From Bacteroidota bacterium (GTDB lineage Bacteria > Bacteroidota > Bacteroidia > Chitinophagales > Chitinophagaceae), in contig JABDAZ010000010.1 of NCBI GenBank assembly GCA_013288945.1, forward strand, positions 1-64,000: a stretch of DNA of 64,000 bases. Direction: 5' to 3'. The stretch's first letter is position 1. Each line of letters starts with the position of its first letter. Made by a program: the position numbers and the translations under genes. This document shows positions 1-64,000 of this stretch, in pieces. The notes beneath the pieces are model-generated. The model did not search any database. It saw nothing but the letters and a program-made list of their open reading frames with translations, and was not told the origin of the DNA.

Positions 1-1
1 T

Positions 2-598
2 CCCTTAGATATAAACAGTGAAAAAGAAATGATAAGGGATTTGTTTATTATCGGCTGTCATACCGGTCTGCGAATTTCAGATCTCAAGAGACTTTCAAAT
101 GATCATATTAAACAAACGGGGGATGAAAAATATGTCGAAATAGAAATGCAAAAAACACAAAAGCCTGTTACTATTCCGCTCAGTGATAAACTGGCATCAT
201 TGCTAAATAAATATAAAAATGCTAAAGGGAAGTTTTTTCCTGATATCTATGATCAGAAAGTGAATGATATAATTAAGCTGGTTGCAAAAGAGCATGAAAT
301 ATTCAGAAAGGAAGTTATTATAAATTCAACAGAAAATGGTATAAGGAAGGCAAAGCTCACTCCCAAATATCAGCTGATTTCCAACCATACTGCACGCAGA
401 TCTTTTGCAACGAACAGGGTGCTTGAAGGATATCCTTATTCTGCGGTCATGCTTGTAACAGGTCATAAAACAGAAAAGGCTTTTTTGCGGTATGTAAAAG
501 TTAACGGTTATGATGCGGTAAAAATTTTTAAACAACATACAGATAAAATATTGCCGCAAACAAACAAAGTAAAAATCAGTCAACCAGATTTATCATAA
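2..598 (+). CDS. Tyrosine recombinase/phage integrase, C-terminal part (5' end lies outside the window)
   Basis: Frame is open to the window edge (PLDINSEKEMIRDLF...). Motifs: TGLRISDL, HTARRSFATN, TGHKTEKAFLRYVK with catalytic R, H-x-x-R and Y. Confidence 0.9.
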   Translation, partial: PLDINSEKEMIRDLFIIGCHTGLRISDLKRLSNDHIKQTGDEKYVEIEMQKTQKPVTIPLSDKLASLLNKYKNAKGKFFPDIYDQKVNDIIKLVAKEHEIFRKEVIINSTENGIRKAKLTPKYQLISNHTARRSFATNRVLEGYPYSAVMLVTGHKTEKAFLRYVKVNGYDAVKIFKQHTDKILPQTNKVKISQPDLS

Positions 599-1007
599 AT
601 AACTGATTCATTTATTTCTTATTAAAATCAAAGTTTGCTTTGGAAGAGATCGAAATGTTCATTGAATTTCCTGTGTTTACAGAAGAGCCTTATACTACGA
701 TGAAAAGATAGTTACGCACGTTTTTACCGAGGCCTCTCTACTTTAAAGTTATAAGTCATCTTTTATCAATTTGCTGTTCCAAATATTTTTCACTTATTAT
801 ATTGCATTAATGGAACCAACGCAAATTGATGACCCTGAAAGTATAGTTGTGCTGGTAATAGCCACGATGCTTATCATTATATCCATTGTGTGGATCGTCT
901 TCATGAAATACGAGGCATTCAAAATTAAAAAGAAGAAATAAAAAGGTCGCTGTAAAAACAGCAACTGATCGTTTTACAGTAATCGTCAAAAGCCTGCATA
1001 ATATTCT

Positions 1008-1790
1008 TTAGTTTGCCTTGTTTGAAGTTAAAATATTTTCTCTCTTTTTTATGGCAGTAAATGCTGAATCGTAATCGGGTCTCATTGTGCCCATCAACCT
1101 GTCCCATAGGGTAAAATACAGGCCGTAGTTACCTTTAAAATACTGGTGATGCTGGTTATGGCTTATAGAAGTGTTAACCCATTTGCCCAGCCAGTGCCGG
1201 TTAAAATTTGCGGGATATAACTCAAAGCCAAGATGCCCGTAAACATTATACAGCAAACTGAAAATAAAAAAAGTTGTAAGAAGTATTGGATGAATGGGAA
1301 TGGTAAAAAGAAAAATAACAAATATCAGAGATTCAAGTATTGCTTCCAGCGGATGAAATGCATAAGCAGCAAGTGGAGAAGGGTTGATGGATTTATGGTG
1401 CACCAGGTGAAATCTTTTAAACAGCAATGGTGAATGCATCATGCGGTGTATCCAGTAAAAATAGGTGTCGTGCATGAGTAACATAAGCGGGAAAGCAAGT
1501 ATTAAATACAGTCTGCCATAGTCATGAGTATTGGTATAAAAAGTCGTATGCTTTCTTATACTGTCAATGGATAACAATAAAACCGGCGGGAAAGAAAAGA
1601 TGATGATTGAAAGCGTTGAAAAAATGATTTCTCTTTTATAGTCTTTTACCTGTGGAAATTTCAACTGGATTTTTTTATAGGAAATTCTTTTTCGCAGCAG
1701 CACATAAAAAATAAAAAATACAGGAACTGCTATAAAAAAATATTTATCAGCTACATGCCACAACTGCCAGATAAATTTATTCAAAGTCAT
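1008..1790 (-). CDS. Sterol desaturase / fatty acid hydroxylase family membrane protein
   Basis: His clusters HDTYFYWIHRMMH, HLVHHKS, HNQHHQ with TM segments. Confidence 0.88.
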   Translation of the reverse strand: MTLNKFIWQLWHVADKYFFIAVPVFFIFYVLLRKRISYKKIQLKFPQVKDYKREIIFSTLSIIIFSFPPVLLLSIDSIRKHTTFYTNTHDYGRLYLILAFPLMLLMHDTYFYWIHRMMHSPLLFKRFHLVHHKSINPSPLAAYAFHPLEAILESLIFVIFLFTIPIHPILLTTFFIFSLLYNVYGHLGFELYPANFNRHWLGKWVNTSISHNQHHQYFKGNYGLYFTLWDRLMGTMRPDYDSAFTAIKKRENILTSNKAN

Positions 1791-2203
1791 AAACCGTATT
1801 TACGTTTGTAAATTAGTTTGATTTTTTTATTATAGCATCAATCATTCTGCAAATTCGGCTTTCACATAGGCTATGCTTTCAAGGAGTTCGGCATAAATAC
1901 AAATCCTCACGCATAGCCATCATTTATTCCGTGCCCTCCTTGCGCAAATCCGGATTATGCCGGGTTATGTTCCATAATTAATATTTGAACAATTTAAAAT
2001 GATGGTTATGGTTTTCTAATTCGCAAATGAAGGGCTGTATGTCCCTTTTTTATACCATTCAAAAATGAAAAATTTCAATTAATTATGCATAACAATGAGT
2101 GAAAATTTTCAAATTAATATCAATATTGCAGATAACCGATCGCAGGATAAAAAATCAAGGTTAGGAAAAAAGAAATCATTTTATTTTCACATGCTGTACT
2201 ATT

Positions 2204-2845
2204 TTATTTTCTCTGAAGCAATGAATCCATTTGCATGCGATACAAATCTTCCTCAGCTTTCCATTTCACATTGTATATGTCCTTGTTCAAGCTTAGATCT
2301 TTAATTAGCGACCTGATACCTTTTAACTGCGCATTATATTTTACAGTATTATTTTTCTTTGGAAAAAATGGACTGTCATATAAGGTACACCAGTCAAGGC
2401 TTTTTTGAAGTATGGCAATGTAATTATTAATATTGGCCCGCAGGTATCTGTCCATATATTCGCCAATCATCGAATGCAGGGATGCGAACAGGGCGCCATC
2501 ATCACTCGCTGAATATTTAGGGTTTGCGGCCTTGTAATAACCAAACCGTATACGTCCTGTATAATATAAAAACGCAGCTTCATTCAAATGATCGCTGCCA
2601 AGCATTTCAGCAACCGTTGTTAAAAACATAACGGGGTGCATCTTATCAATCGAATCCGCCACCTTGTATATAGAACTATCCAACGATCCGTTGCGGCCAG
2701 TACTATCAAGACTTCTTGCAGATTGCACCATTTTATTTGTTCTTGAAATCTGTTCCCCTACCTGTTTGTAAAATGAACTGTCAATCTGGGCGTTTGCGGC
2801 ACAAATTTTTGCAAATAAAAGAAAAAGAAATAGTTTTTGCTTCAC
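2204..2845 (-). CDS. Hypothetical secreted protein
   Basis: Signal-peptide-like N-terminus MKQKLFLFLLFAKICAANAQ; no recognised domain. Confidence 0.55.
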   Translation of the reverse strand: MKQKLFLFLLFAKICAANAQIDSSFYKQVGEQISRTNKMVQSARSLDSTGRNGSLDSSIYKVADSIDKMHPVMFLTTVAEMLGSDHLNEAAFLYYTGRIRFGYYKAANPKYSASDDGALFASLHSMIGEYMDRYLRANINNYIAILQKSLDWCTLYDSPFFPKKNNTVKYNAQLKGIRSLIKDLSLNKDIYNVKWKAEEDLYRMQMDSLLQRK

Positions 2846-3236
2846 CGTTGTGATTATATGATTCTAAAATAATTCATTTCTTATGTCAATGCTTTTTTTC
2901 AGAAATTATCCAGGAAATAATAGCAGAAGTTATCAACCAATCTGTGCTGGCAATATTATACTGGAATAAAAAAATCTATTCCTGGTTATCTTATAAGTAT
3001 GACTGTTCCTTTTTCCATTTCTGTTTTTTTATCCAATAAGTTGTAATATGAAATCATCCAGACAAAGGCACCCGGAGGTTGTTCATATAACGCAAATATT
3101 AATTGAAACTGAATCATTGATTACATATTCAAAGCAAAGTTAGCTTGCGGGTTGAAATCCAAATCTACATTGGTGATGATATTGGTAAGACAAGTAAGGT
3201 GAGCGGTTAACGGGGATATCATTTACTCTTTAATAT

Positions 3237-5269
3237 CTATTTTCCCACTGGTAACTGTATCATAAATGTTGTTCCTTCACCATCTTTGGTTTGCACTTTT
3301 ATCTCACCACCGTGAGCTTTCATAATATCGTAGCTTACACTCAACCCCAAACCCGTTCCCTGCCCCGTTGGTTTGGTGGTGAAAAATGGTTGAAAGATTT
3401 TATCAACAGCCTTCAGCGGTATACCATTGCCATTATCGCTGATGCTTATTTCTACTTTATCATTTATCTTTTTTGTGGCTACCGTTATTGCAGGTTCATA
3501 ATCTGCATGGTGCTGTTTTGCTTTTTCATTGACTGCATAAAAAGCATTATTATAAATATTCAGCAATACCCTTGTTATATCCCCGGCAACAATATAAATA
3601 CCACCTGCTGATTCATCATAATTTGTGTTTAATGCTGCACTGAATGATTTATCTTTTGCAATCAGGCCATGGTATGCAAGCCTGAGATATTCATCTGCTA
3701 ATTTATTGATGTCAGTTAAATCTTTACGGCCGCCGGACACCCTGGTGTGCTGGAGCATTCCTTTTACAATGCTGTCAGCCCGTTTGCCGTGATGGTTAAT
3801 TTTCTGCGAATTTTCTATAACATCGTTTGCAATTGCTATTATTTCCTCTGTATTGCCGTTGTCAGCTTCCTGTTTTAATTCTTCAAGCAGCTCTTTATTT
3901 AGTTCCGAAAAATTGTTGACAAAATTAAAGGGTTTTGAATCTCGTGGGCAATGCCGGCGGTGAGCTCCCCCAGAGAGGCCATTTTTTCTGACTGGATAAG
4001 TTGCGATTGGGTAGATTTCAGATTGGCAAGTGTTTCCTGTAACAGGTTATTTGCTTTTTGTTTTTGGACGTTGTTCCGGTAAAATACCATCGCCAATAAC
4101 ACAAGCAAAACAACACCTGTAAATAAAGCTATTACGGTAATCCTCGTTTTATCATCTTTATTTTGCCGGGCCTTCTGCTCCAGCCGATCATGCTCTTCAA
4201 AATCAATATTTTGAAATTGTGTGAGTTTTTGGTTATGATCATTATTCAGGCTGTCGCCTATTCTTTTTGAAATACTTAAATAAACCAGGGCGCTGTCCGC
4301 TTTTCCCAATATTTTATAAGCATCTGAAATTACGCTGGCAGATGAACTGATAATGTAAGCGATTTTCAAAGAAGATGCAAGACTGAATGCTGTTTTGGAG
4401 TACAGCAAAACAGAATCAATTGGGCCTGCGGTTTTAAACAGATCTGCATATGCTAAATTTACATAACTCAAAACAGTCAGGTTATTTTGTTCCCTGTTAA
4501 CCGCTATTGAACTGCGGTAATAATATTTTGCGGAATCAATTTGATGTTGTTGTAAATGGATATTCCCAATGACCATCAGGATGTACCCCAGATATGTTTT
4601 ATTTCCAGTTTCATAAATGTACTTCAGTGCCCTGAAAGAATAGAAGAAGGCAGAATCCAGGTTACCCAGTTCGAAATATCCTTCACCAATATTCATATTG
4701 CTGTTTACCAGGTTTTCATCTGCGCCAATTTCCGCGGAAATTCGGATTTCTTCTTTAAAATAGTTATTTGATTTTTCAATATCACTTCCTGCATATATAA
4801 TACCCTTTAAATGTGCAACGCCCGCCAAAACATTTAACCGGTATTTGTGCGGCTCGCCTGCAAACTTTTCTCCAGGCCTGATATACAGATTTTTTTCATT
4901 CTTTTCATTTTGTCCAAGGGACAATGCCTCATTTGTAAACCTTAGAGCAAGAGGAAGGTTTCCCTGGTGGTTTACGAAGTAAGATTTATTTAATAAAAAA
5001 TTTGCCTTCCAGAGTGGCTGCTTCAGTTTGTCCGATATTTGCAAGGCCTTATTTGTAAAAAATAAAGCACTGTCCCAGTTACTTTCTGAATAATAATTCA
5101 TCAGGCTGTCAAGAACAGTTATTTTTACAGTGTCATTTGCTGCAGCTTTGAATGCCGCTGTCAGTTTATTTAATTTCCCGTGCTGAATTTGTGTACTTGC
5201 AAAAAAAGGGAATAGAAGGAACAATAATATTTTTAATAATAATTTCATTCGTTCAATAATGCAACTCAA
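3237..5269 (-). pseudogene. TPR-containing sensor histidine kinase, frameshifted between the H-box and the ATPase domain
   Basis: ORF 3899-5269 ends ...[15 protein letters not shown] then goes out of frame; another frame continues [29 protein letters not shown]... into ORF 3237-3758, which has the HATPase motifs DNGNGIP and GTGLGLSVSYDIMKAHGG. Confidence 0.8.
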
Positions 5270-5334
5270 GATAACTGTTTTGCATCATCATAAATAAATT
5301 TGCGAACTTAAATATTACGTGTTTAATAACATGT

Positions 5335-5970
5335 ATGCCTTACATCAGGCACTTCTATATGAGATGGAAACTCATCCTGCTGATCTGTTTTTTTGTGCAT
5401 TTTACTGTTGCACAGCAAATGAAAATGGAGACACACCATCAGATCAATTCTGCATCAAAAAATATTTTTTTGCTGATGATGGATTCGATGATGATAAAAA
5501 TGGACGCTGTTCCCGTTACATCCAGGCCTGATATTGATTTTATGTCACAGATGATACCGCACCATCAGGGAGCCATCGGAATGGCAAAATATGAAACAGG
5601 CCATGGTAAAAACAATCATATGATGCAATTGGCAAAAAGTATAATTGCGGAACAAAACAGTGAAATACAACTGATGAAAATATTAATAAACCGGTTGAAT
5701 GACAGTACACAAAAAATTAATAAGTCTTTTTCCGATGAAATGGCCGATAGTATGAAGGTGATGATGAAAAACATGCCATCCGACACCGGGCTGAATGATA
5801 TTGACAAAGCTTTTGCAATGGTCATGATCCCGCATCACCAGGCAGCCATCCATATGGCTGCTGTTTTAATAAAATATTCTGTCAACAATAAAGTCGCAAC
5901 ATTCGCGAAACAATTGATTTCAGAAGAACAAATAGAAATAGAACAAATGTCTGCTTTCATTAATGAGTAA
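5335..5970 (+). CDS. DUF305 family protein
   Basis: Two copies of the DUF305 signature: MIPHHQGAIGMAKYE and MIPHHQAAIHMA. Confidence 0.88.
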   Translation: MPYIRHFYMRWKLILLICFFVHFTVAQQMKMETHHQINSASKNIFLLMMDSMMIKMDAVPVTSRPDIDFMSQMIPHHQGAIGMAKYETGHGKNNHMMQLAKSIIAEQNSEIQLMKILINRLNDSTQKINKSFSDEMADSMKVMMKNMPSDTGLNDIDKAFAMVMIPHHQAAIHMAAVLIKYSVNNKVATFAKQLISEEQIEIEQMSAFINE

Positions 5971-5972
5971 TT

Positions 5973-7811
5973 ATGGATAAAATAAAAATACTGTTATTAA
6001 CGGCCATTACTTTTTCTTCCTTGCATGGGTTTGCACAAAGTCCATACAAAAATGACCGGGTTTATACAGGTAACCAGGTTTCCAATACGGTATCCGTGAT
6101 TGACCCTTCCCAAAATAAATTATTGGGGGAGATAAAGCTGGGCAACCCGTATCCGAATGTACTGACCCCGCTGTATAAAGGGCAAACACTCGTACACGGG
6201 TTACGCTACTGCCCGAAAAAAAAATTATTGGCCGTAGTTTCTATTGGTTCAAATTCGGTTACTTTTATTTCTACAGAAAATAATAAAATAATCAGGATAG
6301 TATATGTTGGGCGTTCACCGCACGAACCCACTTTTACTCCCGATAGCAAACAGGTTTGGGTATCGGTACGGGGGGAGGGATATATCAGTGTGATTGATGT
6401 TGATAAAATGGAAGAAATAAAAAAGATACCAGTGGCCGACGGTCCGGGCATGGTTGCGTTTTCTCCTGATGGCGAATTCGCTTATGTATGTTCAAGCTTT
6501 ACGCCAGAACTTGATATCATTAGAACGAAAGACTACACACTAATTAAGCGGATAGATATTGCAAGCCCTTTTTCTCCCAATATTTTTACAAGCCCTGATG
6601 GGAATTGGGTGGCGCTGACCCTTAAAGACATCGGTGCAGTAGTGGTAATAAATGCCATTACACTGGAGGTGGTAAAGCAAATTAATACAGGTGGTATAAC
6701 TAACCATGTTACTTTTAGCAACCTAGGCAAACTGCAAAGGATGTTTGTGACAGTTGGTGCAGAAAACAAAGTGCGGGTATTTGATGTAACTAAAGATTTT
6801 ATCCAAACAGACACCGTTGATGTCGGTGCATTGCCTCATGGCCTTTGGCCATCTGACGACGGGAAATTAATGTACATAGGATTGGAATACGGCGATGAAG
6901 TGCAGGCAATTGATTTGGTAACGTTAAAAGTTACAGGCACAATAAAAATCGGCCAAAGCCCGCAGGCATTGGTCTATGCGGGCAATGCCGTTTATGATTA
7001 TACAAAAAGCCTGGAAAATTTAAAGCCTTTACAAGATACTACCGCTACCCAAATAATCACCCTCAACAGTTTGAATGGAAGTGCTTCCCATGGACGCCTT
7101 GCTGTCCGGCCCGTTGGTGTGACTGATTTGATAGAACAGATTTTTACTGGTTTGATACCCGGAAACAGCTATACGCTTGCATTTTCAAAATCAATGAATG
7201 TTCCTTTTGCAAATGACTACGAAGTGAATCATTTTGTGGCCGATGTCCACGGAAAATTTGGCGGCCAGTCTGCAGGCCTGGTAAAAAGTGCCGTGGATCC
7301 AACGGCGCAGGATTATAAACACATCATTCTGATTGATAACAATACAAAGGAAACAGTGTTGCTGGATAACCTTAATTCAGTAACTTCAATGAGGCCTGAG
7401 ACTGACCATTTAAACAACAGGAACATGAACCCCAAAGGTGTATTATCAGTGCAAAGCAGGTATCCGGTCAGAGAGACCGCTGACCGTCTGGAGAAGATCC
7501 TGCATTCAGCCGGAGCTACTGTTTATGCCCGGATAGATCAACAGGCAGAATTAGAAAAAGCAGGACTGGATATCAGGCCCATGGAATTTTTGTTATTCGG
7601 TAACCCAGCAGCCGGGGGACCTGTTATTATGCAAGATCCGTTGGTGGCACTTGACCTTCCCCTGAAACTGCTGGTATTCGAAAACGAACAAAATGAAACC
7701 TGGATAATTTCAAACGAAGCATCCTATATCGGTGAAAGATTCGGTCTGGCAGCCAGTACATATGCGCCTTTTATACTTGATAAGATAATTCAAAAGGCAA
7801 TTTCAAACTAG
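5973..7811 (+). CDS. YVTN beta-propeller protein with a C-terminal DUF302-like domain
   Basis: Propeller repeats (VYTGNQVSNTVSVIDPSQNKLLGEIKLG, PHEPTFTPDSKQVWVSVRGEGYISVIDVD). The C-terminus resembles DUF302 (PVRETADRLEKILHSAGATVYARIDQQAEL...FGNPAAGGPVIMQDPLVALDLPLKLLVFE). Confidence 0.85.
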   Translation: MDKIKILLLTAITFSSLHGFAQSPYKNDRVYTGNQVSNTVSVIDPSQNKLLGEIKLGNPYPNVLTPLYKGQTLVHGLRYCPKKKLLAVVSIGSNSVTFISTENNKIIRIVYVGRSPHEPTFTPDSKQVWVSVRGEGYISVIDVDKMEEIKKIPVADGPGMVAFSPDGEFAYVCSSFTPELDIIRTKDYTLIKRIDIASPFSPNIFTSPDGNWVALTLKDIGAVVVINAITLEVVKQINTGGITNHVTFSNLGKLQRMFVTVGAENKVRVFDVTKDFIQTDTVDVGALPHGLWPSDDGKLMYIGLEYGDEVQAIDLVTLKVTGTIKIGQSPQALVYAGNAVYDYTKSLENLKPLQDTTATQIITLNSLNGSASHGRLAVRPVGVTDLIEQIFTGLIPGNSYTLAFSKSMNVPFANDYEVNHFVADVHGKFGGQSAGLVKSAVDPTAQDYKHIILIDNNTKETVLLDNLNSVTSMRPETDHLNNRNMNPKGVLSVQSRYPVRETADRLEKILHSAGATVYARIDQQAELEKAGLDIRPMEFLLFGNPAAGGPVIMQDPLVALDLPLKLLVFENEQNETWIISNEASYIGERFGLAASTYAPFILDKIIQKAISN

Positions 7812-7842
7812 CCGGTCAATAAATTTTCAAAAAATATTATAT

Positions 7843-8865
7843 ATGACTGATACAACCCATGAACCGTCTTTCCTGGAATTTTTACCGGTAAGTTTTTTTG
7901 GTGCAATCATGGGGCTTACAGGACTTGCATTCTCATGGGGCTGGGCAGAAAAATTGTGGAGTTTCCCGCCTGTAATAAAAAATATTGTCGGGGGAATTGC
8001 CATTGTATCATTTGTTTGTTTGACGATTGCATATGTTATAAAATGGATTAAATTTCCTGAACTGGTTAAAAAGGAAATCCAGCATCCCGTATCTGTGAGT
8101 TTTTTTGCAACTTTTATAATTTCCTTACTATTGATACCGGGTATACTTTTGCCTTATAATGTAAACGCGGCAGTTATTATATGGTCTGCGGGAGCCGTCA
8201 TGATGTTTATATTTTCCTGGTTCGTATTGCGTAAATGGCTGGATCATCAGCAGGAACCTGGCAGTGCTGTGCCGGCGTGGATTATTCCTATTGTAGGCAC
8301 ATTGGATGTACCCATCGTTGGATATCGGTTACCCATTCCGGGCATCCATGAAATTTGCCTTGTCTTTTTTGGAATAGGGCTGGTGTTTAGCATTATTTTA
8401 ATGACGGTTATAATTTCAAGATTATTTTTTCAACCCCAGCTGCCTGAAGCACTGCAACCTACTTTATTAATTCTTATTGGGCCCTTTGCACTGGCATTTT
8501 CGGGATACGAATCGCTTACAGGGTTCCAGGATATTATTGCATCGGTATTTTTTTATTTTGATTTTTTCCTGCTATTAATTTTAGGAAGTAAAATTTTTTT
8601 ATTAGCTGTCTGTTGCCCTTTTCGTGTAACCTGGTGGGCAGTTAGTTTTCCACTGGTAGCATTTACAATTGCGGCATTCAGATATGCGTCTTATAAGCAT
8701 GCTGTCATTTTTCAGGTTGTACCGGGCGTTATGCTGGCAACATCAACAGCCGTTATTTTGTATCTTTTAATTCAAACAATTTATAAAATAGTAACAGGCA
8801 CTTTTATACTTAAAGCACCGGGAGCAGAAAAGGAAACGCAACTTGTTTCCGGCCAGCGTAATTAA
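7843..8865 (+). CDS. SLAC1/TehA-type anion channel / tellurite-resistance family membrane protein
   Basis: About 10 TM segments; N-terminus FLPVSFFGAIMGLTGLAFSWG typical of TehA/SLAC1. Confidence 0.82.
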   Translation: MTDTTHEPSFLEFLPVSFFGAIMGLTGLAFSWGWAEKLWSFPPVIKNIVGGIAIVSFVCLTIAYVIKWIKFPELVKKEIQHPVSVSFFATFIISLLLIPGILLPYNVNAAVIIWSAGAVMMFIFSWFVLRKWLDHQQEPGSAVPAWIIPIVGTLDVPIVGYRLPIPGIHEICLVFFGIGLVFSIILMTVIISRLFFQPQLPEALQPTLLILIGPFALAFSGYESLTGFQDIIASVFFYFDFFLLLILGSKIFLLAVCCPFRVTWWAVSFPLVAFTIAAFRYASYKHAVIFQVVPGVMLATSTAVILYLLIQTIYKIVTGTFILKAPGAEKETQLVSGQRN

Positions 8866-8917
8866 GTTAAATACAAAGTGCTTTAAGATTTAAAAAGTAT
8901 TAATAACCATTTATATT

Positions 8918-9904
8918 ATGGTCAAAAAAATGTTTTTTACAAGTTCATTGATGATAAGATTTGTACTCACAAATTTTTTATTAACAGCCCAAACTAATAA
9001 TGCCAGCAATTTAAAAAATGATACCATGAAAAATTACGCAATTCATTACAAAACTATTGTTGCCGGCGATATAAATATATTTTATCGTGAGGCCGGATCA
9101 AAAGACGCACCTGTAATTTTATTAATGCATGGTTATCCGACTTCATCAATTATGTTCAGGAATTTAATTCCTTTATTAAGTAAAAAGTATCATGTTATCG
9201 CACCTGATTTACCGGGATTCGGTTTTTCAGATGCACCAGCGCGCGCAAAATATGCTTATACATTTGACAATCTTGCCAAAACAATGCAGGCTTTTATTGA
9301 TAACATGCACCTGAAACATTTTGCCATATACATTTTTGATTATGGTGCGCCTGTTGGCTTAAGACTGGCTTTGGCTAATCCTGAAAAAATTACAGGCATT
9401 ATCTCACAAAATGGAAATGCATATGAACAGGGATTGCTGGATTGGAGCAATGGCCTTGTAAAAGCTTATTGGGATAATGATACAAAAGAAAACAGGGATG
9501 CACTTAGAAAATATTTTACACTGGATGGAATAAATTTTCAATACAGGCAGGGAGTGGCGGATCAATCATTGGTAGCGCCGGAAGGAATTTATATTGATGA
9601 TCACCAGATGCAACGGCCGGATAATGTAGAAATACAATTGGATTTGCTGCGCGATTACCGGACAAATGTCAAATTATACTCGAAATTTCAGGCTTACTTC
9701 CGTAAATATCAACCCGGATTATTAGCAGTTTGGGGAAGCAAAGATCCTTATTTTTCATCGGCCGGCGCTGAAGGATTCAAGAAAGATATTCCAAATGCAA
9801 TTGTAAAATTTTATGATACCGGGCATTTTGCATTAGAAACTCATTGTGAAGAAATCGGGCAGGATATTCTGATGTTTATGGACGCGTTAGGGTTGAATAA
9901 TTAG
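8918..9904 (+). CDS. Alpha/beta hydrolase (haloalkane dehalogenase/epoxide hydrolase-like)
   Basis: LLMHGYPTSS oxyanion motif, APDLPGFGFS, IFDYGAPVGLRLA nucleophile region, DTGHFALETH. Confidence 0.88.
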   Translation: MVKKMFFTSSLMIRFVLTNFLLTAQTNNASNLKNDTMKNYAIHYKTIVAGDINIFYREAGSKDAPVILLMHGYPTSSIMFRNLIPLLSKKYHVIAPDLPGFGFSDAPARAKYAYTFDNLAKTMQAFIDNMHLKHFAIYIFDYGAPVGLRLALANPEKITGIISQNGNAYEQGLLDWSNGLVKAYWDNDTKENRDALRKYFTLDGINFQYRQGVADQSLVAPEGIYIDDHQMQRPDNVEIQLDLLRDYRTNVKLYSKFQAYFRKYQPGLLAVWGSKDPYFSSAGAEGFKKDIPNAIVKFYDTGHFALETHCEEIGQDILMFMDALGLNN

Positions 9905-10008
9905 GATGGCAACTGACGGATAATAAATTTATGATAGGCGCCTGATTATTTTGCAGCTGTTGTTATGCTAGTTAACAAAGGGAAACCGAAAAAAAGAGCC
10001 TTGAAGGG

Positions 10009-10353
10009 TCATTTGTTTCTGATTTTTTTTCCATGCTGTTTTCCCCAAACTGCCATTCCTGATAAAACATTTCCAATTGTATCACAGTATTTTGTCAGAC
10101 AATATTCAATTGTCTTTGGAGAAAAATCATCCACTTTTCTTTCTATCAACCTGTTTTCTTCAAGATGTTTCAATTCCTTGGACAATACGTGGCTGGTTAT
10201 GTTGGGTATTGCCGCTTTAAGGTCTTTAAATCTTTTGTTGCCGTAATAAATTGCAATTATAATCGGCAGTTTCCATTTACCGCCAATTACAAATAAAGTA
10301 TCCTGTACGTACCCGATTTTAGCAAGCATTTGTTTTTCAATTTTTTCACTCAT
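10009..10353 (-). CDS. HxlR family winged-helix transcriptional regulator
   Basis: FVIGGKWKLPIIIAIYYGNKRFKDLKAAIPNITSHVLSKELKHLEENRLIERK. Confidence 0.92.
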   Translation of the reverse strand: MSEKIEKQMLAKIGYVQDTLFVIGGKWKLPIIIAIYYGNKRFKDLKAAIPNITSHVLSKELKHLEENRLIERKVDDFSPKTIEYCLTKYCDTIGNVLSGMAVWGKQHGKKIRNK

Positions 10354-10355
10354 TT

Positions 10356-10391
10356 TAGTATCCTTTTGTATACGGTATCAAAAGTATACTA
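10356..10391. promoter_or_regulatory. Probable HxlR operator palindrome
   Basis: TAGTATCCTTTTG-(10 nt)-CAAAAGTATACTA: 13-bp arms with one mismatch, just upstream of the HxlR start in the divergent intergenic region. Confidence 0.6.
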
Positions 10392-10430
10392 ATTATAAAA
10401 TAATTTTAGGGAACATAAAATTATTATAAC

Positions 10431-10976
10431 GTGAAAAATATTTTATTGAATGTATTCTTTATAGTTATTCTATTGTTTGGTTCCAACCTGCCAATTTCTG
10501 CCCAGCAACCAGTTAGCAGTGATTCTTCTTTTAAACAGGGGATAAAGTACAAGCAAGATATACAGCAACTTATTAACGCTTACGGACATGATGCAGACAG
10601 ACGACTGGCACAGGAACAGGCAAATCTGTTTACAGAAGATGGTGCAATAGAAAATTATCGCATTGACCGGAGCGGCAATAAACCAGATACTATTCTTAAA
10701 GGAAGAAGTTCTTTGCTGAATGGTTTTGGAATATTGAAAAAGTACGATATTACCATGCATTTCATTGGGCAAACAACGATAGAAGTTAACGGCGATTCGG
10801 CTACGGGAGAAGTATATTGCCTGGCTCATCATTTCTGGAAAGAAAACGGAAAGCGTATGTTAATGGTAATAGGCATAAGATATTATGACACTTATGTACG
10901 TCAGAATAATAAATGGTTATTTGCAAAGCGTAAATTAATTTATGACTGGATTGACAAACGGCCATCTTCTGAATAA
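10431..10976 (+). CDS. SnoaL/NTF2-like domain protein, secreted
   Basis: Signal peptide; IQQLINAYGHDADRRLAQEQANLFTEDGAIENY and TMHFIGQTTIEVNGDSATGEVYCLAHH. Confidence 0.8.
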   Translation: MKNILLNVFFIVILLFGSNLPISAQQPVSSDSSFKQGIKYKQDIQQLINAYGHDADRRLAQEQANLFTEDGAIENYRIDRSGNKPDTILKGRSSLLNGFGILKKYDITMHFIGQTTIEVNGDSATGEVYCLAHHFWKENGKRMLMVIGIRYYDTYVRQNNKWLFAKRKLIYDWIDKRPSSE

Positions 10977-11268
10977 ATAAATTGTTTAAATATTCCTCCT
11001 CATAAAAGCAGAAGATATATCAGGCATATCTTTTCATGTTCCCTGCTTTGAAATCAAAAAATTATAATAAAATGAATAATCCAAAGGATATGGTTTATAA
11101 CCGGGCCATCGGGAGGATTTCGATTGGCAATGATAAAAATGTTATTGACAAAGGGTAATAAAGTAGCGGCAACATCACATGTGGCAGGCAATATGATAAA
11201 AAATGAAGGTTATTTTATAATAAGTTTTAAAATTCATAATTTTATGAGGTGGTAATAATCTGATTAAA

Positions 11269-11982
11269 ATGTGTTGTATGAAACTGTGTGGTATTTTACC
11301 TGAACTTCCTTTTCAGCGATCTTCTGTTTCTGAAATTTTTGATCATCTTCACCAAACAAATATTGAACGGTTCGGCGCCTACAGTCCTGTTGCAACGAAA
11401 AGAAAATTGAGTGGTGCTTACTGGATTGATGCGATCTTCAATCACTTTCTTTTTTTAATCATAACAGGAAACTGCATCGTTTTTATTTTTGATTATGAGA
11501 AGCCAATTTATCCGTTACTGGTTTCAATGTTGCCTGCTTCCTGCTTAATTTTTATTATTCTTTTTTTGACGGCCTATTGGCCACTTTACCAGCTGGAATT
11601 TTTGCCAAAACTGGACAATTGTATGGAAAACTATGCTAACAAAAAATTGGATGGCATCCAGCAATGTAAAAAGGAGCAGTATTCTGTGATGACATTAATG
11701 CTAATTCAATTCGCATATTGCCAGTTAATGGGAATAAACCAACCGGAACTTTGCAAAGAAAATTATTTACTGTTATCCAGGCAATATGGTGTCTCCGTAA
11801 AAAGTATTGATAATGTTCTTCAATTAATTGTACTTGGCAAATGGGACCGGAAAAGTATCCGCAAACGAACAGAAATATTAAATGGCTTTGAGGACGCAAT
11901 AAATTATTTCAATAAAGTTTCCTGTAATAAAGCAATTCCGATATTAAATCTCCTTCAGCAAAAACTGCTGCACGAAAAATAA
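11269..11982 (+). CDS. Hypothetical membrane protein
   Basis: 237-aa ORF with two strong TM segments, same strand as the mobilization module downstream. Confidence 0.5.
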   Translation: MCCMKLCGILPELPFQRSSVSEIFDHLHQTNIERFGAYSPVATKRKLSGAYWIDAIFNHFLFLIITGNCIVFIFDYEKPIYPLLVSMLPASCLIFIILFLTAYWPLYQLEFLPKLDNCMENYANKKLDGIQQCKKEQYSVMTLMLIQFAYCQLMGINQPELCKENYLLLSRQYGVSVKSIDNVLQLIVLGKWDRKSIRKRTEILNGFEDAINYFNKVSCNKAIPILNLLQQKLLHEK

Positions 11983-12063
11983 TCCTGATTTTTTTTAGTT
12001 TATCTATACTTAACTGGTTTTTCTTTGATGGTATCGCCATATTGCTTTCCTAAAAAGTAAAGT

Positions 12064-12372
12064 ATGGAAAATGTGCAGATGTTATTGCCGGTCGAACCCA
12101 AAGAGTTTTGGCGGCATTTGAGAAGTATTGTGGAGGAAGTCGTTATTGACAGCAGGAGAATTCCGGTAAGGGATACCCATTCAGAGCGGCCGCTGTTAAA
12201 AACAAAAGAGGTTTGCGAAATCTTTCATATTTCAAAGCCCACGGTATATGAATGGCTGAAACAGGGAAAGATTAAATCAGTTAAAATTCAATCCCGCAGG
12301 TACTTCCACTGGAAAGATGTGGAAGAGTTGATTCACCAGTCTAAAGTAAACCCTCTAAAAGCAAAATCATGA
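12064..12372 (+). CDS. Excisionase-like helix-turn-helix protein of a mobilizable element
   Basis: LLKTKEVCEIFHISKPTVYEWLKQGKIKSVKIQSRRYFHWKDVEELI. Confidence 0.85.
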   Translation: MENVQMLLPVEPKEFWRHLRSIVEEVVIDSRRIPVRDTHSERPLLKTKEVCEIFHISKPTVYEWLKQGKIKSVKIQSRRYFHWKDVEELIHQSKVNPLKAKS

Positions 12373-13304
12373 GTAACAATCAGATCTTATGTAAACAGGC
12401 AAGAGAGATTGACCTGGTTGATTATCTCGCAAGCATTGGACATGAACCATCTAAAATCAGGAACAATGATTACTGGTATTTATCTCCATTAAGAAATGAA
12501 AAAGAACCATCGTTTAAAGTGAACAGAAGAATGAATGTATGGTATGATCATGGCCTCGGAAAAGGAGGTGATTTAATTGAATTTGGAAAACTCTTTTACA
12601 AGTGCAGCGTAAAAGAATTGCTTGAAAAATTAAGTGATAAAAATAATATCAGTATTTCTTTTCATCCGCATGTAGCAGGTGAAAAGAAAAAAGTTTCAGG
12701 TGATGATGGAAAAATAATGGTTACTGACAGCAGGATAATTTCTGATCCGTCTCTCAGAAAATATCTTCATGAAAGAAACATTGCGCTTACTGTTGCAAAC
12801 CGTTTTTGCAGTGAAGTTGACTTTGAATTATACAACAAAAAACATACAGCCATTGGTTTTAAAAATGATGGGGGCGGATATGAATTACGCAGCAATTATT
12901 TTAAAGGAAGCAGCAGCCCAAAAGATATTACACTCATAAAAAACAGTGATAAAAGTCTGCATGTATTTGAAGGATTTTTTGACTTCCTTTCTTTTCAATC
13001 TATACAGCTTGGTGTAAAAAAATTATTGCTTCCACTGCCAAAAATACAGAGCAACTTTTTAATCCTTAATTCCGTGTCCTTTTTTGAAAGAAGCAGGGAT
13101 TTGATGGAAAAGCATAATGATATTCATCTCTATTTAGACCGTGATACCAGCGGAATAAAAAATACAAAGCTGGCCCTTTCATGGTCTGAAAAATATCATG
13201 ATGAAAGTATAAAATATAGCAAGTGCAAAGACTTGAATGAATACCTGATTGCATCGAGAGAAGAAGAAATAAAGCAAAGCCGTAACATAAGCCGGAGACT
13301 TTGA
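12369..13304 (+). CDS. CHC2 zinc-finger/Toprim primase-like protein of a mobilizable element
   Basis: DYLASIGHEPSKIRNNDYWYLSPLRNEKEPSFKVNRRMNVWYDHGLGKGGDLIEFG, then Toprim-like HVFEGFFDFLSFQ and HLYLDRDTSG. Confidence 0.88.
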   Translation: MSNNQILCKQAREIDLVDYLASIGHEPSKIRNNDYWYLSPLRNEKEPSFKVNRRMNVWYDHGLGKGGDLIEFGKLFYKCSVKELLEKLSDKNNISISFHPHVAGEKKKVSGDDGKIMVTDSRIISDPSLRKYLHERNIALTVANRFCSEVDFELYNKKHTAIGFKNDGGGYELRSNYFKGSSSPKDITLIKNSDKSLHVFEGFFDFLSFQSIQLGVKKLLLPLPKIQSNFLILNSVSFFERSRDLMEKHNDIHLYLDRDTSGIKNTKLALSWSEKYHDESIKYSKCKDLNEYLIASREEEIKQSRNISRRL

Positions 13305-13313
13305 AATTATAGT

Positions 13314-13390
13314 AGCCAGCTATGTTTCGGTTGCACCGAAACGGCTGGCTTCCCTCATGCTTGCGCATTCTGGAAGTCTTGTAAGACTTC
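13314..13390. promoter_or_regulatory. Paired inverted repeats between primase and mobC; candidate oriT
   Basis: AGCCAG/CTGGCT (13314-13350) enclosing GTTTCGGT-TGC-ACCGAAAC (13324-13342), then GAAGTCTT-GT-AAGACTTC (13373-13390), upstream of mobC/relaxase. Confidence 0.45.
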
Positions 13391-13424
13391 AAAAAAATTG
13401 TTTGAATCTGAAATTATGTGATGT

Positions 13425-13817
13425 ATGGAAACAGTGATGAATGAAAATAAAAAGCAGCAAAAAAATAAAAGTGGCAGACCGAGGAAGGTTCAAAAGATGG
13501 ACAAGTATATCGGCGTTAAATGTACGCTGATTGAGAAGACGGCCATCATCAGCAACGCAAAAAAAGTAAAATTAACGCCATCAGAATTTTTGCGCAGGCT
13601 TGGACTACAGCGACGGATTGACATAAAAATAAAAAGGATTCCCAGAGAAGCTTTAGGCATCACGGCTCTGCTAAATTATCTCAATGCAAACCTCAACCAG
13701 GTGGCCAAAAAAAAGAATAAAGATGAACCTTTTGATGCACTCGAGAGGGCAAAACTTTCGGCACTTGCAACCGAAATAAAAGCAGTTGTTGAACAGGTAA
13801 AAAGCTTTTTCAAATGA
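13425..13817 (+). CDS. MobC-type mobilization accessory protein
   Basis: RHH-like basic N-terminus, then EALGITALLNYLNANLNQVAKKKN, immediately before and overlapping the relaxase. Confidence 0.85.
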   Translation: METVMNENKKQQKNKSGRPRKVQKMDKYIGVKCTLIEKTAIISNAKKVKLTPSEFLRRLGLQRRIDIKIKRIPREALGITALLNYLNANLNQVAKKKNKDEPFDALERAKLSALATEIKAVVEQVKSFFK

Positions 13818-14773
13818 TTGGAAAAATCAGGATGGGAAGTTCCTTTAGGGGCTGTATAAACTATTGCCTGAACGATAAAATCCAGGATGAGGAAGAAGAA
13901 CTGGTTATGAAAAACCGTGCGGAAATTTTAAGCTATCATTTGTGCTGCGGGAATGCCAGTGAATTAATCAACCAGTTTAAAGAAGTGCGTGAGCTTAATA
14001 TGAAACTATCCAAACCTGTTATGCATATTTCTTTGAGCCTTGCACCAGAAGATATTTTGAACAAAGGACAAATGATGGAGATGGTTGAAGATTGTGCAAT
14101 GCAATTGGGGTTCGATAAGAACCAGTATTTATCTATTCTCCACAAGGACACTAACCATCAGCACATACATATTGTAGCCAACCGGGTTGGCCTGGATGGA
14201 AGAACAGTTTCTGACAGCAACAATTTTCAAAAGATGGCAAAATATTGCAGGTCAATGGAACTGAAGTATGGGTTAAAACAGGTGCTTAGTCCAAGAAAAT
14301 TTTTATCAAAAGAACAGCGGTTGATGGAGCGGCAGGATATAAGAAAGGAAAAATTAAAAGAGCATATCACGCTTTCAATCCGGAAATCAAAAAGCTATTC
14401 AGAGTTTGAAGACAGAATGAAAAAACTCGGCTATGAAATTATCAAAGGACGAGGCATTGCTTTTCGTGATAAGCAACAGGTTTATACCAAAGGAAGTGAA
14501 GTAGGTTATTCACTGATGAATATTGAAAAGCAATTGCAACAACAGTATTTAGTGCCATCCATCAAAGCGGAACAAAAAATAATAATAATCAGACAGGAAA
14601 AAAGATCGTTAAGTCCTAAGCCTTGGAATGATAATAATAAAGGGCATGTAAAAAAATGTTTACATACGCTGAACAAGATCCTTAAAGAAGTTATGAAACC
14701 TGAAATGGAATTTAACCAGGTTCCTTATGAACTCAGACAAAATAAAGGACAAAGACAAAAAATCAGACATTAA
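13814..14773 (+). CDS. Relaxase/mobilization nuclease (MobB-like)
   Basis: SSFRGCINYCLNDK, VMHISLSLAPED, HKDTNHQHIHIVANRVGLDGRTVSDSNN with the HxHxH metal-binding triad. Confidence 0.93.
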   Translation: MIGKIRMGSSFRGCINYCLNDKIQDEEEELVMKNRAEILSYHLCCGNASELINQFKEVRELNMKLSKPVMHISLSLAPEDILNKGQMMEMVEDCAMQLGFDKNQYLSILHKDTNHQHIHIVANRVGLDGRTVSDSNNFQKMAKYCRSMELKYGLKQVLSPRKFLSKEQRLMERQDIRKEKLKEHITLSIRKSKSYSEFEDRMKKLGYEIIKGRGIAFRDKQQVYTKGSEVGYSLMNIEKQLQQQYLVPSIKAEQKIIIIRQEKRSLSPKPWNDNNKGHVKKCLHTLNKILKEVMKPEMEFNQVPYELRQNKGQRQKIRH

Positions 14774-14790
14774 AATCAAAAACAAAAATT

Positions 14791-15288
14791 ATGAACGAAG
14801 AATTGATTGAACCAGTGCTGCAAGAAATGCTGGATGACATTAAGCAACTGACCGAAGAAGTTAAAAGCGGTAAAAAAACGAGCGAGGATGCAATAGACTT
14901 ACTTAAAAATTTCGATAATAAATTATCAGCAATAAAAGTAAATGCTCCTGAAGTAAACCTTTCACCAGTTAATAAAACTATTGAAAACGGGATTTTTAAA
15001 ATTACAAATGCTATTGAAGCACAACCAAAAATAATTAAAAGAGAATTTCATTTTCATTTCTTTCCTAAGCTTAATATCATGGACTATTACAGGACATACA
15101 GCAGGCTTGTTTTTTGGCTTACATTATTTTTGCTCGCAGGAGGTTTGGTTGATATTGGCGTGGAATGGATAAAAGGTTACAACAGAAGACAGCAACAGGA
15201 TGTTCAAATTCGTAACGAAAATACACCAGTGGAAAGACAAATTGGTCGGGATTTAATAAAAGTAAAAAATGTACCAAGGAAAAAATGA
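14791..15288 (+). CDS. Hypothetical mobilization-associated protein with one TM segment
   Basis: Coiled-coil-like N-terminus and TM LVFWLTLFLLAGGLVDIGVEWI, directly downstream of the relaxase. Confidence 0.65.
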   Translation: MNEELIEPVLQEMLDDIKQLTEEVKSGKKTSEDAIDLLKNFDNKLSAIKVNAPEVNLSPVNKTIENGIFKITNAIEAQPKIIKREFHFHFFPKLNIMDYYRTYSRLVFWLTLFLLAGGLVDIGVEWIKGYNRRQQQDVQIRNENTPVERQIGRDLIKVKNVPRKK

Positions 15289-15303
15289 AACTCATTTTTT
15301 CCT
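15277..15303 (+). terminator. Rho-independent-like hairpin ending the mobilization operon
   Basis: Perfect AGGAAAAAATGA-AAC-TCATTTTTTCCT with a T-rich 3' arm. Confidence 0.6.
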
Positions 15304-15379
15304 GCTTTTATGATTATGAATTTAGACACAGGCTATCTCGAATTTGTGCTATGAAATTTTTTCTAATTAATTATTTCAT

Positions 15380-15610
15380 TCAGTACAATGAAAACAATTC
15401 AGCGGGGGTCATTTTTAGCCCTTTGGCTATTGTAATAATAGTTGTTAATTCAAGATTCACTTTTCCGGCAGCAATTCTCTGGACATGTGAATATTCCATG
15501 TCAGCTTCCAAAGCAAATTGTCTTAAACCTAATTTCTTTAATTTTAGCGCTTTCCTGAGCGCCAATCCAAATTTTACCTGTATTTGTTGCTTGTTTTCCA
15601 ATGAAAGCAA
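15380..15610 (-). CDS. XRE family HTH regulator
   Basis: FGLALRKALKLKKLGLRQFALEADMEYSHVQRIAAGKVNLELTTIITIAKGLKMTPAELF. Confidence 0.88.
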   Translation of the reverse strand: MLSLENKQQIQVKFGLALRKALKLKKLGLRQFALEADMEYSHVQRIAAGKVNLELTTIITIAKGLKMTPAELFSLY

Positions 15611-15754
15611 GCTCTAAGAAATTAAAAAATAAACTGGCATACGATTATACGCCAGTCAAAAAATATTAATAACTTTATACAGAAAGTCTTTCGACTTTAT
15701 AATTTACTTTGCGATTCTTCAATAAACTAATTGAAGCAATTTGCTTTGAGTCTC

Positions 15755-15862
15755 GTTACTAAAACCTAGGAATTTTGGTGACCACGGGATAATAAGTAAA
15801 GGGCTCGCGTTTTGGCGCGGGCTCACTTATTCGTGGTCAGGTTCTCCTAGGTACCTAGTAAC
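15755..15862. repeat. Long interrupted inverted repeat / multi-stem hairpin
   Basis: Nested arms: GTTACTA 15755-15761/TAGTAAC 15856-15862; CCTAGG 15765-15770/15846-15851; GACCACG 15780-15786/CGTGGTC 15832-15838; AATAAGT 15791-15797/ACTTATT 15825-15831; GCTCGCG 15803-15809/CGCGGGC 15816-15822 (one G-U). Confidence 0.75.
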
Positions 15863-15968
15863 GGTAAGTTGAGTTCCGCGCTAATTTTTTATCGCAGGTA
15901 TTTTTTTACAGACCTGGCATTGCATCAGAAATATGAAAATCGCTTCACCTTTTTATTAAGCGGTTTTT

Positions 15969-16604
15969 ATGAATGATATTGTTTCAGGAGTTGGAGAAAA
16001 AAAATTAATTGCAATTCGCAATGAAAATTTAATTGCTGATAATTCAGGGAATGATATAGTAGTTGCTTTTAATCAAAAGGATGTAAATGCTTTTACAATA
16101 ATCTACAAAAAACTATTTCCCTCTGTTTTCTATTATGCAAAAAGGTTTGTTGGGAATGAAGATGCACAGGATTTAACTGCCGATGTGTTTACAAAACTCT
16201 GGAATGCAGATAAAAAATTTCCAAGTCTCCAAAGTATAAAAAACTATTTGCAAGTTTCAGTGCGCAATGCCGCCATTAATTTCAATGAACATTTAAAAAT
16301 TGTTGAAAAAAATAATGAAGGTATAAAGTCTGTAAATGAAATTGTTCTTGATGGATTCAATAACAATGATGAAATTAAGGCAACACATATCAATCTCATT
16401 ATAGCTGAAATTGACAAGCTTCCGGTTCAGCAGAAAAAAGTCTTTGAATTATATTATATAGCAGGATTAAGAGAAAAAGAAATTGCGCTGAAATTAAATA
16501 TAGCCTTGAGAACAGTGCATAATCATAAAATGGCTGCGCTAAAGAAAATCAGGACGCAACTATCGGGATTATACATGTTTTTTTCATTGTTGTGTTTTAT
16601 TTAG
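15969..16604 (+). CDS. ECF-type RNA polymerase sigma factor
   Basis: Region 2 DAQDLTADVFTKLWNADKKF and region 4 LPVQQKKVFELYYIAGLREKEIALKLNIALRTVHNHKMAALKKIR. Confidence 0.9.
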   Translation: MNDIVSGVGEKKLIAIRNENLIADNSGNDIVVAFNQKDVNAFTIIYKKLFPSVFYYAKRFVGNEDAQDLTADVFTKLWNADKKFPSLQSIKNYLQVSVRNAAINFNEHLKIVEKNNEGIKSVNEIVLDGFNNNDEIKATHINLIIAEIDKLPVQQKKVFELYYIAGLREKEIALKLNIALRTVHNHKMAALKKIRTQLSGLYMFFSLLCFI

Positions 16605-16634
16605 ATATTTAAAAAAAACTTTTTTCAAGAAAGC

Positions 16635-19268
16635 ATGCAATTTGATTGGGACATCATTAAAGCATTCACCCATTGTCAATACAAAGCCTGGTCTTTGGCC
16701 TCCGGTCAAATAAACAATACCAATTTTACTGTAAATGAAAATATTGTTGATGTCAACTTGCCTCTCCGTTCAATAACGTTGCAAGATAAAACAACTGCTA
16801 TTGCATGGTTTTACAATTTAGATACGCGAACAACAAATCACGTTGACAGAATTAGGATTCACATAGGATCAAAATCGGAAATCATTAAGTTACCAAAGCC
16901 GAATACAAAAGCAAAGAAATTATTGGCTGATTTTAAAAACTTTATTGATAAGAAGGAGCCTCCTCCTTTTTATAAAAACCCGCATTGCAATGAATGCCAT
17001 TTAAGAGAACGTTGTTTAAAAAAATTAAAAGAGCGAGACTGCATTAGTTTGCTTGGCGGCATGTCTCCGCATATACTTTCAACATTTCATAAGAAAGGAA
17101 TTTTTTCTATCCTGCAGCTTTCTCACATCTTTCGGCCGCGAAGAAGAAACCGCACAATTACTAAATCTGTCAAGTTCCCCTTTGAATTAAAAGCGCTCTC
17201 GATACGGGAACAAAAAACGTATGTCCTTCATAAACCTGAATTAAAAGATAATCCTGTTTCAATTTATTTTGATATGGAAGGATTACCAGATGAGAATTTT
17301 ATTTACCTGATTGGCGGAATAATTAAACAACATGATAAAGCAGACGAACAGTTTTCATTTTGGGCAAATAATGAAAAAGAAGAAAAACAAATCTTTAAAA
17401 ACTTGTTTGATGTATTTGCAAAATATCCTGAAGCTTCTATTTATCACTATGGCAGCTATGAAACCAAAGCATTGAAGTATGCGGAAAAGAATTGGTCTTT
17501 TGTTTTACCTGATGAAACCAACTTAATAAACCTGTTGTCGTTTTTTCGAACGCATGTATATCCGCCAACATATACCAATGGATTAAAAGAAATTGCAAAT
17601 TTTTTAAAATTTGAATGGAATGATGCTGAAGCAAACGGTTTAAAAAGTATTGAATGGAGAAAACATTGGGAACATACCAACACTGAAAATAATAAACAAA
17701 AATTAATTGATTATAACCTGGACGATTGCAAAGCGCTCATTAAAGTAAAAGAATGGTTTGACCATCTGGCTAACGATGATGCAGAAAATGTGCAGCAGGT
17801 TTCAAAAATGAAGCGGCACAGCCCTTACAATTTTACGAGTAATCAGGGTTTCGGAGAAGATTTTAATACTATCAATAAAGCTGCCTATTTTGATTACCAG
17901 CATTCAAAAATTTATTGGCGTAATGAGAAAAAAATTATCACAAAGAAAAATGAACCAAAACATTTTGGGCGTGGACAGCATGTCTGGCAACCAAAAAAAA
18001 TAAATCAGGTTATTCAGATCCCACCATTAAAAAATTGTCCCCATTGTGGCCACCGCAAACTATACCATGCCGTAAAGCAAAGAACATTTATTCAAACAGA
18101 TATAAAGTTTACATCCAAAGGCATTAAACAGTGGATTATAGAATATCATAGCGGCAAAGGCAAATGTGCAAAGTGCAGGATGAAGTATAATGACAGCACC
18201 CTCAGGATGCTCTACTATGGCGATAATTTAATTGCATGGGCAATCAATATGTATGTCAGTTATAAAGTAAGCTTTGCTTTGATAAGCAGGTTGGTGCAAG
18301 AGCAATTTGGAATATGGGTTAACCCAACATATTTTAATGACCGAAATTATATGTGGTGGCAAAAATTCAAACCGGAAGTTGATTATTGCTGGAAGATAAT
18401 ATTAAACAGCCCTGTCATTCATATTGATGAAACAACGGTGCGTTTGTCAAAAGGAACAGACCGCGGTTATGTATGGGCTTTTGCAACACAACATACGGTA
18501 TTCTACCACCTGACCTTAAACCGAGAAGCAGATTTTTTACATGAATGGCTGAAAGATTATAAAGGAATTATTATTACTGATTTTTATGCAGGCTATGAAT
18601 CACTCCCTGTTAAAAGACAAAAATGTTTGGTTCACCTTATCCGTGATTTGAATGATGAATTATATAAGAACCCGTTTGATGAAGAATATAAAAAAATGGT
18701 AGTGGCCTTTGGACAGCTCTTAAAGAAAATTATTTTAACAATCGATAAATATGGATTGAAAAAATTAAACCTGAAAAAACATATCAAAGAAACTAACCGG
18801 TTTTACAAAGAGTATGTTGACATAAAATATAAAACAGAGCTTGCTTCAAAAGCAGCTAAACGTTTAAAAAGGCATTGGGAAGAACTATGGACTTTTTTAT
18901 ATCATGACGGCATTCCATGGAACAACAACAATGCGGAAGCAGCAGTAAAAGCATTTGCACTTCACAGGAGAAATGTAAACGGTCAGGTAAATGAAAATGG
19001 CTTGAAAGAATATTTAAGCATGTTAACTATTGCGCAAACCTGCAGGTATAGAAATATTTCATTTTTGGATTACTTGCGCCGCAAAGCAGGCATCTGGCAA
19101 AATATTCCTGCTAAATTATTGCCAGGCTATCTTCCAATGGAACAAACAAAAGTGTACGCTGCAAAAATGAAATTTAAAACGGCGGAACAGTGGCGTACAT
19201 GGAATGAATCGGGAAAACGTCCAACATTTATTTCACCGGAATATTTTTTTATTAAAAACATAAAGTAA
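16635..19268 (+). CDS. Fusion protein: RecB/Cas4-like Cys cluster + RNase H-like DEDD nuclease (TM0106-like) + IS66-type DDE transposase
   Basis: N-terminal FTHCQYKAW...NPHCNECHLRERC; IYFDMEGLPDENFIYLIGG, SIYHYGSYETKAL, YNLDDCKAL (DEDD-like); zinc motif CPHCGHRK...CAKC; IS66 motifs VIHIDETTVRL, IITDFYAGYESL, GIPWNNNNAEAAVKAFALHRRNVNG. Confidence 0.88.
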   Translation: MQFDWDIIKAFTHCQYKAWSLASGQINNTNFTVNENIVDVNLPLRSITLQDKTTAIAWFYNLDTRTTNHVDRIRIHIGSKSEIIKLPKPNTKAKKLLADFKNFIDKKEPPPFYKNPHCNECHLRERCLKKLKERDCISLLGGMSPHILSTFHKKGIFSILQLSHIFRPRRRNRTITKSVKFPFELKALSIREQKTYVLHKPELKDNPVSIYFDMEGLPDENFIYLIGGIIKQHDKADEQFSFWANNEKEEKQIFKNLFDVFAKYPEASIYHYGSYETKALKYAEKNWSFVLPDETNLINLLSFFRTHVYPPTYTNGLKEIANFLKFEWNDAEANGLKSIEWRKHWEHTNTENNKQKLIDYNLDDCKALIKVKEWFDHLANDDAENVQQVSKMKRHSPYNFTSNQGFGEDFNTINKAAYFDYQHSKIYWRNEKKIITKKNEPKHFGRGQHVWQPKKINQVIQIPPLKNCPHCGHRKLYHAVKQRTFIQTDIKFTSKGIKQWIIEYHSGKGKCAKCRMKYNDSTLRMLYYGDNLIAWAINMYVSYKVSFALISRLVQEQFGIWVNPTYFNDRNYMWWQKFKPEVDYCWKIILNSPVIHIDETTVRLSKGTDRGYVWAFATQHTVFYHLTLNREADFLHEWLKDYKGIIITDFYAGYESLPVKRQKCLVHLIRDLNDELYKNPFDEEYKKMVVAFGQLLKKIILTIDKYGLKKLNLKKHIKETNRFYKEYVDIKYKTELASKAAKRLKRHWEELWTFLYHDGIPWNNNNAEAAVKAFALHRRNVNGQVNENGLKEYLSMLTIAQTCRYRNISFLDYLRRKAGIWQNIPAKLLPGYLPMEQTKVYAAKMKFKTAEQWRTWNESGKRPTFISPEYFFIKNIK

Positions 19269-19279
19269 GATTCATTAAA

Positions 19280-20455
19280 ATGGGTATAGAAAAATTAACC
19301 AGAAAGGATTTACATAACATGGTATGGGCAACACCTTTGCAATTGCTTGCAAAGAAATATCAAATTTCAGATGTGGGACTGCGAAAAATGTGTAAGCGTA
19401 TGATGATACCTGTTCCCAATAATGGGCACTGGGCAAGGCTTCCAATCAACAGAGTTGCGCCGATAAAACTTTCTGGAAGGTATTCCGGGGATGATGAAGT
19501 ACGGCTTGAACTTAGAAAGGAAAAAGATGATTCTGACAAGGAAGCATTGAAAGAACTAACTGAAGAATTCAGAGCAAACCACATTGTGCGCATTTTTGAA
19601 AAACTAACCAACCCGGATGAATTAGTAATCGTTTCCAAAAATATCATGCATGGTAAAGAAGGTCGTTCCTATCGTCATGGAGAAATGCTCACTAGTTCGA
19701 GAGGAGGACTTGATATTTGTGTGTTGCCTGAAAATATCATACGCGCTTTATGTTTTATGGACGCTGTTATAAAAGCATTAGAGACAAGAGGACATGATAT
19801 CATGACTCGCAACGCACAAACATTCGCAGTCATATTTGATGTGGAAATTGAAATTTCCTTCCGCGATAAATTAAAAAGAATACCGGTCAATACACACAGC
19901 TACCCAAGCACTGAACTCGTTCCAACCGGGCATGTTTGTTTCCGGGCAAGGATAAATTACAGCGATAAGGAATGGAAAGACGGAACACAATCGATTGAAC
20001 AACAGTTGCCCGCAATCATGGCAAAACTCGAACTGGAAGGCGGCAGGATTGCAGATGAAAGGATTTGGCGGGATAAGCAGGCGGAGATTCGCGAACGCAA
20101 AGAAAAAAAATTACAGGCCATCAAAGCGAAGATGGAAAAAGAACTGGCAGATTTTAAAAATATGCTGGGCCAATCCGTTCGCTGGAAAAAAGCAAAGGAC
20201 CTGCGCAACTATATTGATGAAAGGGAAAAATACGCCATCGAAAATAACCAGCACGATGAAAAATTTATCCGCTGGTTGGAATGGGCGAGAAAAAAAGCAG
20301 ACTGGTACGATCCGTTCATCAATACAGAAGATAAACTTTTAAACAATGTTCAAAAAGATAGTTCCCAACCTGAGAAAACACAACCGGCCTCTGAAAATGA
20401 ATTATTTTTTGAAACAAAAAACTGGTTTAAAAAGCCATTTTATTCAAAAAGATAA
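19280..20455 (+). CDS. Conserved hypothetical protein with N-terminal HTH-like motif
   Basis: LTRKDLHNMVWATPLQLLAKKYQISDVGLRKMCKRMMIPVPNNGHWARL, a recognisable N-terminal motif of a widespread unknown family; starts 11 nt after the transposase fusion. Confidence 0.7.
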   Translation: MGIEKLTRKDLHNMVWATPLQLLAKKYQISDVGLRKMCKRMMIPVPNNGHWARLPINRVAPIKLSGRYSGDDEVRLELRKEKDDSDKEALKELTEEFRANHIVRIFEKLTNPDELVIVSKNIMHGKEGRSYRHGEMLTSSRGGLDICVLPENIIRALCFMDAVIKALETRGHDIMTRNAQTFAVIFDVEIEISFRDKLKRIPVNTHSYPSTELVPTGHVCFRARINYSDKEWKDGTQSIEQQLPAIMAKLELEGGRIADERIWRDKQAEIRERKEKKLQAIKAKMEKELADFKNMLGQSVRWKKAKDLRNYIDEREKYAIENNQHDEKFIRWLEWARKKADWYDPFINTEDKLLNNVQKDSSQPEKTQPASENELFFETKNWFKKPFYSKR

Positions 20456-20499
20456 ATCTATATGATCACTTAAGTCTAGCCACTGCCGTATTAATTACT

Positions 20500-20531
20500 A
20501 AATAAAATTAACATACATGTTAATTTTATTT
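20500..20531. repeat. Perfect 15-bp-arm AT-rich palindrome (operator or terminator)
   Basis: AAATAAAATTAACAT-AC-ATGTTAATTTTATTT between the transposase operon and the DUF4160 operon. Confidence 0.75.
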
Positions 20532-20578
20532 TGATTAATTAATATAAATGAATATTTTTGTTCTTAATGACATTATAG

Positions 20579-20806
20579 ATGAATTATGGCAACAATAAGA
20601 TAAAGATAAAAATTTATGTTGGAGACCACCCTCCTCCACACATCCATTTACATAGGAAAGATCGGTCGATTACACGGGTTGCTCTGCCAACACTTTTATT
20701 ATTATCAGGAAAGCCTCTAAATAAAGAAGAATTGGATTTGGTTATAGAAAAATATGACCTTTTATGCGAAGAATATGATAGAATAAATCCAAAAAAACAT
20801 CAATAA
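20579..20806 (+). CDS. DUF4160-family protein
   Basis: KIKIYVGDHPPPHIHLHRKDRSITRVALPTLLLLSGKPLNKEELDLVIEKY. Confidence 0.85.
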   Translation: MNYGNNKIKIKIYVGDHPPPHIHLHRKDRSITRVALPTLLLLSGKPLNKEELDLVIEKYDLLCEEYDRINPKKHQ

Positions 20807-20812
20807 AAAATT

Positions 20813-22327
20813 ATGAATAAGTGGGATTACATAGAATATCAGAAAATTATTAACGCAAAAATTGATGACCGTTTAATATCAATAACCTTTGCTAATAATG
20901 ATAAAGTTGATATTTCTATAAATACTTTTTTGCCGCAAGAATCTGAGAAAATTGAACCTGGGACGATTTCATTTTCAGATTATGAAATTTCTATTAGAGC
21001 CACTCCTGAAGATATTATAGTTCCATGGGATAGGATACGTGTGCTAAGTGATAAGGATTTTGCAAAGGAAATGGTTAGGTTGGCAGGAGAGAATCATAAG
21101 TTAACAGGGTTGAGGCTTAAAGCACTTCGTGAAAAAAAGAATATTAAAAGCGGCGATCTTGCTTTCATTTCTGGAGTTACTCCACAAACCATTTCACGAA
21201 TTGAAAAAGGACATACAGATGTAAGTTTTGGCACCTTAAGAAAAATTTTAGCTGCAATGGGTTACTCTTTAAAAGATTTAGTTGCACAAGAAACATTGCA
21301 AGAAACTTTAAAACCTATTTCGACTTTCAATGAAATTCTTAAAAAGCTGAACAAATTAGGCTTAGGAACTTCTATAATCAACAAAATCCTGCCTTTGGAA
21401 ATTCAAAGTCAGGTTGGTCAAAGAAAAGATGGATTACCGGAACTATTGATCAATGAAATAACTTTTCATTTGAATAGGATTTTTGGATGGACAGGCACGG
21501 AGATTTTAGAAAACGAACATTTATCATTTAATGAGAGTCCTGCACAGATCGCATATTTTAAAACCCCTTCAAAAGGAAATATAAACCAAATAAAAGCCTA
21601 TTCCCATTATGCATTTTATCTTGCAAATATTGTCAACAATATCAATATTACAAAACCTTCAATTGATTATCCAGGCGATTTAGAAGAATTCAAAACGACA
21701 TTTTATAAAAAGTATCAGCAACTTGATTTAGAAAATTTAATCAATTATTCTTGGGACTTGGGTATCTGTATAATTCCTTTAAATGATCAGGGCGTTTTTC
21801 ACGGAGCCTCGTGGAATATTGAAGGGAAGCATGTCATAGTCTTAAAACAAAGAACCCAGGCACACGCCCGATGGATATTTGATTTGCTCCATGAACTCTA
21901 TCATGTATTCGTTCATTTGGAACAATCAAATACATCAGTAATAGAAATCGAAGAACTTAATCCGTATTCGAATAATAACTCAATTGAAGAAAAGGAGGCT
22001 AATGCTTTTGCTGACCAATTCATTTTTAATCATAAAGCTGAAGAAATAGTCCATAAATCATTAGAAAATGCGAATTATAAATTAGACCAACTTAAAAAAG
22101 CAGCAATTGCAATTTCAAAACAAACAAAAATCAGGGTTGATTTTATTGCAAATTATTTAGCCTTTAGATTACAGATGAACGAAAAGAATTGGTGGGGTTC
22201 TGCTAATAGTTTACAGATAATAGATCCGGATCCATTTTATATTGCCAAAAAAGTATTGAATGAAAGGGTCTCAATTGAAAATCTTAATACAATTGATAAA
22301 AACTTACTTGTATCAGCCTTAAATTGA
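20813..22327 (+). CDS. DUF2442-like + XRE HTH + ImmA/IrrE metallopeptidase fusion
   Basis: N-terminus DUF2442-like (LISITFANNDKVDISINTFLP...IIVPWDRIRVLSDKDF); HTH LRALREKKNIKSGDLAFISGVTPQTISRIEKGHTDVSFGTLRKIL (approximate); zincin motif FDLLHELYHVFVHL with EKEANAFADQFIF. Confidence 0.88.
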   Translation: MNKWDYIEYQKIINAKIDDRLISITFANNDKVDISINTFLPQESEKIEPGTISFSDYEISIRATPEDIIVPWDRIRVLSDKDFAKEMVRLAGENHKLTGLRLKALREKKNIKSGDLAFISGVTPQTISRIEKGHTDVSFGTLRKILAAMGYSLKDLVAQETLQETLKPISTFNEILKKLNKLGLGTSIINKILPLEIQSQVGQRKDGLPELLINEITFHLNRIFGWTGTEILENEHLSFNESPAQIAYFKTPSKGNINQIKAYSHYAFYLANIVNNINITKPSIDYPGDLEEFKTTFYKKYQQLDLENLINYSWDLGICIIPLNDQGVFHGASWNIEGKHVIVLKQRTQAHARWIFDLLHELYHVFVHLEQSNTSVIEIEELNPYSNNNSIEEKEANAFADQFIFNHKAEEIVHKSLENANYKLDQLKKAAIAISKQTKIRVDFIANYLAFRLQMNEKNWWGSANSLQIIDPDPFYIAKKVLNERVSIENLNTIDKNLLVSALN

Positions 22328-22337
22328 ATAAGCTAAT

Positions 22338-22985
22338 ATGCAAAAGAGAAAAAAATTTACACGGGTAGTCCCAGACGAAATTAAAGTATCGGAATTAAAG
22401 ATTGATGATGTAACATGTGGTGCAACTAAATGCGATGAAGGATACCATTGCTACAGTAAAAAGAAAACGAGTTTAAGAAAATATGGGGAACAAAGAGTTT
22501 GTAAGGAATGCGGCACCGATTTAATTGATTGGGAACGGATTCACAAGAATGATATTAATGATTCAGACTTTGTATTTGAACAACTAAGAACAGAAATTAT
22601 TAGACATGTATTCTGGCATAACCAAATTCAGGTGGAAGCATTACACGCAACATACTTACAAGGCAAAACTAAAACTCGTGAAAAAGCACTACGGCTTTTG
22701 AAATCCAGGATTGGAAAGTATAATAATTTTATGGATGGACGACAAACTCCAATGGGAAAAGAGGAGATAGTCAATTATGCACAGCATGCAACAGCTACCT
22801 GCTGCAGACAGTGCCTGGAAGCCTGGCACAACATCAAAATGGAAAAGCCCTTGACAGAACAAGAGCTTAACTTTTGCACCGATTTAGTAATGAAATATAT
22901 TACTGAAAGGGTCCCAAAATTAAGTGCCGATCCGGTTGATGAAGAAATTGCAAAAAAATTATCTTATGAACATAATAAACACTGA
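22338..22985 (+). CDS. Zinc-binding protein with DUF4186-like C-terminus
   Basis: Cys clusters CGATKCDEGYHC and CKECG; C-terminal GRQTPMGKEEIVNYAQHATATCCRQCLEAWHNI resembles DUF4186. Confidence 0.75.
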   Translation: MQKRKKFTRVVPDEIKVSELKIDDVTCGATKCDEGYHCYSKKKTSLRKYGEQRVCKECGTDLIDWERIHKNDINDSDFVFEQLRTEIIRHVFWHNQIQVEALHATYLQGKTKTREKALRLLKSRIGKYNNFMDGRQTPMGKEEIVNYAQHATATCCRQCLEAWHNIKMEKPLTEQELNFCTDLVMKYITERVPKLSADPVDEEIAKKLSYEHNKH

Positions 22986-23964
22986 AGAAATTTCATCAAA
23001 ATATAGACAAAAGGGAATTAACCTCAGCGAAAAATCGCTATCAATAACAAACTTCAAGGGCTCAGAGCAAGAGAAAGATTTGAGGGAACAACCAAATTGT
23101 GACGGATTTGGGAGAATAAGGCATTTTAAATTACATCCTTCAGAAGATTGGCCAATAAATCCTCTACCTATTATTCCTGCGGCGAAATATTTGGGTATAA
23201 AGCAAACAGATGAACTGAGGGCACAAGTATTTCAGAATTCCGTATGCAACTGGCGATGCTGGTATTGTTATGTAGATTTTAAACTGTTGAATGGAGATAG
23301 CAGGTTTTCAAGTTATCTAACAAGTAATGATTTACTTGATTTATATTTAAAAGAACCCAACCCTCCTTCATTAATTGATTTATCGGGTGGTCAGCCTGAC
23401 CTGACACCGGAATGGATTCCCTGGATGATGGAAGCTATTATTGAAAAAAATCTTCAGGATAAAATACTTCTTTGGTCAGACGATAATTTAAGTAATGATT
23501 ATTTTTGGCGTTACCTTTCTACAGATCAAATTGATTTAATTACTTCATATAAAATGTACGCAAGAGTTTGTTGTTTTAAGGGAATTGATGAAACATCATT
23601 TTCAATAAACACAAAGGCGGATCCAAAATTATTTTATAACCAATTTGACTTATTCAAACGCCTTCGTAGTATAAAAATCGATTTGTACGCTTATATTACG
23701 CTAACAGCCCCACCGGAAACAAATTTTGAAAAGTCAGTACCCTTGTTTATGGACCACATACAATCTGTTGATGAAAAATTTCTGCTAAGGATTGTACCAT
23801 TAAAAATTTTTGAATTTGAACCAACAAAATCAAGGAATGATATAAATAAAGCTGAACTTCTATCAGGTCAGGAAAAAGCTATTGTGATTTGGAAAAGAGA
23901 AATGAAAAAAAGATTTTCAGAAGAAGAGAGAAATTTACCAATAACAAATATTTATGAGCCCTAA
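22966..23964 (+). CDS. Radical SAM domain protein
   Basis: SVCNWRCWYCYVDF (CxxxCxxC) and LIDLSGGQPDLTPEW (GGxP-type). Start chosen at the in-frame ATG 22966, overlapping the upstream gene. Confidence 0.9.
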   Translation: MNIINTEEISSKYRQKGINLSEKSLSITNFKGSEQEKDLREQPNCDGFGRIRHFKLHPSEDWPINPLPIIPAAKYLGIKQTDELRAQVFQNSVCNWRCWYCYVDFKLLNGDSRFSSYLTSNDLLDLYLKEPNPPSLIDLSGGQPDLTPEWIPWMMEAIIEKNLQDKILLWSDDNLSNDYFWRYLSTDQIDLITSYKMYARVCCFKGIDETSFSINTKADPKLFYNQFDLFKRLRSIKIDLYAYITLTAPPETNFEKSVPLFMDHIQSVDEKFLLRIVPLKIFEFEPTKSRNDINKAELLSGQEKAIVIWKREMKKRFSEEERNLPITNIYEP

Positions 23965-23992
23965 ATTTTTCATGTAACCCAAGCCTTTTCCA

Positions 23993-25276
23993 ATGAACAA
24001 AGCATATTTAAGAAAATCTGTTTTACGCATCTGCCAGCAACCCCGGACTTTTGAATACATAAGCAAAAATACAAAAGGTCTTTACCCAAATTATCTAACC
24101 GATATTTTGAGGGAGCTTGGTGACGAAGATTTAATTACTTATGTTAATGATATGTGGGTGGTCAAACAAATAAAAGTAGATGATGACAAATTGCAACTTT
24201 TTCCACCAGAGTCAAAACTTTATTTGCAAAAGTATATGGGCTATTTTGACTTTTTGAAAACGCCCCACCCCTTAGATTTTGAATGGAGAAATTCTACAGC
24301 TAGTTTGAATAGATTGCTAAATAAAATCCAAACGTTTTTACTTCCTAAAGACAAACTTTTATTTTTAGGTATGCCAACTTTATTCGCAACAGCAATTCAA
24401 AAAGATATTCCTTATGTAACTAGCCTTATTGAACGTAATAAACCTATCATAACTGGATTAAATAAAATACATAACGGGAGTAATAAATTTAGAATAATCG
24501 AAGCAGACTTATTCAGAATAAATCCTGAAATTATCGCTGAACATTTTTGTGTAGTAATGGATCCACCATGGTATACACCACATTTTAAACAATTCATGTG
24601 GGTAGCGGCTAAAAGTATTTGTCTAAACGGAATGGTTGCAATTAGTTTGCCCCCCATTAATACAAGGCCAAATATTTTAGAAGAAAGATTAGAATGGTTT
24701 ACTTTTTGTCAAACTCTTGGTCTGTGTTTGGAAATACTAGAACCGGAGCAGCTTGAATACGCGATGCCTTTCTTTGAGTTTAATGCCTTAAGAGCTAATG
24801 GAATTCAAGATGTGATGCCTTTTTGGCGAAAAGGAGATTTGGCTATATTTAGAAAAATCGGAAATACAGATCTTCCACGACCAAATCATGAATCTATAAA
24901 TAGCGAATGGGTTGAGAGAGAATTTAATTCAATAAGATTAAGGATAAAAACAAATCATAATTCTGCTTCGGTTAACCCAAATTCTATTCCTTTAATTATA
25001 GAATCAATTGTAAAAGGAGATATCTTGCCGACAGTTAGCAATAGGGATGAAAGAAGAAACGAGGCTAATTTATGGACCTCGGGAAACAGAATCTTTAAAG
25101 TCAATGATCCTTTTGTTTTTCTATCTTGTTTGGATTCTGTTCTCTCTGGAACGAACATTACCGAAAACGAAAATCTAGTTACCGATTTTATTGCAGTTGT
25201 TATCAAAATAGAAAATTCAGAATACAAAGAATATCTAGAATGGATTTATTATGAAATGGAAAGACAAATTAATTAA
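23993..25276 (+). CDS. SAM-dependent methyltransferase-like protein with N-terminal winged helix and DPPW motif
   Basis: N-terminal wHTH-like segment (YLRKSVLRICQQPRTFEYISKNTKGLYPNYLTDILRELGDEDLITYVND); LLFLGMPTLFATAI and FCVVMDPPWYTPHFKQF. Confidence 0.65.
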   Translation: MNKAYLRKSVLRICQQPRTFEYISKNTKGLYPNYLTDILRELGDEDLITYVNDMWVVKQIKVDDDKLQLFPPESKLYLQKYMGYFDFLKTPHPLDFEWRNSTASLNRLLNKIQTFLLPKDKLLFLGMPTLFATAIQKDIPYVTSLIERNKPIITGLNKIHNGSNKFRIIEADLFRINPEIIAEHFCVVMDPPWYTPHFKQFMWVAAKSICLNGMVAISLPPINTRPNILEERLEWFTFCQTLGLCLEILEPEQLEYAMPFFEFNALRANGIQDVMPFWRKGDLAIFRKIGNTDLPRPNHESINSEWVEREFNSIRLRIKTNHNSASVNPNSIPLIIESIVKGDILPTVSNRDERRNEANLWTSGNRIFKVNDPFVFLSCLDSVLSGTNITENENLVTDFIAVVIKIENSEYKEYLEWIYYEMERQIN

Positions 25277-25769
25277 TGATTTACTTGATTCATTAAAAAA
25301 GGATATGTATTGGTCCCGGTTAATTTACAACGCTATTCACGAAAATAAAATAAATATACATCTTGCAATTTTTAACGAACCGTTTTTAAGCTTGATTATT
25401 GCAAAAAAGAAAACTATGGAATCCAGGTTTTCAGTTAACCATGTTTCACCTTACAATAAAATTAATTCAAATGATATTGTATTAATAAAAAAATCTGGAG
25501 GTAACGTTGACGCTATATTCACTGCAAAAAATATTAAATATTTTAGAAATCTTTCTTCAGACAAAATTTCAATTTTAAATGAGAAATATGGCAATCAAAT
25601 TGGCTGGGACATTGATCCAGAATTTCTTAAAAATAAATCTGGCGCAAAATATTTGACATTAATGGAAATTTCCCATTTAAAAACGTTAGCTCCAATTGAA
25701 GTAGGTAAAAAGGACAAGACCGGCTGGTCTGTTATAAAGTTAGGTTTAAAGAACACACTATTTGAGTAA
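25251..25769 (+). CDS. ASCH-domain-like protein
   Basis: LAIFNEPFLSLIIAKKKTMESRFSVNHVSPYNKINSNDIVLIKKSGGNVDAIFTAKNIKYF matches the ASCH pattern (P-x-L-x-x-I-x-x-GxKTxExR). Confidence 0.75.
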   Translation: MKWKDKLINDLLDSLKKDMYWSRLIYNAIHENKINIHLAIFNEPFLSLIIAKKKTMESRFSVNHVSPYNKINSNDIVLIKKSGGNVDAIFTAKNIKYFRNLSSDKISILNEKYGNQIGWDIDPEFLKNKSGAKYLTLMEISHLKTLAPIEVGKKDKTGWSVIKLGLKNTLFE

Positions 25770-25784
25770 TAAAAATAATTAACA

Positions 25785-26333
25785 ATGTATGATCTGACAA
25801 TAGGAATAATTGGAAAGATTTCAGTAGGAAAATCCAGCATAGCTAGAGCATTGCATGAAAAAACAGGTATTCCATATACTTCATTCGGCAGTTATCTTGT
25901 TGCATATAGCAAACTCAATAATTTGCCAATAGATAGAACCTCTCTTCAAAATTTGGGCAATAAGTTTATTAAAGAAAATTCTCAAACTTTTCTTAGTAAT
26001 GTACTTAAGAATGTGACTACTAAATCCAATATAGTAATTCTTGAAGGAATACGTCATGTAGATATTTTGGAATCCATAAAAAAAATAAATAAGAAAGTTT
26101 TATTCATTTTTATCGATGCTTCACCTGCAATAAGATACGAAAGGTACCTCAACAGGCAGCCGGAAAATATAGTACCTGTTGGCTTCGATGAGTTTCTGCA
26201 AAAAGATAATCATGTTGTAGAATCTGAAATTGACTTATTAAAGCCTCAATGCGACCTAATAGTCGATTCTGAAAAGTTAACCGTAAATGAGGTTTTGGAT
26301 TTTATCTATCTATTTATTAAACCACATCTTTGA
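25785..26333 (+). CDS. P-loop nucleotide/nucleoside kinase-like protein
   Basis: Walker A GIIGKISVGKSSIARAL; VILEGIRHVDILESI; FIFIDASPAIRYERYLNR. Confidence 0.8.
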   Translation: MYDLTIGIIGKISVGKSSIARALHEKTGIPYTSFGSYLVAYSKLNNLPIDRTSLQNLGNKFIKENSQTFLSNVLKNVTTKSNIVILEGIRHVDILESIKKINKKVLFIFIDASPAIRYERYLNRQPENIVPVGFDEFLQKDNHVVESEIDLLKPQCDLIVDSEKLTVNEVLDFIYLFIKPHL

Positions 26334-26551
26334 GCTATTTGTTGTAATGAATTTAGATAAATAAAAGATTTTATATTATTGTTTAATCGAAGTGTAAAAA
26401 CCGCCTTGATATTTTGCATCTATTAGTTCTGTAAAAAGATTAAATTTTAAACGTGCAACTCAAACTAAATCATTCTGATTATCAGACTCAGTTAATCAAG
26501 AATTGGATTTTCAAGCAAATTAGATTAATCTCCTACTGAGTAAAAAATTAT

Positions 26552-26833
26552 TTATTCAAGATAGTTTTCAATCTTTTCCCCAATGACAGATGTAAAATCA
26601 TCACTTATGTTTTTATTGAATTCCGGATAGTTTTCCCGCTGCAACCACACAGCAAAATTATCGTAGTCTTCTATAGCTTCCATTTCAATTTCAATTTTGT
26701 GAATTGTATTTGGGGTATCTGATTGAAAGTAAAGGAAAGAGAAATATCTGTTATCTGCTGAATGAAGGGCTTCCACTGTGCCCTTATAAACGACGCCATC
26801 AAAAGCAAATTCAATTTCAAAACTTTCTTCCAT
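26552..26833 (-). CDS. Small hypothetical protein
   Basis: Intact 93-aa ORF (MEESFEIEFAFDGVVYKGTVEALHSADNRYFSFLYF); no known domain. Confidence 0.55.
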   Translation of the reverse strand: MEESFEIEFAFDGVVYKGTVEALHSADNRYFSFLYFQSDTPNTIHKIEIEMEAIEDYDNFAVWLQRENYPEFNKNISDDFTSVIGEKIENYLE

Positions 26834-27229
26834 TATATAGTTTACGAAACAATATCACAATACATGCCAATAACCTGAGCAAATCCATCAATTAAATAAC
26901 ACTACTGGAGAATCAAAAATTTCCTGGCCTGTGATTCCGCTATCCTCCCACTCAACAATGCAACAAACTGGTTAGGATAATGAGGTTCGTAAAATTCAAA
27001 CTCCTGCTTTGCATCAGCAGAGTCTGAATATTCTTTTGTTTCAAATAATATTTCATCAGCAATTTGCCAGACATTTTCAAAATCTGAAATGCGGCCTTTA
27101 AAAAGTATAATTTAATAGAGGGTATCAAATAATTCTGCTGATCAGCAATCATTCTTAACTTGCAGTAAAACATAGCAAAGCATGGAATTTAATATTACAG
27201 ATTGCCAAAACACCTGTTGGCTGCCGTTA

Positions 27230-27486
27230 TAGTCTTCGCTTAATTGATTTGAAAATCGACAAAGTTCAGTCACGAGGACATGGGCCAAATGCAGATGTAC
27301 GTCAACTATTATGACCGTATCATTAAAACTGCTGAAGAAAATCAAACCATCAGTATATATCATGCAAGCAGGAAAATAAAGCAGGCTGAAATTCACCTTG
27401 CCGGAAAAGCAAAAAAACGATCTTTCCCAAAGAATATAAAAATGCGCTGCCGAGTAATACAGATTTAAAGAAACAACTGGAGTAAA
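27230..27486 (+). pseudogene. Remnant of a DUF1016/YhcG-type PD-(D/E)XK nuclease
   Basis: LIDLKIDKVQ in one frame, (HED)MGQMQMYVNYYDRIIKTAEENQTI in another, and EYKNALPSNTDLKKQLE* in a third; this order matches the DUF1016 C-terminus. Confidence 0.6.
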
Positions 27487-27490
27487 TTAT

Positions 27491-29347
27491 TTATCCATCC
27501 AGCTTTTCTTTTTCCCTGAAAAAAACTTCCAGTTTGCTTACGAGCAATTCGTTTATTTTAAAATAGGTGGGAGATTTGTCAAAAAGAAAATCAAGTTTAT
27601 CTGCTCCCATTGAAAGAGTTACAAAAGGAATGTTGTCAACAACACAGTCATAATCTTCATCCATCAAAAATTTCTTTCTGTTGACCGGGCAATGTTCGTC
27701 CTTAGCTTCAAAATACAATATCCTTTTCGCTACAGGATAATCGGATTTTAATCTGTAATACTCCAGGTAAGGTTTAGAAATAGGGCTGCCGTCGGGGTTG
27801 TTAAGCAGTAAGGTATATACCACCAAATCACTTTCACCAAAAAAATCAAGTTCTTGGTGAAGGGCGGAAAAATGGTTGGAGATAACATGCTGGTATAAGC
27901 GGTGGAATTGTGAAAAGAAAATGCGAAGATTGCCGGATATAACCGCTTTATCCCAATTGCCAGATGCCTGTGCCGTCATTTCACGGGTGGCAACGCGGTA
28001 GCAGCGTGCGGCAGAGGAATATCCACCCGCTTCCAGCAGGTTCATATAATAGTTCACGAGGTTTATATTATAGTAAACGGAGGTGATGGAGATTTTAATA
28101 GCGGGTACGTACCCCTGGTCGATTTTGTTCTGTGCAATGATTGCTTTTCTTTGTATATAATCCGCTGCAGCAGGTCTCATATAATTATCAAGGTCATGGT
28201 TGTATGCTGTAATTCCCTGGGCAAACGAATGTTCTGCTTCTATTATGAGGGGAAGGATTCTGAAAAGATAATGCTTTACCTTTGAAAGTTCGTACCGGTC
28301 TTGGTACTTTTCCAAGCCAAGCAGGAAGTAAAAGCTGTCAATAAAACTGATTATAAATTCATTGGCCATGAACAAATCGGGAATGCTGAATTTATGTTTC
28401 CCGATAATCCGGAAAACTTCCGGTTTGATCAACTGGTAAGCATACCTGCGTGGTGTTTCCGCAATGTTCGCCCGGTCGTTACTCATAATAAGTACCAGGG
28501 CACCATCTTGGAAAGCTTTTAACATGTCAAAGGTTCCATCCATTTTAATTTCACGGATAATTGCTTTATTGCTACCGTATTCGACGGGATATAAAACAAA
28601 AGATACCCTTGAAATAGTATATTGAATGATCCCCATGCCAATTTTCCAGTAATTAAAATAACGAATCGCTTTTATTGCTTTAAATTCCCGGTCGAGGATA
28701 TCATTATAATGATCAAGAAACTGGTAAATTTCTTTATAAAAACCACTGAATACAGAAGAGGGTTCCCGCAATTTACTTTCTAGCAACCTGACTTCCTCCC
28801 TGAGTTTTTCATTATCCGATTTGATATCATCAAAATCAGATAATTTATATCGGTACAAATTGCATATAGCAGTCCAGGCGTTAATATATGCATTGCTTTT
28901 GCCATCAATACAATTTTCAGGGGGAATAACGATTGAAAAGGATTTAGTTTCTTTTTTACCCGCAATGGCTGATAAATCATTTACATCCATAAATCTCCAG
29001 TAGGCTTTATGGTTTTTCCGGTCAACCACTATCATAAAAACAGGGAGCACGCTTATTTTGCAATAGGCAAAAAATTTCTTGGTGGTTTGATATTTGGGGA
29101 ACTTCAGGTTTGAGGCAGCAAGCGTCTTCACCTGCACTTCGATTTTACCTGCCGGCATTCCCGAGGCATCTGTAATTTCAATATAACCATCAATATTGGG
29201 GGTTTTATCCATTTCCCGGATAGAAGCTTTGATATATTTTTTGTCAACTAGGTACAGCAAAATCGCAACAGAGTCCATTTCAGCCTCAGATGATTGAGGA
29301 TAAGATGCAGGTTGATCACCAGCTGTTTTTTGTTTCTTTTCTTTCAT
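27491..29347 (-). CDS. DUF4365-like N-terminal domain protein, unknown C-terminal region
   Basis: DSVAILLYLVDKKYIKASIREMDKTPNIDGYIEITDASGMPAGKIEVQVKTLA...PVFMIVVDRKNHKAYWRFM. Confidence 0.75.
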   Translation of the reverse strand: MKEKKQKTAGDQPASYPQSSEAEMDSVAILLYLVDKKYIKASIREMDKTPNIDGYIEITDASGMPAGKIEVQVKTLAASNLKFPKYQTTKKFFAYCKISVLPVFMIVVDRKNHKAYWRFMDVNDLSAIAGKKETKSFSIVIPPENCIDGKSNAYINAWTAICNLYRYKLSDFDDIKSDNEKLREEVRLLESKLREPSSVFSGFYKEIYQFLDHYNDILDREFKAIKAIRYFNYWKIGMGIIQYTISRVSFVLYPVEYGSNKAIIREIKMDGTFDMLKAFQDGALVLIMSNDRANIAETPRRYAYQLIKPEVFRIIGKHKFSIPDLFMANEFIISFIDSFYFLLGLEKYQDRYELSKVKHYLFRILPLIIEAEHSFAQGITAYNHDLDNYMRPAAADYIQRKAIIAQNKIDQGYVPAIKISITSVYYNINLVNYYMNLLEAGGYSSAARCYRVATREMTAQASGNWDKAVISGNLRIFFSQFHRLYQHVISNHFSALHQELDFFGESDLVVYTLLLNNPDGSPISKPYLEYYRLKSDYPVAKRILYFEAKDEHCPVNRKKFLMDEDYDCVVDNIPFVTLSMGADKLDFLFDKSPTYFKINELLVSKLEVFFREKEKLDG

Positions 29348-29844
29348 GGTAAGATGTTTTCATCAATAATACCCGGATAAGTAAGCGCTACCTGCCGGGT
29401 GGTGATTTCTTCAATTTCGAAAGTCCGGGAACCGAACCGCAATTTGAACGATGCTGAATGTTCGTTAACATGAAAGAAATGACATATTGCACCATAATGT
29501 GTCTTAAATTGATCAGTTACATAATGCAGCCAGCGGAAGATTTCGTCTGCCTGTTTTACTACCAGCAAACTATGCCTGCTCATCATTCGCCCGATGCCGG
29601 GATTATGGTATATAGTCCCCTTAATATCCGTCATTCCTAAAGAGAAGCCATTATCCCATGCAGTTTGCCTTTCAACTGCCGTTACCTCTGGATAAATCTT
29701 AATTATTTTTTCATCCATGTACGCGGCTATCGTATCCGGGAAATGTGTATGTAGAATTTCTATCCATTTGGTATCGCCAAAGGTTCCTTCCGTATGGTTA
29801 TCAGTACCCATAAAAATGGCTTTTTTTGTCAGAAACAAATACAA
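29344..29844 (-). CDS. Hypothetical protein
   Basis: 166-aa ORF overlapping the start of the DUF4365-like gene; same-strand cluster. The true start may be the internal Met (MGTDNHTEG...). Confidence 0.6.
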   Translation of the reverse strand: MYLFLTKKAIFMGTDNHTEGTFGDTKWIEILHTHFPDTIAAYMDEKIIKIYPEVTAVERQTAWDNGFSLGMTDIKGTIYHNPGIGRMMSRHSLLVVKQADEIFRWLHYVTDQFKTHYGAICHFFHVNEHSASFKLRFGSRTFEIEEITTRQVALTYPGIIDENILP

Positions 29845-30238
29845 ATAACAATTGCTTTACCTGTTTGACAAACCGGCTTTTATGCTCTTTTTCCAAGGAT
29901 AAATGAAAATGAAAGATGTTCCATTCATACACCAGGTGATCATGGAAACCGGATTGAAACAGCCGTTTGCTCTGAAAAAAATTTACATTTTGACAGGTAG
30001 AAAAAAACCGCTCCAGCAATATTATTTCCTTTTTCCTAGGATGGGTATCCAGTTCTATTAGAAAATCAGGATTGTAATGCACCCCCCGTTTCACAAGGGG
30101 CACCAGTTTTTTTGAAATGGTCAGGTAATCAACTAAAAAATTATGGATATTTTTCCTGTACGGGAGCTTTACATGAAATGCACTGAACCCTTCCGACAGT
30201 TCTTTTTTTAAATCCTCTTCAAAGTTAAAATCTTTCAA
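29801..30238 (-). CDS. Hypothetical protein
   Basis: 145-aa ORF in the same tightly spaced minus-strand cluster. Confidence 0.55.
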   Translation of the reverse strand: MKDFNFEEDLKKELSEGFSAFHVKLPYRKNIHNFLVDYLTISKKLVPLVKRGVHYNPDFLIELDTHPRKKEIILLERFFSTCQNVNFFQSKRLFQSGFHDHLVYEWNIFHFHLSLEKEHKSRFVKQVKQLLFVFVSDKKSHFYGY

Positions 30239-30253
30239 GTTTTTTTGATTGGG

Positions 30254-30577
30254 TCAGTCAACTTCCAGTTCAAACTGGGGGGAAACAAGGGATTTAGCAT
30301 GGGCTGCGTTGTACAAATCATCCAGTTGTTTGTATTCTGCGGTTTCCTCTCCCCATTGAAAAAAAGTGTCTTCAGTATCCAGGTTCTCTGTGTCAAGGTA
30401 ATTAAAAGATATAACACTTTTTTGCGAGTCTTCAAAAGTATACCTGCACAGGATAAAATGGTTGTCATTAAAATAAACCGTCAGGCAGGTTGTATTTTCA
30501 ATGAGGTACCATTGCACTTCATTTTTGTCCGTCGCTTCTACCAGCGGCCCTGCATATATCAGTATATTTTCAGCCAT
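30254..30577 (-). CDS. Hypothetical protein
   Basis: 107-aa ORF (MAENILIYAGPLVEATDKNEVQWYLIENTT) between two same-strand genes. Confidence 0.55.
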   Translation of the reverse strand: MAENILIYAGPLVEATDKNEVQWYLIENTTCLTVYFNDNHFILCRYTFEDSQKSVISFNYLDTENLDTEDTFFQWGEETAEYKQLDDLYNAAHAKSLVSPQFELEVD

Positions 30578-30587
30578 GTATTATAGT

Positions 30588-31199
30588 TTAAAGTACAAAA
30601 TTAGTCTGGCTTTCGCGGATTTCATCAATAAATGTATTAATAGATGTAATGTCTCTTACAAACCTGGTAAGATCAAGTTCTGGCGCTCTCTGGTAACCTG
30701 CGGTGAGAATCAACGTACAGTAGGCGGAGATTTTAACAATACACGTATCAATTCTCCTGATCATCCCTGCAGATGTCTCCGGTCTGCTATCCGCATTTAA
30801 TCTGACGATTTTCTTGCATTCTATCAGGCATTCCTTTAAATCACCAAGCCTGAGATACACTGCATCGAAGGTCGGACGATTTATATAGTCACTGATATGC
30901 CGTGTTAAGTTAACACATTTGGTAAAATTTGCTTCCAGCGACTTGCTGACAACCTGGTCTCTTAATGTTGCTGTATTTTGCTTGATAGCTTCCGACGTTG
31001 CCTTTATCGTTGCCTGTTCACGGATAGCAAAAAGTAGTCCTCCAACAGTCAGCACTGTGCCAGCGATTGTAACAATATTTGGAATGGTACGTTCAGAAGG
31101 TTTAAGTGCAAGGATCAGAACTGCGGATAAAGCAGCACATGCGATCAGGGTGAAAATGATGAAGGCTTTGTTGGGATGTTTTTTTGCGGTCGTAATCAT
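30588..31199 (-). CDS. Two-TM membrane protein with cytoplasmic helical region
   Basis: TM1 AFIIFTLIACAALSAVLILAL, TM2 IVTIAGTVLTVGGLLFAI, then an amphipathic helical C-terminus. Confidence 0.7.
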   Translation of the reverse strand: MITTAKKHPNKAFIIFTLIACAALSAVLILALKPSERTIPNIVTIAGTVLTVGGLLFAIREQATIKATSEAIKQNTATLRDQVVSKSLEANFTKCVNLTRHISDYINRPTFDAVYLRLGDLKECLIECKKIVRLNADSRPETSAGMIRRIDTCIVKISAYCTLILTAGYQRAPELDLTRFVRDITSINTFIDEIRESQTNFVL

Positions 31200-31208
31200 A
31201 AATAATTC

Positions 31209-32999
31209 TTATCTGAACAGCATCCTGTCAGTATAATGAAAATCATTAGTATCGTAATAACTCAGCGCCCATTTATTGGTATGGTAAAGAAATACTGGCT
31301 TTTGAACAATTTTTGGTGCTTTTGCAGTTGTCTTTTTGATGACCTGGTTGGCATCCCGGAAATGAAAATGATCCACCAGGGCCAGCGCTTCCAGTGCGAA
31401 CACTGTAGCGACATCCTGGTCGCGGATGGAAATCAGATTATCCCCGTTTTCCTGCTCGCCACCCAGGGCGAGGTTGGATGACCCGCAGAATACTTCTGCA
31501 TTGGCTGTATTAAAACCGCAAACCACGAATTTATGATGGACCTGGTGGCCGATTCCTACAGACGCCTCTTGGTTAAATGGGGGCGGTAATTGCGCGCTGA
31601 TGGGTTTCCCGGTTACTATAACCCCAGTCTTGGAGCCGGGTTTGTACAACGTTATACCGCCGGGGTTATCAGAAATGCCATAACTGAAAATAGCCTGATT
31701 GGTATGCAGACCGCGGAGTGCGGGAAATATGGGGCCTGTGCCGTTATCCCCGGTATCCATGACCGCAAACAGCACGCTGCTCTTTTCGCTGATTATCCTT
31801 GTTGTAATGGCATCCAGATAGCTTTTTGCAAAATCCTCCGAATGCGGGGAGAAGGCAAAATCCATCGTGGGGTTTTTGGCCGGGAAATGAAAAGCCTGCG
31901 TGGCAAGGGTTGATTTACTGAAGTCAGGTGCACTTTCATTATCCGCCCAGGATTTATCAAATACCTGCCCGTACAGCCCGGCAATATCCGGGTCACTGAA
32001 AATCAGCAGGTGGTTGGAATTGACATACATGCCGGTAACAGAAAAATTGGTGGAACCCGTCAACAACTTGACCGGGGTACCGTCTTTTTTTAAGATAAAC
32101 ACCTTGTCATGGGCATACCGGCCGTATTTCCCACGCTGAATGGCGGCATCCCCTGTTTTGACTTTGTTGAAAGCCGTGGTAAACAAATTCTCCGGGGAGG
32201 GGGAGACCTTCCCTGTTTTCTTATTTTTTTTATCTAGGTGCAATGCTGCACTGTCGAGGATCATCCGGATACGTCCCGCCGCCGCCAGTTTTAGAAAGGC
32301 AGCCACTATATCCGGTTCATTGAAATCATAAGCAAATACATCCACTGACAGTTTATCTTTTTCAATCTCTGCAAGCAGATCAAAAATCCGCTTGCGGGCC
32401 GTAAATCCTGACCAGGTATATTCATCCATATACGTGAAGGGGTTGCCATCTGCATTCTTCCCCGCTTCTTGGCTGGTATCAAACTGCAGCGGCCGGCTTT
32501 TTGGCTGCAGGACGAGTGTCTTACCAAAATGATGTTCGAAGGCCTGTGATTGCACGAAACCGCGGGTAAAACCAAGCGCAATAGTGCCGCTGCTGAAATA
32601 ATCTACATTTACTTTAATATCCGCCGTCAATGATTTGTCGAGGGGAAGCAAAATGCCCTTGTCATCAAAATACCGGGGTGTTGCATGATAGATGTATCCG
32701 CCATACTTCAGGTTCTCGTTTTTCAGGTTGCCGGGGACATGCAGCCATCGGAACTTTTGGATGGGGGCATTGATGCTCGAATTCGCCGGTTCTGTTTTGT
32801 TCTGCGCATGCACCGAAGGGTCCTTAAACTGGAGCAGGTTATATATATAGTATTCAGGCTGACCGGGTGGGGTGCACGAGATGGTAAAACCCGCGAGGTT
32901 GGCTGTCTTTGTTTTAACGAGGTCAAATGTCAGCAGGGTTTTTGCGTCACCGGTGTATGCTCTTACGCTGAACCCGTTTTTGTTCACACTTGTTTGCAT
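31209..32999 (-). CDS. Phospholipase D superfamily nuclease-like protein
   Basis: Two HKD-like motifs: YAHDKVFILKKDGTPVKLLTGSTNFS and VHHKFVVCGFNTANAEVFCGSSNLALGG. Confidence 0.88.
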   Translation of the reverse strand: MQTSVNKNGFSVRAYTGDAKTLLTFDLVKTKTANLAGFTISCTPPGQPEYYIYNLLQFKDPSVHAQNKTEPANSSINAPIQKFRWLHVPGNLKNENLKYGGYIYHATPRYFDDKGILLPLDKSLTADIKVNVDYFSSGTIALGFTRGFVQSQAFEHHFGKTLVLQPKSRPLQFDTSQEAGKNADGNPFTYMDEYTWSGFTARKRIFDLLAEIEKDKLSVDVFAYDFNEPDIVAAFLKLAAAGRIRMILDSAALHLDKKNKKTGKVSPSPENLFTTAFNKVKTGDAAIQRGKYGRYAHDKVFILKKDGTPVKLLTGSTNFSVTGMYVNSNHLLIFSDPDIAGLYGQVFDKSWADNESAPDFSKSTLATQAFHFPAKNPTMDFAFSPHSEDFAKSYLDAITTRIISEKSSVLFAVMDTGDNGTGPIFPALRGLHTNQAIFSYGISDNPGGITLYKPGSKTGVIVTGKPISAQLPPPFNQEASVGIGHQVHHKFVVCGFNTANAEVFCGSSNLALGGEQENGDNLISIRDQDVATVFALEALALVDHFHFRDANQVIKKTTAKAPKIVQKPVFLYHTNKWALSYYDTNDFHYTDRMLFR

Positions 33000-33197
33000 G
33001 ATGGTATAGGTTTTAAGGGAAATAATGAGCGGAGACAGAGAAGCAATACTTTAAAGATAGGAGTTTGAAGCAGCCCGTTTACGGGGTCACAATTTTTCTT
33101 TGTTTTTCAAATAGTAATATATAATATTTTTTAAGGGTAAAACAGTATACGTGACTGCCCGCAGTGAATAAATGCAGTTTATTTTCCTTTTCCAATT

Positions 33198-33945
33198 GAC
33201 GGAGTAAATTTCTAATAGGTAAACCATCCCGCTGGTTCTTAATTAACGGCTTTGTAAACTACATCGAACCAATAGAATTATTTCATGTCCCATTTGGAAA
33301 AAGAAGAGCCATAGGAACGAATAGGTTTAGTATCCCTGGCTTTCCTTGTATATATTTATCGGGGGCTTTACATACGTCATGGTCAGAAGCCTTAGATAAT
33401 AATACGCAACCATTTCATGCAGTTGTTATCGCAATCACAGGCCATTATATGTAGTTGACGTTGTACCATTGAACTTTGTGAAGCCGCCAACAGCAAGCGA
33501 AGACTTTTTTGGGACTTTATATAACTACAATGATTCAAATGACGCTTTTATAGATTATGCAATTATTTTTCCACTCATAACAGCGTGCCATTCAAAAATT
33601 AGTTATAGTGAATCTTACGCTGGCGAAGTAAAATTTAAATCAGAATATATAATACCTCAATTGCTTTTACAATGGTATCGTGATAATCAAATTATGGTAG
33701 ATGGTATTCGATATCTTTCCTGCACAGCAGAAAATAAATTCCCTGATAAAGTATTTGATAAATATAATTATGTTATCCCAGCAATTGAAATGAAGGAAGA
33801 AGGATATTGTTCATCTTTAGTACACAATTATTCAGCTACTCCCGTATATAGCCATTTAGAAAAGACAATTGATTCAGAATTTGAAATGTTACAGAATATT
33901 ACAAGGGAGTTGAATAAGAAAGGTTATACTCCGCTTCCTTTATAA
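33198..33945 (+). pseudogene. RES-domain toxin-like gene, frameshifted and missing its 5' part
   Basis: Frame 2: NYIEPIELFHVPFGKRRAIGTNRFSIPGFPCIYLSGALHTSWSEALDNNTQPFHAVVIAITGHYM*; continued in frame 1: VVDVVPLNFVKPPTASEDFF...SEYIIPQLLLQWYRDNQIMVDGIRYLSCTAENKF. Confidence 0.65.
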
Positions 33946-34398
33946 AATTCATAATCATGACTATTCAAGAAGCTCGGTTCGGGGCTGCGGAATATGAGTA
34001 TTTAATAAACAGATATTTTGCAAAAAAAAAATTCTTTTGTCGAGTATAAATTTAGGCTTAGAGAAATTAATATAATACCGGTAAGTAAAACATAGTTAGA
34101 AGATTGGCAAATAACCTGTGTAATGTCAACTGATACAGAAATGGACCTGATATTAAGTGATTGAATGTTGAAAACCATAATAGTGAAAAAAGCATAAAGT
34201 GACAGGTTAGTTCTTCTTTTCATGAAGTTAAATTGCCTATTGGCGTTCGCATCGACTATAGGATGTTAATTTATAATCTCATAAAAAAAAATCGATTTCA
34301 ATTCAAATTAATATTGTTTCGTTAATTTGTCTCTCTTAGAAAGATTACTACTTTTTTAATTTCAGGTTGATACAACAAAACCCTTAAACCCATCGCTA

Positions 34399-37254
34399 AT
34401 GGAAGAATTTCATTATCTCTTTCAAAATACAGGGGAGACCGAATACAATGATGTTGTCTATGATCATGTTTTTGATCTTTCCAATAATGAATTCACTTTT
34501 CTTATTAAGCCTCAAAATACAATCTACTGGAGATTTGGAATAAGATTGTCAGCCACTCCTGAAATAGAATTTTATCATCCGTCAGGACGATATCAAAAAA
34601 AAGATACAGCGGATGTTCATATAGCCGCAGGTGAATGGAATGGACAAGTTTGGATCTTGCCAAACCGGTTTCAAATGGCACAATATTATCTCCCAAATCA
34701 AGAGCATATTTTAAGCCGCTTCGAAAAATATGAGCCTTTTCAACCAGTTGAATGGCAGTTAAGATTTTTAGTAAATAGAGGGGAAGGAAATGTTTTACTC
34801 CTGGGATATAAAATCGGTAATGACGTATTTTCCCAACAATATGCCATAGCTGAAAATTATAAATATTTTAAAGTTTTTGCGTGGGCAGACAAAAGCAATT
34901 TCTCTTTGGATTGTACAATATCACAAAGATCATTTGGGCCGTTTTCGATAGGCAATATCACTTTTAGAAATGGAGATATGTTCGATGACCTGGTAATGGA
35001 TGAAACTGATATTATATTATTGCCTGCGTCAAGCCAGGGAACTGCGACAAAAAACATTCTTGCAAGAAGCGAAGAATTAGGAATCCCGCCTCCTGTCGAA
35101 AATGATATTAGTTCGGTGCTAACTTATGAAGTAACCACAGCATATCAAAAGCGATTAAGAGCAGGCTATGCATATTCAGTAAAAAATAACGAATCGTCTA
35201 TTGAAATAATTAAAACTCTTTGTAAGAGTATTATATCGACATTTTCCAAAGAGTCAGCTCAAAGAATTAACATCCCATTATTTGGCACAGGAGGAGGCTC
35301 ACTCAGCCCCGAAGCAGTAGCTGTTATATATTTGGATGTGCTGAACAACGATACAGTTAATCTAAAATTTATCGTCAGCATTGTTGATGATAGTGTTTTT
35401 ATAAAAGTAAAGAATGCCTTAGGGAATTTTAATACCCCAATCAATAAAAATGCACCTGATGTAAAATCCAGGTTGCATTCAGATACATTTTCCATTGATG
35501 AGGCAGATGTCCTCAATTACGATTTAATTGCTGAAAATTTTTTTACTATTCTTAGCGATAAAGAAACCAACCCTCCTTTGAATGTTGGGATAATTGCTCC
35601 TTGGGGGAGGGGCAAGACCAATTTGATGAAACGTTTAAAAAATAAATTCGACGAAGAAAGAACTAAACTACTTTCAAATAGCCCAACAGTTAATAAGATG
35701 CCCTCAATAAAAACGTTGGGAAGATGGATTAATAATGAAGCACCTATATTAGGGGTTAAACATAATATTCCCTATTCTACTGTTTGGTTCAATCCGTGGA
35801 ATTATCAGAGCACGGATATGATATGGGCAGGCCTCGCCGATGCAATAATTGAACAAGTAGTGGAATCAATTCCCGGAAAAATCGACCAAGAGATATTTTG
35901 GTTTCAATTACGCCTGGCAAGAATTGACAAACAGGAATTAAGAAGAGATGTCCAGACAAGGTTTGTTTATTTCATTTCCAATTTTATCATATGGATTTTA
36001 GTCGGGATAGTTGCTATCGCATATTTTATTTTGTCAAAACCTGTGATTGCATGGGGGGTGATTGGCGTCGGTGGTATAATTGGCACTATTACCTCTATCA
36101 TGAATTTTTTGAAACCTTACAGGACTAATATTTCAAAAGCGTTTGATAAATACACTAAGCCGCCAAAATATCCGGAAAAGCTTGGCACTTTTCATGATGT
36201 GCAGACTGATGTAAATAGGGTGTTGGATTTATGTATAGATAAGCGGAAACCTCTGGTAATCTTTGTTGATGACTTGGATCGATGCTCCGCTTCAAAAGTA
36301 GTAGAAGTCATCGAAGCGATAAATGTTTTTATCAATGGGATGTATAATAACAAATGCTATTTTGTCCTTGGGATGGACGCAGAAATGGTCGCTGCTGCAT
36401 TAGATGCTTCGTATGAAAAGATGAAAGGCAGGCTTGGAAATAAAGAAATGGAGCAGGGATCTATAGGCTGGTATTTTATGGATAAATTTATTCAGCTCCC
36501 GTTTTTCATCCCGGTGATGAGCGAAGCAAAAAAAGGTGAATATCTTGACATTCTAATAAAAGAAAAAAATTACAATACAGAACAGCAAAATCAGATTGAC
36601 ACAGGAAAAGTTAAAGATTTATTTGAAGGCATCATGTCAACTAATAGCAATGTGGCGTCATCTAACATGATCGCTCAATCAGGGCTAACAATTGAAGAAA
36701 AGAATGCGTTGGACAAGATGATCTTAAAAAACCAAGTTGAGTCGCGTGGCCAGGAAGAAGAAATAAAAAAACAGGTGCTGTCTTACGGAAGATTTCTTAA
36801 TTCCGATCCGCGTTCATTAAAAAGATTTACAAACCTGCTCAGGTTCTATTGCGGGTATCAATTTCTAAGGATGAAGAAAGGAGAAGATTTTGCGGAGGCA
36901 AAAGTACTTGCCAAATGGCTCGTCGTCATGATCAAGTTTCCGCAACTTGTACGCTGGATTCAATGGGACGCTGATAACAAAACTGGTCCGATTATCTCCT
37001 CAGAAAACAAAGCAACAATCCTCGATTCGCTTATAAAAAACTTCATGCAGAATAATAATGGTAGCGGGAAAACTTACAAAGATTGGTTACAACTGTCATT
37101 GCCAATAACTTTCTATCAGACCGAAAAAAGAAAAAAAATAGATGACCTTGACGAAATAACTTGGATTAAGTCAGAAACAATGTTTGAAATATTGATGTTC
37201 GAATTTTCAGAAAAGCATTATTTCAAAAATGCATTTGTATGCAATGTTTGGTGA
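34399..37254 (+). CDS. KAP-family P-loop NTPase with macro-like N-terminal region
   Basis: Walker A VGIIAPWGRGKTNLMKRL, Walker B LVIFVDDLDRCSASKVVEVIEAINVF, inserted TM pair; N-terminal segment with MDETDIILLPASSQG...RINIPLFGTGGGSLSPEAVA. Confidence 0.85.
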   Translation: MEEFHYLFQNTGETEYNDVVYDHVFDLSNNEFTFLIKPQNTIYWRFGIRLSATPEIEFYHPSGRYQKKDTADVHIAAGEWNGQVWILPNRFQMAQYYLPNQEHILSRFEKYEPFQPVEWQLRFLVNRGEGNVLLLGYKIGNDVFSQQYAIAENYKYFKVFAWADKSNFSLDCTISQRSFGPFSIGNITFRNGDMFDDLVMDETDIILLPASSQGTATKNILARSEELGIPPPVENDISSVLTYEVTTAYQKRLRAGYAYSVKNNESSIEIIKTLCKSIISTFSKESAQRINIPLFGTGGGSLSPEAVAVIYLDVLNNDTVNLKFIVSIVDDSVFIKVKNALGNFNTPINKNAPDVKSRLHSDTFSIDEADVLNYDLIAENFFTILSDKETNPPLNVGIIAPWGRGKTNLMKRLKNKFDEERTKLLSNSPTVNKMPSIKTLGRWINNEAPILGVKHNIPYSTVWFNPWNYQSTDMIWAGLADAIIEQVVESIPGKIDQEIFWFQLRLARIDKQELRRDVQTRFVYFISNFIIWILVGIVAIAYFILSKPVIAWGVIGVGGIIGTITSIMNFLKPYRTNISKAFDKYTKPPKYPEKLGTFHDVQTDVNRVLDLCIDKRKPLVIFVDDLDRCSASKVVEVIEAINVFINGMYNNKCYFVLGMDAEMVAAALDASYEKMKGRLGNKEMEQGSIGWYFMDKFIQLPFFIPVMSEAKKGEYLDILIKEKNYNTEQQNQIDTGKVKDLFEGIMSTNSNVASSNMIAQSGLTIEEKNALDKMILKNQVESRGQEEEIKKQVLSYGRFLNSDPRSLKRFTNLLRFYCGYQFLRMKKGEDFAEAKVLAKWLVVMIKFPQLVRWIQWDADNKTGPIISSENKATILDSLIKNFMQNNNGSGKTYKDWLQLSLPITFYQTEKRKKIDDLDEITWIKSETMFEILMFEFSEKHYFKNAFVCNVW

Positions 37255-37641
37255 TGATGTAATTTTCTCAAAACTTAAATGGCGAGAAAGATAAATGTTT
37301 CTAACAGAATGAACAATTGTATTTGAGCAAAATTCCTTCGATTACTTTTTGAGCTCCATAAAGAAAGCCCACTGATATTTATCTTATAAATAATCATATG
37401 AGCTATAGCAATGTTTGCAAAAAGGATATTATTTAAAATTAAAAATTGAAATATTTAATCTTTTCTTTTAATGCAAAAAACTAATAAACTACAATGCAAT
37501 TTTTGGAACCCTGATGCCTGACAGGAAATTTTGGTGTCACAATAAGTGACATTAATTCATGCGGAAATGTCTCGATTATATACTCTTTAATTACGGTAAA
37601 AATAATTTTATTTATTGCCCCTATTATTACCCCTAAAAGAG

Positions 37642-37674
37642 AACGCCTTGTAAAATATTGAATTACAAGGCGTT
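37642..37674 (-). terminator. Hairpin downstream of tRNA-Phe
   Basis: Perfect AACGCCTTGTAA-(9 nt)-TTACAAGGCGTT, 3' of the tRNA on the minus strand. Confidence 0.6.
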
Positions 37675-37687
37675 ATAATCTAAAAAG

Positions 37688-37760
37688 TGGTGTGGGGCGG
37701 GATTGAACCGCCGACACAAGGATTTTCAGTCCTTTGCTCTACCAACTGAGCTACCGCACC
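37688..37760 (-). tRNA. tRNA-Phe (anticodon GAA)
   Basis: Reverse complement GGTGCGGTAGCTCAGTTGGTAGAGCAAAGGACTGAAAATCCTTGTGTCGGCGGTTCAATCCCGCCCCACACCA folds as a cloverleaf with anticodon loop CTGAAAA. Confidence 0.95.
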
Positions 37761-37945
37761 AACTGCTGTGCAGTATTAAAACCAATTATACAACTTGCTA
37801 CTAAAATTATATTTTTAATATTGTTTTTTATAACCGGGTGGCAAAAATAGGGTTTATTAATAAAAATACAATGCCTCAAAGCCATTTTCCAAATAAATTA
37901 CTTGTGCCTTCGCTTTTATGCTTTGCAATTTGATTCGCAAGCAGC

Positions 37946-40231
37946 CTACATTCCGTATTCGCTTAAAAATTTTATGCGCATTATTTTCAGTTGTTCCCAG
38001 GTATAGTTGCCATCGTTTAATTCCTGTTGTGCCAATTGCAAACTGCTTGTTTCGCAACCTTTAAAGTAATCAATAATTTCTTCCTGTTCATATTCATCCA
38101 GCATTTCATCAACGGCGTAATTAAGATTCAATTTTGTGCCGCTGCCAGCGATGGTTTCCATGTCTTCCAGCAACGCGTCGAGGCGCATATCTTTATTCTT
38201 GGCAATGGTTTCCAGCGGAATTTTTTTATCAACCTGTTGTATAATATAAACTTTATTAACGCTTTTATTAACCACGCTGCGCATTACAAATTCATCAGGT
38301 TTTTCGATGCTGTTTTCTTCAACATATTTTGTAATTACTTCTACAAAAGGTTTGCCGTAGCGTATGGCTTTTCCCTTGCTTACACCCTGGCATTTTTCGA
38401 GTTCCTCAATTGTTGTAGGATATAATGTTGCCATATCCTGCAAAGAGTTTTCAAGAAAAATTACAAATGGCGGAAGGCTTTTTTTCTTTGCTTCTTTTTG
38501 TCGAACTTCTTTTAATAACTCAAATAATTTTTCATCTGTTGCGGCTGTAGTTGCCACATCTGCATTTTCTTCTTCATCATCGGCAACAGCATCTTCAAAC
38601 AAATTATTTAAAACAATTTTAAAAGAAGTTGGCTTCTTCAAAAATGATTCGCCTTTTTTTGTCAATTTTAAAACGCCATATTCTTCAATATCTTTTTGCA
38701 ATAAACCTTCCAATAATAACTGGCGCATTAATGAGTTCCAGAAATGCTCCGGCTCACCTTTTCCAATTCCAAATTCCGGCAAACCATCATGGCGGTACAT
38801 TTGATTTTGCGGCGTTAATTTTCCGGTAACTATATTAACGGCATAATCATTTGCAAAACGTTCGTCCAATGCCTTTACAACTTTTAATGCTTTTACCGCA
38901 TTTTCCTTTGCTTCAATCCTTTCTTTCGGATGAAGGCAATTGTCGCAGTTGCCGCAATTTTCTGCAGTATAGTCTTCACCAAAATAACTGATTAATACTT
39001 TTCTGCGGCACACGCCAGATTCAGCGTAGGCAACGGTTTCATTAATAAGCTGAGAAACTATTTCACGCTCGGTTAATGGTTTATCCTTCATCAAATGTTC
39101 CAGCTTGGAAACATCTTTGTGCGAGTAATACAAAATACATTTTCCTTCCAAACCATCACGCCCGCCGCGGCCGGTTTCCTGGTAATAATTTTCTATTGAT
39201 TTTGGAATATTATAATGCATTACAAAACGGATATCCGGTTTATCAATGCCCATTCCAAAAGCGATGGTTGCAACAATAACCTGGACATCTTCGTTCAAAA
39301 AAAGATCCTGTCTTTCTGCGCGCAACTTGCTATCCAAACCTGCGTGGTATGCAACGGCTTTAATGCCGTTTGCCATCAGCATATCCGCAAGTTCTTCCGT
39401 TGTTTTGCGGTTAAGCGTATAAATAATTCCGCTTTTTCCTTTATTCTGAACAATGAATTTTACAATACTTTTTATGGTTTGATCTTTATTAATCTTCGGT
39501 TCAATCTGGTAATATAAATTTGGCCGGTTGAACGAAGACATAAATATTTTAGGCTTGCGCAAACCGAGATTTACAAGAATATCACTTTGCACTTTTGGTG
39601 TTGCAGTAGCTGTTAATGCAATCACCGGAACATCAGGGCTAATTTGGTCCATCATTTCGCGGAGCCTTCTGTATTCCGGGCGAAAATCGTGGCCCCATTC
39701 TGAAATACAATGTGCTTCATCTACTGCAAAAAAAGAAATTTTTAAATCGCTGAAGAAGTCAACATTTTCCTGTTTGGTTAATGTTTCCGGAGCAACGTAC
39801 AGCATTTTTGTGTGGCCATTTAGCAGGTCATCATGCACCTCTTTTATTTGCTTTTTATTTAATGTAGAATTTAAAAAATGTGCGATATTATCTTTGCTGC
39901 TGTAGCTGCGCACCAGGTCAACCTGGTTTTTCATTAATGCGATTAACGGGCTCACAATAATTGCAACGCCTTCGCTAATAACGGCGGGCAATTGGTAACA
40001 CAAACTTTTTCCGCCGCCGGTGGGCATTATTACAAAAGTATCGTTGCCCGCCATCAGGTTTTGGATGATGGCTTCCTGGTTGTCTTTAAATCCTTTAAAA
40101 CCAAATTTTTCCTGTAATTGTGCGAGCAATTCTGCAGAAATTTTTTCAGCAGGCACAACGCTTTTTATTGTCTTTTTAGATGCGGGTTTTTTGGGTGTGG
40201 TTGTTGCCATTTCAATATTTTTCCTTCTCAC
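37946..40231 (-). CDS. recQ: ATP-dependent DNA helicase RecQ
   Basis: [76 protein letters not shown], zinc motif CRRKVL..CGNCDNC, HRDC region. ORF start may be slightly internal ([13 protein letters not shown]). Confidence 0.96.
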
Positions 40232-40429
40232 AAGAATGTCTGATCAAAGTAGTTTAAGATAATTAATAAGCCGGAAACAGATAGAAGTAATTATTAACGT
40301 TCATGAAAAACGATAATATCCGGGGTTTTTAAAAGGTGTGCGAAGTTACTTAAAATCGGCAAGCTGATGGACAATATTTGTTAAAAATTTATCATAACCT
40401 TTAAATTAAGCTATTGGAAAACCATAATT

Positions 40430-41407
40430 TTGCCGCAACTAATGAATAATCAATCTATAAAAGAAGCTGCCATACAAACCATAAAGCTGGAAGCCGCAGC
40501 CATTGCCGGCATACAACTTTATATTAATGACGATTTTGTAAAAGCTGTTGAAACAATTGCAGCTGTTAAAGGCCGCGTTGTAATAAGCGGCATTGGCAAA
40601 AGTGCCATTATTGCGCAGAAGATTGTTGCCACTTTTAACTCAACCGGAACACCGGCAATTTTTATGCATGCCGCAGATGGCATACATGGAGATTTGGGAA
40701 TGATTTTGAAAGAAGATGTGGTAATAATAATCAGCAAAAGCGGCGAAAGCCCAGAAATAAAAGTGTTGTTTCAATTAATAAAAAATTTTGGAAACCTGAT
40801 TATCGGCATGTCGGGAAATGATCAATCATTTCTTGCAAAACAATCTGCTATTTTTTTAAACACAACAGTTTCCAAAGAAGCTTGCCCGAATAATTTGGCG
40901 CCAACAAGCAGCACAACCGCACAAATGGTAATGGGCGATGCGCTCGCTATTTCATTAATGGAATTGAAAGGTTTCAACAGCGATGATTTTGCAAAATTTC
41001 ATCCCGGGGGCGCTTTGGGAAAAAAATTATATTTACGCGTCCAGGAATTGTATATTCAAAATGGCCAGCCGAAAGTATTGCCAACTGCATTTTTAAAAGA
41101 AGTTATTATAGAAATGACTTCAAAAAGATTGGGCGCAACTGCAGTTGTTGATGCACAAAATAATTTACTCGGCATTATTACCGATGGCGATTTGCGCCGC
41201 ATGCTCGAAAAAAATATTATTACAGAAAAAATAACTGCCAGCGAAATTATGACCATCAACCCTGCAACTATTAATGCTTCTGCGCTGGCCATTGAAGCAT
41301 TGGATGTATTAAGAACTAAAGATATAAACCAGCTGATTGTCATTCATGAAAATCAATACGCGGGTTTTATACATTTGCACGATCTTATCCGCGAAGGGAT
41401 TATTTGA
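40430..41407 (+). CDS. kdsD: KpsF/GutQ-type arabinose-5-phosphate isomerase (SIS + CBS)
   Basis: VVISGIGKSAIIAQKIVATFNSTGTPAIFMHAADGIHGDLGMI and HPGGALGKKL; CBS pair at C-terminus. Likely start is the ATG at 40442 (MNNQSIKEA). Confidence 0.92.
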   Translation: MPQLMNNQSIKEAAIQTIKLEAAAIAGIQLYINDDFVKAVETIAAVKGRVVISGIGKSAIIAQKIVATFNSTGTPAIFMHAADGIHGDLGMILKEDVVIIISKSGESPEIKVLFQLIKNFGNLIIGMSGNDQSFLAKQSAIFLNTTVSKEACPNNLAPTSSTTAQMVMGDALAISLMELKGFNSDDFAKFHPGGALGKKLYLRVQELYIQNGQPKVLPTAFLKEVIIEMTSKRLGATAVVDAQNNLLGIITDGDLRRMLEKNIITEKITASEIMTINPATINASALAIEALDVLRTKDINQLIVIHENQYAGFIHLHDLIREGII

Positions 41408-41468
41408 AATCATTACAAAATAAAAATTATTAATAGCCGGGTTTTTATAATTCATTAATAAAAAAATT

Positions 41469-42551
41469 ATGGACAAACACAATTACGTTGCAATAATGGC
41501 CGGTGGAATCGGAAGCCGTTTCTGGCCAAAAAGCAGGCAGGATTATCCGAAACAATTTCTTGATATTTTAAATACCGGCAAAACACTTATCCAGTGGACG
41601 TTTGAGCGTTTCTCTTCTTTTATTCCGTTAGAAAATATTTACATCGTTACTTCTCAAGAGTATATTGATATTGTAAAAGAGCAACTGCCAACGCTGCCCG
41701 CAGAAAATATTTTGGGCGAACCTTCTCGCAAAAATACAGCGCCATGTATTGCTTATATTTCTTTTAAATTAAATCAGAAAGATTCAAAAGCTTCATTAAT
41801 AATCGCGCCTTCTGATCATATTATTACCGACAATATTGCTTTCACAAAAGTATGTTTGGAAGCATTGAATTTTGTAAACAAACACAAAGCATTTATAACG
41901 CTTGGTATTAAACCATCTCATCCAAACACAGGCTACGGCTACATTCAGCACGAGCAGCATTCGGTTACTGACAACGTTTATAAAGTAAAAACATTTACAG
42001 AAAAACCAAATCTTGAATTGGCAAAAACGTTTTTATCAAGCGGCGATTTTTTATGGAACGCCGGCATTTTTGTGTGGCAGGTAAAAAATATTCTTACAGC
42101 TTTTGAAAAATATTTACCAGAAATGTATGATGTTTTTTTGGCTGATAAAGACAAGTTGAATACACCTGAAGAACAAAAAGCATTGGAACATATTTATCCG
42201 TTATGCTCAAGTATTTCTATAGATTTTGGCATTATGGAAAAGGCCGATAATGTGTATGTAATTCCATCTTCATTCGGTTGGAGCGATTTGGGAACATGGA
42301 ACAGCACATACGAACATCTTGATAAAGATGAACATGAAAATGCATTTGCAGGCGATCATATTATTCCAATTGGATCGTTGAATAATGTCGTTCATGTTCC
42401 GAATAATAAATTGGTTGTGATACAAGGTTTGAGCGATTATATAATTGTTGATACAGACGATGTATTATTAATCTGCAAGCGCGAAAATGAACAGCAGATT
42501 AAAGAATATGTTGCCGAAGTAAAAAAGAATAAAGGCGATAAATTTTTATAA
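41469..42551 (+). CDS. manC: Mannose-1-phosphate guanylyltransferase
   Basis: VAIMAGGIGSRFWPKSRQDYPKQFLDI, EPSRKNTAPCIAYI, APSDHIITD, FTEKPNLELA. Confidence 0.93.
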   Translation: MDKHNYVAIMAGGIGSRFWPKSRQDYPKQFLDILNTGKTLIQWTFERFSSFIPLENIYIVTSQEYIDIVKEQLPTLPAENILGEPSRKNTAPCIAYISFKLNQKDSKASLIIAPSDHIITDNIAFTKVCLEALNFVNKHKAFITLGIKPSHPNTGYGYIQHEQHSVTDNVYKVKTFTEKPNLELAKTFLSSGDFLWNAGIFVWQVKNILTAFEKYLPEMYDVFLADKDKLNTPEEQKALEHIYPLCSSISIDFGIMEKADNVYVIPSSFGWSDLGTWNSTYEHLDKDEHENAFAGDHIIPIGSLNNVVHVPNNKLVVIQGLSDYIIVDTDDVLLICKRENEQQIKEYVAEVKKNKGDKFL

Positions 42552-42599
42552 AAAATAGTGAACAGAAATGAATCATCAATAAAAAAGTAACCTTTTTTT

Positions 42600-43319
42600 A
42601 TGTCACCTTATCCGCTCCACAATATTCTTTTTCTTGATATAGAAACTGTTTCGCAATACGATGCATATAATAAATTGCCTGACGAATGGAAAGAATTGTG
42701 GAATCATAAAGCATCCTTTTTAATAAAAGACAAACAAATAGAAACGGCTGAGACAACTTATAACCGCGCAGCTATTTATGCAGAATTCGGAAAAATTATT
42801 TGCATCAGTTGCGGCGTAATTTCTGGTTCATCAACAGAAAGAAAATTATTATTAAAATCTTTTTCGGGCGATGATGAAAAAATAATCCTGCAACAGTTTT
42901 GTGACATGCTTGCGAAATGGATGCCTGGTGCAACAAAATATTTGTGTGCGCACAATGGTAAAGAATTTGATTTTCCCTATTTATGCCGCAGGTTAATTAT
43001 TAATGAAATGCACGTCCCGTCTGTGTTGCAGCTTTCCGGAAAACGGCCGTGGGAAGTTCCACATATAGATACACTGGAACTTTGGAAGTTCGGCGATTAT
43101 AAAAATTATACTTCATTAAATTTACTCGCACACACATTAAACATTGCAACACCAAAAGATGATATTGACGGAAGCATGGTTGGCGATGTGTATTGGAAAG
43201 AAAAAGATATTGCACGCATCGTAACGTATTGCCAGAAAGATGTGATAACAGTTGCGCAGGTTTTTTTAAAATTGAATGGAGAAAAAATTATTAATGCTGA
43301 TAATATTGACATCAAATAA
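42600..43319 (+). CDS. PolB-like 3'-5' exonuclease
   Basis: ILFLDIETVSQYDAYNKLPDEWKELW, LCAHNGKEFDFPYLCRRLII, YCQKDVITVAQVFLKL. Confidence 0.88.
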   Translation: MSPYPLHNILFLDIETVSQYDAYNKLPDEWKELWNHKASFLIKDKQIETAETTYNRAAIYAEFGKIICISCGVISGSSTERKLLLKSFSGDDEKIILQQFCDMLAKWMPGATKYLCAHNGKEFDFPYLCRRLIINEMHVPSVLQLSGKRPWEVPHIDTLELWKFGDYKNYTSLNLLAHTLNIATPKDDIDGSMVGDVYWKEKDIARIVTYCQKDVITVAQVFLKLNGEKIINADNIDIK

Positions 43320-43327
43320 ATATTATT

Positions 43328-43720
43328 ATGGAACGCATAAATTTTTCGAGCGGTGCAAAATGGGAAGCAATTGTTGGTTACAGCCGTGTTGTAAAAATTG
43401 GAAATATTATTGAAGTTGGTGGAACAGTTGCCGTTAATGATAACAATGAAATAATTGGAAAAAACGATCCGTACGCACAAACAAAATTTATCATTCAAAA
43501 AATTGAAAAGGCGCTGATGCAGGCTGGCGCTGCATTACACGATGTAACAAGAACAAGAATGTTTGTAACAGATATTTCTCGCTGGGAAGAATATGGAAAA
43601 GCACACGGAGAATTTTTCACTGCCATCCGCCCGGTAACAAGTATGATTGAAGTGAAAGCATTAATAGATCCATCGTATTTAATAGAGATAGAAATGAGCG
43701 CGGTTGTGAGTGAGGAGTGA
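43328..43720 (+). CDS. RidA family protein
   Basis: RVVKIGNIIEVGGTVAVN, AQTKFIIQKIEKALMQAGAALHDVTRTRMFVTD, RPVTSMIEVKALIDPSYLIEIEM. Confidence 0.92.
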   Translation: MERINFSSGAKWEAIVGYSRVVKIGNIIEVGGTVAVNDNNEIIGKNDPYAQTKFIIQKIEKALMQAGAALHDVTRTRMFVTDISRWEEYGKAHGEFFTAIRPVTSMIEVKALIDPSYLIEIEMSAVVSEE

Positions 43721-43869
43721 TTTGAGATGCGAGATGCGCGATAATGGATTATGTGATTTACTTTTTTTTATATGCTATATTATTTTTAAATTTTTCAATA
43801 ACAAAATCCCGTATCTCGAATCACGCATCCCAATTCTTAATACCATTTTAAAAATTATAAACATTTCCC

Positions 43870-45015
43870 TTGCATATACAATCAAAACTTCCAGCGGTTG
43901 GCACTTCTATTTTTACAGTAATGAGTGCGCTTGCCACAGAAACAAAAGCGATTAATCTTGGCCAGGGTTTTCCTGATTACCCAATGAATGAAGAATTGAT
44001 TTCCCTTGTTAATAATGCCATGAAAAATGGTTTCAATCAATATGCGCCGATGCAAGGCCACATGCCTTTGCGTGAGGTGTTGACAGAAAAAATTGAATCA
44101 TTATACCACAACGTTATTAATCCTGAAAAGCAAATTACAATTACGCCCGGCGGCACGTATGCAATTTATACTTCGCTTACAACGGCGCTTCAACCTGGCG
44201 ATGAAGTAATTGTTTTTGAACCTGCATACGATAGTTATATTCCTAACATAGAAATTAATGGTGCGGTTGCTGTGCGAATTAATTTACAATTTCCTGAATA
44301 TAAAATTGACTGGAATGAAGTAAGAAAAAATATTACTTCAAAGACAAGAATGATAATGTTGAATTCACCGCACAATCCCACCGGCGCTGTGTTACAGGAA
44401 AACGATATTAATGAATTGCGTTCAATCGTTAATGGAACAAACATTATTATTTTATCTGATGAAGTGTATGAACATTTAATCTTCGATAATATTCCGCACC
44501 AATCAATTTTGCGTTATCCTGATTTGATGGAAAGAAGTTTTGTATGTTTTTCTTTCGGCAAAGTTTATCATTGCACAGGTTGGAAATTGGGCTATTGCAT
44601 TTCATCACCAGCATTAATGAGTGAGTTTAGAAAAGTGCACCAATTTAATTGTTTCAGTTGTTTCACGCCGGCACAGGTTGCTTTATCATCTTTCTTAAAA
44701 AATAAAAATTCTTATCTATCGCTTGGCGCATTTATGCAGGAAAGAAGAGATCATTTTCAATCATTAATGAAGCAAACAAAATTTACGCCGTTGCCAAGTT
44801 ATGGAAGTTATTTTCAGTTGTATAAATACAATAACATCAGCGATGAAACTGATAAAGATTTTGCCATACGCATTACAAAAGAATATGGCGTTGCAACAAT
44901 TCCTGTCTCCGCATTTTATCAAAATGGAACGGATAATAAAGTGATACGTTTTTGTTTTGCCAAGAAAAATGAAACATTGGAAAGCGCCGTTGAACGGTTA
45001 ATAAAGATTAAATAG
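43870..45015 (+). CDS. Pyridoxal-phosphate aminotransferase class I (methionine aminotransferase-like)
   Basis: NLGQGFPDYP, TPGGTYAIYTSLTTAL, NSPHNPTGAVL, LSDEVYEHLIFD, SFGKVYHCTGWKLGYC; likely TTG start. Confidence 0.92.
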   Translation: MHIQSKLPAVGTSIFTVMSALATETKAINLGQGFPDYPMNEELISLVNNAMKNGFNQYAPMQGHMPLREVLTEKIESLYHNVINPEKQITITPGGTYAIYTSLTTALQPGDEVIVFEPAYDSYIPNIEINGAVAVRINLQFPEYKIDWNEVRKNITSKTRMIMLNSPHNPTGAVLQENDINELRSIVNGTNIIILSDEVYEHLIFDNIPHQSILRYPDLMERSFVCFSFGKVYHCTGWKLGYCISSPALMSEFRKVHQFNCFSCFTPAQVALSSFLKNKNSYLSLGAFMQERRDHFQSLMKQTKFTPLPSYGSYFQLYKYNNISDETDKDFAIRITKEYGVATIPVSAFYQNGTDNKVIRFCFAKKNETLESAVERLIKIK

Positions 45016-45037
45016 CCAACTTTTTCTTTCATTATAT

Positions 45038-46402
45038 TTGAATACAAACTACACTGTAATGAAAAATTATTTCGCTTTATTTTTTCTTTTATTAATAATC
45101 AATTTTAAAGTTTCTGCACAAATACTTTCCATGCGCGAACAAGCGCGCGTTGTTGATGAATTACTTGGCGAAAGGCTTGATAGTTTGCTTCCAAAATTGA
45201 TGGAAAAAAACGGCATTGATATGTGGGTGATTGTTTCAAGAGAATATAATGAAGACCCGATTATAAAAACAATGTTGCCCGCAACGTGGCTCTCAGCAAG
45301 GCGCAGAACGATTTTGGTTTTTTATAATAACCCCATAAAAAAGCAATATGAAAAATATGCGATTGCAAGATATGATGTGGGCGATCATATAAAAGCATGG
45401 TGGGATATGAAAAAATTTCCCAATCAATGGGACGCATTAATAGATATTATTAATAAAAATAACCCGCAAAAAATTGCGCTGGATTACTCAACAAATTTTG
45501 CGCATGCAGATGGTTTGGATCATACAGAATATATGGAGATAATGCAGAAATTATCTGCTGCATTTAAATCGAAAATTGTTTCTGCAGAAAATCTTGCAAT
45601 TGCATGGCTGGAAACAAGAACGGAAAGAGAGATGCAAATTTATCCGCAATTAATAGATATAACACACCGCATTATTGAAGAAGCTTTTTCTGAAAAAGTA
45701 ATAACGCCCGGCGTTACTACAAGCGAAGATGTTGTTTGGTGGCTCCGCCAAAAAATGAGCGACATGGGTTTGAGCACATGGTTTCATCCATCGGTTTCTA
45801 TACAAAGAAATGATGCGCAAGTATTTGATCATCTTCAAAATTTTTCCAAGCGCGAAGCAGATGATGTTATTATTCCCGGCGATTTATTGCATGTTGATTT
45901 TGGCATCACTTATTTGCGTTTGAATACGGATATACAGGAGCACGCATACATTTTACGCGCGGGAGAAAATGCCGTTCCTGATGAATTAAAAAAAGCTTTT
46001 GCAAAAGCAAACCGTTTGCAGGAAATTTTGACATCACAATTTAAAGAAGGAAAAACGGGCAACCAGATTTTAGCGGATGCATTGGCGCAGGCAAAACAGG
46101 AAGGCATTGAAGCTTCCATTTACACGCATCCGCTCGGTTATCACGGCCATGCTGCAGGGCCAACAATTGGTTTATGGGATCAACAAAATGGCGTACCCGG
46201 AAGCGGCGATTTTCCCATGCATTATAAAACTGTTTATTCCATTGAATTGAATGCGGCATATGAAATTCCGGAGTGGAAAAAGAAGATACATATGATGCTG
46301 GAAGAAGACGGATACTTTGATGAAAATGGTTTTCGTTTTATTAATGGAAGGCAAAAAGAAATTTTTTTAATACCAAGAATAAAATCAAACATTAATAACT
46401 AA
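45038..46402 (+). CDS. M24 family Xaa-Pro peptidase, secreted
   Basis: Signal peptide; VSREYNEDP, GDLLHVDFGITYLRLNTDIQEHAYIL, HPLGYHGHAAGPTIG, YSIELNAAYEIPEW. Confidence 0.88.
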   Translation: MNTNYTVMKNYFALFFLLLIINFKVSAQILSMREQARVVDELLGERLDSLLPKLMEKNGIDMWVIVSREYNEDPIIKTMLPATWLSARRRTILVFYNNPIKKQYEKYAIARYDVGDHIKAWWDMKKFPNQWDALIDIINKNNPQKIALDYSTNFAHADGLDHTEYMEIMQKLSAAFKSKIVSAENLAIAWLETRTEREMQIYPQLIDITHRIIEEAFSEKVITPGVTTSEDVVWWLRQKMSDMGLSTWFHPSVSIQRNDAQVFDHLQNFSKREADDVIIPGDLLHVDFGITYLRLNTDIQEHAYILRAGENAVPDELKKAFAKANRLQEILTSQFKEGKTGNQILADALAQAKQEGIEASIYTHPLGYHGHAAGPTIGLWDQQNGVPGSGDFPMHYKTVYSIELNAAYEIPEWKKKIHMMLEEDGYFDENGFRFINGRQKEIFLIPRIKSNINN

Positions 46403-46414
46403 GAAAGATATTTT

Positions 46415-47032
46415 ATGCAAAAAATTGATACCATCGTTTTTGATTTGGGCGGCGTACTTGTTGACTGGAACCCTGATTATGTTTATAAAAATGTTTTTGA
46501 AAAACAGGAAGACATGAAATGGTTTTACGAAAATATTTGCACAACAGATTGGAATGAAGAACAAGATGCCGGAAGAACATTACATGATGCAACAGAATTT
46601 TTGGTAAAGAAATTTCCTGAGCATGAAAAAAATATACGCATGTATTATGATCGCTGGGAAGACATGCTTGGCGGGCCGATACATGAAACGGTTGATGTAT
46701 TAAATCATTTAAAACATAAGACGGATTATAAATTGTATGCATTAACAAACTGGAGCGCAGAAACATTTCCTGTTGCATTGGAACGTTATGAATTTTTGAA
46801 ATGGTTTCATGGGAGATTGGTTTCTGGTGAAGAAAAAATGAGAAAACCATTTACAGAAATTTATGAATTGCTGATTGATCGTTTTAAAATAGATCCAACA
46901 AAAGCAATTTATATTGATGATAATTTCAGGAACCTTGTGCCAGCAAAAGAGCTGGGTTTCCATGTAATACATTTTCAATCGCCACAACAATTTAAAAAAG
47001 AATTGAGTGAATTGATTGGTGATGATTTATAA
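46415..47032 (+). CDS. HAD family hydrolase
   Basis: IVFDLGGVLVDWNPDYVY, LYALTNWSAETFP, KPFTEIYELLIDRF, YIDDNFRNLVPAKELG. Confidence 0.92.
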   Translation: MQKIDTIVFDLGGVLVDWNPDYVYKNVFEKQEDMKWFYENICTTDWNEEQDAGRTLHDATEFLVKKFPEHEKNIRMYYDRWEDMLGGPIHETVDVLNHLKHKTDYKLYALTNWSAETFPVALERYEFLKWFHGRLVSGEEKMRKPFTEIYELLIDRFKIDPTKAIYIDDNFRNLVPAKELGFHVIHFQSPQQFKKELSELIGDDL

Positions 47033-47236
47033 ATATTATTGAGCCACAAAGTGCTGCTGAGGTTTCAAAGGTTCTCTGTGGTTCTTTTTAACGCTGCGAA
47101 TCTCTGTGGCCGGAAAAGTTGAATAAAGAATTAATGTACAAGTGTGCGACGCAACTGAAGCTTAATAGAAATACAAATGATCGTTACAAAAATCTTATTA
47201 ATAAAATTTTAATTTTGCAAAAAATAAGATCAATTT

Positions 47237-49360
47237 CTATTTCAATAATTGATAGGCAATGAAGCTCATGATGTATGCAAGGCCTGTCATGTAGATTAAT
47301 TGAATGATAGGCCACTTCCAACTTTTTGTTTCGCGATATACAACTGCAAGCGTGCTCATACATTGCATGGCGAGCATATAAAAAATCATTAATGATACGC
47401 CTGCGGCGAGTGTGTATACTTTTGTTCCGTCATCGCGTTTCGCCGAATCCATGCGCTGGCGCAGGGTTTGCGGGTCTGCATCTTTTCCGCCATCAACGCT
47501 GTATAATGTTGCCATGGTGCCAACAAAAACTTCGCGCGCTGCAAAAGAGGTTATTAATGCGATGCCGATTTTCCAATCGTAACCCAATGGACGGATGACC
47601 GGTTCTATAGTTTTTCCTAAAATGCCTGCGTAAGAATGTTCGAGTAATGCAGATTGTTTTTGTTTATTAATCGCGTTTGTATTTTGAGGATTGTTTTGAA
47701 TTTGCTGATCATAATATTTTGCAACGCTGTTCATTTTTTCCGAAGGGCCAAAATAACTGAGCGCCCATAATATCAAACTGATAACAATAATAACGCGGCC
47801 TGCATCGCGCACAAATATTTTTGCTTTGCTTACCATTGTTACAAAAACATTGTTCCATCTTGGCGCGCGGTACATGGGCAATTCTAAAATGAAAAAACTT
47901 TTTTCCTGCAACTTGATAAACCATTTTGCAACATATGAAACGATTAATGCCATTACAAGCCCCATGATATACAAACCCATCATTACCAAACCTTGCAAAC
48001 TCATAAAGCCAAACACCAATTTTTTTGGGATAACGAGTGCGATTAATATCGTGTAAACTGGCAGCCTTGCACTGCAACTCATTAATGGTGTTATTAATAT
48101 TGTAAGTAAACGTTCTTTTTTATTTTCGATATTTCGCGCGCTCATTATTGCAGGAACAGCGCATGCAAAACCACTTATCATTGGCATTACACTTTTTCCA
48201 TTTAGCCCAACTTTGCGCATTAATTTATCGGTTAAAAAACTGATACGCGCCATGTAACCAGTATCTTCGAGAATCGTTATTAATCCAAACAAAATCATTA
48301 TCTGCGGCACGAAAACGAGGATGCCACTGAGTCCTGCGAGAATGCCGTTTACTAATAAATCGCTCCACCATGCTTGTGGTAATATGCCGCCAAGCCTGCT
48401 GCTGAATTGTGAAAAGGTCCAATCGATTGCATCCATCGGAAATTGCGCGAGCCAGAATACACTTTGAAATAATAAAAATAATACAGCGATTAAAATTAAA
48501 TAACCCCACTTGCGGTTTAATAAAACATTGTCCAGCTTTTCTGTGAACATTGTTTTTTGCATCGGGTCAGGTTCGGAAACACTATTGAGCATTACCTGTT
48601 TAATGCGGCTGTATCGCTGCATAATTTCTTCTGCCTGCACCTTTGTATGGTTGAAATTGTTTGCAGCTTCTATGTTTTCAATTTTACCATGCGTGTTGTT
48701 ATCGAAATTAAAATTCTCGTGATTGATTAAATAATGAATCGCCGTGTAATCACTCACGCCGGGAAAAATTTCCTGCACATCATTAATGGCTGCATCGGCA
48801 AGCGTTTTATTTTCTATAAAATCACGAACAGGAGTTTGATATAATTGTTGCGCAGTTTGTGCGATAACTTTTTTTAATTGGGGAATGCCTTTATTTTTTC
48901 GCGGATTAACAGGGACAACAGGAACGCCTAATTTTCTTTCGAGTTCTTCAATATCAATTTCAATTCCTTTTTTGCGCGAGAGATCCATCATCGTTAATGC
49001 AATGACAACCGGAATTTTTAGATCGATAATTTGTGAGCAAAATAATAAATTTCTTTTGAGGTTGCTGGCATCTGCAAGCAGCACAACCATATCAGGTTTT
49101 ATAGCATCGTCCTGATTTAATAATACGCGGTAAGTAACCCATTCGTCGCCGCGTTTAGGATATAAACTATACGTGCCGGGAAGGTCAATAATATTAACCA
49201 TTAAGCCGGAAGACAATTCTGTTGTTCCACTTTTTTTATCAACTGTTACGCCGGGAAAGTTGCCCACTTTCTGGTTCATGCCCGTTAATGCATTAAACAG
49301 CGAACTCTTGCCGCTATTGGGGTTGCCGACTAACGCGATTTGTAAATTCTTTTTTTTCAA
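47237..49360 (-). CDS. feoB: Ferrous iron transport protein B
   Basis: VGNPNSGKSSLFNALTG, VGNFPGVTVDKKSG, DLPGTYSL, Gate motifs FACAVPAIMSARNI and CSARLPVYTILI. Confidence 0.96.
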   Translation of the reverse strand: MKKKNLQIALVGNPNSGKSSLFNALTGMNQKVGNFPGVTVDKKSGTTELSSGLMVNIIDLPGTYSLYPKRGDEWVTYRVLLNQDDAIKPDMVVLLADASNLKRNLLFCSQIIDLKIPVVIALTMMDLSRKKGIEIDIEELERKLGVPVVPVNPRKNKGIPQLKKVIAQTAQQLYQTPVRDFIENKTLADAAINDVQEIFPGVSDYTAIHYLINHENFNFDNNTHGKIENIEAANNFNHTKVQAEEIMQRYSRIKQVMLNSVSEPDPMQKTMFTEKLDNVLLNRKWGYLILIAVLFLLFQSVFWLAQFPMDAIDWTFSQFSSRLGGILPQAWWSDLLVNGILAGLSGILVFVPQIMILFGLITILEDTGYMARISFLTDKLMRKVGLNGKSVMPMISGFACAVPAIMSARNIENKKERLLTILITPLMSCSARLPVYTILIALVIPKKLVFGFMSLQGLVMMGLYIMGLVMALIVSYVAKWFIKLQEKSFFILELPMYRAPRWNNVFVTMVSKAKIFVRDAGRVIIVISLILWALSYFGPSEKMNSVAKYYDQQIQNNPQNTNAINKQKQSALLEHSYAGILGKTIEPVIRPLGYDWKIGIALITSFAAREVFVGTMATLYSVDGGKDADPQTLRQRMDSAKRDDGTKVYTLAAGVSLMIFYMLAMQCMSTLAVVYRETKSWKWPIIQLIYMTGLAYIMSFIAYQLLK

Positions 49361-49561
49361 GTTTACCTGATTCTTAATAATGCCTTACATGATAGCCTGC
49401 AAAAGTAACTTACAAAAGGCAACAGGATTTACGAAATCGGGAGGTTTATGGGTTTGTATAATTTGCAAAAGATAAAAGCATAAAAAATTTCAACATTAAA
49501 AACTGATTGAGGTATAAAAATTATCTTTTAAAAAATGTAATTTTAATTAATAATTTTAAAG

Positions 49562-49750
49562 ATGTCAAAAGAAGAAATTAAATATGAAATCATCCAGGTT
49601 TTAGATCATTTTTCAGATAAATCTTTGGAAGAATTATTATTTTTTTTAAAAGGGTTTGATAAAAAGCAGCAGGAAAAAACTTCAATCAAATCTTCACTTG
49701 ATAAAGTTCTCAATGAAGACAAAGATTTATTATTCAAACTTGCGCAGTGA
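49562..49750 (+). CDS. Small antitoxin-like protein upstream of Doc-like toxin
   Basis: 62-aa ORF with 4-nt stop/start overlap with the downstream Doc-like ORF. Confidence 0.6.
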   Translation: MSKEEIKYEIIQVLDHFSDKSLEELLFFLKGFDKKQQEKTSIKSSLDKVLNEDKDLLFKLAQ

Positions 49751-50119
49751 TTTTATTAACAGGAACGGAAGAAATCCACAAAGTATTAATAGACACTTTT
49801 GGTGGTTCTCACGGCATACGAGATTTGCATTTACTTAATTCAGCTTTGTCAAGGCCCTTCCAAACTTTTGATAGTGCAGATCTTTACCCTGATACGATTC
49901 ATAAAGCGGCAGCCTTAATTGAAAGTATTCTCATTAACCATCCTTTCATTGATGGAAACAAAAGAACAGGTTACGTAATTATGCGTTTATTTTCTTATCA
50001 ATAACAAGCTGGATATATATGCAACAGAAAAAGAGAAATACGATTTTGTTATTAATATAGCTTCCGGAAAAATAAATTTGGCTGAAATTATTAACTGGCT
50101 TTCTGTTCACGTTTCATAA
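49747..50119 (+). pseudogene. Death-on-curing (Doc/Fic) family toxin, frameshifted near the 3' end
   Basis: HGIRDLHLLNSALSRPFQTF, ALIESILINHPFIDGNKRTGYVIMRLF then a +1 shift in TTTT (~49990); another frame continues INNKLDIYATEKEKYDFVINIASGKINLAEIINWLSVHVS*. Confidence 0.75.
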
Positions 50120-50126
50120 AAACAAA

Positions 50127-50873
50127 TCATTTCCTTCGCACTGTCAATTTTCCATCTTCATAAAAAGGAAGTACGTTTGCAACATCTTCTGTTAAACAAT
50201 AACGGATATCTTTTTCTAAACCATAATTCATTAAGCGATTATAATGAGAAGCATTTTTTTCTTTAATAAAGTCATACAAATCTTTTTTTGCGTTAAGATA
50301 CATCGTCTCTGCAATTTGTGATGAATCGCAATTGATAGCAAAATGATTTTTTACTTTATTAATAACTGCGCCTGCAAATAAAATATCTTCTATATTGATA
50401 ACATCTTTCCACGCAGCACAACCAAGTATTACAGGATTATTTTGAGACATTAAATAATCACACACTGCACTTAAATTTGGAAACGATCCGGTAATAATTT
50501 GTGCAGCGCTTTTATCGAGCGCCATGTGCAAAAGCTTGGTGCCGTTGGTTGTTGTGAGCACCAATGTTTTTCCACCAACAAACTCTTTTGAATACTCAAA
50601 AGGCGAGTTGCCATGTTTTAATCCTTCTGCAATTTTTCCTTCACGTTCGCCGGCAGTAATTCCATCAATCTGTTTTCCAAGTTCAATACATTTTGCAACA
50701 CTGTCAACAGGTATCACACATTTTGCGCCATTGTATAATGCAGTTGCAATGGTTGATGTGGCACGAAGCACATCAATAATAACAACAGTTGCATTGCTAA
50801 CGCTGTATAAATTTAATAAAGCCGGAGAGAATGAAGTATGTAAAACGGGTTTTTGATTTGCCATAACCTGCAA
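50127..50873 (-). CDS. comB: 2-phosphosulfolactate phosphatase (ComB family)
   Basis: VVIIDVLRATSTIATALYNGAKCVIPV, AGEREGKIAEGLKHGNSPFEY, LTTTNGTKLLH. Confidence 0.92.
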   Translation of the reverse strand: MQVMANQKPVLHTSFSPALLNLYSVSNATVVIIDVLRATSTIATALYNGAKCVIPVDSVAKCIELGKQIDGITAGEREGKIAEGLKHGNSPFEYSKEFVGGKTLVLTTTNGTKLLHMALDKSAAQIITGSFPNLSAVCDYLMSQNNPVILGCAAWKDVINIEDILFAGAVINKVKNHFAINCDSSQIAETMYLNAKKDLYDFIKEKNASHYNRLMNYGLEKDIRYCLTEDVANVLPFYEDGKLTVRRK

Positions 50874-50935
50874 ATGTAACAGATAGAAAATAATTATAAA
50901 ATCTTAATGGATAGAAGGATTAAAATGATAAATGT

Positions 50936-51409
50936 TCAACTTAATATAAAACGCCATTTATCTGATTCAGCATATTCTTTTATTAAAATATTTCTTTGTT
51001 CCAATAATTTTTTCATATAACTGGTTAAGAAAATAGTATTGAAAATTTTACCAAAATTTCCATACGGGCTTTCGAAAGAAAACAGATCAATCAATAATGA
51101 ACCATTGTTCACTTTTTTAAAATGATGTTCGTGTTTCATACTTTTAAAATCGCCGGTAACCATTTCGTCTGTAAATAAAAATGGCTTATCCATTTGTGTG
51201 ATTGCTGATTTTAATATGCGTATTTTAAAAAGATGTTTTGCTTTCCAGGTAACGGTTTCATTCAACGCTATTAATCCGGAAGTTGTTCCTCCAATTGCTT
51301 CTTCGCCAGTGTGCGCCATTGATTTTTTATGGAGATCGATACTTCTGCACAGATCAAAAACGCGTTCAATTGGCGCAGCAATAAATGTAGTAAGGTGAAT
51401 GGTTGGCAT
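50936..51409 (-). CDS. SRPBCC (START-like) family protein
   Basis: TFIAAPIERVFDLCRSIDLHKKSM, DEMVTGDFKSMKHEHHFK, DLFSFESPYGNFGKIFNTIFLTSYMKKLLEQRN. Confidence 0.88.
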   Translation of the reverse strand: MPTIHLTTFIAAPIERVFDLCRSIDLHKKSMAHTGEEAIGGTTSGLIALNETVTWKAKHLFKIRILKSAITQMDKPFLFTDEMVTGDFKSMKHEHHFKKVNNGSLLIDLFSFESPYGNFGKIFNTIFLTSYMKKLLEQRNILIKEYAESDKWRFILS

Positions 51410-51474
51410 AAATTTTAAAGGATTGGATTGATGATTAATAAACCAATCAATGCAAAAATCTTTCCATCAATTTA

Positions 51475-52560
51475 TTAACTGAATGGAAGTTTTACCACTT
51501 TTGCCTGAAGCAGTTTATCGCGCACTTTAATATAAATTTTTGCATCAATACGCGCAAATACCGGGCGAACATAACCAAGCCCGATTGCCTTGCCCAAACT
51601 GGGTGATTGCGTGCCTGATGTTACGCGGCCAATCGTTGTTCCGGAAAAATCTTTTATCTCATAATCATGCCGCGGAATTCCTTTTTCAACCATTTCAAAC
51701 CCAACTAATTTTTGTTGAATGCCATCTGCTTTTTGTTGCTCAATAATATCGCGTGCAATAAAATCTTTGGTAAATTTTGTAATCCATCCAAGGCCGCCTT
51801 CGAGTGGAGATGTTTTATCATCAATATCATTTCCGTATAAACAATAACCCATTTCCAAACGCAAGGTATCGCGCGCACCAAGGCCAATCGGTTTCAATCC
51901 TTGCGGAACGCCGACTTCGAAAATCTTGTCCCAGATTTTTTCTGCATCATCATTTTTATCTTCAAAATAAATTTCTATTCCGCCGCTTCCTGTATAACCG
52001 GTTGCACTTATTAATACATTTTCTACGCCTGCAAAAGTGCCTTTTACAAAAGTGTAATATTTTAAATTCAGTATATCAACATCCGTTAATGGCTGCAAAA
52101 TTTTTGTTGCATTCGGGCCTTGTATGGCAAGCAAACATGTTTTATCGGAGATGTTGTGCATCTCTACTTTTTTATTATTGTGTTTGGAAATCCATTGCCA
52201 GTCTTTATGAATATTTGATGCATTAACAACAAGCATGTACGATTTATTTTCTTCCAAACAATACACAATTAAATCATCCACAATGCCGCCATCATCATTT
52301 GGAAAGCAGCTGTACTGCGCTTTTCCGGCAGTAAGTTTTGATGCGTCGTTTGTTGTAACGCGCTGAATTAATTCCAATGCATGTTCACCTTTCAAAATAA
52401 ATTCCCCCATATGGCTCACATCAAAAATGCCAGCGTTATTGCGAACGGCCGCATGCTCATCATTAATACCGGTATAACTTATCGGCATATTATACCCGGC
52501 AAATTCTGCCATCTTCGCACCAAGCGCAATGTGTTTTTTTGTAAACGGCGTATTCTTCAT
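51475..52560 (-). CDS. gcvT: Glycine cleavage system T protein (aminomethyltransferase)
   Basis: [71 protein letters not shown]. Confidence 0.95.
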
Positions 52561-52581
52561 TTTTGATTTATGATTTGAGAT

Positions 52582-52662
52582 TCTGATTTCTGATTTCTGA
52601 TTTCTGATTTCTGATTTTTACTTTTTACTTTTTACTTTTTACTTTTTACTTTTTACTTTTTC
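52582..52662. repeat. Two adjacent heptanucleotide tandem repeats
   Basis: Repeated (TTCTGAT)n then (TTTTTAC)n, about 5 and 6 copies, immediately upstream of gcvT. Confidence 0.9.
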
Positions 52663-52711
52663 TTAAAATCATCGCAAAAATAAAGCAAGCCCCGCATGCT
52701 GCCAATAATAA

Positions 52712-52740
52712 AAGAGCCCTGCTTTTCAGCACGGGCCCTT
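52712..52740 (-). terminator. Terminator hairpin downstream of the PspC gene
   Basis: Minus strand AAGGGCCCGTGC-TGAAAA-GCAGGGCTCTT followed by a T-rich stretch. Confidence 0.7.
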
Positions 52741-52802
52741 GTTCCAACTTCAACCAACTATAGAAATAGTGTTGACAGATTTTGAAATTATTTTCTGATT
52801 AA

Positions 52803-55037
52803 CTACTGAAATAATGTTGCTAACAAATAAACTGGCGATGAAACCTGTTCGTTATTATCAACCTTGGCAACTGGTTTATCAATTGTAGTTGTTGCTTCTT
52901 TTGTTTTTTCTTTGGTTGATTTTTTTTGTTTGATGCTGTCTTTTTTATTTTTTTCTTTTGATGAATCTGTATTGCTTTTATACCTGTAACCACCATTATT
53001 TTTTGGAGCAGGCGTTGTTATTTTATTATTATCATCATCTTCGTTATTATTGTCTTCATCGTCTTTATAATTTTTATTTGTTCTTTCCAATCCATCTTTA
53101 GTCATTACATATTCTGTATTGCTGTGCCATCTGTAAGCATCGCCCCAATCATCTGATTCATCATAATCACGAATATTAAAACCATTGCGGTGATTAAAAT
53201 TTATAGTGAACCAATTGTAATTAGTAATGCTTCCTGCGATTTCAATTTTTTTGCCAATAGGCACTTCAATAACCAATAGCAATTGCTGGTTTCTAAATTT
53301 TTCATGCTGGCTGATGCCGAAACCATTTGGCAATAATAAAATACTGTCCTGCTGTTCTACATCAAAGTTTATTTTTTTAGCAAGAAACTGAGCTTCTGCC
53401 TGCGTGCGGCCACGACTGAATTTGAGGCGATGCACATGGAAAGAAGAATCTTTGCTTTTTACAAGATTAACACGCACGGTATTTAATAATAAAGTATCAT
53501 AATTATCTCCGTACAAAGGCCAATCGTTATCCCAATTTATACCATACCATTCGCGTGAATAATAATGATGGCTTTTTCTTCCGTTCATTACATCTATTAA
53601 TAATTTTCCTTTTACAGGTTGCGCAATCGTTACATCTTCTTCAACAAAATCCCTTGTTCTGAAACTTCGTGCAAACATGCTGAACAATACAATGGTGCAC
53701 ACTAAACCAATTACCCACAAACTTGCAAATACGTAACCGAGATAATGATTGTTTGAACGCGCGCCAACAATTCTTCTTATTAACCAGGTCATTAATGCAA
53801 CCAACGGAACACCCAAAAAAAGTATAAGGCTGCACCACGCAAGTAAGTCTTCTGTGCTGCCGGCTAGTAAAAAATTCTTTAACGGAAATACTGCAAGGCC
53901 GCCAAACAAAAGGCCGATTAACGCGCCGAATAATGCAATGGCAACAATGCCTGCGATGAATAAAAAGAATGCTTTAAATAATACGCCAATTACATGGCCG
54001 AAACCTGAATTATAATTTCTTCTTCCACTCATTTCTGCAGAGAAAGCTTTGCGCTTTTCATCTGCTGTAGTTTTAAATTCTGTACTAAAACGTTGTGCCC
54101 CTTCTTTCAAATCTGTTCCCACTTTATCCATCCTTCCTTTGAAACCTTCGAGATCTTCTTTAATAGTATTGGCAATAGAATTTAAATCCACTTTTTCTCC
54201 GCGCATTTCTAATTTTTCAGAAGCTGTAGTTGCAATGGGAACTGCAATCCAAAGAATAATATAAGTAAGAAATAATGTGCCGCCCAATCCACCAGAAATA
54301 AACCGCGGGCTAAAACCATCCCAATCCCAAAAACCAAAATGAAAAATGCGTGAGCCAAAACCAAGCACAAATGGTAACGCAAATATTAATCTTGGTATCC
54401 AGATTTGAATATTAAAATAGGCTGCCAATCCGCCGGCGACACCGCCAATTATTTTGTCGTCAGCACTGCGAAAAAGCCTTTTTGTAACATTGGATTGCAG
54501 CGATTGCGAGGGCACAATTATCCATAATAAAATATACACCCAAAGCAATGCTCCAAAAAGCAACACGAAAATGATGCGCATAATAACAGGGTCAATTCCC
54601 AAATAATTTGCAAGGCCACTGCACACGCCGCCCAATATTTTATCATCTGCATTTCTATACAATTTTCCTCTGCCGGAAGATGCATATGAATACGTATTTT
54701 GATATTGCTGCTGATTGCTTGTTGACGATTGTTGCTTCGCAGAAGAAGACGTGTTCATGGTATTATCAGCATCAGCAGCTTCAAAATCTTCCGGCCTTCC
54801 CATGCTGTTAATAATAGAAGTTACATCTGCATCTGTAATACAATTCGCGCCTTTTTTCAGGTGCTCAGAAAACAGTTCTGCAATGCGGCTTTCGATGTCA
54901 TTAATAATTTCATCGCGGCCTTCTTCATTGGCGAAATACTTTCGCAGGCTGTCGCTGTATTGTTTTAAAATTTCATAAGCAGATTCCTCAATCGGAATAA
55001 CCCTGCTGTGAAAATTTATGTTGATGACTTTTTTCAT
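52803..55037 (-). CDS. PspC-domain protein (two PspC domains)
   Basis: KLYRNADDKILGGVCSGLANYLGIDPVIMRIIFVLLF and KRLFRSADDKIIGGVAGGLAAYFNIQIWIPRLIFAL. Confidence 0.92.
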   Translation of the reverse strand: MKKVININFHSRVIPIEESAYEILKQYSDSLRKYFANEEGRDEIINDIESRIAELFSEHLKKGANCITDADVTSIINSMGRPEDFEAADADNTMNTSSSAKQQSSTSNQQQYQNTYSYASSGRGKLYRNADDKILGGVCSGLANYLGIDPVIMRIIFVLLFGALLWVYILLWIIVPSQSLQSNVTKRLFRSADDKIIGGVAGGLAAYFNIQIWIPRLIFALPFVLGFGSRIFHFGFWDWDGFSPRFISGGLGGTLFLTYIILWIAVPIATTASEKLEMRGEKVDLNSIANTIKEDLEGFKGRMDKVGTDLKEGAQRFSTEFKTTADEKRKAFSAEMSGRRNYNSGFGHVIGVLFKAFFLFIAGIVAIALFGALIGLLFGGLAVFPLKNFLLAGSTEDLLAWCSLILFLGVPLVALMTWLIRRIVGARSNNHYLGYVFASLWVIGLVCTIVLFSMFARSFRTRDFVEEDVTIAQPVKGKLLIDVMNGRKSHHYYSREWYGINWDNDWPLYGDNYDTLLLNTVRVNLVKSKDSSFHVHRLKFSRGRTQAEAQFLAKKINFDVEQQDSILLLPNGFGISQHEKFRNQQLLLVIEVPIGKKIEIAGSITNYNWFTINFNHRNGFNIRDYDESDDWGDAYRWHSNTEYVMTKDGLERTNKNYKDDEDNNNEDDDNNKITTPAPKNNGGYRYKSNTDSSKEKNKKDSIKQKKSTKEKTKEATTTIDKPVAKVDNNEQVSSPVYLLATLFQ

Positions 55038-55061
55038 CTTATTTGTTTTTGATGGTTGAAG

Positions 55062-55430
55062 TTAGAAAGTTGGGTTTTGGTTGGTGCTGTCGGGCATGCT
55101 TTCAGTTTTATTTGCCAGCTTGTGCACGGCGTTCGCCAACTCGTTCCAGGTTGCTTCCAATTCTTTAAAAAATGCAAGCCCTTTGTCCGTTAGCGAAAAA
55201 TATTTTCGTGGCGGGCCGCTATTGCTTTCTACCCAGCGGTAAGTGAGCATGTCTGCATTTTTTAACCTGGTGAGCAACGGGTACAAAGTACCTTCCAGGA
55301 TATTCAGGTTGCTGGCTTTCATCTCCTCAACAATATCCGACGGATAAGCTTCGCCGCGGCGGATAATGGAGAGAATGCAAAATTCCAGTATTCCTTTGCG
55401 CATCTGGCTTTGTGTATTCTCAATATTCAT
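55062..55430 (-). CDS. PadR family transcriptional regulator
   Basis: MRKGILEFCILSIIRRGEAYPSDIVEEMKASNLNILEGTLYPLLTRLKNADMLTYRWVESNSGPPRKYFSLTDKG. Confidence 0.95.
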   Translation of the reverse strand: MNIENTQSQMRKGILEFCILSIIRRGEAYPSDIVEEMKASNLNILEGTLYPLLTRLKNADMLTYRWVESNSGPPRKYFSLTDKGLAFFKELEATWNELANAVHKLANKTESMPDSTNQNPTF

Positions 55431-55693
55431 AATCTGGTTTTTGTTTTTTCAAGAAAAGAATTTAATTGATTATTAATCGCAATTCCCGCTTGACAATACA
55501 AATATAAGAATATCTTTAGTACTATGCAACACAAAGTACCATTTTAAAGAAAGTAATTATTATAAACTGCTAATGAGTTTAAGGTGAAATGCAGATGTAG
55601 ACAGCATTTCGAACGAATATTAGGTTAGAAAACTAAGTTTTTGGATTTTATAAACGGTAATATGTATGGATGAAAATACCTTTTTAAACAAAA

Positions 55694-55715
55694 AAAGATG
55701 GCAAAAGCCATCTTT
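55694..55715 (-). terminator. Terminator for the dioxygenase gene
   Basis: AAAGATGGC-AAAA-GCCATCTTT, perfect 9-bp stem; minus-strand 3' side is T-rich. Confidence 0.8.
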
Positions 55716-55789
55716 ATGATTTCAATTTATAATCATTTTTGAAATCAAATACCACCAATCTCATATCCCGAAACCCGCATCCAATTCCA

Positions 55790-56734
55790 TCATTTCTTCA
55801 ACCCAATTTCCCTCAATCGTTCATCCAGATATTCTCCTGCAGTTGCATCAGCATATGCTTTTGGATGCGAATTATTAATGCAACTTTCCAAACATGCCAA
55901 ATTCATTTCACTTTTCGGATGAAGAAAAAATGGAATAGAAAAACGCGAAGTATGCCACATTTCCCGTGGCGGATTAATAACGCGATGGGTTGTAGATTTT
56001 AATTTATTATTGGTTAAACGTTGCAGCATATCGCCAACATTCACCACAATTTGTTCTGGCAAAGAAATGGCATCAACCCATTCATTTTGCTTGGTAAGAA
56101 TTTGCAAACCGCCGGCAGATGCGCCAACTAATAATGTAATCAGGTTAATGTCTTCATGTTGTTCTGCGCGAATGGCAGATTTTGGCTCCGCCAAAATCGG
56201 CGGATAATGAATGGCGCGCAAAATAGAATTGCCATTGTGAACATGATTATCAAAATAATTTTCAGGTAAATTTAAATACAAAGCAATGGCTTGCAACAAC
56301 GCAGTTCCTGATTTTTCAAAAGCTTTATATGCATTCAAAAGTGTTGGTGTAAATAATGGAACTTCAGCAACAACAACATTATCGGGGTATTCAGATTTTA
56401 CCGAATCGCCATCTGTAACCGTTTGCCCGAATTGAAAAAATTCTTTTAAATCCGGCGCGTCACTTCCTTTTGCGTGTTCTTTACCAAACGATGTATAACC
56501 GCGCTGGCCGGCCAATCCCGCAATTTCATATTTCTTTTTTTCACTCGCCGGCAATGCAAAAAATTGTTGCACATATTTATATAAGTCTGAAATCAGCGCT
56601 TCATTAATACCATGATTTGTTACAGCAACAAATCCAACTTCTTCAAAAGCATTACCAAGATTTTGTACAAACGAAGATTTTATATCCGCATCGCCGGATA
56701 AAAATTTTGATAAATCAACAACAGGAATGGACAT
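55790..56734 (-). CDS. Isopenicillin N synthase-like 2-oxoglutarate/Fe(II) dioxygenase
   Basis: IPVVDLSKFLSG, VAVTNHGINEALI, EQHEDINLITLLVGASAGGLQI, STTHRVINPPREMWHTSRFSIPFFLHP. Confidence 0.93.
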   Translation of the reverse strand: MSIPVVDLSKFLSGDADIKSSFVQNLGNAFEEVGFVAVTNHGINEALISDLYKYVQQFFALPASEKKKYEIAGLAGQRGYTSFGKEHAKGSDAPDLKEFFQFGQTVTDGDSVKSEYPDNVVVAEVPLFTPTLLNAYKAFEKSGTALLQAIALYLNLPENYFDNHVHNGNSILRAIHYPPILAEPKSAIRAEQHEDINLITLLVGASAGGLQILTKQNEWVDAISLPEQIVVNVGDMLQRLTNNKLKSTTHRVINPPREMWHTSRFSIPFFLHPKSEMNLACLESCINNSHPKAYADATAGEYLDERLREIGLKK

Positions 56735-56797
56735 TCTGCAATCGTTTTTTATTAAGAATAAATTTTGTGAGTAGATTTACCAATAAAATTATAGATT

Positions 56798-57832
56798 TTG
56801 AATCAAAGAAACATTTTCATCATTTCATTAATAATAACTGGATTGTTTTCTTCCTGCATTGCTGCCTATAAAAAACATATTTCAGAATATCAGTTTGATA
56901 ATAAAATTACAGTTCCCGATTATAGTAATTTAAATTACTGGGCTGCAAATCCAGATAAAAAAAGCCAGTCAGATATTATTCCCGAACCTTTGAAAGCCAC
57001 AACCATCAAGGATTCTAACGTTGATGTATTTTTTTTATATCCAACAACATTTGGTTCTTTAAAAGATAACAATGCAGGATGGAATGCTTCTATTAATGAT
57101 TCCGTAATTAATGCAAAAACGGATTATACAACAATTTTATACCAGGCAAGTGTTTTTAATGAGCATCGAATTTTTTCGCCGAGATACAGACAGGCAAATT
57201 TGTTTGCTTATTATTCAACAGATACAATTAATGCAAAAAAAGCTTTTGATACTGCATACGCAGATATCAAAAATGCATTTCAATATTATCTTGATCATTA
57301 TAATCATGGCCGGCCAATTATTATTGCATCGCACAGCCAGGGAACCACGCATGCCGAAAGATTATTAAAAGATTTTTTTGATGGCAAGCCGTTGCAAAAA
57401 AAATTAGTGGCTGCATATATTATTGGTATGGCCATTCCAAAAAATTATTATAGCAATTTAAAACCGTGTACAGATTCTGCGCAAACAGGCTGTGTTATTG
57501 GCTGGCGCACATATAAAAAAGATTACGAACCTGCGTTTGTAAAAAAAGAAAATGGAAATTCTTTAGTTGTTAATCCATTAACGTGGACAACCACCAATGA
57601 ATATGCGCCCAAAAATTTAAACAAAGGCGGCGTACTTATTAAGTTTGATAAAGTAGTTCCCGGCGTTGCGGATGCGCAAATTTATGATGATATTTTGTGG
57701 ACGCATAAACCCCATTTTCCCGGCAGTTTTTTATTCACAAGAAAAAATTATCATATTGGCGATATCAATTTATATTATGTAAACATCAGGGAAAATGTGC
57801 GTGTGCGCGTTGCCGCTTTTTATAATAAATAA
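56798..57832 (+). CDS. DUF3089 family (alpha/beta-hydrolase-like) lipoprotein
   Basis: DVFFLYPTTF, VFNEHRIFSPRYRQANLFAYY, PIIIASHSQGTTHAERLLKDF. Confidence 0.88.
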   Translation: MNQRNIFIISLIITGLFSSCIAAYKKHISEYQFDNKITVPDYSNLNYWAANPDKKSQSDIIPEPLKATTIKDSNVDVFFLYPTTFGSLKDNNAGWNASINDSVINAKTDYTTILYQASVFNEHRIFSPRYRQANLFAYYSTDTINAKKAFDTAYADIKNAFQYYLDHYNHGRPIIIASHSQGTTHAERLLKDFFDGKPLQKKLVAAYIIGMAIPKNYYSNLKPCTDSAQTGCVIGWRTYKKDYEPAFVKKENGNSLVVNPLTWTTTNEYAPKNLNKGGVLIKFDKVVPGVADAQIYDDILWTHKPHFPGSFLFTRKNYHIGDINLYYVNIRENVRVRVAAFYNK

Positions 57833-57861
57833 ATAAAAAATTTCTATTGATTTATTAATGA

Positions 57862-58548
57862 ATGAAACCTTCATCAATCTATATTATTGTTCCGGTTTAT
57901 AATGAAGCAACTGTTGTTGAACAAACGATAATTGATTTATTAAAATATCCTTATTCAATAATATTGGTTGATGACGGCTCTACAGATAATGTACAGGAAA
58001 TTGTAAAAAAATATCCAATTATTTTTATTAAACATTCGCTGAACCTCGGGCAGGGCGCGGCTTTGCAAACAGGAATGGAAATGGCAAAAAGATTGAATGC
58101 AGAAATTGTAATTCACTTTGATGCTGACGGGCAACATAATTCTGACAATATTAAAAACATTATAGAACCCATTTTCAACAATGAATGTGATGTTGTTTTT
58201 GGTTCGCGTTTTTTAAAAAAGGAAGATGATCAAAAAATTCCTTTTAATAAAAAAGTAGTTTTGAAAACAGCGCGTTATATCAACTGGATTTTTACCGGAA
58301 TTTTATTAAGCGACGCACACAATGGTTTGCGCGCGTTAAATAAAAATGCACTGGAAAAAATTGTTATTACAGAAAATAAAATGGCGCACGCTTCTGAAAT
58401 TTTGTTTGAAGTAAAGAAATATAAACTGCGGTATAAAGAAGTGCCGGTAACAATTAATTACACAAAATATTCAACACAAAAAGGGCAAAAAGGAATGAAC
58501 GCAATCAACATTTTTTTTGATCTCTTATTTAAAAAATCAGGTTTATGA
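57862..58548 (+). CDS. Glycosyltransferase family 2
   Basis: IYIIVPVYNEATVVEQTI, ILVDDGSTDN, LNLGQGAALQTGME, HFDADGQHN. Confidence 0.95.
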   Translation: MKPSSIYIIVPVYNEATVVEQTIIDLLKYPYSIILVDDGSTDNVQEIVKKYPIIFIKHSLNLGQGAALQTGMEMAKRLNAEIVIHFDADGQHNSDNIKNIIEPIFNNECDVVFGSRFLKKEDDQKIPFNKKVVLKTARYINWIFTGILLSDAHNGLRALNKNALEKIVITENKMAHASEILFEVKKYKLRYKEVPVTINYTKYSTQKGQKGMNAINIFFDLLFKKSGL

Positions 58549-58886
58549 AACTGATACAAATTTTTTTATTAATCGCGCTGATAATTATTTTAATTTCTTA
58601 TATCCGATGGTTTCGCAGCGCGGCTTTGGATAAAATTTTAATTGCAATTATTTTATTAACAGGGATGTGTTTTGTTGTTTTTCCTGATGTAACCACGCGC
58701 ATGGCAAACTGGCTGGGAGTTGGGCGTGGCGCGGATTTGCTGTTTTATATTGCTATAGTTGCGTTTAGTTATACTTTGTTATTGTTATATTCAAAAACAA
58801 AAGTTTTAGAAAAACAAATTGCATCACTTGTGCGTAAACAATCATTAATGGAAGCAGAAAGCGAAAATAAAAATGATAAATTATAA
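58545..58886 (+). CDS. DUF2304 family membrane protein
   Basis: FPDVTTRMANWLGVGRGADLLFYIAIVAFSYTLLLLYSKTKVLEKQIASLVRK. Confidence 0.9.
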   Translation: MKLIQIFLLIALIIILISYIRWFRSAALDKILIAIILLTGMCFVVFPDVTTRMANWLGVGRGADLLFYIAIVAFSYTLLLLYSKTKVLEKQIASLVRKQSLMEAESENKNDKL

Positions 58887-58897
58887 ATTGATATCCA

Positions 58898-59443
58898 TTA
58901 ATCGAGCAGCATCTTTTCCTTCAATACTTTTTTATCATCATCACTAATATCAACCAATGCATAAACAACATTAATAATAGTTTCATCTAATAATGCAACA
59001 ACATTTTGATAGCTTGCGTCTGCAGATGGTTTTATTAATAATGTCAATTCTTTTCTGCCACCTTTATAAGTTTTATCCATTGCCAATTGCTTCTGCCTTA
59101 TTATTTCTCCAATGCCATTTTTAAAAGAATAACTTGTAATTCCAAATAAACCATCGCGCAAAGCGTCTTGCAAATTTCCCTGGTAATAAAATATTTTATT
59201 GTCTTTGCCTGCAAGAATTGTTAGCGCAGCATTCCTACCAACTTCAGTACTGGTGCCGTTTGCGGGCAAATATAATTTTGCAATTTTTGGTTTGCTCCAC
59301 GTTGTGGTGACAATAAAAAATGTGATTAATAAAAAACCCAAATCAACCATTGGTGTTAAATCAACTTTAGTTGATAATTTTTTTTGATGGTGCAAAGATT
59401 TCCCGTGCCGGTTATTGCCGGCTGATGTATTAATTTCTGCCAT
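58898..59443 (-). CDS. ExbD/TolR family biopolymer transport protein
   Basis: KVDLTPMVDLGFLLITFFIVTTTWSKPKIAKLYLP. Confidence 0.92.
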   Translation of the reverse strand: MAEINTSAGNNRHGKSLHHQKKLSTKVDLTPMVDLGFLLITFFIVTTTWSKPKIAKLYLPANGTSTEVGRNAALTILAGKDNKIFYYQGNLQDALRDGLFGITSYSFKNGIGEIIRQKQLAMDKTYKGGRKELTLLIKPSADASYQNVVALLDETIINVVYALVDISDDDKKVLKEKMLLD

Positions 59444-59518
59444 AAAAATTTTTTATTTTTTGCTGAAGAAGAAGTTCATTAATAAGATTCTTAATGAACG
59501 ACTTTCCATAAATAAAAT

Positions 59519-59542
59519 AAAGCGCCATTATTATGGCGCTTT
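59519..59542 (-). terminator. Terminator downstream of asnS
   Basis: AAAGCGCCAT-TATT-ATGGCGCTTT with A/T-rich flanks. Confidence 0.8.
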
Positions 59543-59624
59543 GTATTTTAATAATTTTGGATGGTTAGTAATGAAACAAGTTTCTTATTAATAGATATTT
59601 ACCACTCACCTTTGACCATTTACC

Positions 59625-61061
59625 TTAAAATTCCGCATTCTTCGGCGTGCGTGGAAAAGGTATTACATCGCGTATGTTTGTCATACCCGTTACAAATTGA
59701 ACCATGCGCTCAAACCCAAGCCCAAAGCCAGCGTGCGGCACACTTCCAAAACGGCGCGTGTCTAAATACCAATCCATTTCTGCCAATGGAATATGCATTT
59801 CTTTCATGCGCGATTCCAGTTTTTCTAAACGTTCTTCTCTTTGCGAGCCACCAACTATTTCACCAATTCCTGGTGCAAGAATATCCATTGCGGCAACTGT
59901 TTTTCCATCGTCATTCATGCGCATATAAAATGCTTTTATTGCAGCAGGATAACCGGTAACAATCACGGGTTTTTTAAAATGTTTTTCAACCAAATATCTT
60001 TCATGTTCACTTTGCAAATCAATTCCCCACGAAATATCGTATTGAAATTTTTTCTTTTTATAATGATTGCTTTCCAGTAAAATATTAATTGCATCTGTAT
60101 AAGTAATTCTTTCAAATGCATTGTTTAAAACGAAGTCCAGTTTTTCAATTAAGCCCAATTCACTTCTTTTATCCTGCGGCAATTGTTTTTCTTCTTCCGC
60201 CAAACGCGTTGCCAAAAATTCCAAATCTTCGCGGTTATTATCCATCGCATATTTTATAAGATAGCGGATGAATTCTTCAGCAAGATTCATGTTGTCTTCA
60301 ATATCACAAAAAGCCATTTCAGGTTCAATCATCCAAAACTCTGCAAGATGCCTTGTAGTATTTGAATTTTCGGCACGAAACGTTGGGCCGAAAGTATAAA
60401 TTTCACCAAGCGCAGTTGCAGCGAGTTCGCCTTCAAGTTGTCCGCTTACTGTTAGGTTGGTTGCCTTGCCGAAAAAATCTTCTTTAAAATTAATTGAACC
60501 ATCTTCATTGCGCGGCGGGTTATCAAAAGGCAATGTGCTTACGCGAAACATTTCACCAGCGCCTTCTGCATCGGACGCAGTAATAATTGGCGTGTGCAAA
60601 TACACAAACCCTTTTTCATAAAAAAACTTATGAATGGCGAATGATAATGTATTCCGCACGCGAAAAACTGCACTGAATGTATAAGTGCGAAAACGCAAAT
60701 GCGCTTTCTCACGCAAAAATTCCAGGCTATGTTTTTTTGGCTGAAGCGGAAATTTTTCTGCATCGCTGTCGCCAAGAATTTCTATGGTCTTTGCTTTTAC
60801 TTCTACTTTTTGTCCTTTACCTAAAGATGCAATTAATTCTCCCGTTACTTTTAATGAAGCGCCGGTTGTAATCCGTTTTAATAATGCATCCTCAAAAGTT
60901 CCAAGTTCAGCAAGCACTTGTATATTATTATTAGTAGAGCCATCGTTGAGCGCAATAAACTGGTTATTGCGGAAGGTGCGCACCCAACCCATAACAATTA
61001 CTTCCTGGTTTGCCGGCTCCGTTGCCAGCAAATCTTTCACTTTCACTCTTTTGTTGAACAT
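59625..61061 (-). CDS. asnS: Asparaginyl-tRNA synthetase
   Basis: [103 protein letters not shown]. Confidence 0.97.
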
Positions 61062-61491
61062 AAAAAAAATTTAAGGATGGCAAAGATAAGAATCGTTGAG
61101 CGATTGCTGGTTGCAGTTGGCTGCATTAATAATGCATTATTAATAAAGAAAAATTTATTTAGTTTTAAAATAAAAATAGAGTGATTAATAAAATGAAATG
61201 AAGATTTCATTGAAAGAAACAAAAGATCAATTGAGAAAAGCAGGCAAAGTGAAGATCAAGCAATGCATTAATCCATCATTAACATACATAAAACAAGATT
61301 TTTTAAATATATTTTTACTTTTTCCGATTTTTATATTAAAATTGCACTGGAATTAATCTGGTTAGTTTTTTTCCAATTGCTCGCGGCTCATCAGTTTTAA
61401 GTCATTCCGTCAATCATATTTTCAAATTCATTTCAAAATTTTTTCACAAAAGCAGCCTGCTGTTTATAGTGTGTAACTCTCAAGTATTTTT

Positions 61492-63174
61492 ATGTACGAT
61501 ATCCTTCAATTGAACGACATGCTCGTTCCCGAACTGCTTGATATAGCAGAAAATTTAAAAATCTCTGGTTCAAAAAAACTCGATAAGCAGGAACTTGTTT
61601 ACAAGATACTCGACAAACAGGCTGTTGCTGCAACAGAACCAAAAGCAGATGCTGCTGATGAAAAGCCTAAGCGCAAGCGCATTATTAAAACTGCCGAAGC
61701 AAATGGCGAACAACCTGCTGTTGAAGAAAAAGCCACAGAAAAAATTGCCGAAAAAGCTGATGAACCTGTTGAAGATAAAACGCCGCAGCCTGAAGCAAAA
61801 AAAGAAATTGTAAAAAAAGAACCGAAGACAATTATAAAGAAGATAAAGAAAAAAGAACCCGAAGAAGTTGCCGCCGCTCCAATTATTAATGAGCCGGAAC
61901 ACAATGATGAATCTTCTGATGAAAGCCTTGGTGAAGCGCAAAGTGATGAACAATTGCGTGAAGAACGTGAAGCAATACCCGAAGTAAACCGCGCACCAGA
62001 ATCTCAGGCAAATAAAAATTTTACACAACAGCGCCGCAACGATTCATTTAATATAGAGTTCGACGGAATCATTCAAGCAGAAGGCGTGTTAGAAATGATG
62101 CCAGATGGTTATGGCTTTTTGCGCAGCAGCGATTACAATTATTTATCTTCTCCTGATGATATTTATGTTTCTCCATCTCAAATAAAATTATTTGGTTTAA
62201 AAACGGGTGATACCGTTTGCGGTTCTGTTCGCCCGCCAAAAGAAGGTGAAAAATATTTTGCATTATTAAAAGTAGAAACGATTAATAGCAAAGGCCCGGA
62301 AGAAGTACGTGATCGTGTTCCTTTCGATTATTTAACGCCTTTGTTTCCTTTTGAAAAATTAAATTTATTTACTGTTCCGAATGATTATTCTACAAGAATA
62401 ATGGACTTGTTTACACCAATTGGTAAAGGCCAGCGCGGATTAATAGTTGCGCAACCGAAAACCGGTAAAACAATGTTATTAAAAGCTGTTGCAAATGCCA
62501 TTGCAGCAAACCATCCGGAATGTTATTTAATGATTGTATTGGTGGATGAACGCCCGGAAGAAGTTACTGATATGGAACGCAGCGTGCGCGCAGAAGTTAT
62601 CGCATCTACGTTTGATGAACCTGCAGAAAAGCACGTAAAAATTTCTACCATCGCTTTGCAAAAAGCAAAACGTTTGGTGGAATGCGGTCATGATGTGGTG
62701 ATTTTACTTGATTCAATTACTCGTTTGGCGAGAGCACATAATACAGTTGCGCCTTCATCTGGTAAAGTATTATCCGGCGGTGTGGAAGCAAATGCGATGC
62801 AAAAGCCAAAACAGTTTTTTGGCGCTGCGCGAAAAATTGAAAATGGTGGATCATTAACCATTCTTGCGACCGCATTAATAGATACCGGAAGCAAAATGGA
62901 CGAAGTGATTTTTGAAGAATTTAAAGGAACGGGTAATATGGAATTGCAATTGGATCGCCGCCTGAGCAACAGGCGCGTTTTCCCTGCAATTGATTTGGTT
63001 GCATCTTCTACAAGGCGTGATGAATTATTATTGGAAAGGGAAGTGTTGCAAAGAATGAATTTGCTCCGCGTTTTCTTAAATGATATGAATACAGAAGAAG
63101 CGATGAATGAATTATTAAAAAGAATGCGCGGCACAAAAAGCAATGAAGAATTTTTGGCGAGCATGAGCAGCTAA
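61492..63174 (+). CDS. rho: Transcription termination factor Rho with long acidic/basic N-terminal insertion
   Basis: [82 protein letters not shown]. Confidence 0.97.
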
Positions 63175-63245
63175 TTGGTCAATGGTCAATGGTCAATTGT
63201 GAATTGTCAATATATATTATTCACCATTCATAATTGACCATTCAC

Positions 63246-63479
63246 CTAACTTAATTTATCAATCTTCGCGGCCAGCTTTTTATCTTTCTCTGTTACGATA
63301 TCTCCGGCATCGTGCGTGGAGAGCCAGATTTCAAGTGTATTATAAACGTTTTTCCATAATGGATGATGGTCCATTTTTTCCGCTTCCAGCGCTACTCTTG
63401 TCATAAATGCAAATGCTTCCGAAAAATTTTTGAACTCAAATTTTTTATACAGCGAATTGTTTTCTTCTTTCCAAGCCAT
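63246..63479 (-). CDS. 4a-hydroxytetrahydrobiopterin dehydratase-like protein
   Basis: [61 protein letters not shown]. Confidence 0.92.
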
Positions 63480-63497
63480 TATTAAAAATTTAATTTT

Positions 63498-63938
63498 TTA
63501 AAAAATTAAGTGCCCTTTGTTTTTTATTTTTTCATTCGTTAATTCCGTTACCAATTGAACGCTTGTAATAATTTTTATTGATTGAATTAAATCTGTCAGC
63601 ATTTCATCTTCTACCAAATCTCCTTTTAATAACCACAAAAAATCAAGGTGGCGAAATTCTGGCAACAAATATTCACCATCAAATTGATTGTTGTATAAAT
63701 AATGCGCCAGCGAACTATTTGGCTCCGGATATTCATACACACCAAAAAAATATTTGCGTTGTTTTTTGCTTAGCTGAATTTCAATATCATTATTAATACG
63801 AAAATCGAAACGCAAATAATTATTCAGTTGCCAGCAAAACTGGTAATCTTTCACAGGCGCTACAATGCCCAGCAGGCGCGTGTCTTCGAAGAAGTCGTCT
63901 GCCAAATCATCGAGATCAAGTTTAAGTTTCATTCCCAT
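63498..63938 (-). CDS. IPExxxVDY-family-like protein
   Basis: Recognisable Bacteroidota conserved family: LLGIVAPVKDYQFCWQLNNYLRFDFRINNDIEIQLSKKQRKYFFGVYEYPEP. Confidence 0.7.
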   Translation of the reverse strand: MGMKLKLDLDDLADDFFEDTRLLGIVAPVKDYQFCWQLNNYLRFDFRINNDIEIQLSKKQRKYFFGVYEYPEPNSSLAHYLYNNQFDGEYLLPEFRHLDFLWLLKGDLVEDEMLTDLIQSIKIITSVQLVTELTNEKIKNKGHLIF

Positions 63939-64000
63939 TTTTACTGAAAAAATTTTTATTAATAAAAATAAAATTAAAACTGAATGGCTGCTTCGGCAAC

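Follow-up and report, generated by a model that had tools for sequence, protein, structure and literature searches.

The window analysed here, i.e., the whole 64,000-nucleotide stretch at positions 1 to 64,000 of contig JABDAZ010000010.1 from a Bacteroidota bacterium, contains at 11269-37760 a mobilisable island in which an HTH gene, a CHC2/Toprim primase, a small gene that is MobC-like by position, and a MobA/VirD2 relaxase are followed by cargo running up to a tRNA-Phe gene at 37687-37760. Between the mobilisation genes (relaxase, primase) and this variable cargo lies a complete gene encoding 877 amino acids, referred to below as the fusion; the host MAG (116 contigs, 3.03 Mb, 73% complete) has it once. 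The gene that follows on the same strand (19280-20455) starts 11 bp past the fusion stop codon and encodes a 391-aa protein with no Pfam or PADLOC match. Further along, the cargo at 20813-26333 includes an XRE/M78 (ImmA/IrrE-like) gene partly resembling RmrA, DUF4186, a radical SAM protein whose similarity to viperin is faint, a 427-aa gene of unknown kind, and a small NTPase that looks kinase-like, and a KAP-family P-loop NTPase similar to QatA and to the PDC-S20 defence models (34399-37254) adjoins the tRNA-Phe gene. A C-terminal fragment of a tyrosine integrase is found at the contig start (29-598), and no att repeat of the tRNA-Phe end was found in the host MAG.

The features of the fusion are collected in Table 1. 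The first-pass annotation had described a single uninterrupted reading frame with these motifs, and its coordinates, length, and motifs hold as it gave them. Residue conservation was counted over 28 proteins, the window protein included and a few of them truncated, with denominators that vary with coverage.

Table 1. Features of the fusion gene, in window coordinates
Feature	Position	Strand	Basis
Complete fusion gene, 877 aa	16635..19268	+	Uninterrupted ORF
C14, N-terminal cysteine of the Cas4-like Fe-S motif	16674..16676	+	C in 25/26 homologues covering the region
TM0106/TIGR03491 RecB-like region, residues 85-374, PD-(D/E)XK core mostly deleted	16887..17756	+	Profile match; alignment with stand-alone relatives
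Fe-S cysteines C118-x2-C121-x5-C127	16986..17015	+	Kept in 26/26 homologues
RNase_H_2, DEDD-type exonuclease domain, residues 210-375	17262..17759	+	Pfam; PolC/DnaQ exonuclease fold match
DEDD motif I, YFDMEG, D213 and E215	17271..17279	+	27/27 homologues
DEDD motif II, YHYGSYE, ending at E276	17442..17462	+	E276 in 27/27 homologues
DEDD motif III, YNLDDC, D364	17712..17729	+	28/28
Zinc-ribbon-like C468/C471...C511/C514	18036..18176	+	C468, C511, C514 invariant; C471 is C or H
IS66-type DDE transposase domain, residues 528-789	18216..19001	+	Pfam and NCBIfam; best PDB fold match is the ISCth4 DDE transposase
DDE catalytic D598 (HIDETT)	18426..18428	+	28/28
DDE catalytic D649 (ITDFYAGY)	18579..18581	+	28/28
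DDE catalytic E768 (NNNNAEAAVK)	18936..18938	+	27/28
Partial C-terminal repeat, weakly INT_rpt-like	19107..19229	+	Several fuller copies in L024, L023, L029, L093

That a nuclease half and an IS66-type transposase half share one protein, as the same annotation had proposed, is borne out by two profiles scoring above their curated cut-offs: TIGR03491 (TM0106 RecB-like nuclease) at residues 85-374 (E 2e-52, 178.6 bits, cut-off 97.45) and NF033517 (IS66 transposase) at residues 453-816 (E 4e-57, 194.2 bits, cut-off 180). In Pfam, the protein matches RNase_H_2 (E 1e-27, residues 210-375) and DDE_Tnp_IS66 (PF03050; E 1e-33, residues 528-789). Similarity to Cas4 stays below threshold, both for Pfam Cas_Cas4 and for TIGR00372 (19.5 bits versus a cut-off of 65), and PADLOC returns no more than a weak Cas4 similarity. 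In eight homologues both halves are likewise recognised by profiles, with the IS66 half at times below its cut-off. The zinc-ribbon-like cysteine region gave no match to zf-IS66 in the domain search. At the C-termini of L023, L024, L029, and L093 there are repeats of ~60-70 aa with a GWxDWxDWLG-like motif, in up to about four copies, for which an INT_rpt match was obtained in L024 only, below threshold (E 0.008).

The nuclease half has the same order as the TM0106 RecB-like nucleases (TIGR03491), namely a Cas4-like Fe-S part and then an RNase_H_2 DEDD domain, and the four-cysteine Fe-S motif of TM0106 type is present in its residues, the cluster itself being predicted. These relatives stand alone or lie within longer proteins of about 1,000 aa, whereas the fusion is joined to a transposase. 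As had been suspected at first pass, the PD-(D/E)XK core is lost: in alignment with stand-alone relatives its catalytic residues are absent from all fusions compared, and they are present in the helicase-length TM0106 relatives L002 and L004 (IDSK, HDTK). Most of the core is deleted in the window protein, L029, and L093, the window protein being about 90 residues short of the cyanobacterial members, which match TIGR03491 over nearly its full length. An active endonuclease of the RecB/Cas4 type is ruled out because these catalytic residues are gone, and their loss leaves what are predicted to be a Cas4-like Fe-S scaffold and a DnaQ/PolC-like exonuclease domain.

The DEDD and DDE sites had looked intact at first reading, and across the family they are. 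The Fe-S cysteines, the DEDD-type residues (D213, E215, E276, D364), and the DDE triad (D598, D649, E768) show next to no variation among 26-28 proteins. Across six close pairs, whole-protein dN/dS ranges over 0.11-0.28 and that of each half over 0.10-0.38, values that indicate purifying selection on both halves. Taken together, the conserved sites and the low dN/dS imply that selection keeps the fusion in a state with two active sites intact and a third dead. Since E276 replaces the usual second Asp, the nuclease chemistry of the DEDD site is uncertain, and the site could be that of an endonuclease or act on RNA.

AlphaFold2 models were built from the family alignment and compared with the PDB by Foldseek. 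The full-length model (pLDDT 77, pTM 0.50) has the ISCth4 DDE transposase as its best match (E 2e-9), followed by hAT transposases and retroviral integrases; at this pTM the relative placing of the two halves is unsure. When modelled alone, the N-terminal half reaches a pLDDT of 84.7 and a pTM of 0.80, and its matches at Foldseek probability 1.00, with modest E-values of 0.003-0.01 (best 2.7e-3), are the Cas4 of the type I-C Cas4-Cas1-Cas2 complex, the PolC exonuclease, and the DnaQ domain of S. thermophilus DGCC 7710, which suggests the nuclease-type fold that the first-pass annotation had assumed. A search of PDB sequences with the family profile also ranked Cas4 first (E 0.007).

The fusion architecture recurs in 27 homologues (a few truncated) from Bacteroidota, Cyanobacteriota, Thermoplasmatota archaea, and Desulfuromonadales. 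Two of the same architecture, from Calothrix sp. PCC 7716 and Acaryochloris marina, came from a tblastn search of plasmids (35-38% identity over 81-87% of the query); a three-protein alignment used as query then led to 17 loci in GTDB genomes (Flavobacterium, other Bacteroidota, Thermoplasmatota, Desulfuromonadales, and many cyanobacteria), and whole-genome searches supplied further homologues. A misassembly joining two genes, a concern raised at the outset, is ruled out by these 27 homologues, which stem from separate assemblies and in which the order of the halves and the catalytic residues are preserved. The window protein does lack ~90 RecB-core residues and most of the C-terminal repeat, as an accidental or pseudogenic product might; set against the shared architecture, the invariant sites, and the purifying selection, such an origin, or a chimeric one, is extremely improbable, and for the family it is refuted.

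The family is rare and patchy. It was found in at least 3 of the 350 genomes from the genus to which Flavobacterium sp. ENC belongs, in at least 2 of 386 in a draw from the cyanobacterial phylum, and in at least 2 of 396 in a draw from the phylum of the window, counts that include the centre genome and are lower bounds because only the top candidates per genome were scored; in a draw from one cyanobacterial family it was found in 6 of 118 genomes. In separate trees of each half with stand-alone outgroups, all fusions form one clade (support 99/96 for the N-half and 100/100 for the C-half) with mostly congruent inner groups, and this argues for one ancient fusion instead of repeated fusions, within the limits of the outgroups sampled. 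The archaeal members are nested among bacterial ones, which implies that the gene crossed domains. In Leptolyngbya L028 a cyanobacterial N-half accompanies a C-half that groups with Desulfuromonadales, a mosaic likely produced by exchange at the junction between the halves. Damaged copies also occur: L072 has two stops, L024 is truncated, and the gene is split in Calothrix sp. PCC 7103 (L037, G113:C1). The two halves of the latter are near opposite ends of a 102-kb contig, as if an insertion had interrupted the fusion in a circular replicon.

Comparison of close relatives, with copies 79-92% identical in different contexts, reveals homology blocks about the size of the gene. The block extends from -12 to the stop codon in L036/L033, from -2 to +5/+8 in L103/L077, and from about -170/-215 to +36 in L101/L102, and in L032/L034 the limits of homology lie tens of bases or less from the ends of the ORF. 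L023 and L029 share a 93% identical block made up of a tRNA-Leu end, a serine recombinase, and the fusion, which ends at the fusion stop codon and gives way to different cargo. On the plasmids L100 and L103, whose flanks and backbones are 90-91% identical, fusions that are 50% identical to each other occupy the same place beside a tyrosine integrase.

Neighbours of the fusion are often recombinases, parAB, and toxin-antitoxin genes, and no conserved partner gene was seen beyond pairs or trios of close relatives. AbiEii-type toxin genes adjoin it in four Bacteroidota loci (L026, L029, L094, L095), part of an ABC-3C system (CTD7) is nearby in L023, and an addiction-module antidote in L100. As for carriage by phages, three queries of IMG/VR gave no matches, and phage records gave plain IS66-type matches only. 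Genes for tRNA occur no more than 1.5 kb downstream of the fusion in L026, L027, and L033, and close to it in L029, compared with 1 of 18 plain IS66 control loci. Insertion targeted to tRNA genes is not claimed, the controls being too few and the plasmid copies not fitting it.

Several of these loci also contain repeats. At the tRNA-Met locus of L026, 136-bp direct repeats (86%) with tRNA-like 3' fragments (1928-2063 and 6424-6561) flank the AbiEii gene and the fusion, and an empty-site comparison there encountered repeated tRNA-like fragments and no clean junction; in a relative, L150, a related unit is repeated there in tandem about eight times. In L094 (380-5500) and L095 (4716-5054), related repeats of 100-280 bp alternate with single genes and toxin-antitoxin pairs, an arrangement resembling a gene-cassette array, with the fusion and the AbiE genes inside or beside it. 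Directly upstream of the fusion unit in L036 are inverted arrays of four 20-bp repeats (800-882 and 4487-4569), and the genes that they bound resemble a Tn5053/Tn7-like transposon when judged by eye (ATPase, DDE-type, and resolvase ORFs).

With the TnpC transposases of IS66 elements (NF033517, PF03050) the fusion has in common the DDE catalytic domain, with D, D, and E conserved. The control TnpCs (Rhizobium; in part Kovacikia) carry LZ_Tnp_IS66 or DUF6444 and zf-IS66, and one of them also has IS66_C, whereas the same domain search of the window protein and of the Calothrix homologue returned the DDE domain and none of these, and the nuclease half occupies the place of the TnpC N-terminal domain. 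The first-pass annotation had seen neither TnpA nor TnpB, and indeed tblastn with Rhizobium proteins found none at any fusion locus, nor did a search of the host MAG, itself 73% complete, find TnpB_IS66, for which control genomes were positive. Some IS66-type elements lack TnpA and TnpB. No terminal inverted repeats rose above background in 16 loci, by a scan that could miss imperfect ones of 15-25 bp where the DNA is AT-rich, and none were present at the L100/L103 or L101/L102 boundaries; the loci compared also yielded no 8-bp target duplications and no empty site of the fusion gene itself. Most genomes hold a single copy, and where full-length second copies within a genome were compared, their identity is 33-48%, which gives no sign of recent multiplication, with the proviso that draft assemblies may hide repeats. 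The fusion is thus, as far as its domains and boundaries indicate, no standard IS66 element, and its architecture goes beyond an ordinary IS66 variant.

Other known systems resemble the fusion in part. In the CRISPR trimmer-integrase, DNA is first trimmed by a DEDDh exonuclease that is fused to Cas2 and then integrated by Cas1 (PMC10284694). The fusion shares with this Cas1-Cas2/DEDDh system and with Cas4-Cas1-Cas2 the joining of Cas4-like and/or DnaQ-like DEDD trimming to an integrase, but the integrase there is Cas1, and the corresponding part of the fusion matches an IS66-type DDE domain instead. No consistent CRISPR or other repeat arrays were found beside the fusion, and a general scan of its neighbours, one not specific to cas1 or cas2, found no cas genes. 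The TnsA nuclease of Tn7 is of the active PD-(D/E)XK type, whereas in the fusion the site of that type is dead and the DEDD site intact, and no TnsC-type partner is conserved beside the fusion gene. The likeness to TnsA and TnsB (PMC8188705) is that of a nuclease and a DDE transposase acting on one DNA end.

The reading that we favour, and to which we give about an even chance, is that the fusion is a single-chain DNA-end-processing integrase on mobile elements, which would serve the plasmid or island carrying it as an accessory enzyme and would not be the transposase of a classical IS. The Cas4-like module would hold a DNA end whose 3' terminus the DEDD site would trim, and the DDE domain, for whose assembly some other means would replace the leucine zipper of TnpC that is missing here, would cut and/or join the trimmed end to a target, much as the CRISPR trimmer-integrase (Cas1-Cas2/DEDDh) works, but on a transposase basis and in one polypeptide. 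This reading draws on the matches to both profiles, the invariant sites, the single clade for each half, the dN/dS of 0.10-0.38, the dead D/E-x-K site, the fold matches to Cas4, PolC, DnaQ, and ISCth4, and the precedent in PMC10284694, and further on the gene-sized homology blocks in different contexts and the divergent fusions at the same site in L100 and L103. The modest Foldseek E-values of the N-terminal half, the unsure placing of the halves, and the uncertain chemistry that E276 brings to the DEDD site count against it. That the fusion is a CRISPR-independent, single-polypeptide trimmer-integrase capturing or inserting DNA fragments for plasmids and islands, which would also put trim-then-integrate on a transposase scaffold, we regard as unlikely.

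Homology confined to the gene would also fit an autonomous single-gene element with unrecognised ends, namely a divergent IS of the IS66 type with short or diverged ends, in which the transposase acquired a nuclease half that might, for instance, cleave the second strand, like TnsA alongside TnsB. Intact DDE residues, relatives of 79-92% identity that share little outside the ORF across genomes, replicons, and sites, a patchy distribution across phyla, and the existence of damaged copies all speak for such an element; it is nevertheless doubtful in view of inverted repeats that do not exceed background, the lack of recent duplicates, and the absence of TnpA/TnpB and of the leucine-zipper and IS66_C domains. 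Domestication is plausible for the fusion, and the domesticated protein might act against foreign or competing mobile DNA, with the DDE domain cutting and the DEDD domain degrading, as a gene of defence or plasmid competition. The AbiEii-type, CTD7, and antidote neighbours noted above, the location in islands and plasmids, and the divergent alleles exchanged at the same site on related plasmids would suit this role, but toxin-antitoxin neighbours are usual on plasmids and islands, no consistent partner gene accompanies the fusion, and the PADLOC signal is the weak Cas4 similarity, so that degradative defence seems quite unlikely.

Both halves of the protein are already known individually, and database records name one half at a time, either IS66 transposase or RecB-like nuclease. 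In the open-access literature, a scope that leaves aside subscription papers and preprints, no description of an IS66-TM0106 or an RNase_H_2-DDE_Tnp_IS66 fusion was found, and a paper on Cas4 phylogenomics mentions neither TM0106 nor IS66 (PMC5704561). The fusion is a real and rare type of predicted DNA-processing enzyme on mobile DNA, and one that is apparently undescribed. The least to be gained is a corrected annotation for records that each see half of the protein.

As a rule, the nuclease that prepares a DNA end and the enzyme that joins it are two different proteins. In this family, the two are locked into one chain that has stayed intact across bacteria and archaea without the usual marks of an insertion sequence. 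Should it prove to trim and integrate DNA, the fusion would be a compact DNA-insertion enzyme of a new kind, and it would offer a test of how trimming of the Cas4 or DnaQ type became coupled to integration.
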